A stretch of DNA of 37,345 nucleotides, taken from Bacillus sp. (in: firmicutes). GTDB lineage: Bacteria > Bacillota > Bacilli > Bacillales > Salisediminibacteriaceae. This document shows, piece by piece, positions 1 through 37,345 of the stretch (position 1 is the stretch's first letter; every line of letters begins with the position of its first letter). The notes beneath the pieces were generated by a model, which saw nothing but the letters and a program-made list of their open reading frames with translations, was not told where the DNA came from and did no database searches. The stretch spans positions 1 through 37,345 of the forward strand of contig JAJOJL010000128.1 in NCBI GenBank assembly GCA_021208645.1. Direction: 5' to 3'. A program made the position numbers and the translations under genes.

Positions 1-809
1 GAAAGCTGTTTAACCTGATAAAGAATGCGAAACTGCCTTACCATTAATGCAATTATTTTAATTGGCTCTTCCTTTTGCTTAAGTAAATCAAGGAATATTT
101 TCCAAGAGGATTCGATTTCACGTTTTACTACGCCTTCTACTAATGCAAAGATATTTTGTTCCAATGAACGTGGCACCAAAGATTCCACCACTTCTTTAGT
201 AACTACTTCTCCTTCTCCGGAATGTATAGAAAGCTTTCTAATTTCAGATGCCAAGAGCATTAATTCCGCTCCAGTTAAAGCAAGCAAATGGTCAATGGCA
301 TCATCATCAAAGCTCACTTTATTTTCCCTAGCTCGATCCATAATCCACAATTTCAGATCCCGCTCTTCTAGGGCGATGCCATTTAAAAATTCTCCGTTCT
401 TTTTAGCAAGCTTAACAATTTTTTTCCGTTCATCTAGTTTTTCATATTGAGCAAGGATTATAAAAACTGTTTCTGGTGCAGGATGCTCTAAGTATGACTC
501 TAATTTTTTCAAGTCGTGCTCTAGTTTGCTTGTTTCTTTTGCTGTACTAAAGAAATAGGCATCTTTAAGGATCACCACTCGTTTTCCTCCCATAAAAGGG
601 AAGGTAAACGCTTCTTCTACAGCAGCTTCAACGGGATATTCTTTCATATCAAACTTTGACAAATTAAATTCTCGTTCCTCATCTGTTAGGACTTGCTTTA
701 TAATTTGCTGAAGTGTATCCTCAACAATATAATGTTCTGTTCCACTCAATAAATAGACTGGAGATACTTCTCCTTTTTTTATCTTTTTGATAACATCTAT
801 GTATGCCAT
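1..809 (-). CDS. holA: DNA polymerase III subunit delta (partial, 3' end outside window)
   Basis: Encodes the delta subunit of the clamp-loader complex, which opens the beta sliding clamp during replication. I translated 269 codons from ATG at 809 down to the window edge with no stop; the C-terminal part lies outside. The N-terminus reads MAYIDVIKKIKKGEVSPVYL, followed by LLSGTEHYIVEDTL, where a degenerate P-loop position is expected for delta subunits. The middle contains RSLEQNIFALVEGVV and LMVRQFRILYQVKQL, both typical of HolA/YqeN. B. subtilis HolA is about 347 residues, so roughly three quarters is present. The neighbours (yqzM, then comEC) match the B. subtilis order, where rpsT would follow beyond the left edge. 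Confidence 0.93.
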   Translation of the reverse strand, partial: MAYIDVIKKIKKGEVSPVYLLSGTEHYIVEDTLQQIIKQVLTDEEREFNLSKFDMKEYPVEAAVEEAFTFPFMGGKRVVILKDAYFFSTAKETSKLEHDLKKLESYLEHPAPETVFIILAQYEKLDERKKIVKLAKKNGEFLNGIALEERDLKLWIMDRARENKVSFDDDAIDHLLALTGAELMLLASEIRKLSIHSGEGEVVTKEVVESLVPRSLEQNIFALVEGVVKREIESSWKIFLDLLKQKEEPIKIIALMVRQFRILYQVKQL

Positions 810-1138
810 TTCTTTTACTCCCCTCGTCCCACTTCTATACAGTAGTTTAACACAAACAGGGGAAGAAAAGAAAAAGGGGAGAAAACAGTAAATGCTCTCC
901 CCCCCATTTATGATAAACGCCACGGCAAAGTACCTAGGATGCTCCGCTATGGCGATATCCTTATGCAATTTGTTTTGTTTCTTTCTGTGTATTCGTTATC
1001 TTATCCTATGCTCATTTACCCTATAAGTGACAACTCTTTACAGGAGTACCAATGAATAAAATTACTTTAAATACATACTTTGTTGTGGATTTTTTTACAC
1101 TATTCACGTATACTAAATTGGTGACGGGAGGGATTTAT
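810..1138. other. Intergenic region between holA and yqzM
   Basis: This 329-base stretch holds no gene I can support. It contains the divergent upstream regions of holA (minus) and yqzM (plus) and one strong hairpin at 876-902, listed separately. No convincing paired -35/-10 box was found by eye. The short run in frame with yqzM from 1052 has no ribosome binding site and is not family-like. Confidence 0.6.
866..902 (-). terminator. Minus-strand rho-independent terminator between yqzM and holA
   Basis: GGGGAGA (876-882) pairs with TCTCCCC (896-902) across a 13-base loop. On the minus strand the stem is followed by TTTTTCTTTTCTTC. Nothing on the minus strand starts between here and comEC, so the likely user is a comE transcript running on antisense through yqzM. 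Confidence 0.6.
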
Positions 1139-1279
1139 ATGGTAAATGAATTCGAAAAAGATGTTCAGTCAAAACGTAATGATTTTTTAGATAGTGTTGT
1201 TGGATTTATCGTACCTTTCGGTTTTTTCATGACCATCTTTATAATTGCGCAAGTGATTCATTTCTTCGGTACAAATTAA
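1139..1279 (+). CDS. yqzM: YqzM family small membrane protein
   Basis: A 46-residue protein starting MVNEFEKDVQSKRND with one hydrophobic segment (about residues 20-41) and the end FFGTN. Sequence and length match the YqzM family of Bacilli, whose function is not established. The start is ATG 1139, preceded by the ribosome binding site GACGGGAGGG; a longer frame from 1052 exists, but its extra 29 residues are not family-like. It lies between comEC and holA on the opposite strand, as in B. subtilis. Confidence 0.85.
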   Translation: MVNEFEKDVQSKRNDFLDSVVGFIVPFGFFMTIFIIAQVIHFFGTN

Positions 1280-1321
1280 TTAGTACATACAATGTGATAC
1301 ATGTACAAACAGCAATTAAAG

Positions 1322-1364
1322 CATTTTTCCAACTTAAATGTGGAAAAGTGTTTTTTGTTTTTTT
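1322..1364 (+). terminator. Rho-independent terminator of yqzM
   Basis: CATTTTTCCA (1322-1331) pairs with TGGAAAAGTG (1341-1350), 10 bp with one G-T pair and a 9-base loop. It is followed by TTTTTTGTTTTTTT on the plus strand. In the minus direction the T-run is weak, so it probably does not end the comE transcript efficiently. Confidence 0.85.
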
Positions 1365-1385
1365 AGGAGGTAAAAAATTAGAACT

Positions 1386-3679
1386 TTATTGTGACCAATG
1401 AACGCGAACATCTATTACCCCATCTTGAACATGAAACATAACTGCACCGTGTTTGTCAGTACGTAATAACGGGATGCCATTTTCCTCTAATCTATCTAAT
1501 ACCTCCCCATGAGGATGACCAAACCGATTGTTTCTCCCTGCCGACACTACGGTAACCATGGGCTCAAAATGCTCTAAAAAAGCTTGTGAAGTAGACGTTC
1601 TGCTTCCATGGTGAGCAATCTTTAATACGCCTAGTTCAAAGGCTGGGTAATGGCTTATTAACCTATTCTCCGCAGCTTCCTCAATATCACCCGTGAATAG
1701 AAAAACCACATCCTCAATAACAGCTAAAAGTACAATAGAAAGATCATTTTCTTTTACTTCAAAGCCGGTAGGATTCATGACATAAAAGATGTTTGCAGCA
1801 TCCGTCCACCTATCACCTTCACTGGTCCAAACAATCGGAACCCCATTTTCTTCAGCGCACGATAATGCCGCTCTCCCTTCCGTTGATACTTGAGGAGACA
1901 AAGGGTACATGACTTTTTTTACTGCAAAGGTATCGAGAAGAAAACAAGCTTCCCCAACGTGGTCTGTATGTCCATGGGTAAGAATCATTCTGTCAATGGT
2001 GCCAATGCCTTTCCCCTTTAAATAAGGCTCAATGACCCGTCTACCAGGTCCACTGAATTCCCTATTTTCCCTTTCATCTTCATTCCAACGAACAACTCCT
2101 CCCGTGTCGATCAAATAAACAGCTTTTCTCCTAGGTAATTCAATGACAATAGCGTCTCCTTGCCCTACATCTAGAACTGTAATTGTTGCTTCCCTTTGGA
2201 AATATGGATGAAGGAGTTGAAATGCAAAAGCAAAGCATAATAAAACCATAGAAACACTGATCAATCTCCTACTTTTCCATTCTAACGATACAAATAAAAC
2301 AATGATAAATACCATCATCACTAGTAAAATTAAGGTAGAGGGCTTACCAAATACGAGCATATCCCAAGACATGGCTGCTACTTTATCCAAAAAATAATGA
2401 GCAAAGCTTAGACTCTTTTCACTCAGTAAAAATATCGGTGTTGACAGTTTTGGTGAAATGCTAGCTAGTATTACCGTAAAAAAGGATAAGGGTAAAATCC
2501 ATAAAGATATAAATGGGATAAATAAAAGATTAATTGGGATAGCAAGGATGGAGAATTCATAAAAATGAAAAATTATTATGGGCAACGTGATCAACTGAGC
2601 AACAAATGTCACTTTTAACAAAAGCAGTATTTTATTTTGTTCTCTAAACAACTTATTGGACAAAAGCAATGCATAGCTAGTCAGGAAGGAAAGTTGAAAG
2701 CCGAGGTGAAATAATATGAATGGGTCATAAAGAAGATAAGCTAAACAAATAAACGTAAGGAGATTAATTCCTCTCACCGGCATTTTTAACGTTTGCATCA
2801 ACAACGCAGCAAAACACAAGAGGGAAGCACGTACAACAGAAGGAGCACCTCCAGCTATCATAATATAAAAAGGTAGCATGACCATTAACATGATGTTTGC
2901 CTTTTCCCTCGTAATACCTAACCGGATTAATACATAATAAAAGGCAAAGGTTACCATTCCCACATGAAGACCTGAAACAGCCAAAAGATGAAGTACCCCT
3001 AACTGCCGATAATTGTTTATTCTTTCTTCAGTTAAAAACGACCGTTCGCCATAAACTAATGCAGCCATTATAGCAGACGTTTCCCTGTGGTTACTTTCCA
3101 TTAATTTTTCTATTCCCTTTTCCCTTATGGAATAAATGAATCCACCATTGGATTCACTACATACCATTTGGTTGTCAGTAATTCTTAAAAGCCATTGAAT
3201 TCCTTGTTTTTCTAATAATCTTTATAATTAAATGCATACGGGTTACGTTCTGTTTCTGGTCGTTGTAATTGTCCCGTGAAAGCACATCTCCCTCCATAAG
3301 TAGGTACTGCCGTTTGAGAATTAGCAAACACTTGAATTTTTCCACCTGCATCGAGCTTAACTTGAAAAGACCATTGCATGTTATTGGTCATTGTTGGCTC
3401 TGATACGACGACCCCAGTAAATTGGTTCTCCTTTCCTGTAAGATTGTTTTCTCCTTGATATACATGAAAACCGTAAAGAAAAAAAAGCAAAAAGACGAGG
3501 ATATAACCAGACCCTAATAACCAACTTTTTTGTCCTTTCCATGAAAGGAGGAGGGGAACTATTCCTGAAAGAAGAAAAGTCCAGCCCCATCCACCATTAC
3601 CGAAAAAAGCGAAAAGTAAAGCACCGACAGCTGCAAAAACAAAAATATATGATCGCTGTAGCAACTTCATCAACTCCAT
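1386..3679 (-). CDS. comEC: DNA internalization competence protein ComEC/Rec2 (one frameshift)
   Basis: Forms the membrane channel for uptake of single-stranded DNA in natural competence. The N-terminal part (3679-3212) has several membrane segments and a DUF4131-like region with TGQLQRPETERNPYAFNYKDY. The second part (about 3220-1386) holds the multi-spanning Competence domain (LLAVSGLHVGMV) and a C-terminal metallo-beta-lactamase-like domain with LTHGHTDHVGEA and IAHHGSRTS. The frames join if one T is restored near 3213: the first reads NYKDY-stop, while the next frame gives LEKQGIQWLLRITDNQ with no gap. The rebuilt protein is about 764 residues, close to B. subtilis ComEC (776). It lies 167 bases downstream of comEB. 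A single missing T suggests a sequencing error rather than gene decay, but this is not proven. Confidence 0.9.
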
Positions 3680-3802
3680 ATACCATTTTTATTATTCATC
3701 CATGGGTTACACTTGTGAAAAAATGAGCATGATAGAGGCTATAGAAACTTAAAAATCACTATTTCTGCATGGAAGAGTAGTAACTAGGAAGTCTAATATT
3801 AT

Positions 3803-3830
3803 TCCCTCCACATTATCAGGGGAGGGAACG
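3803..3830 (-). terminator. Possible hairpin between comEB and comEC
   Basis: CCCTCC and GGAGGG arms around 3805-3828 (plus strand CCCTCCacattatcaggGGAGGG) could form a stem in the 167-base gap. There is no clear T-run on either strand, so this may be an attenuator or processing site, or chance. Confidence 0.3.
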
Positions 3831-3846
3831 AGGTATCATTGAATGC

Positions 3847-4412
3847 TTATAATGACGTGTATAGTTGATTTGCTTTTAGTTTGAGTTCTTGTAATTGTTC
3901 ATCATTTAAACCTAGACCTTCCAGTTGTTTCAGAAGTTCGGCAGTAAACTTTAATTTTTCCTCACTGTTAAGATCTAATATCATTTCTTCTAATTCTACC
4001 TGTTCCACAACTACACCTGCCTGCTCAAACAATTCAATAGCATAAGCATGGTTCTTATAGTCCTCTGCATAATAAACTCTCTTAATGCCTGCTTGAATAA
4101 GAGATTTACAACAATGAAGACAAGGGAAATGGGTTACATAGATTTCCGCACCTTCCGTAGGACACCGAACTTTGCACATTGCAATAATGCGTTTACTTCC
4201 GCGTGAATCGTTCTTACACAATGGTTATCAATTACGAAACAACCTTCATCTATACAGTGAACACCACCGGAAATAGCGCCGTTATATCCTCCAGCTATGA
4301 TCCTTTTTTCCCTTACAATCGTCGCTCCCACCATTAGACGTGAACAGGTGCTGCGAAGAGCGAGTAAATGACTTTGTGCCATAAAGTATTGATGCCATGA
4401 TATTCTTTCCAA
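3847..4412 (-). CDS. comEB: dCMP deaminase family protein ComEB (one frameshift)
   Basis: Zinc-dependent deoxycytidylate deaminase fold, encoded in the comE operon though not needed for transformation in B. subtilis. The first frame (4412-4134) carries MERISWHQYFMAQSHLLALR and the zinc/catalytic TIHAEVNALLQCAKFG. The second (to 3847) carries PTEGAEIYVTHFPCLHCCKS, with the PCxxC zinc cysteines. The two join after KFGV if one C is restored near 4160 (CC read for CCC), giving about 188 residues against 189 in B. subtilis. The start is TTG at 4412, preceded by AGAGGTGG at a normal distance, and yields the family N-terminus MERISW. The C-terminal tail (about 45 residues, acidic and leucine-rich) is less conserved. 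Confidence 0.92.
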
Positions 4413-4499
4413 GATCGGCCACCTCTTTCTTTAGTAGAGAATACATTATTTTAAGTGTAGTCAAGCCTCTTGCTACCGTCAACTGTACTTTCTAATTAT

Positions 4500-5144
4500 T
4501 TAGGGAATCTTTATCATGTCTCTTATGTTTTCTAACGTTTTCGCCCCAATTCCTGGTACTTTCACTAGCTCTTCCATCTGTTGAAATGGACCGTTTTCTT
4601 CTCGGTAGCGGATGATTGCATCTGCTTTTGCTGGTCCAATACCAGGAAGCTTTGTAAGTTCCTCTGCCGATGCTCGATTGACATGTATAAGACCATCCTT
4701 TTCATTTAATATGTTTCCTTGGAAAACAACTCCCCCTCCCACTTCCACATCCAACTTCGAGGGGACATAAATGACCATTTCGTCATAGCATTTTTCCGCT
4801 AGATTCACCAGATTTTGCTCTGCTTCTTTGGTGAATCCTCCTGCACGCTCAATGGCATGAAATACTCTTTCCCCACTTTCCATCTCGTATAGCCCCGGAA
4901 AAACTACTTCGCCTTTCACATCAATATAAAACGTTGTAGAGACTTCCCCGTTACTACCCATATCTCCTCCCGTTCCTTCTTCCTCCCATGGCAGGAAAAA
5001 GGAAGGTTCTTCAGCTTTTTCCGTCCCACTAGGTAAAAAATACACCAAGGCAGCTCCCACCAAAAAACAAAAAACACCAATTGTAACTAATTTCCATTTA
5101 GTATTTAACAGGAAATTATCCATTTGCTTCACCTCATCACTCAT
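4500..5144 (-). CDS. comEA: Competence DNA receptor ComEA
   Basis: Membrane-anchored receptor that binds incoming double-stranded DNA. The 214-residue protein has a short cytoplasmic start, one membrane segment (about residues 17-36, VTIGVFCFLVGAALVYFL), and an acidic low-complexity linker. A SLBB domain follows (about 68-125, FYIDVKGEVVFPGLYEM). The C-terminal helix-hairpin-helix pair (about 148-212) has LPGIGPAKADAIIRYR and VPGIGAKTLENI. Order and length match B. subtilis ComEA (205). It heads the comE operon and is divergent from comER with only 59 bases between the two coding starts, so their promoters must be close together or overlap. Confidence 0.96.
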   Translation of the reverse strand: MSDEVKQMDNFLLNTKWKLVTIGVFCFLVGAALVYFLPSGTEKAEEPSFFLPWEEEGTGGDMGSNGEVSTTFYIDVKGEVVFPGLYEMESGERVFHAIERAGGFTKEAEQNLVNLAEKCYDEMVIYVPSKLDVEVGGGVVFQGNILNEKDGLIHVNRASAEELTKLPGIGPAKADAIIRYREENGPFQQMEELVKVPGIGAKTLENIRDMIKIP

Positions 5145-5203
5145 ATTTATTTATTTTAGTCATACAATGTTTAGGAATAAATGTTTTAAAGGAGGGGGAA
5201 CGG

Positions 5204-6043
5204 TTGAAGAGAATAGGCTTCATCGGTACAGGAAACATGGGAACGATTCTCATCGAATCCTTTTTGAATTCTCATGCTATTACCCCAAGCCAATTAACAA
5301 TTACAAACAGAACATTAAGCAAGGCCCAGCAACTGGCTTCTCAATATCCTGGAATAAAAATAGTCGAAGATGCAACTGCGGTCATCAACAACAGTGACTG
5401 GGTGTTTTTATGTACTAAACCACTGCAAATGCTACCCATAATTAAAGAAGTGAATCCAGAACTGTCAAGAAATCATTTGCTCGTTTCCATTACGAGTCCC
5501 CTGTTAGTAGAGGAACTTGAGTCCTTAACGGATGCAAATGTTATCCGGTTTATACCTAGCATTGTAAATCGTGCATTGGAAGGACCTTCATTAGTGACCT
5601 TTGGAAAAAAGGTGTCACCGAAGCTAGAAGAAGAGTTTCTATCCTTAGCAAGAACTATCTCTAGACCTGAGGTCATCGATGACCGAATCACTAGGGTCGC
5701 TTCAGATTTAGGTTGCTGTGGTCCAGCTTTTGTTAGTTACTTAGTTGAGAGAATGATTAAGGCTGCTGTGGAAGAAACAAATATAACAGAAGAAGAAGCT
5801 ACTAATATTATGGAATCCATGCTCATCGGATATGGTGAACTACTCCGACAAAAACATTTTACATTGGCAACACTTCAGGAAAAGGTTACGGTCCCAGGTG
5901 GAGTGACAGGAGTTGGGCTTGAGGTGTTAAGGGCAGAAGTAGGTGACCAGTTTAATAAGCTTTTCCAAAAAACCCACGAGAAATTCAACGAAGACCGCTA
6001 CCACATTAAAAATCAATTAGGTAAAGAAAAGAGCAGGGATTAG
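5204..6043 (+). CDS. comER: ComER, pyrroline-5-carboxylate reductase-like protein
   Basis: A 279-residue ProC-family protein with an N-terminal Rossmann motif (GFIGTGNMGTIL, residues 5-16) and a C-terminal dimerisation domain containing GCCGPAFVSYLVERM and VPGGVTGVGLEVL. In Bacilli the gene divergent from comEA is comER; it is linked to competence and sporulation control, but its enzymatic role is unsettled. The start is TTG at 5204, preceded by AAAGGAGGGGGAACGG, giving MKRIGFIG. The TAG stop lies inside the terminator loop. Confidence 0.93.
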   Translation: MKRIGFIGTGNMGTILIESFLNSHAITPSQLTITNRTLSKAQQLASQYPGIKIVEDATAVINNSDWVFLCTKPLQMLPIIKEVNPELSRNHLLVSITSPLLVEELESLTDANVIRFIPSIVNRALEGPSLVTFGKKVSPKLEEEFLSLARTISRPEVIDDRITRVASDLGCCGPAFVSYLVERMIKAAVEETNITEEEATNIMESMLIGYGELLRQKHFTLATLQEKVTVPGGVTGVGLEVLRAEVGDQFNKLFQKTHEKFNEDRYHIKNQLGKEKSRD

Positions 6044-6060
6044 CTCCCTGCTCTTTCATT
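6028..6060. terminator. Bidirectional terminator between comER and yqeM
   Basis: AAAGAGCAGGGA (6028-6039) and TCCCTGCTCTTT (6045-6056) form a perfect 12-bp stem with loop TTAGC. It ends comER on the plus strand and could also end the converging yqeM operon. Confidence 0.9.
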
Positions 6061-6084
6061 CGACATAAATAGATTAATTCCTGC

Positions 6085-6816
6085 TTATTTCTTTATTCCC
6101 TTAAAAAAATATCTTTCATCTGTGTCTTTTGGTTTCCTTCTACCAAAGTCAGCAGTTACCTCAATCTGATCAAAACCCATTTCCTCTAGCCATTTAACAT
6201 AATCGGTTATTATAAAGGTGCGTTGGGAATGCTCTTCATCGATTCTGCTATATAAATCATCTGCTTCTTTAATGAAAAAAGTTAATGTGTGATCCACACT
6301 ATTACTTTCTTGACCAGGAGATGCAAACCATAAATAAGAAACGACTTCTCCATTTTCACCATATAATTGATGATCAAACTCTTCCTTTATCTTAAATGGA
6401 CTGTGAACATCAAATAAAAATACCCCACCAGGACGAAGAATATCCCTCACTCTCTGGAAAGTGTCTTTTACCTCTTCTTCCTTCAACAAATAGTTCAAAC
6501 CATCGCAGAATATTGTTACTGCGTCTACGTTCATAAATCCTTTAAGCTTTCTCATATCCTGTTTGAAAAGTTTTATGGGATACTGCTTTTCCCTTATTTT
6601 TTTCTCAGCAACAGTTAACATATCTTGTGAGATATCAATGCCTGTTACAGAAAAGCCTGCTTCGTATAACAACATGGACAACGTGCCTGTTCCACAAGCA
6701 AGGTCAACAATCGTTGATCCATCCTTTACATGTTTCTTTGTATAAAGCAACCAATCCTCATAGGGAACGTCTTCCATTAATTGGTCATAGACTGCTGCAA
6801 AATGTTGCATAACCAT
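6085..6816 (-). CDS. yqeM: Class I SAM-dependent methyltransferase YqeM
   Basis: A 243-residue methyltransferase with SAM-binding motif I IVDLACGTGTLSMLL (about residues 35-49), motif II VTGIDISQDML, and post-motif FLFDVHSPFKIKEEFD. The B. subtilis homologue YqeM has the same length and position (after rsfS) but no firmly assigned substrate. The start is ATG 6816 with GAGGAG six bases upstream. It is the last gene of the yqeH-yqeM operon, 27 bases after rsfS. Confidence 0.9.
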   Translation of the reverse strand: MVMQHFAAVYDQLMEDVPYEDWLLYTKKHVKDGSTIVDLACGTGTLSMLLYEAGFSVTGIDISQDMLTVAEKKIREKQYPIKLFKQDMRKLKGFMNVDAVTIFCDGLNYLLKEEEVKDTFQRVRDILRPGGVFLFDVHSPFKIKEEFDHQLYGENGEVVSYLWFASPGQESNSVDHTLTFFIKEADDLYSRIDEEHSQRTFIITDYVKWLEEMGFDQIEVTADFGRRKPKDTDERYFFKGIKK

Positions 6817-6843
6817 TAAATCTCCTCAGCTTCTATTTCTAGC

Positions 6844-7203
6844 TTATCGGTCAATTAAAACTTGTTCTAGGGATAATGCTCTAGCATCTCCCCAAAGCTT
6901 TTCTAAGTTATAATAAAGTCTTTCATCTTTATGAAATACGTGAACAATGACATCATTGAGATCAATTAGCACCCATCTGCTCTCGTCTATTCCTTCTAGC
7001 CTTTTTAAATCAATTCCTGCTTCTTGAGCATTATCCTTCACTTCATTGGCAATTGCCTCCACTTGTTTTTCTGAATTACCGTGGCAAATGACAAAATAAT
7101 CTGCAATAAGTGAAATTCCTTCCATATCTAACACGACAATATCTGCGGCTTTTTTGTCATCAACAGCACGTACTGCCAATTCTAACAATTCTTTTTTATT
7201 CAT
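6844..7203 (-). CDS. rsfS: Ribosome silencing factor RsfS
   Basis: Binds ribosomal protein uL14 (RplN) and blocks subunit joining when translation must slow. The 119-residue protein has the family core DIVVLDMEGISLIADYFVICHGNSEKQ and the C-terminal LEGIDESRWVLIDLNDVIVHVF (DUF143/Iojap). Length equals B. subtilis YqeL. It follows yqeK with a gap of three bases, so the two are probably translationally coupled. Confidence 0.96.
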   Translation of the reverse strand: MNKKELLELAVRAVDDKKAADIVVLDMEGISLIADYFVICHGNSEKQVEAIANEVKDNAQEAGIDLKRLEGIDESRWVLIDLNDVIVHVFHKDERLYYNLEKLWGDARALSLEQVLIDR

Positions 7204-7206
7204 GTA

Positions 7207-7783
7207 TCAACCATGACCTCCCTTTATATTCCTTGCAAATTTATTATACGCTTCAAATGTAGCGGGATAAATAGGCTGTTTCTTTGTTGTTAAAAAATTT
7301 ATTGTGTTTCTTAATGCTAAAAAGCAGGCTTGATCTAAACTGTTCTCAGCAGTTCTTCTCACTTCTTCCACTCCATGAAACGTTCTCCCAGGTTCAATAT
7401 AGTCGGCTAGAAAAACAATTTTTTCGATGGTTGTCATATCAGCTCTACCGGTCGTGTGATATTTAATTGCATTTAATACATCTTCATCACTGACACCTAG
7501 TTCCTTCTCAACATAGTATGCACCCACAAAAGCATGGAGAATTTCATTACCATAGTACAATAGATCTTTCTCTAGCTTGTGGGCAATAATGGTAGAACGC
7601 ATTTCCTCTACTGATCTATATTTAGCATAATCATGAAGGATTGCTGCAAGCCTCGCTTTTTTTTATTTCTCCTTGGAAACGCTGTGCAAGTTTCTCTGCT
7701 TCGTCTGTTACACGAACGGTGTGTTCAAACCTTCTTCGTTTCAAGGATTTCTCCACCACTTGAAAGGCTTGTTCTTCATTCAT
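7207..7783 (-). CDS. yqeK: HD-domain Ap4A hydrolase YqeK (one frameshift)
   Basis: Symmetrical diadenosine tetraphosphatase of the HD superfamily. From ATG 7783 the sequence reads MNEEQAFQVVEKSLKRRRFE, then HTVRV (first metal histidine) up to GEIKK. The following HD motif AAILHDYAKYRSVEEM and the remainder (HAFVGAYYVEKELG, KYHTTGRADMT, DYIEPGRTF) are in another frame. They join if one A is removed from the A8 run (plus-strand T8, 7657-7664). The rebuilt protein is 191 residues against 186 in B. subtilis. The start overlaps the nadD stop (ATGAATGA). The insertion in an 8-base homopolymer strongly suggests a read error. Confidence 0.92.
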
Positions 7784-8351
7784 ACAAACACCGCTCCTTT
7801 ATTAATGTATAGACAGCATCCGTTAACAGGAATTTATTAACTTTCCCTTCTTGAAACGCTTTCCTTATACTAGAGGAGGAGACAACAACCATCGGCCCTT
7901 CTATTATAGTAATACCCTTACCTTCCTTATTTTTATCACTCTCATACCCAAGCCGTTGGATGACTATAAATGAAACAAGCTCTCGCAATTCTTCCTGTTT
8001 ATACCATTTATTTAACATCTCTAGGCTATCCCCACCAATAATAAAGAAAAACTCATGCTTTGGATACATCCTTGTTAATTCTACCATCGTGTCAAAAGTG
8101 TAGGATATGCCTTCTCGCTTCAATTCCACATCACAAACGGAGTAATTATGATGTAGGGTTGCCATCGACACTACCATGTCAAGCCGGTCCTGTTCCGTAG
8201 TGTTACTTTTTTTTTCCTTATGGGGTGGGATTCGATTAGGCATCCACCATATCTCGTCCAACTCCATTTTTATCCGTGCTTCCTCGGCCATAAATAGGTG
8301 CCCAATATGGGGAGGATCAAACGTCCCCCCTAAAATACCAATACGCCCCAT
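7776..8351 (-). CDS. nadD: Nicotinate-nucleotide adenylyltransferase
   Basis: Transfers AMP from ATP to nicotinate mononucleotide to give deamido-NAD. The 191-residue protein carries the nucleotidyltransferase signature GILGGTFDPPHIGHL (residues 5-19) and the C-terminal ATP-binding VSSSSIRKAFQEG. The central IIGGDSLEMLNKWYKQEEL is typical of NadD. B. subtilis NadD is 189 residues. The stop overlaps the yqeK start by eight bases; the gene starts 14 bases after yqeI ends. Confidence 0.97.
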   Translation of the reverse strand: MGRIGILGGTFDPPHIGHLFMAEEARIKMELDEIWWMPNRIPPHKEKKSNTTEQDRLDMVVSMATLHHNYSVCDVELKREGISYTFDTMVELTRMYPKHEFFFIIGGDSLEMLNKWYKQEELRELVSFIVIQRLGYESDKNKEGKGITIIEGPMVVVSSSSIRKAFQEGKVNKFLLTDAVYTLIKERCLYE

Positions 8352-8364
8352 TAAACCACCTCAA

Positions 8365-8655
8365 TTAAGGTAATTCTATTGTTTTCTTATTTTGCGATTC
8401 TTTATAAAAGACCATTGTATTTCCAATCAATTGGACCAAATGGGCATTTGTTTTTCTCGTAATTTCGTCAGCCACATCGTGCTTGTCATCATCACAATTC
8501 TGAAGAATATTTACTTTAATTAACTCTCTAGCTTCTAATGCATCATTTACTTGAGTAATTAAGTTATGGTTCACACCACCTTTTCCCACTTGGAAAATTG
8601 GTTTCAAATGATGTGCTTTACTTTTTAAAAATCGTTTTTGTTTACTGGTGAGCAA
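8365..8655 (-). CDS. yqeI: CRM-domain RNA-binding protein YqeI (YhbY family)
   Basis: A 96-residue YhbY/CRM-domain protein, a family associated with the pre-50S ribosome. It starts MLTSKQKRFLKSKAHHLKPI, continues with the GKGG loop (QVGKGGVNHNLI, about residues 22-33) and ends with LVQLIGNTMVFYKES. Length matches B. subtilis YqeI. It sits one base after the aroE stop, implying coupled translation. Confidence 0.94.
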   Translation of the reverse strand: MLTSKQKRFLKSKAHHLKPIFQVGKGGVNHNLITQVNDALEARELIKVNILQNCDDDKHDVADEITRKTNAHLVQLIGNTMVFYKESQNKKTIELP

Positions 8656-8656
8656 T

Positions 8657-9499
8657 TTAGCTTCCCCCTTCTAGATGTTTTACTACTGTTTCTTTCATAA
8701 TAGGAACAGGTGCCTTTTGCCCTGTCCAATGTTCAAAGGCAATAGCTCCTTGATTTATAAACATTCCTAAACCATTCATAACCTTCGCTCCTCTTTTTTG
8801 TCCTTCCTGCAAAAATCTCGTCTCCATTGGTGTATAAATGAGGTCGCAAATAAAAACATTACCATTATTCCTTAATCTGTCCAAAGAAATGGGAATCTCA
8901 TCTTTATTAATCATTCCGATAGAAGTCGTATTTATAATAATATCAAATTGATTGATCATTTTCTCCCCATCCAGTATGGATACAGAAGACGAAGGGGCAT
9001 AGTTCCCACAACTTGCCGCCAATTCCTCCCCCTTACTTAAAGTACGATTAGCAATGGTTATGTGTTTTAATCCATGCTTTGCCATCGTCAAAGCAACTGC
9101 CTTCGCTGCCCCTCCTGCACCGATGATTAGCACCGACATCTCTTTTAGGTTGCCAGATATGAAACCTAATAGTGAATGGAGAAATCCTTCTCCATCTGTA
9201 TTGTAGCCCTTTAAAATACCATTGTAATTGACAATGGTATTAACTGCACCAATCTCTTTAGCTAATTCATCTATCTCATCTAAAAAAGGGATTACATTTA
9301 CTTTGTGAGGAATAGTTACATTTAGTCCCCTTAAACCTAGACCCTTTAGCCCGATTATGGCTTCTTGTAGACGGTCAGGGGAGACCTCAAAGGCATGATA
9401 AGTCATTTCTAATTCCAAAGCTTCAAAGGCCGCATTGTGCATTTGTGGTGATAACGAATGCTTAATAGGATAACCAATTACTCCCAACACTTGTTTCAT
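8657..9499 (-). CDS. aroE: Shikimate 5-dehydrogenase
   Basis: NADPH-dependent reduction of 3-dehydroshikimate in the chorismate pathway. The protein has the substrate loop GYPIKHSLSPQMHNAAF near the N-terminus, catalytic Lys and Asp in NVTIPHKVNVI and NTDGEGFLHSL, the NADP-binding GAGGAAKAVALT, and GLGMFINQGAIAFE at the C-terminus. I chose ATG 9499 (MKQVLGVIGYP, 280 residues), with GGGGAG six bases upstream. An upstream TTG at 9520 in the same frame would place the ribosome binding site inside the coding region. Confidence 0.95.
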   Translation of the reverse strand: MKQVLGVIGYPIKHSLSPQMHNAAFEALELEMTYHAFEVSPDRLQEAIIGLKGLGLRGLNVTIPHKVNVIPFLDEIDELAKEIGAVNTIVNYNGILKGYNTDGEGFLHSLLGFISGNLKEMSVLIIGAGGAAKAVALTMAKHGLKHITIANRTLSKGEELAASCGNYAPSSSVSILDGEKMINQFDIIINTTSIGMINKDEIPISLDRLRNNGNVFICDLIYTPMETRFLQEGQKRGAKVMNGLGMFINQGAIAFEHWTGQKAPVPIMKETVVKHLEGGS

Positions 9500-9585
9500 T
9501 ATACGTCTCCCCTTTGTCAACTATATTATCTCTCCCATATTCACTAGGAACTTTGTGTATAATAGTTTATTTAACCACTGACGTC

Positions 9586-10704
9586 TTAAAAAATTGACTC
9601 TCGCACACTTACATGGACACCTTTTGGAACATGTACTCTTACCGTTGCACCGCTCCCGTGGACTGTAATCCACCCTAAACCAGAAATAACAATGTCTTGT
9701 TTATCCTTTGAAAACTTCCATTCCTTCTTCACTAGCGGTGGAAAGGAATCCTTATTCTCTTTCATTGGTGGAGTCAAGAGTTCACCTAAATGGTTATCAT
9801 AAAGCTCATCTGCTTTTTCTAGCTTTGTGCGGTGAATTTTTAAGTCATTGGAGAAATAACATACAAAGGACTGTTCTTCTCCTTCTGTAAAGTCAACTCT
9901 TGCCACACCACCCATAAACAATGTTTGTCCAGATCGAAGTTGAAAAACTGTTGGTTTAATCTCCTTCCGAGGAGAAATGATCTTCAGTTCTTTTTTATCA
10001 AGTTGATGGGCCATTTGATGATGATTGATGATACCGGGAGTATCAAAAAGGGAAGACCCATCATCTAAAGGTACATCAATCATATCTAATGTAGTTCCTG
10101 GAATATTGGATGTGGTTATCATAAATTCATCATCTGCACCAAATTCCTTAAGGAGTCTGTTAATGAAAGTGGACTTCCCCACATTTGTACAGCCGACAAC
10201 ATAAACGTCTCCCTTGTTCCTATGTTTCTCAATAATATCCGCCGTTTCCATGACACCTTCCCCAGTTTCAGCACTCATCAGGTGCACCTCAGCGGCATCT
10301 AGACCATAGTTTTTACTTGTAGCTCTCATCCACTGAATAAGTTTTGTTCTTTTCACCGATTTTGGGAGGAGATCTACTTTGTTTCCTACTAATAAAATAG
10401 GGTTATTACCGACAAAACGATGAAGTCCAGGAAGCCAACTTCCATCAAAATCAAAAATATCTACAATTTTTACAATTAACGCCTTCTTCTTACCAAGGGT
10501 ATTTAATATTTTTAGAAAGTCATCATCCGTTAAAGAAACGTCCTGAACTTCGTTATAATGTTTAAGACGGAAGCACCGTTGGCAAATGACCACTTCCCTT
10601 TCCATTGCTGATTTAGGTGTGTAACCAATTTTCTTAGCATCCTCCGTCTGAATTTGTATCCCACAGCCTGAACAAATAACTAATTGTTCATTTTTCTCAT
10701 CCAT
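9586..10704 (-). CDS. yqeH: Ribosome biogenesis GTPase YqeH
   Basis: Circularly permuted GTPase needed for 30S subunit assembly. The 372-residue protein starts with a zinc-finger of the CxGCG...CQRCF type (CSGCG, residues 11-15; CQRC, 41-44). The G motifs follow in permuted order: G4 NKVD (108-111), G5 MSAETGEG, G1 GCTNVGKST (about 170-178), then G3 DTPGI. The C-terminal region (GLGWITVHG) is an RNA-binding TRAP-like domain in the family. B. subtilis YqeH is 366 residues. It is the first gene of the operon in this window; yqeG, its usual upstream partner in B. subtilis, is not here. Confidence 0.96.
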   Translation of the reverse strand: MDEKNEQLVICSGCGIQIQTEDAKKIGYTPKSAMEREVVICQRCFRLKHYNEVQDVSLTDDDFLKILNTLGKKKALIVKIVDIFDFDGSWLPGLHRFVGNNPILLVGNKVDLLPKSVKRTKLIQWMRATSKNYGLDAAEVHLMSAETGEGVMETADIIEKHRNKGDVYVVGCTNVGKSTFINRLLKEFGADDEFMITTSNIPGTTLDMIDVPLDDGSSLFDTPGIINHHQMAHQLDKKELKIISPRKEIKPTVFQLRSGQTLFMGGVARVDFTEGEEQSFVCYFSNDLKIHRTKLEKADELYDNHLGELLTPPMKENKDSFPPLVKKEWKFSKDKQDIVISGLGWITVHGSGATVRVHVPKGVHVSVRESIF

Positions 10705-11127
10705 TTATGTGATCTTCCTTTCGTGTATTGTAGATTCTGATATGTATACCTCTCTATCATACCGTTAGTATGGCTGTTTTTTCAAACAGAACTACAGAAA
10801 ACTCATATCCTATGCTCAATGAACATAGAATATTAAAAAAACTTTTCGACAATTTTCGTCAATCGCAAACAATTGTGGATAACATTATACACATATTAAA
10901 TGTTCATTCAATTACTTTTTTTCTATTTATTTACAGGATATCCACAGTTTATCCACCTTCTAATGTGGATAATAGGCACGTTGAGAACCTATTCGTTCCA
11001 TGATATTATCGAATCACAAAGTAAAGACGGAAACATAAAGTATCAATTTTATATATTGTCAAAGACTGTCACAAGAGTGTATGCAACTCTTTCAAGTTAT
11101 TGAATTATATAAGGAGGTGAAGCTGCC
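10705..11127. promoter_or_regulatory. Regulatory region between yqeH and sda with a cluster of DnaA boxes
   Basis: This 423-base gap has no supported coding gene; the short plus frames in it are AT-rich and lack family features. It contains four DnaA-box-like 9-mers: perfect TGTGGATAA at 10874-10882 and 10964-10972 (minus-strand TTATCCACA), ATATCCACA at 10938-10946 and TTATCCACC at 10949-10957 (one mismatch each). In B. subtilis DnaA acts at similar boxes upstream of sda, coupling this checkpoint to replication initiation. AAGGAGGTGA at 11111-11120 is the sda ribosome binding site. Confidence 0.8.
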
Positions 11128-11286
11128 ATGAGGCGGCGGGGAGCTATGAGATATTTGTCTGATGCATTGTTGCTTGAAACTTATGAAAAAGCAAGGGAAC
11201 TTAAGCTGAGTGAAGACTTTATTCATTTGATTGTCCAAGAGATGGAGCGCCGATCCATGATGGACAAGCGTAGCTTGATGTCATAG
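11128..11286 (+). CDS. sda: Sporulation histidine kinase inhibitor Sda
   Basis: A 52-residue checkpoint protein that binds sporulation kinases such as KinA and blocks phosphate flow to Spo0A when DNA replication is disturbed. The core reads MRYLSDALLLETYEKARELK, then LSEDFIHLIVQEMERRS. It aligns with the helical hairpin of B. subtilis Sda (RKLSDELLIESYFKA, NRDFIELIENEIKRRS). The start is ATG 11128, seven bases after AAGGAGGTGA; an internal ATG at 11146 gives the short form closest to the B. subtilis protein. Four upstream DnaA boxes fit the known DnaA-controlled expression. Confidence 0.92.
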   Translation: MRRRGAMRYLSDALLLETYEKARELKLSEDFIHLIVQEMERRSMMDKRSLMS

Positions 11287-11301
11287 TATTCAATTGCCCG
11301 T

Positions 11302-11328
11302 AAAAAAAAAGAGGGCTAGTTACCCTCT
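11302..11328 (-). terminator. Minus-strand terminator of the 82-residue hypothetical gene
   Basis: AGAGGG (11310-11315) pairs with CCCTCT (11323-11328). On the minus strand the stem is followed by nine T (plus-strand A9, 11302-11310). The stop codon of the minus gene lies in the loop. Confidence 0.7.
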
Positions 11329-11564
11329 ATCACAGACTCTTCCATATCATAGGCTTTACTTCTTTGAATATATTCTCGCGGCTGGAATCTTGATTCCCTT
11401 CGGCCATTTTCACCGAAAAAAAATCCACTTATGGATTCATCTTGGCTTTGTTTATTAACGATTTCGTTTGTTGTTTCTAGATGAAAAGGTAAAGCTACTG
11501 ATAACATCACAATAAAAATAAAAGCTGAAATGGTATAAACTTTTCTATTATTCAACCGTATCAC
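11316..11564 (-). CDS. Small hypothetical protein with one N-terminal membrane segment
   Basis: An 82-residue frame with a positively charged start (MIRLNNRKVY), one hydrophobic segment (about residues 11-28), then a polar tail rich in Arg and Glu (GRRESRFQPREYIQRSKAYD). I do not recognise a family. The layout suggests a membrane-anchored or exported peptide. The start is uncertain: GTG at 11564 lies only two bases after AGAAGG, while TTG at 11555 is spaced better. Its translation start lies inside a strong inverted repeat (11554-11591). A terminator follows the stop, which supports a real gene, but the frame could still be spurious. Confidence 0.5.
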   Translation of the reverse strand: MIRLNNRKVYTISAFIFIVMLSVALPFHLETTNEIVNKQSQDESISGFFFGENGRRESRFQPREYIQRSKAYDMEESVIEGN

Positions 11565-11602
11565 ATCCTTCTATTCTAGGATGATACGGTTTTTCTTTTT
11601 TT
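11554..11602 (+). terminator. Plus-strand terminator, overlapping the start of the minus-strand small gene
   Basis: AACCGTATCA (11554-11563) and TGATACGGTT (11582-11591) form a perfect 10-bp stem, followed on the plus strand by TTTCTTTTTTTT. It is probably the end of the sda transcript. Read on the minus strand, the same repeat contains the AGAAGGA ribosome binding site of the 82-residue gene. Confidence 0.75.
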
Positions 11603-11867
11603 TATACTCATCACATTAATTTTTCTAAATTTGATTACGTGGTTAATTTAGTGGACAGCCCTTTAATTAGCCTCGTTTTTAATTTTTTATTAAAAAACAT
11701 GAGTTTCTTCTTATTTAAATAAATATTGTATATTGGTACAGACTAATGGTCTGAGAGGTGCAAGGTTAGTTGATTTATATTATAATTTTATTTGGTCCTA
11801 ATTCTGTGGAAAGAAATTGCTTACAAAAGTTTTGAAATTGTATATGACGTAAAAGGAGGTAAATCAT
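11603..11867 (+). promoter_or_regulatory. Leader region upstream of the mrp operon
   Basis: With the preceding terminator this forms a 303-base gap without a gene. It is AT-rich and contains a perfect TATAAT (11781-11786) without a good -35 box, and a small inverted repeat CAGAC/GTCTG (11739-11743, 11749-11753). AAAAGGAGGT lies just ahead of the mrpA TTG start. The promoter must lie here, but its exact position is uncertain. Confidence 0.5.
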
Positions 11868-14285
11868 TTGTCAACGCTTCACTTTTTAGTTTTAGCACCC
11901 TTTATTATGGCTATCTTTGTACCATTCTTTTATAAATGGTTCCGAAACATACATACGGGGTGGTTCGTACTCGCTTTACCACTCATATTGTTCATCTATT
12001 TGATTCAGTACCTTCCGGCAGATAGTCCAGTAGCTTATAGCGTTCCATGGGTTCCATCGTTAGGAATTAATTTTGACGTTTATCTAGACGGCTTGAGTCT
12101 ACTATTTGCATTATTAATTACTGGAATAGGTGTTCTGGTGGTTCTTTATTCTATTTATTACATTGCTAATAAAAAAGATGAACCGCTAAACAACTTTTAC
12201 GTGTATTTACTCATGTTTATGGGGGCCATGTTAGGAGTTGTTCTATCAGATAATCTGATCGTTATTTATGTATTTTGGGAATTAACAAGTTTAGCCTCTT
12301 CTTTACTCATTGCTTATTGGTTCCATAAAGAAAAATCAAAATATGGTGCCCAAAAATCAATGCTCATCACTGTAACCGGTGGTTTTGCAATGCTAGCAGG
12401 TTTCTGTCTTCTGTATATCATGGCAGGTACTTTTAGCATTCAAGGGATCATCGAATTCTTTGCAAGTTCAGGTGCCATCTTTAACGAAGCTTTATTTATT
12501 CCTGCAATGTTGCTTATTCTACTTGGGGCATTTACCAAGTCCGCACAATTTCCATTTCACATCTGGTTACCAGATGCAATGGAAGCACCTACTCCAGTAA
12601 GTGCATACTTGCACTCAGCTACAATGGTAAAAGCAGGAATCTATTTAGTAGCTCGCTTTACACCAGTATTCGGTGGCACATCTGAATGGTTCTGGCTACT
12701 AACCATATTCGGATTAGTGACATTAGCATGGGGTTCCATATCGGCTATTCGTCAAACAGATTTAAAAGCCATCCTGGCCTTTTCTACAATAAGTCAACTG
12801 GGACTTATTATGTCGTTATTAGGTTTAGGTTCAGCAGCCATGTATTATGGTTATGCCTCTGACATTGATTTCTACGCAGTTGCAATCTTAGCGGCAGTAT
12901 TCCATTTAATTAACCATGCTACATTTAAAGGTAGTTTGTTTATGGTTGTTGGTATTGTAGATCATGAAACGGGTACACGAGATATACGTCGTCTTGGCGG
13001 ATTGATGGCGATTATGCCTGTCACCTTTACCATCTCTATAATCGGGATCGCATCCATGGCTGGCCTTCCCCCATTTAATGGTTTCTTAAGTAAAGAAATG
13101 TTTTTCACAGGAGTACTTAATGCATCAACAATTGGTGCTTTCAATGTTCCGTCTTGGGGATTTTTGTTCCCAATTATCGCATGGATAGCTAGTGTATTTA
13201 CTTTTGTTTATTGTATGATCATGTTCTTTAAAACTTTTATGGGTAAATATCAACCAGAAAAGCTGAAGAAAGAAGCACACGAAGCACCAATTGGCTTGCT
13301 CATTCCACCAATTGTATTAGCATCCTTGGTAGTAATTTTCGGTCTGTTCCCTAATCTTCTGGCATACAGCCTGATCGAACCAGCTATGCAATCGATCTTA
13401 CCTAACTTAACTGGGACCGAACAATTTTATGTCAATCTTTATCATTGGCATGGTCTAAATGCGGAAATCTTTATGACACTAGGTGTTGTTTTCTTTGGTG
13501 TACTTGTATTCCTTAATTTAAACCGTTGGCAAGAAGCGAGCTTCTTCCTCCATGAAAGAGATCCATTAAATAAGGTCTATGATGGTGGGTTAGTGGGACT
13601 TGTAGCTACTTCTCAGCGTGTAACGAATGTACAATTAACAGGTTTATTACGAGATTACTTTGCTTTTACAATCGTGTTTATGATTCTTTTACTTGGGTGG
13701 ACGTTCTTCCGTTATGATGCATTAGCGTTTGACTTTGTAAATGTATCGGAAATACCTGCATACCTATGGGTGATTACCGTTTTACTCATTGTTACAACAA
13801 TCAGTATTCCATTTATCGATCAAAGAATTACAGCGGTTATTGCCGTTGGTGTAGTAGGCTTCTTACTAGCACTTCTGTTTGTTGTATTTAGAGCACCGGA
13901 TCTTGCACTTACACAACTTTTAGTGGAAACAGTGATGGTAATCTTATTGTTGTTAGCTTTTTATCACTTACCAGAACTTCGCAAGGAGAAGTTTAAACCT
14001 GTATTCAAAATGACTAACTTAATTATTTCAATTGGAATGGGATTGATTGTAACTTTGATTGCATTCAGTGCCCACGCAATGAGACACGAGGTTAATTTCG
14101 AAGCTATATCCTATTTCTTTGTGGAACATTCGAAACCATTAGCAGGCGGTTACAATATGGTAAACGTAATCCTTGTTGATTTCCGTGCTTTGGATACGCT
14201 ATTAGAAGTACTTGTTCTAGGAATTGCAGCATTAGGAATTGTAGCTCTCGTTAAATTGAAAGTGAAGGAGGGGTCTGACGTATGA
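11868..14285 (+). CDS. mrpA: Na+/H+ antiporter subunit MrpA
   Basis: Largest subunit of the Mrp cation/proton antiporter, central to Na+ efflux and pH homeostasis in alkaliphiles. The 805-residue protein has some 20 membrane segments. The N-terminal two thirds resemble complex I NuoL: VYVFWELTSLASSLLIAYW (conserved Glu near 138), FTKSAQFPFHIWLPDAMEAP (Lys near 224), and YLHSATMVKAGIYL. The C-terminal part has the MrpA-specific RAPDLALTQLLVETVMVILL. The start is TTG 11868 after AAAAGGAGGT, giving MSTLHFLVLAPF. The stop overlaps the mrpB start by four bases. Length matches B. subtilis MrpA (801). Confidence 0.97.
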   Translation: MSTLHFLVLAPFIMAIFVPFFYKWFRNIHTGWFVLALPLILFIYLIQYLPADSPVAYSVPWVPSLGINFDVYLDGLSLLFALLITGIGVLVVLYSIYYIANKKDEPLNNFYVYLLMFMGAMLGVVLSDNLIVIYVFWELTSLASSLLIAYWFHKEKSKYGAQKSMLITVTGGFAMLAGFCLLYIMAGTFSIQGIIEFFASSGAIFNEALFIPAMLLILLGAFTKSAQFPFHIWLPDAMEAPTPVSAYLHSATMVKAGIYLVARFTPVFGGTSEWFWLLTIFGLVTLAWGSISAIRQTDLKAILAFSTISQLGLIMSLLGLGSAAMYYGYASDIDFYAVAILAAVFHLINHATFKGSLFMVVGIVDHETGTRDIRRLGGLMAIMPVTFTISIIGIASMAGLPPFNGFLSKEMFFTGVLNASTIGAFNVPSWGFLFPIIAWIASVFTFVYCMIMFFKTFMGKYQPEKLKKEAHEAPIGLLIPPIVLASLVVIFGLFPNLLAYSLIEPAMQSILPNLTGTEQFYVNLYHWHGLNAEIFMTLGVVFFGVLVFLNLNRWQEASFFLHERDPLNKVYDGGLVGLVATSQRVTNVQLTGLLRDYFAFTIVFMILLLGWTFFRYDALAFDFVNVSEIPAYLWVITVLLIVTTISIPFIDQRITAVIAVGVVGFLLALLFVVFRAPDLALTQLLVETVMVILLLLAFYHLPELRKEKFKPVFKMTNLIISIGMGLIVTLIAFSAHAMRHEVNFEAISYFFVEHSKPLAGGYNMVNVILVDFRALDTLLEVLVLGIAALGIVALVKLKVKEGSDV

Positions 14286-14707
14286 AGACGAACTATTTAA
14301 TGCTTCATACAATTACACGTATCGTTTCGTTTATCATCCTATCCTTCTCCATCTTTTTATTTTTTGCTGGTCATAACAATCCTGGAGGAGGTTTCATCGG
14401 CGGGTTAATGACTGCTGCAGGACTCCTCCTCCTATATGTAAGTTTTGACATAAAGAAAATTAAGAAGGTTATCCCATTCGACTATTCCACAATAATCGCT
14501 TGGGGATTACTCATTGCTATTGGAACAGGACTATATGGAATGTTATTCGGCTACCCGTACTTAACTCAGTTTTTTGAATATTATACGGTTCCTATCTTTG
14601 GCGAAATTGGGTTAAAAACAGCATTGCCATTTGATTTAGGCATCTATTTAGTTGTTGTAGCCGTAGCCTTGTTAGCCATTTTAACGATTGCGGAGGATGA
14701 TACGTAA
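14282..14707 (+). CDS. mrpB: Na+/H+ antiporter subunit MrpB
   Basis: A 141-residue membrane protein with about four hydrophobic segments. It contains the family signature NNPGGGFIGGLMTAAGLLLL (residues 36-55). It is required for a functional Mrp complex. The start overlaps the mrpA stop (ATGA) and the stop overlaps mrpC (TAATG), so translation is coupled on both sides. Confidence 0.96.
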   Translation: MKTNYLMLHTITRIVSFIILSFSIFLFFAGHNNPGGGFIGGLMTAAGLLLLYVSFDIKKIKKVIPFDYSTIIAWGLLIAIGTGLYGMLFGYPYLTQFFEYYTVPIFGEIGLKTALPFDLGIYLVVVAVALLAILTIAEDDT

Positions 14708-15045
14708 TGGAGATTTTAATGATTCTTACGGTTGGTGTAATAGTCTCCGTAAGTACGTATTTAATATTAACAAAAAGCTTACTCCGGGTAGTTCTGGGAC
14801 TTTTAATGTTAGCTCACGGCGCTCATTTGCTATTTTTAACAATGGCTGGACTAAAGGAAGGGGCCCCTCCCCTCCTCGGTGAATATGCGTCAGCATACGC
14901 TGACCCATTACCGCAAGCATTAATACTAACAGCCATTGTAATTGGTTTCGGAGTAACAGCTTTTCTACTTGTACTTGCCTATCAAACATATAAAGCACAT
15001 GAAACAGATGATCTTGATGAATTAAGGGGTAGTGCCGATGAATAG
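14707..15045 (+). CDS. mrpC: Na+/H+ antiporter subunit MrpC
   Basis: A 112-residue NuoK-like membrane protein with three hydrophobic segments. Typical parts are YLILTKSLLRVVLGLLMLAH and DPLPQALILTAIVIGFGVTA. The tail is polar and acidic. It overlaps mrpB by one base and mrpD by eight. Length matches B. subtilis MrpC (113). Confidence 0.96.
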   Translation: MEILMILTVGVIVSVSTYLILTKSLLRVVLGLLMLAHGAHLLFLTMAGLKEGAPPLLGEYASAYADPLPQALILTAIVIGFGVTAFLLVLAYQTYKAHETDDLDELRGSADE

Positions 15046-16522
15046 TGTTATATTACTACCTGTCTTGATACCATTCATTGTAGGTGTAGTTCTCATCTTA
15101 TTTAAAAAGAATACACAACTACAACGATTTGTAAGTGGGATTACATCACTAAGCTTAGTATTTGTATCTATTTACATGTCATATTTAATCTATCAAGACG
15201 GGATAATGACCGTTGAATTAGGAAATTTGGCCTGCACCGTTTGGTATCGTACTCGTCGGTGATTTATTCGCCTCAATCATGGTTATAATGGCGAGTATCG
15301 TTGCGGTTGCCTGCCTATTCTTCGCCTTTCTTACACTTAGCCCTGACCGTGAGAGATATTACTTTTATCCGTTTTATTTCTTCCTGATGACAGGTGTTAA
15401 TGGTTCTTTTTTAACAGGCGATATGTTTAATCTATTTGTATTTTTTGAAGTGATGCTTCTTTCCTCCTTTGTATTAATTGTCATGGGAAGAACTAAATAT
15501 CAGCTTCGGGAGTCTTTTAAATATGTTGTAATCAGTATTTTTGGATCCATGTTCTTTGTTATTGCAATTGCTTTACTATACTCTGTCACTGGAACATTAA
15601 ACTTCGCAGACTTAGCCGTGAGAATTGCCGAAGTGGAGCAAACTGGCGTTCTGACTGTTATTGCGATCCTATTCTTAATTGTATTTGGTATAAGGGTGCT
15701 TTAGTTCCATTGCACTTCTGGCTGCCAAATTCCTATTTTGGTCCACCTACTGCTGTAGCTGCTTTACTAGGTGGTTTACTGACAAAAGTAGGGGTATACT
15801 CCATTATGCGTACATACACATTAATTTTTACGCATAATCAGGATTTCACCTTGAACATTATACTGTTTTTAGCAGGATTAACGATGTTTGTCGGGGTAAT
15901 CGGAGCTGTTTCTAAATTTGACTTCAAGAAAATTTTAGCGATTCATATAATTAGTCAGGTTGGTTATATGATCATGGGTCTAGGAATTTTTACACCCCTC
16001 GCAATAGCAGGGGCAATCTATATTATCGCCCACAACATGATCGTTAAAACGGCACTTTTCTTGTATTGTGGTGCAACGGAGAAAGTCACTGGGACAACAG
16101 ACTTGAAGAAAATGAGCGGTTTATTGAAGACACATCCTTACTTAGCATGGCTTTTCTTTATTTCCGCCATATCGTTAGCAGGGATACCTCCATTAAGCGG
16201 TTTCTTTGCTAAGTTCGCCCTTGTTCTCGGTGGGTTAGATGCAGGAAATTACTTTATTGTTTTCGTCAGTTTAGTAGTAGGTCTATTAACCCTATTCTCC
16301 ATGGTTAAAATCTTTATGTATGTATTCTTAGGACCACCTTCTTTGACACCAGAACAAGCGAAAGAACGAAAAGTAGGGAAGCTGTTATTACCAGGAATAC
16401 CTTTGGTTATCATCAGCTTTTTAATGGGTATTTTTGCTGAACCAATATTTGTTTTCTTAGAGGCAACAGCATATCAGATGTTAGACCCAACAATCTATAT
16501 TAATTCTGTACTGAAGGAGTAG
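15038..16522 (+). CDS. mrpD: Na+/H+ antiporter subunit MrpD (two compensating frameshifts)
   Basis: NuoM/NuoN-like subunit, about 494 residues and 14 membrane segments when rebuilt. The first frame runs from MNSVILLPVLIPFIVGVV to VELGN. Removing one T from AAATTTGG (15226-15228) gives VELGNWPAPFGIVLVGDLF and joins the second frame (15279 on). That frame ends at IVFGIRVL-stop near 15704. Restoring one base near 15690 gives VFGIKGALVPLHFWLPNSYF and joins the third frame to 16522. Other signatures are DMFNLFVFFEVMLLSSFVLI and HIISQVGYMIMGLGIF. The first and last frames are in the same phase, so the two errors cancel. Start ATG 15038 matches the family better than GTG 15032. An intact mrpD is expected because the rest of the operon is intact. 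Confidence 0.95.
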
Positions 16523-16527
16523 GTAGT

Positions 16528-17004
16528 ATGGCATTTCAAATCCTGCTTAACATTGTAATTGCCTTTTTGTGGATTTTATTACGTAATGATTTTACAGCAA
16601 TTGATTTCCTCGTTGGATATTTTATAGGGTTCGTCATGCTATATGTTTTGCGGGGACTTCTAAACTTTGATTTCTACGGTAGAAGGGTTTACGCCTTTTT
16701 TAAACTTATCTTGCTGTTCATTTACAAACTAATCCTGGCTAATATCGATGTCATTAAGATTGTATTAAGTCCAAAAATGAATATAAACCCTGGGATCATC
16801 GCTGTTCCAACTGATTTAGATACAGAATGGGAAATCACCCTTCTAGCAACAATGATATCTTTAACACCTGGAACACTCTCCATGAATTTCTCTGAAGATG
16901 GAAGAACTATTTATGTTCACTTCATCCATATTGAGGATAAAGATGAGGCAATCAAAGAAATTCACGATTCCTTTGAAAAGGCGATTTTGGAGGTGACAAA
17001 ATAA
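16528..17004 (+). CDS. mrpE: Na+/H+ antiporter subunit MrpE
   Basis: A 158-residue protein with two or three N-terminal membrane segments and a cytoplasmic C-terminal domain. Family features are FLVGYFIGFVMLYVLRG (about residues 27-43), NPGIIAVPTDLDTEWE and MISLTPGTLSMNF. It lies five bases after mrpD and overlaps the mrpF start by one base. Length equals B. subtilis MrpE. Confidence 0.96.
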   Translation: MAFQILLNIVIAFLWILLRNDFTAIDFLVGYFIGFVMLYVLRGLLNFDFYGRRVYAFFKLILLFIYKLILANIDVIKIVLSPKMNINPGIIAVPTDLDTEWEITLLATMISLTPGTLSMNFSEDGRTIYVHFIHIEDKDEAIKEIHDSFEKAILEVTK

Positions 17005-17285
17005 TGTTAGAAACAGTCAGTTCCATAGTTTTAATATTAATGTCACTTTCTATTTTCGTTTGTTTTATCAGAGTAATAATAGGACCAACCATGTCAGATC
17101 GAGTTGTAGCATTAGATACAATCGGTATCAACTTAATTGGCTTTGCTGGTATTATCATGATTGTACAACAAACACTAGCCTATGCAGAAGTAGCTTTAGT
17201 CATTGCAGTTCTTGCCTTTATCGGCTCCATAGCACTTGCAAAGTTTATTGAAGGAGGTGTGGTCCTTGATAGAGATCGTAATTAG
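17004..17285 (+). CDS. mrpF: Na+/H+ antiporter subunit MrpF
   Basis: A 93-residue, three-segment membrane subunit. It carries VIIGPTMSDRVVALDTIGIN (residues 25-44), the conserved MrpF core with its membrane Asp. It overlaps mrpE (TAATG) and extends 20 bases into mrpG, whose ribosome binding site lies inside this gene. Confidence 0.96.
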   Translation: MLETVSSIVLILMSLSIFVCFIRVIIGPTMSDRVVALDTIGINLIGFAGIIMIVQQTLAYAEVALVIAVLAFIGSIALAKFIEGGVVLDRDRN

Positions 17286-17625
17286 TATTTTAATACTTAT
17301 TGGTGGTGGCTTAAGCTTATTAGGAGCAGTCGGTATCATTCGCTTTCCCGATGTATACGGTAGACTCCATGCTGCCACCAAAAGTGCCACCCTTGGTGTA
17401 ATCAGTATAATTCTCGGTGTCTTTATTTACTTTTATTTCATCGAGGGCATCTTTGCTGGAAAGCTTTTACTAACGATTCTATTTGTCTTTTTAACCGCAC
17501 CTGTTGCAGGGTTTATGATTTCAAAATCAGCTTACAATGTTGGCGTCCCCCTCTGGGAGAAAAGCTTGCAGGATGATTTAGGAAGAGAGATAAAGAAGCA
17601 ATCAAAAAGGCAGAAACAACAGTAG
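17266..17625 (+). CDS. mrpG: Na+/H+ antiporter subunit MrpG
   Basis: A 119-residue subunit with three membrane segments, containing GAVGIIRFPDVYGRLHAATK (about residues 20-39) and TAPVAGFMISKSAYNVGVPLW. The start is TTG 17266, directly after AAGGAGGTGTGGTCC, giving MIEIVISILILIGGG. An upstream start at 17236 would add ten non-family residues. This is the last gene of the operon; a terminator follows. Confidence 0.96.
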   Translation: MIEIVISILILIGGGLSLLGAVGIIRFPDVYGRLHAATKSATLGVISIILGVFIYFYFIEGIFAGKLLLTILFVFLTAPVAGFMISKSAYNVGVPLWEKSLQDDLGREIKKQSKRQKQQ

Positions 17626-17636
17626 CTCAAATTAAG

Positions 17637-17684
17637 AGAAGGAGCGCAAGGTTATTTACCTTGACGCTCCTTCTTCATTTATTT
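17637..17684 (+). terminator. Terminator of the mrp operon
   Basis: AGAAGGAGCG (17637-17646) pairs with CGCTCCTTCT (17665-17674). The stem extends inward by AAGGT/ACCTT, and TCATTTATTT follows. The T-run is modest, but the stem is long and lies 12 bases after mrpG. Confidence 0.8.
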
Positions 17685-17710
17685 ACATTCCCTTTGGAAG
17701 CACCTTATTT

Positions 17711-18369
17711 TCAACTCTTTTTCCTAGCTGAAATGGTTCTTACATGAATAGTGTTATTGTTCGCCTCAACAATAGGACATGATGAAACAGCGTTCCCCTT
17801 AGTCTCCAGACAAATGAATTCTTTTTCCTCAATGATCTCCACTATCCCAAACGTGCGGAAAGCTTTATACCACCATTCTCGTGAATAAATCTCATTTCTC
17901 CAACCAGAATAAGCTCCATCTTTTCCGTCTCTGTAACAATCCCTCCAAGAGTCAATATACCTGAAGGCTTTAGGAAGGATAACAAGTAATCTAAGTAAGT
18001 TGGACTGGATTGAAGATATCCGTAACCATCCACGGAAAAGATAGCATCAAAATATTGGTTTGCAAACGGGAGGAGTAAAGGATCCCCGTGGACTGGAAGT
18101 ATCAAACCTGGTCCGTTGTAGCCTTCTGTTGTTGCAAAAATATCAGTAGGTGGTGTCCACATATCATGTGCAATAACGTGAACATCATATTTCTGTGCAA
18201 TATAAACAGCCGTAAATCCAAGTCCACAACCAATCTCTAAGACTTTCATACCAGGGACCAAATTCATTGAATCCGCCATTTCATGAAAGAAAGAAATTCC
18301 TCCCTCTTCAATGGCTTTACTATCAGACTGATCCCGCATTTTGCCCATAAACTGTTCCAAGTCGTTCAC
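17711..18369 (-). CDS. Class I SAM-dependent methyltransferase of unknown substrate (one frameshift)
   Basis: A methyltransferase with motif I MKVLEIGCGLGFTAVYIAQK, then VIAHDMWTPPTDIF and FDAIFSVDGYGYL. The first frame stops at 17842 (GGIKLSARLG). The sequence beyond is clearly coding in the neighbouring frame: EWWYKAFRTFGIVEIIEEKE, then FICLETKGNAVSSCP, ending RTISARKKS at 17711. The frames join if one T is restored at plus-strand AAA 17887-17889, giving about 219 residues. I chose GTG 18369 (VNDLEQFMGKMRDQ) because a G-rich SD (AAAAAGGGGG) precedes it; ATG 18420, overlapping the glcF stop, would give 236 residues. A run of nine G lies between the two candidate starts. I do not recognise the substrate; position after glcF suggests co-transcription only. 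Confidence 0.75.
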
Positions 18370-18419
18370 CCCGTCCCCCCCCCTTTTTCGGCTATAATAA
18401 ATACGGTCACTGGATTCCA

Positions 18420-19805
18420 TTAAGACATTACAGGTTCTTGTTCTTCAACTTTAGGTTGTTTATTGTTTTTATTTTTTTCTGCACTGTATTTTACGGCCTC
18501 AGCCAATAAATCAACGATATGAACGCCTTTCATCGTATCAGTATAACCTTCCCTTTCAATACCGAGTTTCATCTGCAGTAGACAGCCTGGGTTTGCTGTT
18601 ACAATTGTTGTAGCATTCGTTTTCAGAACATTACTCATCTTTGTGTCTAATATTTGCATAGACATTTCCTGTTCGATAATATTATACGTCCCTGCAGATC
18701 CACAACAGCGGTCAGCATCCATCATTTCCATATACGTAACACCTTTGATAGATTGAAGAAGCTTCCTTGGTGCAGAATGAGTTTTCATGACATTTCGAAG
18801 ATGACATGAATCTTGATAAGTGATTATTTGGGATGGCAGTGCCATTTCTGGTAAGCCAACAGCATACAGAATTTCTGAAATATCCTTTACTTTTCTCACA
18901 AACGCCTTAGCTCGTGGCAACCACTCTAATTCATCCTTTAACAGGTGATCATATTCCATAAGTAATGCCCCACACCCGCCTGCATTAGAAATGATAAAAT
19001 CCACATTCTCTTTTTCAAAGACTTCAATATTTCGTTTAGCAAGCTCTTTCGCCTTTTCTTTCTCACCACTATGGGCCAAAATTGCTCCACAGCAGTTTTG
19101 ATCTTTAGGAATAACGATTTCACAGTTGGCTTTTTTCAATAAATACAGAGTTGAATCATTTGTTTCCATAAATAATGTATCCATCATACAGTTGGAAAAA
19201 AAGGCTACCCTTTTCTTTACTGCACCTTCTGGATGGATATGGGTCGGACGATTTTTCATCTCCTTTGGTGAAGGGAGATTAGGAAGCACCTTCTCCATTG
19301 TACTCATTTGCTTTCCGGCAATTCTCGTCATCTTCGTTACCCTAGCCAGTTTTTGTATACCACTTTTTTGATAAAACCACATTAGGCTCGTAAAAGTAAT
19401 CATATTCTTTTTCTTCGGAAACAGATGGTCAAACAAGAAACCTCTTAATATTTTCACAGATCTGGAATGCTCAGCATATTTACTGAGAATATCTTCTGCT
19501 TCCTCAATTAATTCCCCGTATTTCACACCAGAAGGACAAGCAATTTCACAGGCACGACAGCCTAAACATAGACTTAACTGTTTTTCAAAGTCCTGGTCCG
19601 GCATCATTTTTCCATCAACCACTGCCTTCATTAGGGCAATTCTTCCCCTAGGGGAAGCGGCTTCATTGCCATTTGTTTCGATATACGTGGGACATGATGG
19701 TAAACAAAAACCACAACGCATGCAATTCATCAGTTCGTCATAATTCATCTTTTCCTGAAAATCTTTGACGATCATAGTCATTCTGTCCTGGGTAGCTTTA
19801 CTCAT
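18420..19805 (-). CDS. glcF: Glycolate oxidase iron-sulfur subunit GlcF
   Basis: A 461-residue iron-sulfur subunit passing electrons from GlcD-bound FAD towards the respiratory chain. Two 4Fe-4S motifs lie near the N-terminus: CMRCGFCLPSCP (residues 23-34) and CLGCRACEIACP (about 78-89). Two CCG domains follow, with DQNCCGAILAHSGE and DADRCCGSAGTYN. It overlaps glcD by four bases. The homologous pair in B. subtilis is ysfC-ysfD. Expected reaction: oxidation of glycolate (or a similar 2-hydroxyacid) to glyoxylate; the exact substrate cannot be read from sequence. Confidence 0.93.
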   Translation of the reverse strand: MSKATQDRMTMIVKDFQEKMNYDELMNCMRCGFCLPSCPTYIETNGNEAASPRGRIALMKAVVDGKMMPDQDFEKQLSLCLGCRACEIACPSGVKYGELIEEAEDILSKYAEHSRSVKILRGFLFDHLFPKKKNMITFTSLMWFYQKSGIQKLARVTKMTRIAGKQMSTMEKVLPNLPSPKEMKNRPTHIHPEGAVKKRVAFFSNCMMDTLFMETNDSTLYLLKKANCEIVIPKDQNCCGAILAHSGEKEKAKELAKRNIEVFEKENVDFIISNAGGCGALLMEYDHLLKDELEWLPRAKAFVRKVKDISEILYAVGLPEMALPSQIITYQDSCHLRNVMKTHSAPRKLLQSIKGVTYMEMMDADRCCGSAGTYNIIEQEMSMQILDTKMSNVLKTNATTIVTANPGCLLQMKLGIEREGYTDTMKGVHIVDLLAEAVKYSAEKNKNNKQPKVEEQEPVMS

Positions 19806-21214
19806 TTCTGAACCACCACCCGTTTACGGCTTTCTTTCGCAAACACTTTTCCTGGATTCATGATATTATTTGGATCGAACGACCGTTTAATAGCTAGCAT
19901 GGCATTAACGCCCGTTTCTCCAACTTTCCAGGCTAAATATGGAGATTTCATCACACCTACACCATGTTCCCCTGTAATAGTACCGCCAAGATCAATCGCT
20001 TTTTCAAACACTTCTTCAAAAGCTTTCTCCACCCGCTCCATCTCTTCTTCATCTCTCGCATCAGTCATACAAGTAGGATGTAAGTTCCCATCCCCAGCAT
20101 GACCAAATGTACAGATTCGTACATTATTTTTTTCGGCAATCTCTTCAATTGCACGAACCATTTCTGCAATTTTTGATCTAGGAACGGTAGCATCTTCTAA
20201 TATCGTAGTAGGTTTCAATCTAGCTAACGCAGATAAAGCAGACCGCCGTGCAGTCGTTAATGCTTCTCCTTCTTCAGGTGTTTCAGCAATCTTAACTGAA
20301 ATGGCACCACCTTCATCACAGATTTCCGCAATTCTTTGGATATCTCTCTCTACTACTTCTTTTGGCCCATCTTGTTCAATGAGCAATATAGCTCCTACTT
20401 CCGTTGGCAGGCCGATTTTCGCAAAGTCTTCCACCACCTGTATAGTAGGCTGGTCTAAAAATTCAAGGGTGGTTGGGATGATTTTATTTGCTATAATTGT
20501 AGATACTGTTTGTCCAGAAGCTTCTAAACTGTCATACATTGCTAACATTGTTTTCTTCGTTTCTGGTTTAGGAATAAGTTTTAACGTTGCTTCCGTAATA
20601 ACAGCCAATGTACCTTCAGATCCGACTAATAACCGTGTTAAGTCATAGCCAGCCACATCTTTTGCTAGCTTCCCTCCAGTTCGGACAATATCTCCGTTTG
20701 GCATAACAAATTCAAGCCCAATTACATAATCTCGCGTAACTCCATATTTTAATCCACGTAAACCGCCAGCACATTCGTTAATATTTCCACCTATAGTAGA
20801 GATTTTCATGGAAGATGGGTCTGGTGGGTAAAATAACCCTTTCCCTTCCACAGCCTCTATCATCGACAGTGTCACTAGGCCAGGTTGAACTGTAATCGTA
20901 AGGTTCTCTTCATCAATTTCCAATATTTGATTCATGTGATTGAAAATCATGACAACTCCGCCTTCTAACGGAGTCGTACCTCCACAAAGATTAGTGGCAT
21001 TTCCCCTTGGAACAATAGGAACCTTATACTCATTACACACTTTCACGATCTCCGATACATCCTGTGTATGCCTTGGCAAGATGACTGCATCAGGCAATGC
21101 CTGATAATTTGGTGTTGCATCGTAGGAATAGGCAATTAAATCTTGTGGTGTATCCCTAAAATTCCCTTCACCCACTATGGCAACTAACTTTTCCCTGACC
21201 TCTTGGATCAACAT
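19802..21214 (-). CDS. glcD: Glycolate oxidase FAD-binding subunit GlcD
   Basis: A 470-residue FAD-linked oxidase of the GlcD/D-lactate dehydrogenase family. The PCMH-type FAD domain shows VPRGNATNLCGGTTPLEGGV, YPPDPSSMKISTIGGNINEC and RTGGKLAKDVAGYDLTRLL. The C-terminal domain shows FGHAGDGNLHPT and GGTITGEHGVGVMKSPYL. The start is ATG 21214 after a GAGGGGGAG ribosome binding site. It forms an operon with glcF and lies downstream of a CdaR-type regulator, as in B. subtilis ysfB-ysfC-ysfD. Confidence 0.95.
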   Translation of the reverse strand: MLIQEVREKLVAIVGEGNFRDTPQDLIAYSYDATPNYQALPDAVILPRHTQDVSEIVKVCNEYKVPIVPRGNATNLCGGTTPLEGGVVMIFNHMNQILEIDEENLTITVQPGLVTLSMIEAVEGKGLFYPPDPSSMKISTIGGNINECAGGLRGLKYGVTRDYVIGLEFVMPNGDIVRTGGKLAKDVAGYDLTRLLVGSEGTLAVITEATLKLIPKPETKKTMLAMYDSLEASGQTVSTIIANKIIPTTLEFLDQPTIQVVEDFAKIGLPTEVGAILLIEQDGPKEVVERDIQRIAEICDEGGAISVKIAETPEEGEALTTARRSALSALARLKPTTILEDATVPRSKIAEMVRAIEEIAEKNNVRICTFGHAGDGNLHPTCMTDARDEEEMERVEKAFEEVFEKAIDLGGTITGEHGVGVMKSPYLAWKVGETGVNAMLAIKRSFDPNNIMNPGKVFAKESRKRVVVQK

Positions 21215-21269
21215 AAAAACTCCCCCTCGTTAAGTAGAAAATATACTTTCCCCTTTAAAAATAATTATA

Positions 21270-21332
21270 AAAAAATAAAGCTCTCCCATCTATGTTGAAA
21301 AATACAATATAATTAGATGGTAGCGCTTTATT
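21270..21332 (-). terminator. Strong hairpin between cdaR and glcD
   Basis: AATAAAGC-TCTC-CCATCTA (21274-21292) pairs with TAGATGG-TAGC-GCTTTATT (21314-21332): 17 of 19 positions match, with a 21-base loop. On the minus strand it is followed by TTTTTTTATAATTATTTTT. It probably terminates cdaR, so glcDF would need its own promoter or regulated read-through. A regulator-binding role is also possible. Confidence 0.75.
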
Positions 21333-21341
21333 ATTGTGTGA

Positions 21342-22471
21342 TTATACATATTCTTTATCGAAACTTAAAGCTATATAAAAAGAAACAAGATTTTCTGTAT
21401 CCTTTAGTGAAAGTCCCGTTAGTTCATGGATCCTCTTTAATCGGTAATGTAACGTATTAATATGAACATGTAACAAAGCTGCCGTTTCCTTAATGGAGCA
21501 ATTATTCAATAAATATACCTTTAATGTTTCAATCAGTTCATGATCATGCAAAATATTTCCTAACACCCGTTTAACCACAATCTTCCTTGTTTCCTCCGTT
21601 ATTTCTGTTAATGCTATTTCCAAAGTTAACTGATCATAAAACGTTATGGATCTATGCTTCTTTGAAACTAGCAATGATTTCCTGGCAGCGTGATAAGAAC
21701 GGTGAAGGTAATTGGGTTCGTTTTCCATTGTTCCTGCTCCAATAAACAATTCCATCTTCATTTCTTTTTTTAATCGCTGCTTCGTTTGTTGTAGTAGTCT
21801 CTCTAGGCTTGTAAACCTTCCATGGGGGAAATGCTTAAGGAGTACAAACCTTCCATTCCCCCATCTTACCACTAAATCCTGAGGGTCCTCTTGAAAATCA
21901 ACACGAATATGGTCCATGACCTCTTTTTCAATTAAACGGTCATCTCCAGCATCTAAGTCTTCTTCTTTTACTTCAAACATAATACAGATTCTCGGAACAT
22001 ACATTGAGATTCCAAGAATTTCTCCCCTTTCTAAAAAATCCTGATCCAACTGGGTTAAATGAACCCATTCGTAAACAAATGTTTCTAGTCCGCGATATTT
22101 AGACGCCAATCTTTCACTAGTATAGGCCGCTTGAATGATTAACTCAGTCATCCTTGAATTAGCTGACCGAAATGGATAACGTTCTCCGGTTTTCCGGTGA
22201 TACCAATAACACCAATTGCACGATTGTCTATAATAATAGGCAGATTTAAACCTGCCTTTACCCCCTTTAACCGGCTTACATCGTCTTCAGATATAACTAG
22301 CTGTTCCTTTTGTTTTACGGCAATATGTGCCCCTTCATGAAAATTCCCAACTCTTTTTCCGTCAGTTGCAGCCATAATGATTCCCGTATCATCAACTACT
22401 ATGATCTCTTCGTTTACAATATGGGTCACTTCCTTGACGATCCGGTCAGCTAAAGCAGATAAAAGCTTCAA
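21342..22471 (-). CDS. CdaR/PucR family sugar-diacid regulator, YsfB-like (one frameshift)
   Basis: Transcriptional regulator that probably controls glcDF. The first frame (22471-22148) is the diacid-binding domain: VNEEIIVVDDTGIIMAATDG, then RVGNFHEGAHIAVKQ and IGVIGITGKPENVI. The second frame (22151-21342) holds the GGDEF-like middle and the C-terminal PucR helix-turn-helix (YLLNNCSIKETAALLHVHIN, then TLHYRLKRIHELTGL). They join at FGQLIQG|MTELIIQAAYTSER if one base is restored near 22150, giving about 376 residues, usual for this family. The four-base overlap therefore marks a frameshift, not two genes. The start is TTG 22471, 33 bases after psd, preceded by a G-rich region. In B. subtilis the homologue YsfB precedes ysfCD. 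Confidence 0.9.
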
Positions 22472-22504
22472 CTCAACTCCCCCTTCCCCTTTACATTTCG
22501 CCGC

Positions 22505-23290
22505 TTATAGCAACCAACGACCGATTGCTTGTCCCTGCTGTATAGTAAGTCCTTCATTTGGGAGTTCAACTGTTTGTTCCATTGTTCCCTTTTCAAATAA
22601 TAAGGTAACACTGGACCCAAATGTAAAGTAAGCCATCTCTTCACCCTTTTGTAGCTCCTTTTTGGTTTGAGAAGGATGAATACTATTAACATTAAGAGCG
22701 CCGATTTTCACAACTGCCAAACGGCTATTTTTGTGGAATAGCTCTGTTATTAACCGATAATTATTTGCCAATGGCTGTTCACCAAATAATAGCCCCCATT
22801 GATTAACAGGTTCAGAGTATTTACCTAATGCCCATCTCTTTGTAATGGAACCATTCACAGGGCTGTGAATACGATGGTAATCCTTAGGACTTAAATAAAA
22901 CAGCATAAATGTCCCACCGATATAACGCTCTACAGTTTTTTCAAGACCTAACATGGTACGTAAAGAATAGTCTTTTCCTTTCACTTGAAAGAGAGCATTT
23001 TCATCAATAGTACCTGCTTGAGATATAAGCCCGTCAACAGGGCTGACTATCACATCATCTCCTGCTGCAACTTGTCTTGCCCCCTCCTTTAACTGCCTAA
23101 TAAACAAGTCATTTAAAGAAGCGTAATCACCAATTTTTCCGTCTATCTCCGTATCATTAATTCCAAAGGCTTTAGCAAATGAATGGTTTAAATTGCTGCT
23201 TAATTTAGATGTGGCAAATCTTCTTAATAGGTGTGTATATATTGGATTCTGTGTTAGTTCAACCATGGCGCGATATAATGTGTGCTTCAT
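22505..23290 (-). CDS. psd: Phosphatidylserine decarboxylase proenzyme
   Basis: Converts phosphatidylserine to phosphatidylethanolamine. The 261-residue proenzyme should self-cleave at the Ser of the FGSS motif (MAYFTFGSSVTLLFEKG, about residues 222-238), forming the pyruvoyl group; most homologues have LGST or FGST here. Other features are VSPVDGLISQAGTI and FYLSPKDYHRIHSPVNG with the catalytic histidines. Length matches B. subtilis Psd (263). The gene is divergent from pssA, so both steps of phosphatidylethanolamine synthesis share one control region, unlike B. subtilis, where they are in one operon. Confidence 0.95.
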   Translation of the reverse strand: MKHTLYRAMVELTQNPIYTHLLRRFATSKLSSNLNHSFAKAFGINDTEIDGKIGDYASLNDLFIRQLKEGARQVAAGDDVIVSPVDGLISQAGTIDENALFQVKGKDYSLRTMLGLEKTVERYIGGTFMLFYLSPKDYHRIHSPVNGSITKRWALGKYSEPVNQWGLLFGEQPLANNYRLITELFHKNSRLAVVKIGALNVNSIHPSQTKKELQKGEEMAYFTFGSSVTLLFEKGTMEQTVELPNEGLTIQQGQAIGRWLL

Positions 23291-23457
23291 TATTCTCTTC
23301 CTTTCATAGCAATTTTTCGTCTTCTAAATCACTAAATATGATATAATTAATTTTCAATAACGTCTATATTTTATTGCACTTATTATGAAGAAAAACAAAA
23401 GGCTTGAAGCTAGATATAAATTACTATCTTACTTTTGTTTAAAAAGGAGGGTTGCTT

Positions 23458-24000
23458 TTGATCTTATTTCAGCATATCGTCGACCATTCAATCAAGAAAT
23501 TTCGCAGTCAAACAGCAAATATATTAACTATTATAAACCTTGGCTTAGGTGGGTTTGCTATGCTTTATGCTATGCAGGGCCAGTTTGGTTTAAGTGTTGC
23601 TTTTATTTGCTTTGCAGCAGTATTTGACCGGTTTGACGGCAAAATCGCCAGGAAAATGAACATTTCTTCTGAGCTCGGCAAACAATTGGATTCCTTATGT
23701 GACATCATTTCCTTCGGTGTTGCCCCAGCATTGCTTATTTACCACTCTGTCCTCCATGAATTTGGTTTTGCGGGGATGATGTTTACAATTATTTTTCTTG
23801 CTTGCGGTGCCATTCGATTAGCTAGATTTAATATTACTGAACAAGAAGGTTTCTTTGTAGGATTGCCAATCACTGCCGCTGGTTGTATTTTAACCGTTAG
23901 TTATTTACTTCATGGCACAATAAGTGAACCTGCCTTTATGTTTTTAATTTTAACATTATCTTTCCTTATGATAAGCAATTTTCGAATAAAAAAGGTATAA
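23458..24000 (+). CDS. pssA: CDP-diacylglycerol-serine O-phosphatidyltransferase
   Basis: Makes phosphatidylserine from CDP-diacylglycerol and serine. The protein of about 180 residues carries the CDP-alcohol phosphatidyltransferase motif DG-AR-8x-G-3x-D-3x-D, read as DGKIARKMNISSELGKQLDS then LCD, and has several membrane segments. Later features are ACGAIRLARFNI and FFVGLPITAAG. I prefer TTG 23458 (MILFQHIVDHSIKKF), six bases after AGGAGGG; TTG 23452 abuts the ribosome binding site. A TATAAT lies at 23342-23347 in the gap towards psd. Confidence 0.93.
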   Translation: MILFQHIVDHSIKKFRSQTANILTIINLGLGGFAMLYAMQGQFGLSVAFICFAAVFDRFDGKIARKMNISSELGKQLDSLCDIISFGVAPALLIYHSVLHEFGFAGMMFTIIFLACGAIRLARFNITEQEGFFVGLPITAAGCILTVSYLLHGTISEPAFMFLILTLSFLMISNFRIKKV

Positions 24001-24010
24001 TATTGACAAC

Positions 24011-24036
24011 GTCTTCCTCTCTGGAAGACTTTTTTA
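24011..24036 (+). terminator. Terminator of pssA
   Basis: GTCTTCC (24011-24017) pairs with GGAAGAC (24023-24029), loop TCTCT, followed by TTTTTTATT. It lies ten bases after the pssA stop. Confidence 0.9.
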
Positions 24037-24079
24037 TTAAAAAAAGGACGAAAGTCAAGGAAAAGGGAGGCTTCTTGGA

Positions 24080-26612
24080 ATGAAAATAATTGTATCCCAT
24101 ACGAATTTGGATTTTGATGGACTGGCCTCTATGATTGGTGCAAGTAAATTATACCCTCAAGCAACCATGATATTACCTGAAAAATTAAGTCCAGGAGTTG
24201 CCAATTTCCTAGCCATATATAAGGACACATTCCCTTTCCAAAGGAAAAATTCTATTAACTGGGAATTAGTAACAGAAATCATTTTAGTTGATGTTAACTG
24301 TTTACATAGAATTGACTGCCTCTCCCAAATACAGGAGAACGTTTCATATATTGTATATGATCATCATCCCATTACAGATGACACCGTACCTTATGAAACA
24401 GGAGAAATCTCTTCTACAGGTGCTACAATAACGATTCTAACAGAACACATACAAGCAGCTTCTGTAACTATCTCTTCGTTTGAAGCTACTGTATTTGCCC
24501 TTGCCCTATATAGTGACACGGGAGATTTTACATATGAACAAACAACTAGCAGAGATTTTCGCGCAGCCGCTTATTTTTTTGAAAACAAGGCTAACCTTTC
24601 TGTTGTTCAGCAATTCAAAGAGTTGCCTTTATCACCAAAAGAAGGGGAACTCTTTCATCTGCTCCTTGAACAAAGTACCCTTCATTCCGTTGACGATATT
24701 GATATTCTCGTATGTTGGCATGAGCAATCGGATTATACAGGGCATTTAGCACATATTACCCGTAAACTTCTTGATAGGACCGGGGCAGATGCTGTTTTTT
24801 CCATTGTTAGGATGGGGAAGAAAGTCTTTATCACAGCCAGAAGTTCATCTAATAGGGTTGATGTTCTACCTCTATTCGTCGAGCTTGGTGGGGGTGGACA
24901 CAATAAGGCAGCCTCCGCCATGAAAAAAGGAGAAAATCTCACAAACGTGCTCCAACAGGTAAAGGGGTCCCTTAATTCCATTATCCTGCCACCCATAACT
25001 GCAAAAGACTTAATGTCTAGTCCTGTAAGGGTAGTTGCCTTAGATACGACGATTGAAGATGTCTCTAAGATGCTGTACCGGTACGGGCATACTGGCTTCC
25101 CTGTAATGGATAACGAAACGTTAGTAGGAATAATTTCTAGAAGAGATGTGGACAAAGCATTACACCATCGATTAGGGCACGCGCCTGTTAAAGGATTTAT
25201 GAGCAGAAACCCACTAACAATTTCTGAAGATGTCAGTCTTGAGCAGATTCAAGAGTACATGATCGAATATCAAATTGGCAGACTTCCTGTTACGAGCTCC
25301 GATGACATTGTAGGTATTGTTTCTCGGACGGATGTCATCCAAGCCCTTCACGGTCGTAAGGGGAAAATGTTAACTAACAAAGAGGGCAAATCATCCCTAC
25401 AATTGATGGACTTTAGTTCTAAGTTGAAAGAACTCCTTCCAAGTAACTATTATACTATTTTGCAGATTATTGGTGAGACAGCTAACAATAAAGGAATAAA
25501 AGCATATTTAATCGGTGGCATGGTAAGGGATCTTATTTTAAAAAGAAAGAATCATGATATGGACATTGTAATTGAAGGAGATGCCATTCAGTTTGCCCAC
25601 CACCTTAAAGAAATTTATGGCGGCCACGTTAGATCTCATGAAGAATTTGGCACAGCAACCTGGAAACATCCGACACAAATAAAAGTAGATTTTACCAGTG
25701 CTCGTACAGAATATTATGATTTCCCAGCTGCTCTACCAAAAGTGGAACGATCAACAATTAAAGAAGACTTATTACGGAGGGACTTCACCATAAATGCAAT
25801 GGCCATCTGTTTACATAAAAAGCAGTTTGGCCAGTTGCTCGACTACTTCCACGGATACGAAGACCTTAAAAAGAAAAAAATTAGAGTATTATACAATTTA
25901 AGTTTTGTTGAAGATCCAACGCGAATTCTTAGGGCTATACGTTTTGAGAGCAGGTTTGATTTTTTAATGGATAAGCATACGGAATCGTTAGCAATTCAAT
26001 CAGGAACCAACCTCCTTGAACTCTCGAAACCTAGAATAGCCAATGAGCTAAAAAAAACTTTTTATTGAGGAAGATCCTTTGTATGCTGTAAACAGATTTA
26101 AGGAACTCAAAATCCTTGGAAGTATACTGAAAGATCTACCTATTTCCGAAGAAAAACAGCGGGAAATATACCAAATGACTGTATCATTAACAAAACTTAA
26201 ACGTCATAAAGTAGAAGTTTCTTCTTCCCATTGGATCGGATACCTTTTGCTTCTTTCTAGACCGAAGGATGAGGAGAAGAACAAACTTAGGGGATACACA
26301 TTAAACAAGGACGAAGAAAAATTACTCTACGAAGGATACGCATTGCTCCACTTCTCTATTGAGGGTAAACAGCTAAAAAAACTAGGAGACTGGCACCGCA
26401 TTTTTTTCAGCTATTCTGTTGAAGCTATGCTTGTTTATGTAAGTACCTTAGAGGGTAATATGTATGACCAAGGATTACAATACTTAATCTTAAGAGAGAA
26501 AATGGATCGTATGGTAGACGGAAAAGTCCTAAAAAGTTATGGACTTAAGCCTGGTCCTGCTTTTAAAGAGCTTTTATTGAAGGGGGGAAGTCATCCAATT
26601 AAATCACCCTAA
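24080..26612 (+). CDS. DHH-CBS-tRNA nucleotidyltransferase fusion, A-adding type (one frameshift)
   Basis: A multidomain protein of about 843 residues. An N-terminal DHH phosphoesterase domain shows DFDGLAS (11-17), YDHHPITDD (93-101) and LYSDTGDF (143-150), followed by a DHHA1 motif GGGGHNKAAS (about 269-278). Two CBS domains lie at about 306-430. A class II nucleotidyltransferase head follows: IGGMVRDLIL (about 477), HDMDIVIEG with the metal Asp pair, RRDFTINAMA (about 566) and DPTRILRAIRFESRF. The first frame stops at 26068; removing one A from the A8 run at 26050-26057 gives NELKKLFIEEDPLYAVNRFK and joins the frame to 26612. Enzymes with this domain order add only the terminal A of tRNA CCA and work with a separate CC-adding enzyme; specificity here is inferred. 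The start is ATG 24080 after AAAGGGAGG. Confidence 0.88.
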
Positions 26613-26758
26613 TTGGAGTAAAGAAAAGATAGTTGAGCAAATACTAAATTGATATTGGACGGTGGGTTTCCTATCAGTTGAGAGTTAGGACAAGCCATTG
26701 TCCAGATACTTATTAAACAAGCTCTATAATAAATTAAATATAGAAAGGTGTGTTATTT

Positions 26759-27469
26759 ATGAGTATTCATATTGGGGCTAAAGAAGGAGATATTGCAGAA
26801 TCAATATTATTACCAGGTGACCCATTACGTGCAAAGTATATTGCTGAGAACTTCTTAGAAAATATAAGTTGCTATAACGAGGTAAGGGGCATGCTTGGGT
26901 ATACGGGTACATACAAAGGGGAACGTATTTCTGTTCAAGGAACAGGGATGGGAGTACCATCCATCTCTATCTATGTTCATGAACTAATTAACAGCTATAA
27001 TGTAAAAAATTTGATACGAGTTGGTACTTGTGGTGCATTACAGAAGGATGTGCGAGTGAGGGATGTCATATTGGCCATGAGTGCTTCTACAGACTCAGGA
27101 GTTAACCGCCTTCATTTTCACGGATTAGATTTTGCACCTACTGCAAGTTTTGACTTGCTTCACAGGGCTTATAATGGTGCAATTAACCAAAATTTAAATG
27201 TTAAAGTAGGTAGTGTATATACAAGTGATGTTTTCTATAACGACAATAAGCAAATCGTTGAACAACTTGCTGCCCATCAAGTTCTAGCAGTCGAAATGGA
27301 AACATCGGCCCTTTACACTATCGCTGCTCGTTTCGGAGTAAATGCTCTCTCTGTCCTTACTGTAAGTGACCATCTATTGACAGGTGAAGAAACATCTTCC
27401 CAAGAGAGACAAGAAACCTTTAATGAAATGGTAGATGTAGCATTATCAGCAGCAATAAGAAAAGCGTAA
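26759..27469 (+). CDS. deoD: Purine-nucleoside phosphorylase DeoD
   Basis: Phosphorolysis of purine (deoxy)nucleosides to base and (deoxy)ribose 1-phosphate. The 236-residue protein shows the family start [20 protein letters not shown], phosphate-binding [33 protein letters not shown] and [16 protein letters not shown] with the substrate-binding Glu-Met-Glu. [19 protein letters not shown] holds the catalytic Asp. I chose ATG 26759, seven bases after GAAAGGTG; an in-frame GTG at 26750 lies too close. Length matches B. subtilis DeoD (233). A possible -10 box TATAAT lies at 26725-26730. Confidence 0.96.
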
Positions 27470-27660
27470 GGCGCCCGCCTATAGAAGCGGCAACCCACGC
27501 GTTGCCTCTCCGAAAGGAAAATGCTCTGACCGATAAAAAGCGCTTTTTGCTTTTTATTCGGGCAGAAATTTTCGGAGCCAAGAGCTGCCTGCAAAATCTT
27601 CCATGCACCTTTGCGACGAGCACCGAAGGGCGCAGAAGCAGATGGCGCCTGGAGCTAGAC
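27469..27660. repeat. GC-rich structured intergenic repeat, about 180-190 bases
   Basis: It starts right at the deoD stop and is clearly richer in G+C than its surroundings. It is bounded by AGGCGCC (27469-27475) and GGCGCCT (27644-27650), then GGAGCTAGAC. Inside are GGCAAC/GTTGCC hairpin arms (27489-27506). A larger nested hairpin has CTCCGAAA (27508-27515) opposite TTTCGGAG (27570-27577), with inner arms around TAAAAAG/CTTTTTA. From memory, elements ending in GGCGCC-TGGAGCTAGACA occur repeatedly in Bacillaceae genomes; copy number here cannot be tested from one window. The plus-strand reading frame across it looks like a chance translation. Confidence 0.6.
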
Positions 27661-27849
27661 ATTAATTCGAAGAATTATATACTTTCTTATCTTTTTAAAA
27701 ATAAGTTCCTTGTTTAAATTGGTACTTCCTTTTACAAATACATTTATCATGAACAAAGCCCATGTGAACCTAAAAAGCCTGATAGGCGTCACCTATCAGG
27801 CTTACTATTCATGAATACATTTTACAAAATACTCAAGTGACAGCTTTTT
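27661..27849. other. Gap between the repeat and sigK
   Basis: With the preceding repeat this makes 380 bases without a protein gene. It is AT-rich and contains only the sigK terminator hairpin at 27770-27803; nothing else was recognised. Confidence 0.6.
27770..27803 (-). terminator. Terminator of sigK
   Basis: AAGCCTGATAGG (27775-27786) and CCTATCAGGCTT (27792-27803) form a perfect 12-bp stem with loop CGTCA. On the minus strand it is followed by TTTAGG after the paired TT, so it fits the minus-strand sigK transcript. Confidence 0.85.
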
Positions 27850-28571
27850 TTAAGATTCTCCATTATACACATTCTTCTGATGCCGATAAAACTCATGAAA
27901 CAACTTCATCAATGCCCGTTTTTCAATTCTCGAAACATAGCTTCTAGATATTCCTAATTCCTTTGCAATTTCCCTTTGGGTTTTTTCTTTTTTTCAAATC
28001 CAGACCAAATCGATCCAACAACAACCTCTTTCTCCCGTTCATCTAAAACATGGATATATTCATAAATTTGCTTTTTCTCCATATTTAATTGAATCGTATC
28101 AACTACATCATCCGTATCCGCCTGGAGAACATCAATTAAACTAATTTCATTTCCTTCCTTATCCTGGCCTATAGGATCATGAAGCGAAACGTCTTTCCTG
28201 ACTTTTTTTAACGCTCTAAGATGCATTAGAATTTCATTTTCAATACACCTTGCAGCATAGGTTGCCAGTTTGGTTCCTTTTCCTGGGGAATAACTTTCAA
28301 TTGCTTTAATTAAACCGATGGTCCCAATGGAAATTAAGTCCTCATTCTCTTCCCTTGTGTTTTCAAACTTCTTGACGATATGTGCCACTAAACGTAAATT
28401 ATGTTCAATAAGGAGGTTTCTTGCCTCTTCGTCACCTTCGTTCATACGCTTAATGTATTCCCTTTCCTCATGTGCTTTTAACGGCTGTGGGAATGCATTG
28501 TTTTTAACGAATGAAACAAAAACAAATAACTCTTTTACAAAGTGTGTAATTGCTGCAATTAAACTGGACAT
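27850..28571 (-). CDS. sigK: Sporulation sigma factor SigK (two frameshifts near the C-terminus)
   Basis: Late mother-cell sigma factor of sporulation. The start is ATG 28571 after GGAGGTG; the first 20 or so hydrophobic residues ([20 protein letters not shown]) are the pro-sequence removed by SpoIVFB. Region 2 reads [20 protein letters not shown], then [20 protein letters not shown] and [20 protein letters not shown]. The main frame fails after EKEVVVG. Removing one base near 28011-28014 gives RFGLDL. Removing one A from the A7 run (plus T7, 27988-27994) gives [20 protein letters not shown] and the rest to [11 protein letters not shown]. The rebuilt length is about 239 residues, against 242 for B. 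subtilis SigK. No skin-like element interrupts it. A CATATAAAT sequence (28605-28613) resembles a sigma-E/K -10 box. Confidence 0.93.
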
Positions 28572-28684
28572 GCACTACACCTCCGTTTTTGGGCATTGTA
28601 CCTCATTTATATGCACACCAACGGTTGTCTGTGTCTGTCTCAATGCATTGATTTAAAAAATAAATTAGTTTAAGAATCAATAAC

Positions 28685-28738
28685 AACGGGAATAGAATCA
28701 AATTAAAAGAGAGCTCATTCCCGTTAAATGGCTCCCTC
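28685..28738 (-). terminator. Overlapping hairpins between the coiled-coil gene and sigK
   Basis: GAGGGAGC (minus strand of 28731-28738) can pair with GCTCTCTT (minus strand of 28707-28714), followed on the minus strand by TTAATTT, a terminator layout for the upstream coiled-coil gene. A second perfect 9-bp pair, AACGGGAAT (28685-28693) with ATTCCCGTT (28717-28725), interlocks with the first, so the two could form a pseudoknot or compete. Confidence 0.5.
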
Positions 28739-28765
28739 GTTCAAGCATTTTTTATCGTCGTTTTA

Positions 28766-29140
28766 TCAATTTTTAACTGATTCTTCATCTTCCCTCATCA
28801 TCTTCTCTAAAATAGTTACATCTTTCCGTATATCATTAATTAGAAGGCCCAATTGCTTCTGTAATTCTATTTGGTTATTTTCAAATTCAAAATGTTGCTC
28901 TCTCATTTTGTGCAAAATATCGGCATTTGACTTATTATACTCCAAGTGAATATCGTCGTTTTCTACTAAAGCTCTTTTGGTTACTTTAATTTCGTTTACA
29001 ATTCTTTCTGTTTCCTTTTTTTGTTCTAATTTCATACTGTCAAGTCGGGTGTAAAGCCCTTCTAAAAGCACAAGAAATGCTTCATGATCGTTAGCTTGGT
29101 TAATTTGATTCTTAGCTTCTTTTTCTTTTAATTGATTCAA
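28766..29140 (-). CDS. Hypothetical coiled-coil protein, 124 residues
   Basis: A highly charged, helix-forming protein without membrane segments or cysteines: MNQLKEKEAKNQINQANDHE, then LEGLYTRLDSMKLEQKKETE and IELQKQLGLLINDIRKDVTI. I do not recognise a family. The listed start is TTG 29140 with only a weak ribosome binding site; the frame continues upstream (VDKLGDLRKH) to a TAA near 29173 without a better start, so the true start is unclear. It lies between a second coiled-coil gene and sigK on the same strand. Coiled-coil content and pairing suggest that the two products act together, but this is inference. Confidence 0.6.
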   Translation of the reverse strand: MNQLKEKEAKNQINQANDHEAFLVLLEGLYTRLDSMKLEQKKETERIVNEIKVTKRALVENDDIHLEYNKSNADILHKMREQHFEFENNQIELQKQLGLLINDIRKDVTILEKMMREDEESVKN

Positions 29141-29196
29141 GTGCTTTCTTAAGTCACCAAGTTTGTCTACTTATTTTTTCGTTTTGTTTTCTTTGG

Positions 29197-29526
29197 TTAC
29201 TTTGGAAAATATTTTTTTAGCTGCTCTAATTTTGATTTTTGCGTTTCATTTATTTCATTCATTTGTTCCAATACCTTTTCCATTTCTTCAGCTTGATCGA
29301 TTTTCACATCGTCAATTAAATGAAATAACTCCATCGTTCTATTTCCAACAGTTGATGTGGATTTGTTAAGATCTAGAATTTTCTCAACAAGCTCATGATT
29401 AGAGCTTTCTAGTTTTGCAATCGACTCTCGTACCTTATTATCATAAAAATATTCTTGGTTCATGCCACTTAGCTTTTTCGAGCGTTGAAATAAACCAGGT
29501 ACTGCCTTGAAGAAAATATTTTTCAT
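29197..29526 (-). CDS. Hypothetical coiled-coil protein, 109 residues
   Basis: A small protein starting MKNIFFKAVPGLFQRSKKLS and continuing with charged helices (KLESSNHELVEKILDLNKST, then EEMEKVLEQMNEINETQKSK). There are no membrane segments and no recognised family. Start ATG 29526 follows GTGGGGTAATAAT. After the stop, the neighbouring frame stays open for ten more Lys-rich residues (VTKENKTKK) to a TAA near 29173, so a frameshift near the end is possible. It lies 56 bases upstream of the next coiled-coil gene and is probably co-transcribed with it. Confidence 0.6.
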   Translation of the reverse strand: MKNIFFKAVPGLFQRSKKLSGMNQEYFYDNKVRESIAKLESSNHELVEKILDLNKSTSTVGNRTMELFHLIDDVKIDQAEEMEKVLEQMNEINETQKSKLEQLKKYFPK

Positions 29527-29616
29527 ATTATTACCCCACTAATAGTTTATTACCGTTAACTGCCCTAATACTATATGAACGAAACTGGGGATTTGACATG
29601 GGTATTTTGAAACAAA

Positions 29617-29648
29617 TGAAAAAAGAAGAGCCCATAATTGATATGGGC
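29617..29648 (-). terminator. Terminator of the HAD hydrolase gene
   Basis: GCCCATA (29630-29636) pairs with TATGGGC (29642-29648), loop ATTGA. On the minus strand it is followed by TCTTCTTTTTTC. It lies just after the HAD gene stop. Confidence 0.85.
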
Positions 29649-29658
29649 CAAAGTTTTA

Positions 29659-30384
29659 CTATTCTTTTGCAAAGATTCCTTCATAGTTTTTCAGCTTACT
29701 ATACATCTCTTCCAATGTTCCTTTATCATCAACACGATAATGAGGGTTGCCCCTATCGATGACAAAGCCTTCCACTAAAAATGTTTTTAACCCTACTTCA
29801 CTGGCAACCATGTCCTCTTGCATATCATTTCCTACCATAATGCAATCCTCTGGTTCAATTTCTAATTGCTTGCAAATGTTGAGATAATAATGAGAGTGGG
29901 GTTTCGTATAGAAACTTTCTTCGTATACTGTTACTATCTCAAATGGAATATCCTCAATTCCTGCCCATTTCAAGCGGTGATAAATTGCTGCCTTTGGAAA
30001 GACTGGGTTTGTTGCAACAGCTAATTTATAGCCTTGGTCTAATGCTTCCTGAACAACTTTTCTGGCAACAGGCGTTGGCTCACACAAATGAGAAAAGGTG
30101 GGAAATGTTTTTGCATAAAATTCATCTAAAGTTGGCCAAATTTCTTCCTTTTTTACAGGAACTATGGATAAGAAAGTTTCTTCGAATACCATTTCATTCG
30201 TTTTATCAGGTTCAATGTTCTTAAACATGGCTTCCGTTCCAGCCAAAAGTGCCTTAATAAACTCGTTAGGATCCATAATATGTGCAATTTTCGGAGCCAA
30301 TTCACTTAAATAGTTTTTGACAAAGGAATCTGTGTCCATAGGTAATAAAGTTCCATCCAAATCAAATAAAATTGCTTTTGCCAT
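29659..30384 (-). CDS. HAD family hydrolase
   Basis: A 241-residue haloacid dehalogenase-type phosphatase. Motif I is ILFDLDGTLL with the nucleophile and acid Asp (about residues 8 and 10); motif II is LAVATNPVF; motif III/IV are TKPHSHYY and IMVGNDMQEDMVAS. The insert after motif I is alpha-helical, as in subfamily I enzymes. The last part (FLVEGFVIDRGNPHYRVDDK) resembles a group of Bacillus HAD proteins of unknown substrate. Start ATG 30384 follows AGGAAAGGACG. No firm substrate can be given. Confidence 0.85.
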   Translation of the reverse strand: MAKAILFDLDGTLLPMDTDSFVKNYLSELAPKIAHIMDPNEFIKALLAGTEAMFKNIEPDKTNEMVFEETFLSIVPVKKEEIWPTLDEFYAKTFPTFSHLCEPTPVARKVVQEALDQGYKLAVATNPVFPKAAIYHRLKWAGIEDIPFEIVTVYEESFYTKPHSHYYLNICKQLEIEPEDCIMVGNDMQEDMVASEVGLKTFLVEGFVIDRGNPHYRVDDKGTLEEMYSKLKNYEGIFAKE

Positions 30385-30480
30385 TATTTACGTCCTTTCC
30401 TGTCTCTGAATTAACAATAAACATGTAGAATTATACCATAAATTGTAAGGGATTAGTTCGGTATTCGATAAAACAATACA

Positions 30481-30527
30481 AGAAAAGGATGACTCAAAAG
30501 GGTTTTTATAGCCCTTTTAGACATCCT
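30481..30527 (-). terminator. Terminator of the selenoprotein gene
   Basis: AGGATG (30486-30491) and CATCCT (30522-30527) enclose AAAAGGG/CCCTTTT arms, making a two-part stem. On the minus strand it ends with TTTTCTTG. It lies ten bases after the selenoprotein stop. Confidence 0.75.
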
Positions 30528-30536
30528 CGTTGTTAA

Positions 30537-30820
30537 TCAGCAACAGTCACTTTCATTACCAGTTATCATTAACCCCTTACCTTCTGGCGTTTCCTTACAC
30601 TCCAAGTAAGACCTTTCGTCTGGGCGTAAATCATTTCATCAAAAGCAACTTGTATGCCGTTAATCTCTTCTAGAACATCCGTTTCTGCTGTCTCATCCAG
30701 AGACAAGCCTAGTTGTGGACCGCCTCAGCCCATTCCCGCAAAGAAAACTCGCACATGCTGTACACCATTTTCAGACATTACATCTTGTAAAAACTCTTTT
30801 GCTTTATTGGTAATATTCAT
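30537..30820 (-). CDS. HesB-like selenoprotein (in-frame TGA at Cys position; one frameshift)
   Basis: A short iron-sulfur-type (IscA/HesB-like) protein of about 94 residues. ATG 30820 follows GAGGTGAG. The frame reads MNITNKAKEFLQDVMSENGV, then QHVRVFFAGMG, then TGA (30727-30725, codon 32), then GGPQLGLSLDETAETDV and FDEMIYAQTKGL. Homologues have Cys at codon 32 (FAGMGCGGP); HesB-like proteins are a known bacterial selenoprotein family. Near 30608-30611 one T seems to be missing: restoring it continues the frame as YLECKETPEGKGLMITGN, ending ESDCC at 30537, the family C-terminus. A SECIS-like hairpin follows the TGA. The reading as Sec is inferred from homology plus the hairpin; selA, selB and selD are not in the window. 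Confidence 0.85.
30688..30706 (-). promoter_or_regulatory. Bacterial SECIS-like element
   Basis: On the minus strand UUGUCUC pairs with GAGACAG (7 bp, one G-U) around the loop UGGAU. The loop starts 25 nucleotides after the UGA, within the usual 16-37 range, and its second base is G, as in the bacterial SECIS consensus. It lies inside the coding sequence, as expected for SelB-dependent decoding in bacteria. Confidence 0.75.
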
Positions 30821-30895
30821 TTACTCACCTCATTACTGCTATTAGTCAATCTTTATACTAGCAATAATTTAAGGTGAACACAAAGGAATTGTATT

Positions 30896-31735
30896 TTACT
30901 TATAATGATCTTTTATTTCCTTTTCCATTTCTGGTGTCACTTGTTTTCCAAACATATACTCAGGAGAGGTTTCGATTTGCTGGCGCAGAGCATCAACCCG
31001 CAACTTCCCCCTTTTCCAATCAATTTCATTGATTTTATCTGTTGAAATTAATACAGTCTTCCCTGGCATAACTTTCTTAGTACTGGCAATGACATAGCTT
31101 ACTTTAAAGTTTCTCTCATCAATTAATAAATCGATAATTCTTCCAAATGAATCATCGATACATGCTAAATCATAACCAATTATTTTTTTTCCGTAATGAA
31201 GAAAATTTTGTTTGCTTTGTCCGACCTCAGCTTCTGGCATAGTAAAGGAAGGCTTCATATTGTTTTGAGGATAAGCTCCACCCATGGTTGGCCCTTGAAT
31301 TCCTCCTATCGCAGACCCAACCACCCAATAAGGGTGAAACCTGTAATACAGACTCAAATCATTTTCACGACTGGGGTTCACTGGTTCCGCATTTAATTTA
31401 GTAGATTTAATGGTACGTTCATAAGAGATATTCACAAGAATTTTTTCCTCCAGCCAATCCATAAATGTAATTTTCTCCGGTGGCAAAAACAATTTTTCTT
31501 TATTTAATAAGTTCCCTGCATGAACGGTAAAATATCGTACCATCCAACTTTCCGCATCTAAAAGGACATCCTCCACAGTACCGAACGTTCCATCCTTACC
31601 AACTACAGAACAAGAAGTAAGCGTACCTTTCAAATGAACCAGCATGGTTTTTTTACCTACCTTCCCTTTCATTTTCATTTTTCTAAACTGAGTGAACGAT
31701 TTACTATAATGCTTTTTCCCTTTAAATAGCATCAT
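30896..31735 (-). CDS. Protein with two PRC-barrel domains
   Basis: A protein of about 279 residues with two PRC-barrel-like segments. The first starts at MLVHLKGTLTSCSVVGKDGT and runs on as FGTVEDVLLDAESWMVRYFT. The second is near IIGYDLACIDDSFGRIIDLL and runs on as DERNFKVSYVIASTKK. A Gly/Pro-rich linker (GGIQGPTMGGAYPQNN) lies between them. PRC-barrel proteins occur in RNA processing and cell-envelope contexts; the role here is unknown. The start is uncertain: the frame is open from TTG 31816, but that overlaps the promoter region of the divergent peptidase gene. ATG 31735 has AAGGCAGG upstream, and ATG 31645 would start right at the first domain. Confidence 0.8.
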   Translation of the reverse strand: MMLFKGKKHYSKSFTQFRKMKMKGKVGKKTMLVHLKGTLTSCSVVGKDGTFGTVEDVLLDAESWMVRYFTVHAGNLLNKEKLFLPPEKITFMDWLEEKILVNISYERTIKSTKLNAEPVNPSRENDLSLYYRFHPYWVVGSAIGGIQGPTMGGAYPQNNMKPSFTMPEAEVGQSKQNFLHYGKKIIGYDLACIDDSFGRIIDLLIDERNFKVSYVIASTKKVMPGKTVLISTDKINEIDWKRGKLRVDALRQQIETSPEYMFGKQVTPEMEKEIKDHYK

Positions 31736-31836
31736 CAAACCTGCCTTATACCAGTAAATATATTTCGATATCCGGTGTTTTTTTGCTATAATTAAAAGAA
31801 GCTTTTTACTTTTCAAAAAATAGAAAGGGGTATTAT

Positions 31837-33837
31837 ATGACTACTAAACGAGCAGTAACAATGAAAGATTTACAAAATATCAACGTGTTGAACGATCCAC
31901 AGCTTTCTCCAGATGGAGCTACTTTTGCGTATGTTCGCCAATACATAAATGAAGATGAAGAATACACTTCTCACCTTTTCGTACAGTCAACAGTAGAAAC
32001 AACACCAAATCAATGGACGTTTGGCAAAGGAAGAGTCTCCTCTCCCCGCTTTTCACCTGATGGAAAGTGGCTTGTATACGTGACAGCAAAAACTGAAAAA
32101 GAGAAACCTCAATTGTATCTTCTTTCTCTAGAGGGAGGAGAAGCTAAGCCATTAACTCAATTGGAAAACGGTGTTTCTCAACCAATCTGGTCACCTGATA
32201 GTAAGAAAATTTTATTTTCAACTTCTTACAAAGAGAAGGAAATACCTAGTGAAATGAAAGAAAACGATGAAAAGAAGGAGAAGAAAAAGCCAGAACCTCT
32301 TGTTGTGGAAAGATTAAAATATAAATCTGACGCTGCTGGATTTTTAGATGGGAAAAGGGCGCAATTAGCTGTATATGACCTTGGAACAGAACAAGTTACG
32401 TTCTTAACCAACGACGATTTTGATCATAGTCCTTCTTCCTGGTCACCTGACAGCACTAAAATAGTTTATTCTGCAAATAAAGAAGGGGACGATGCTATCG
32501 TTTCTGACCTTTATTTGATGGAACTGGACACAAAGATTTCAGAGAAATTAACAAATAGCCAAGGTATTTTTATGAGCGGTAATTTTTCACCAGACGGTAC
32601 AAAAATTGCCTGCTTCGGCAACGAAAGAGAATTTGCAGGCGCTAGCTTGATAAAACTGTGGCTTGTGGATGTTCACTCAAAAGAATTAACAAGCGTCACA
32701 AAGGATTGGGATGTTTACTTAACAGACGCTGCCATAGGCGATATTCGTTCTGGTCACCCTAACCCAGGTCCTGTATGGTCTGCTAATGGTGAAAAGCTTT
32801 ATGTTACTGGTAGTACGGAAGGAAATACCAACTTTTATGCAATTCACTTAAGTGGGAAAGTGGAAGAACTGTTCATTGGTCAACATCATGTTTATGGATA
32901 TGATGTGAATACAGAAGAAAATTTAGCTGTTCTTGGGGTAAGTTCTCCAACAAATCCTGGTGATGCTTTTATTTTGAACCTAGAATCCAAGGAAGTAATC
33001 CAGTTGACTGCACTAAATAAAGAGTGGCTATCAGAAGTTGCCGTTCAAGAACCTGAAGAAATTCGTTGTCAAAGCAGTGACGGCTGGGAAGTTCACGGCT
33101 GGGTGTTAAAGCCATATGGGTACGAGGAAGGGAAACAATATCCTGCCATTTTAGAAATTCACGGTGGTCCTCATGCAATGTACGGCAATACTTTTTTCCA
33201 TGAGTTGCAACTGTTAGCAGCAAATGGGTATATGGTCATGTATTCAAACCCAAGGGGGAGCCACGGTTACGGACAAACGTATGTAAATGCATGCCGAGGT
33301 GATTACGGTGGTATGGATTATGAAGATTTAATGGCATTTACAGATGCTTGCTTGGCAAAATACCCATCCATTGATAAAGAGTGTCTTGGTGTAACTGGAG
33401 GAAGCTATGGTGGCTTTATGACAAACTGGATTGTTTCTCATACAGACAGATTTAAAGCTGCAGCCACGTTACGATCCATCTCCAACTGGATCAGTTTCTA
33501 CGGTGTTAGTGATATTGGCTACTTCTTTACTGAATGGGAAATTGGAACAGACTTATTAAAGGATCCTGAAAAACTGTGGCAACATTCACCATTAAAGTAC
33601 GTTAATAACATTGAAACACCATTGTTGATACTACATGGAGAAATGGATTTCCGCTGTCCAGTTGAACAGGCAGAGCAATTATTTGTGGCCCTTAAACACC
33701 GTGGGAAAGATACACGTTTTGTAAGGTTCCCTAATGCCAATCATGAGTTATCCCGAAGCGGCCCTCCATACTTACGCTACGCACGCTTAGAAGAACTCAC
33801 TGGCTGGTTTGATAAACATTTAAAAGTAGAGGAATAA
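31837..33837 (+). CDS. S9 family prolyl oligopeptidase (acylaminoacyl peptidase, YuxL-like)
   Basis: A 666-residue serine peptidase. The N-terminal half is a beta-propeller built from SPDG repeats (QLSPDGATFAYVRQ, RFSPDGKWLVYV, SWSPDSTKIVYS, NFSPDGTKIACFG). The C-terminal alpha/beta-hydrolase domain has the nucleophile in GGSYGGFMTNW (Ser523), Asp604 in HGEMDFRCP and His636 in NANHELSRSG. HGGPHAMYG supplies the oxyanion region. There is no signal peptide, so it is cytoplasmic. It is close to B. subtilis YuxL (657 residues). Start ATG 31837 follows AGAAAGGGG. A TATAAT-like box lies near 31787-31792, inside the open frame upstream of the divergent PRC-barrel gene. A long terminator follows. Confidence 0.94.
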   Translation: MTTKRAVTMKDLQNINVLNDPQLSPDGATFAYVRQYINEDEEYTSHLFVQSTVETTPNQWTFGKGRVSSPRFSPDGKWLVYVTAKTEKEKPQLYLLSLEGGEAKPLTQLENGVSQPIWSPDSKKILFSTSYKEKEIPSEMKENDEKKEKKKPEPLVVERLKYKSDAAGFLDGKRAQLAVYDLGTEQVTFLTNDDFDHSPSSWSPDSTKIVYSANKEGDDAIVSDLYLMELDTKISEKLTNSQGIFMSGNFSPDGTKIACFGNEREFAGASLIKLWLVDVHSKELTSVTKDWDVYLTDAAIGDIRSGHPNPGPVWSANGEKLYVTGSTEGNTNFYAIHLSGKVEELFIGQHHVYGYDVNTEENLAVLGVSSPTNPGDAFILNLESKEVIQLTALNKEWLSEVAVQEPEEIRCQSSDGWEVHGWVLKPYGYEEGKQYPAILEIHGGPHAMYGNTFFHELQLLAANGYMVMYSNPRGSHGYGQTYVNACRGDYGGMDYEDLMAFTDACLAKYPSIDKECLGVTGGSYGGFMTNWIVSHTDRFKAAATLRSISNWISFYGVSDIGYFFTEWEIGTDLLKDPEKLWQHSPLKYVNNIETPLLILHGEMDFRCPVEQAEQLFVALKHRGKDTRFVRFPNANHELSRSGPPYLRYARLEELTGWFDKHLKVEE

Positions 33838-33838
33838 A

Positions 33839-33881
33839 AAAAGAAGGTGACTCTAAGATCAACATTGAGTCACCTTCTTTT
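33839..33881. terminator. Bidirectional terminator after the S9 peptidase
   Basis: AAAAGAAGGTGACTC (33839-33853) and GAGTCACCTTCTTTT (33867-33881) form a perfect 15-bp stem with a 13-base loop. It serves the peptidase gene and the converging HPr-like gene. Confidence 0.92.
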
Positions 33882-33904
33882 ATTACTTATCTGTAATAAC
33901 AGTT

Positions 33905-34144
33905 TTATTTAGAAAATAGACCAGAGTTAACGATTTCTGTTATGAATTCCTCTGCGTCCCCTTCTGCATTAATTTCTACTTGTTCTCCTGGTTGTAATGC
34001 CAAAGCTAATACACCTAATAAACTTTTTGCATCGACTACCCAGTGATCTTTCTTAATTAAAATAGTTGAAGAATAGTTCCCTGCAGAATTAACAAGTTTG
34101 CTTGCAGATTCAGCGAAAATTGGTTTTTGTACAGTTAAGATCAT
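33905..34144 (-). CDS. HPr-like protein lacking the active-site histidine
   Basis: A 79-residue HPr-fold protein. The His15 loop of HPr (GIHARPA) is replaced by PIFAESA here, so PEP-dependent phosphotransfer is not possible. The regulatory serine region is kept as AKSLLGVLAL (Ser41, equivalent to HPr Ser46 in KSIMG). The end GEQVEINAEGDAEEFITEIV matches the last strand and helix of HPr. This resembles the catabolite co-repressor Crh in logic, though sequence similarity to Crh is weak. I chose ATG 34144 (MILTVQKPIF) after AGAGGGAGTG; an in-frame GTG at 34153 lies inside the ribosome binding site. Confidence 0.82.
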   Translation of the reverse strand: MILTVQKPIFAESASKLVNSAGNYSSTILIKKDHWVVDAKSLLGVLALALQPGEQVEINAEGDAEEFITEIVNSGLFSK

Positions 34145-34271
34145 TAATATCACTCCCTCTATTTATTAGTTTAATTATATTGCTACCAGGAAATAATTAC
34201 AATTATTTCTTCTATTCTTCACATTTTGTTATCATATAGGTGAATGTTAATCAGTTAGGGGAGTGAAGCAT

Positions 34272-34928
34272 TTGAACAAAATTGACGAGAAGATATTCCA
34301 ACACTTTCGACGGCGTAGCGCAGAAATAATGGACCACGAGACTTTCCATCACTTCGCCTTATTAGTTCCATTAATGAAAAAAAACGGAGAATATCATATA
34401 GTATTTGAGGTACGTGCTCAAAACATTCGTCAGCCAGGAGAGATTTGTTTCCCAGGTGGTAAGGTTGATCTGGACGATGACTCCCACGAAGCAGCTGCTA
34501 TCCGAGAATTTTCCGAAGAGCTTGGTGTGCCTGTACACAAAGTAGCAGTCATGGGAAAGCTAGATTACATGATTACTCCTTTTAAGCTTATGCTTTTTCC
34601 TTTCCTTGGAATAGTAGACGAGGATGCTGTTATAAAAAAAAATGATGCTGAAGTTAAGGAAGTACTATACATCCCTTTGTCAAAACTTAGAAAAATGAAG
34701 CCAAAGGAACATTTTATTTATTTACGTGTGGAACCGGAAAAAGGATTTCCCTACCACTTGATTCCAAATGGAGAGAATTATAATTGGCGCACTGGCAGCG
34801 TAACAGAGCTGTTTTATGACTATAATGGTCACGTCATATGGGGATTAACAGCACGGATATTAGCCCACGTAATGGAAGAGATTACGAAAGTAGAAGAAAA
34901 ATGGACAAACGAGAGCAAACGAAAATAA
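34272..34928 (+). CDS. CoA pyrophosphatase-like NUDIX hydrolase
   Basis: A 218-residue NUDIX protein. The motif GGKVDLDDDSHEAAAIREFS then EELGV has the longer spacing typical of the CoA diphosphatase subgroup (NudL/YeaB, UPF0035). The preceding RAQNIRQPGEICFPGGK matches the UPF0035 motif. Expected reaction: cleavage of CoA or its oxidised forms to 3',5'-ADP and 4'-phosphopantetheine. I chose TTG 34272 (MNKIDEKIFQHF), eight bases after AGGGGAG; a GTG at 34263 overlaps the ribosome binding site. The terminator after it is shared with the converging small gene. Confidence 0.88.
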   Translation: MNKIDEKIFQHFRRRSAEIMDHETFHHFALLVPLMKKNGEYHIVFEVRAQNIRQPGEICFPGGKVDLDDDSHEAAAIREFSEELGVPVHKVAVMGKLDYMITPFKLMLFPFLGIVDEDAVIKKNDAEVKEVLYIPLSKLRKMKPKEHFIYLRVEPEKGFPYHLIPNGENYNWRTGSVTELFYDYNGHVIWGLTARILAHVMEEITKVEEKWTNESKRK

Positions 34929-34958
34929 AAACACCCTCAAGTTGAGCGTGTTTTTATT
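34924..34958. terminator. Bidirectional terminator between the NUDIX gene and the YrhC-like gene
   Basis: AATAAAAACAC (34924-34934) pairs with GTGTTTTTATT (34948-34958); the inner arms CTCAA/TTGAG extend the stem beyond one C-C mismatch. A-runs and T-runs flank it on both sides. Confidence 0.9.
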
Positions 34959-35187
34959 CTTCTTCATATAATTTTTGCCGAGTAGCCATAGCCGAACGGT
35001 GGCAATAAAAAGCACTAAGCAATAAAGTTACTAAGAGACCAATCATCATTCCTTGTTGTTCTACTATAATAGCACCAGGGATGACTAATCCAATACTAAG
35101 AAAACCACTTAAAGCCAACAAAATAAACGCAAAACGTTTTAAATCGATTACTTTATTTTGCAACTCTTTCATTTGTTTATCAGACAT
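34954..35187 (-). CDS. YrhC-like small membrane protein
   Basis: A 77-residue protein with a short polar start (MSDKQMKELQNKVIDLKRFA) and two membrane segments (about residues 17-37 and 46-62), then a charged tail (RSAMATRQKLYEEE). Length and the KRFAFILLALSGFL segment resemble the YrhC family of Bacilli (B. subtilis YrhC, encoded after the mccA-mccB cysteine genes), whose function is unknown. The assignment is from memory of the family and moderate. Start ATG 35187, six bases after GAGGTG, is preferred over the two upstream in-frame starts. Confidence 0.65.
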   Translation of the reverse strand: MSDKQMKELQNKVIDLKRFAFILLALSGFLSIGLVIPGAIIVEQQGMMIGLLVTLLLSAFYCHRSAMATRQKLYEEE

Positions 35188-35479
35188 TATCATCACCTCT
35201 TTGTTTTTGAATATATATTAATGTCAACGAGTATATCCTTTAGATAGCATGTTTATATATGAAACTATAAAAATATTATATCACGTCTACTAATATATTT
35301 ATGTGGTAATTATGTCCACTCTTATATAAACATTAATCAACTAGCACATTTTTTTTGACATATTTATTACTAATAATGGAATAGTAACAGTAACAAGGAC
35401 AAACAATAATCAAATCAGTGTATTCCGACCTTTTATGTGGTATATTATTATCGAGAAAACTTTATTGGAGGTAATGAAC

Positions 35480-36736
35480 GTGAGCAGCCAAAGTATCATA
35501 AAAGATAAAAACCTTGCACCTAGCGGGCACCTTAAGATTGATTGGGTAAAAGAACATATGCCTGTATTAAATAGAATACGAGAGGAATTTGAGGAAACAA
35601 AACCTTTTCAAGGTTTAAAAGTAGCTATTTCTTTACACTTAGAGGCAAAAACTGCTTATTTAGCAAAGGTTGTCCAAGCTGGCGGGGCCGATGTATATAT
35701 TACAGGTAGTAATCCATTATCAACACAAGATGATGTTTGTGCTGCACTAGCAGAAAGTGGAATAACTGTCTTTTCTAAGTACAATCCTTCTCCAGAAGAG
35801 TATAAAGATCATTTAATTAAAACTTTAGAAGTAAAACCAGATCTTATTATTGATGATGGTGGAGATTTAGTAACGGTTCTTCACTCAGAACGAAAAGATC
35901 TCCTTGAAAATATTCGTGGTGGTTGTGAAGAAACGACTACTGGTGTAATCCGAAACAAAGCTTTAGAAAAAACTGGTGAATTATCCTTTCCAATGGTTTC
36001 AGTAAACGACGCTTATTGTAAGCATTTATTTGATAACCGTTACGGAACTGGTCAATCTGTTTGGGACGGAATCAATCGTACAACAAATTTAATTGTCGCT
36101 GGAAAGACTGTAGTTGTTATTGGTTATGGTTGGTGTGGAAGAGGAGTCGCCCTTCGCGCTAAAGGTCTTGGAGCGAAAGTAATTGTTACTGAAATTGATG
36201 GTATTAAAGCGATCGAAGCATATATGGATGGCTTTGAAGTGATGTCCTTAAATGAAGCTGCCAAATTTGGTGATTACTTTGTAACTGTTACAGGTAACAG
36301 AGATGTTATTCGAGGCGAGCATATTGAAAACATGAAAGATGGAGCCATTCTATCTAATGCAGGTCACTTTGATATTGAAATCAATAAACCGGAGCTTGAA
36401 GAATTATCCACTTCTAAACGTACAGTAAGAAAAGACATTGAAGAGTTTGTTATGAAAGATGGCCGGAAAATTTACTTACTAGCGGAAGGACGTCTTGTTA
36501 ACCTAGCTGCAGGAGATGGACACCCTGCTGAAATAATGGATATGACGTTTGCTTTACAAGCTATATCTTTAAAGTACGTTAACGACCATTACAAAGAAAT
36601 AGGTAACCGAGTAGTCGGCGTTCCTTACGAACTAGATGAAAAGGTAGCCAAGTTAAAGCTAGAAGCCCTTGATATAGAAATTGATACATTAACAGAAGAA
36701 CAAATAAAGTACTTAGAAAGCTGGAAAGAAGAGTAA
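35480..36736 (+). CDS. ahcY: Adenosylhomocysteinase (S-adenosylhomocysteine hydrolase)
   Basis: Splits S-adenosylhomocysteine into adenosine and homocysteine, with bound NAD. The protein of about 418 residues is of the shorter bacterial/archaeal type. It has the NAD-binding VVIGYGWCGRGVALRAKGLG (near residue 215), the substrate region ISLHLEAKTAYLAKVVQAGG, EETTTGVIRNKA, VNDAYCKHLFDNRYGTGQSV and the C-terminal EGRLVNLAAGDGHPAEIMDM. I chose GTG 35480, seven bases after GGAGGT; ATG 35474 is only two bases from it. B. subtilis lacks this gene and recycles SAH by MtnN and LuxS, so this is a distinguishing trait. The converging neighbour is an MTA/SAH deaminase-like amidohydrolase. No SAH riboswitch was seen in the AT-rich leader (35197-35479). 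Confidence 0.95.
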   Translation: MSSQSIIKDKNLAPSGHLKIDWVKEHMPVLNRIREEFEETKPFQGLKVAISLHLEAKTAYLAKVVQAGGADVYITGSNPLSTQDDVCAALAESGITVFSKYNPSPEEYKDHLIKTLEVKPDLIIDDGGDLVTVLHSERKDLLENIRGGCEETTTGVIRNKALEKTGELSFPMVSVNDAYCKHLFDNRYGTGQSVWDGINRTTNLIVAGKTVVVIGYGWCGRGVALRAKGLGAKVIVTEIDGIKAIEAYMDGFEVMSLNEAAKFGDYFVTVTGNRDVIRGEHIENMKDGAILSNAGHFDIEINKPELEELSTSKRTVRKDIEEFVMKDGRKIYLLAEGRLVNLAAGDGHPAEIMDMTFALQAISLKYVNDHYKEIGNRVVGVPYELDEKVAKLKLEALDIEIDTLTEEQIKYLESWKEE

Positions 36737-36747
36737 TTATTATTAAA

Positions 36748-36797
36748 ACCCCCTTTGCGAGAAGACTATGTGCTTCTTTTGCAAAGGGGGTCTTTTC
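36748..36797 (+). terminator. Terminator of ahcY
   Basis: ACCCCCTTTGC (36748-36758) pairs with GCAAAGGGGGT (36781-36791), with inner arms AGAAG/CTTCT, followed by CTTTTC. It lies 11 bases after the ahcY stop. Confidence 0.9.
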
Positions 36798-36848
36798 AAT
36801 TATGAATAGCAATCACTCTCATACATCCACAATTTCTATTAAAGTAGC

Positions 36849-37345
36849 CTAAACGTTAAATGTTTTAACTAATTGATTCACTTCATAAATAACCTTTTCC
36901 TCATCTACAGTTGTACATTCTCTATTTTTTACAACCTGCTTTCCTTGTACGAAAACATCTTTCACATCTCTTCCAGAAGCAGAATAGACAATGTGAGAGA
37001 CTGGATCGTATTTAGGTTGAAAAAATACTTGGTTCGTATCCATTATAATGAAATCAGCTTCTTTCCCAACTTCTAAGCTACCGATTTTTTCATCAAGCCA
37101 CAACGCAGATGCCCCATCAATTGTTGCTAATTCCAATGCTTTTTGAGCGGGAATAACGGTTGAGTCAAAATTCACACCTTTATGTAAAATGGCTACTTGT
37201 TTTAACTCCTCAAAGAGATCCAAATTATTGTTCGAAGCGGAACTGTCCGTTCCCAAAGAAACATTAATCCCCTTTTCAAGCATCTTTGGCAATGGAGCGA
37301 CACCACTCGCCAATTTTAAATTGCTAATGATATTATGAGAAATTT
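36849..37345 (-). CDS. mtaD: 5-methylthioadenosine/S-adenosylhomocysteine deaminase-like amidohydrolase (partial, 5' end outside window)
   Basis: The C-terminal part (about 165 residues) of an amidohydrolase of the MtaD/guanine-deaminase group. From the window edge the frame reads SHNIISNLKLASGVAPLPKM, the substrate-binding HNxxSNxKLASG motif. It continues with GTDSSASNNNLDLFEELK, holding the metal-binding Asp, and LEVGKEADFIIMD near the C-terminal beta-domain. The ORF is open to the right edge, so the N-terminal metal HxH lies outside. With convergent ahcY it suggests two ways to dispose of SAH or adenosine. Family members deaminate several adenosine derivatives, so the substrate is inferred. 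Confidence 0.85.
   Translation of the reverse strand, partial: ISHNIISNLKLASGVAPLPKMLEKGINVSLGTDSSASNNNLDLFEELKQVAILHKGVNFDSTVIPAQKALELATIDGASALWLDEKIGSLEVGKEADFIIMDTNQVFFQPKYDPVSHIVYSASGRDVKDVFVQGKQVVKNRECTTVDEEKVIYEVNQLVKTFNV

Follow-up and report, generated by a model that had tools for sequence, protein, structure and literature searches.

A HesB-like gene with an in-frame UGA at a conserved cysteine position: a predicted selenoprotein gene in a Bacillus sp. genome

What does a bacterial gene encode when its reading frame is interrupted by a TGA exactly where its homologues carry a conserved cysteine? The question is raised by a small minus-strand gene in the stretch of DNA analysed here (the window: 37,345 nucleotides of a Bacillus sp. 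assembly), which the initial annotation described as a HesB-like selenoprotein gene. That HesB-like proteins are an established selenoprotein family agrees with three publications: a list with 11 such proteins shows that the family has been recognised since at least 2006, with three selenoproteins of three families given for Bacillales (PMC1794560), another counts 90 proteins in 86 organisms (PMC5029168), and a third lists the family with its UxGP motif (PMC13188914). According to a further study, mutagenesis and 75Se labelling revealed a HesB-like protein in Methanococcus maripaludis; a disruption mutant was unimpaired in nitrogen fixation, and the function is stated there as not clear (PMC11097638). 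In the part of the literature that we searched, no paper joins Bacillaceae with selenocysteine and selB, or Evansella with selenocysteine.

Read on the minus strand from the ATG at 30820, the gene encodes MNITNKAKEFLQDVMSENGVQHVRVFFAGMG, then TGA as codon 32, then GGPQLGLSLDETAETDVLEEINGIQVAFDEMIYAQTKG (Table 1). The TGA stands within FAGMG-U-GGP and is flanked by conserved sequence, and codons 32-35 (UGGP) supply the UxGP motif of HesB-like selenoproteins. Past its family-like part, the ATG frame departs from the family sequence and runs to a TAA at 30571-30569, after 83 codons. The ESDCC tail that the initial annotation had assigned to the gene exists, as does the conservation on either side of the TGA, but the tail lies in another frame, so that 30537..30820 is not one frame as had been proposed. 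The ribosome binding site attributed to the gene was recovered, and the same GAGGTGA precedes the gene in all ten relatives inspected. As for a terminator of its own, a stable hairpin with a T-rich stretch behind it does lie downstream (fold z -3.9, with 1 of 200 shuffles equally good), but a consensus terminator scan called none, perhaps since its limit on loop size is 8 and the loop here has 9. The nearest relative of the gene is found in Evansella vedderi DSM 9768 (86% identity, E 1.2e-35). Over 69 codons, the two differ by 0.06 nonsynonymous and 0.74 synonymous differences per site, the synonymous sites being near saturation; judged by this pattern of substitutions, the gene is under purifying selection.

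Table 1. Features of the HesB-like gene and its surroundings (positions in the window)
Feature	Position	Strand	Remarks
Ribosome binding site GAGGTGA	30825..30831	-	identical motif in the relatives inspected
HesB-like selenoprotein gene (predicted), ATG-frame part (codons 1-70)	30611..30820	-	TGA at codon 32 taken as Sec
UGA codon taken as selenocysteine (codon 32)	30725..30727	-	TGA in 57, TGC/TGT in 21 of 78 loci
SECIS hairpin (predicted)	30688..30706	-	stem 30706-30700 with 30694-30688; apical loop UGGAU 30699-30695; 25 nt past UGA
One-base frame break relative to relatives	30598..30611	-	one gap when aligned to E. vedderi, E. tamaricis and E. clarkii; probably an assembly error
C-terminal part, other frame, YLECKETPEGKGLMITGNESDCC and stop	30537..30608	-	agrees with C-terminus of relatives
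Probable transcription terminator hairpin	30485..30528	-	T-rich sequence next (to about 30478); fold -18.2 kcal/mol

Why, then, does the gene fall into two frames? In the alignment to E. vedderi, E. tamaricis and E. clarkii, the window sequence has one single-base gap between the two gene parts, and the copies in relatives are intact, interrupted by nothing but the TGA. The assembly that holds the window (genome G000, of which the window is contig C135) comprises 3.95 Mb in 167 contigs and is 76.6% complete. When the proteins of the corresponding E. vedderi region were aligned to the window, about 8 of 32 other genes had frame breaks, a count made by hand from 50 query rows including shadow frames, with a ninth flagged row (MrpA) left out as a cross-match to MrpD. 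Breaks in other genes lie near 3215, 4165, 7660, 15227, 15693, 22154, 26057, 28000 and 29190; we take the broken genes to be ComEC, ComEB, YqeK, MrpD (twice), a PucR-like regulator, a CBS/nucleotidyltransferase gene, SigK and a coiled-coil gene. Because the breaks load unrelated genes across the window, indel errors of the assembly are favoured, and the break near the 3' end of the HesB-like gene is probably such an error, likelier than decay. A programmed frameshift at this point is not favoured, given the single-framed copies in relatives.

The evidence on the TGA itself comes from the exchange of codons at this position among relatives. A search of 120 genomes, that of the window included, returned a HesB-like protein in 77, some of the weak matches among these being general IscA-type proteins. 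Codon 32 was read at 78 loci (window included) and was TGA in 57, TGC in 14, TGT in seven and nothing else; 30 of the loci were chosen automatically and 40 further places by hand (20 with TGA and 20 without), and because sampling was thus partly by choice, the ratio of 57 to 21 is not a rate. Duplicates (L041-L044, equal to L012, L013, L018 and L024, and L011, the window itself) had been dropped before counting. Some of the 78 loci are one gene from two collections, hence the 52 distinct 60-base TGA stretches used below. Eight weaker matches, counted apart, have TGA at the same column in six cases and one codon later in two; five of the six same-column matches form all seven pairs of the hairpin described below and one forms four. 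The TGA at codon 32 is present in separate assemblies of relatives, including those of E. vedderi, E. tamaricis and E. clarkii. The placement of an in-frame TGA at the conserved Cys of FAGMG-C-GGP, as originally proposed, is thus borne out.

Downstream of the TGA, the TGA forms share a hairpin in which bases 22-28, counted from the start of the TGA, pair with bases 34-40 around a loop UGGA[U/G/A]. At least six of the seven pairs form in 51 of 52 distinct TGA sequences (mean 6.7), whereas the same is true of one in 21 Cys homologues (mean 2.6). Among the TGA forms, pairs are exchanged for other pairs (for example U-A to G-C at pair 27-35; G-C to U-A or U-G at 25-37), and sliding one side of the stem by 1-3 bases lowers the mean to 2.1-3.7 pairs. 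When codons were redrawn synonymously, 9.7% reached the pairing on average and 17.3% at most (300 trials). The loop starts with a Leu codon, and this codon is CTG in all 52 TGA sequences, compared to 30% among Leu codons overall. The part of PMC13188914 that sets out limits for bacterial SECIS elements gives a loop of 3-9 nt, a stem of 4-16 bp, a G in the first two loop positions, a spacing of 16-37 nt and an energy of -7.5 or below; the window hairpin lies within these limits, with a loop of 5 nt, a stem of at least 5 bp, a G at loop position 2, a spacing of 25 nt and -10.7 kcal/mol. In terms of folding energy, the 48 nt that follow the UGA do not stand out from shuffles (z -0.06; 84 of 200 do as well), the 29-nt hairpin core has a z of -2.2 against shuffles, and the lowest-energy fold of 60 nt differs from the hairpin in several relatives. 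The comparison of sequences shows that the hairpin, with its UGG loop and its place 25 nt downstream of the UGA, is conserved beyond what the protein requires.

Decoding UGA as selenocysteine depends on dedicated machinery, and the initial annotation had regarded selenoproteins as uncommon in Bacillaceae. This does not hold for the genomes compared here: SelB scores over the cut-off in 43 of 60 genomes searched and in 29 of 34 relatives of the same family. The TGA form of the HesB-like gene occurs in 33 of the 43 SelB-positive relatives (in one, G042, by a weak match that was confirmed) versus none of the 16 SelB-negative ones, an association with a Fisher p of 5e-8 that is uncorrected for common descent. 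A match is present in nine of the 16, in no case with TGA, and the seven of these read at codon 32 all have Cys codons. Ten SelB-positive relatives have no match to the TGA form, two members of the genus (G006 and G007) among them. All eight other genomes bearing the same genus label carry selA, selB, selD and tRNA-Sec (selC) over the cut-off, and the remaining six of them have the HesB-like gene in its TGA form. In the genome that we take as E. vedderi (G008), all four genes lie within 27517-40872 of one contig.

But what about the genome that holds the window? Here none of selA, selB, selD and tRNA-Sec reaches the cut-off (0 of 4), an outcome that the initial annotation had named, for selB and tRNA-Sec, as one that would speak against a selenoprotein. 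In our view this does not decide the matter, given an assembly of 76.6% completeness and the presence of the four genes in all eight other genomes of the genus; most likely, the sel genes are in sequence that the assembly lacks. The assembly does give weak matches to tRNA-Sec, at 39 bits and thus under the cut-off of 47; they were not counted, as all 14 control genomes also have matches in this search and only five pass. One flank of the sel cluster can be placed: contig C29 of the assembly matches E. vedderi from about 100 bp past the selA stop, extends 209 bp towards selA and then ends. selA is absent from these 209 bp; if the spacing were that of E. vedderi, roughly the final hundred bases of selA would be seen on the contig, so selA is farther off, elsewhere or absent. 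The other flank (G008:C29:8001-27900, searched as DNA) has no match in the assembly, so that one flank only is placed. Also missing, in our reading of the SelB search, is the EF-Tu-like match that other genomes have there. The contig end is no frequent repeat of the genome: apart from the stretch itself, a search with the 209 bases gave one weak match at another place and a short match of the stretch to its own inverse. In E. vedderi, short interspersed repeats (L091 13408-13529, 15720-15824 and 17281-17440) have dozens of matches across the contigs of the assembly.

The same assembly holds further genes of the selenocysteine type. Three formate dehydrogenase alpha genes have an in-frame TGA within NRT-U-HAPSVAGL or ARI-U-HSSTVAGL, flanked by open frames of 179/541, 199/808 and 194/808 codons; this is the usual position of Sec in formate dehydrogenase. 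These genes (L156, L149 and L150, on contigs C27, C166 and C11) have GGUCUGG downstream of the TGA. A scan of nine genomes of the genus for the hairpin core CTCTGGA[TG]GAG gave 59 matches versus six for the reversed control, and 30 of the 59 were inspected for a TGA gene. The four matches in the assembly with the window comprise the window gene, a second HesB-family gene and two without a TGA gene. The second HesB-family gene reads KSR-U-GRSKFKLTLDEL on contig C22 and has a 6-bp stem at the same 25-nt spacing as in the window. It is L177 (near 19975), and its KSR-U-G paralogue group also includes L162, L163, L171 and L182. A third HesB-like group, in other Bacillales (L157, L158, L160 and L164), carries GIG or GVG-U-GGP and forms seven of seven SECIS pairs; L159 resembles this group and forms four of seven.

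Where does the window gene belong among known families? TIGR01911 (HesB_rel_seleno, motif UxGP) has the same length, the same Cys/Sec site and the same U-G-G-P motif, and ranks first or second among the NCBIfam matches of E. vedderi and the eight other TGA relatives tested. Its cut-off of 66.35 bits is reached neither by the 83-residue frame of the window (48.1), nor by the intact E. vedderi protein (52.0), nor by any of the eight other TGA relatives (39.5-58). Because the score is under the curated cut-off, we name the protein HesB-like and do not call it a formal member of TIGR01911. The model IscA_HesB_Se (NF038090) aligns along most of the protein in E. vedderi and the eight TGA relatives at 41.7-59.3 bits, under its cut-off of 85, as is the window frame. 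The gathering threshold of PF01521 (Fe-S_biosyn, the A-type carrier family; 26.3 bits) is likewise missed by the window frame (15.3) and by E. vedderi (18.1). The TGA proteins taken from the sister groups, one from each (L162 and L160), score under both NCBIfam cut-offs yet pass Fe-S_biosyn, with 35.8 and 38 bits. The gene is almost certainly an addition to the known HesB-like selenoproteins, in a branch that the tested models score too low.

A likeness to the A-type carriers IscA and ErpA is seen in a profile comparison: a profile of 19 relatives matches the solved proteins HI1723 (PDB 2apn) and Aquifex AQ_1857 (PDB 1nwb) over 87 positions. Codon 32 of the window family aligns with the first conserved Cys of these two proteins, so that Sec would replace Cys at this site. 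The IscA C-terminal tail is C-X-C. In contrast to IscA/ErpA, the tail of the window family is CC or C, and one C-terminal Cys is invariant in all 19 aligned sequences.

We take the gene to be, with a probability of roughly 0.9, a functional gene for a HesB-like selenoprotein. This reading, which is also that of the initial annotation, is supported by the TGA/Cys exchange, by a hairpin that is specific to the TGA forms, by co-occurrence with SelB and by the other Sec-type genes in the assembly. Could the gene instead be a relic of a lineage that has lost Sec decoding, a pseudogene disabled by a stop and a frameshift? The lack of any sel gene over the cut-off in the assembly, the 209 bp of C29 without selA past the last match to the E. 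vedderi flank, and the one frame break in the gene would all fit such a decay. However, the TGA is common to relatives and thus no new lesion, selection on the gene is strongly purifying, and the assembly is 76.6% complete. Since the three formate dehydrogenases and the second HesB-family gene all keep open frames on either side of their TGA, and since frame breaks are common in the window (about 8 of 32 other genes), we judge a relic unlikely, at well under one chance in ten.

A UGA that acts as a plain stop, or that is read through as Trp or Cys, would leave unexplained why the hairpin is kept beyond the constraint of the protein in TGA forms and is absent from Cys forms, and why, among the 59 relatives compared, TGA forms occur only in those with SelB; homologues elsewhere have Cys at the site. 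We consider such decoding very improbable. Given the many indel-like frame breaks in the assembly, one might also suspect the TGA of being a sequencing or assembly error for a Cys codon, but the identical codon in the separate assemblies of E. vedderi, E. tamaricis and E. clarkii makes this explanation almost negligible. For the selenoprotein that we favour, the pathway would be as follows: SelB with Sec-tRNA would bind the hairpin and insert selenocysteine at codon 32, and the product would be a small A-type (IscA/ErpA-like) protein. As to its role, we predict with moderate confidence that Sec32 and the C-terminal Cys serve either as ligands of a metal or Fe-S cluster or as a selenol/thiol redox pair.

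Finally, we would like to place the window gene among its neighbours in Bacillales. With about even odds, this order carries at least three paralogous groups of HesB/IscA-fold selenoproteins, GMG-U-GGP, KS[TR]-U-G and G[IV]G-U-GGP..L, whose SECIS elements are built alike, with CUC...GAG or CGC...GCG as the stem around UGGAU, 25 nt past the UGA, and whose scores are under the cut-offs of the named models wherever tested. If so, ordinary Bacillaceae would hold a largely unnamed Fe-S/redox selenoproteome, in which selenocysteine would alter the chemistry of an A-type cluster carrier. The two named NCBIfam models score every protein tested under their cut-offs, which points to a likely gap in annotation. 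The branch described here is spread through sequenced Bacillaceae and, together with the Cys replacements in its SelB-free sisters, offers an amenable pair of forms in which to study the contribution of selenium to an IscA-type protein.
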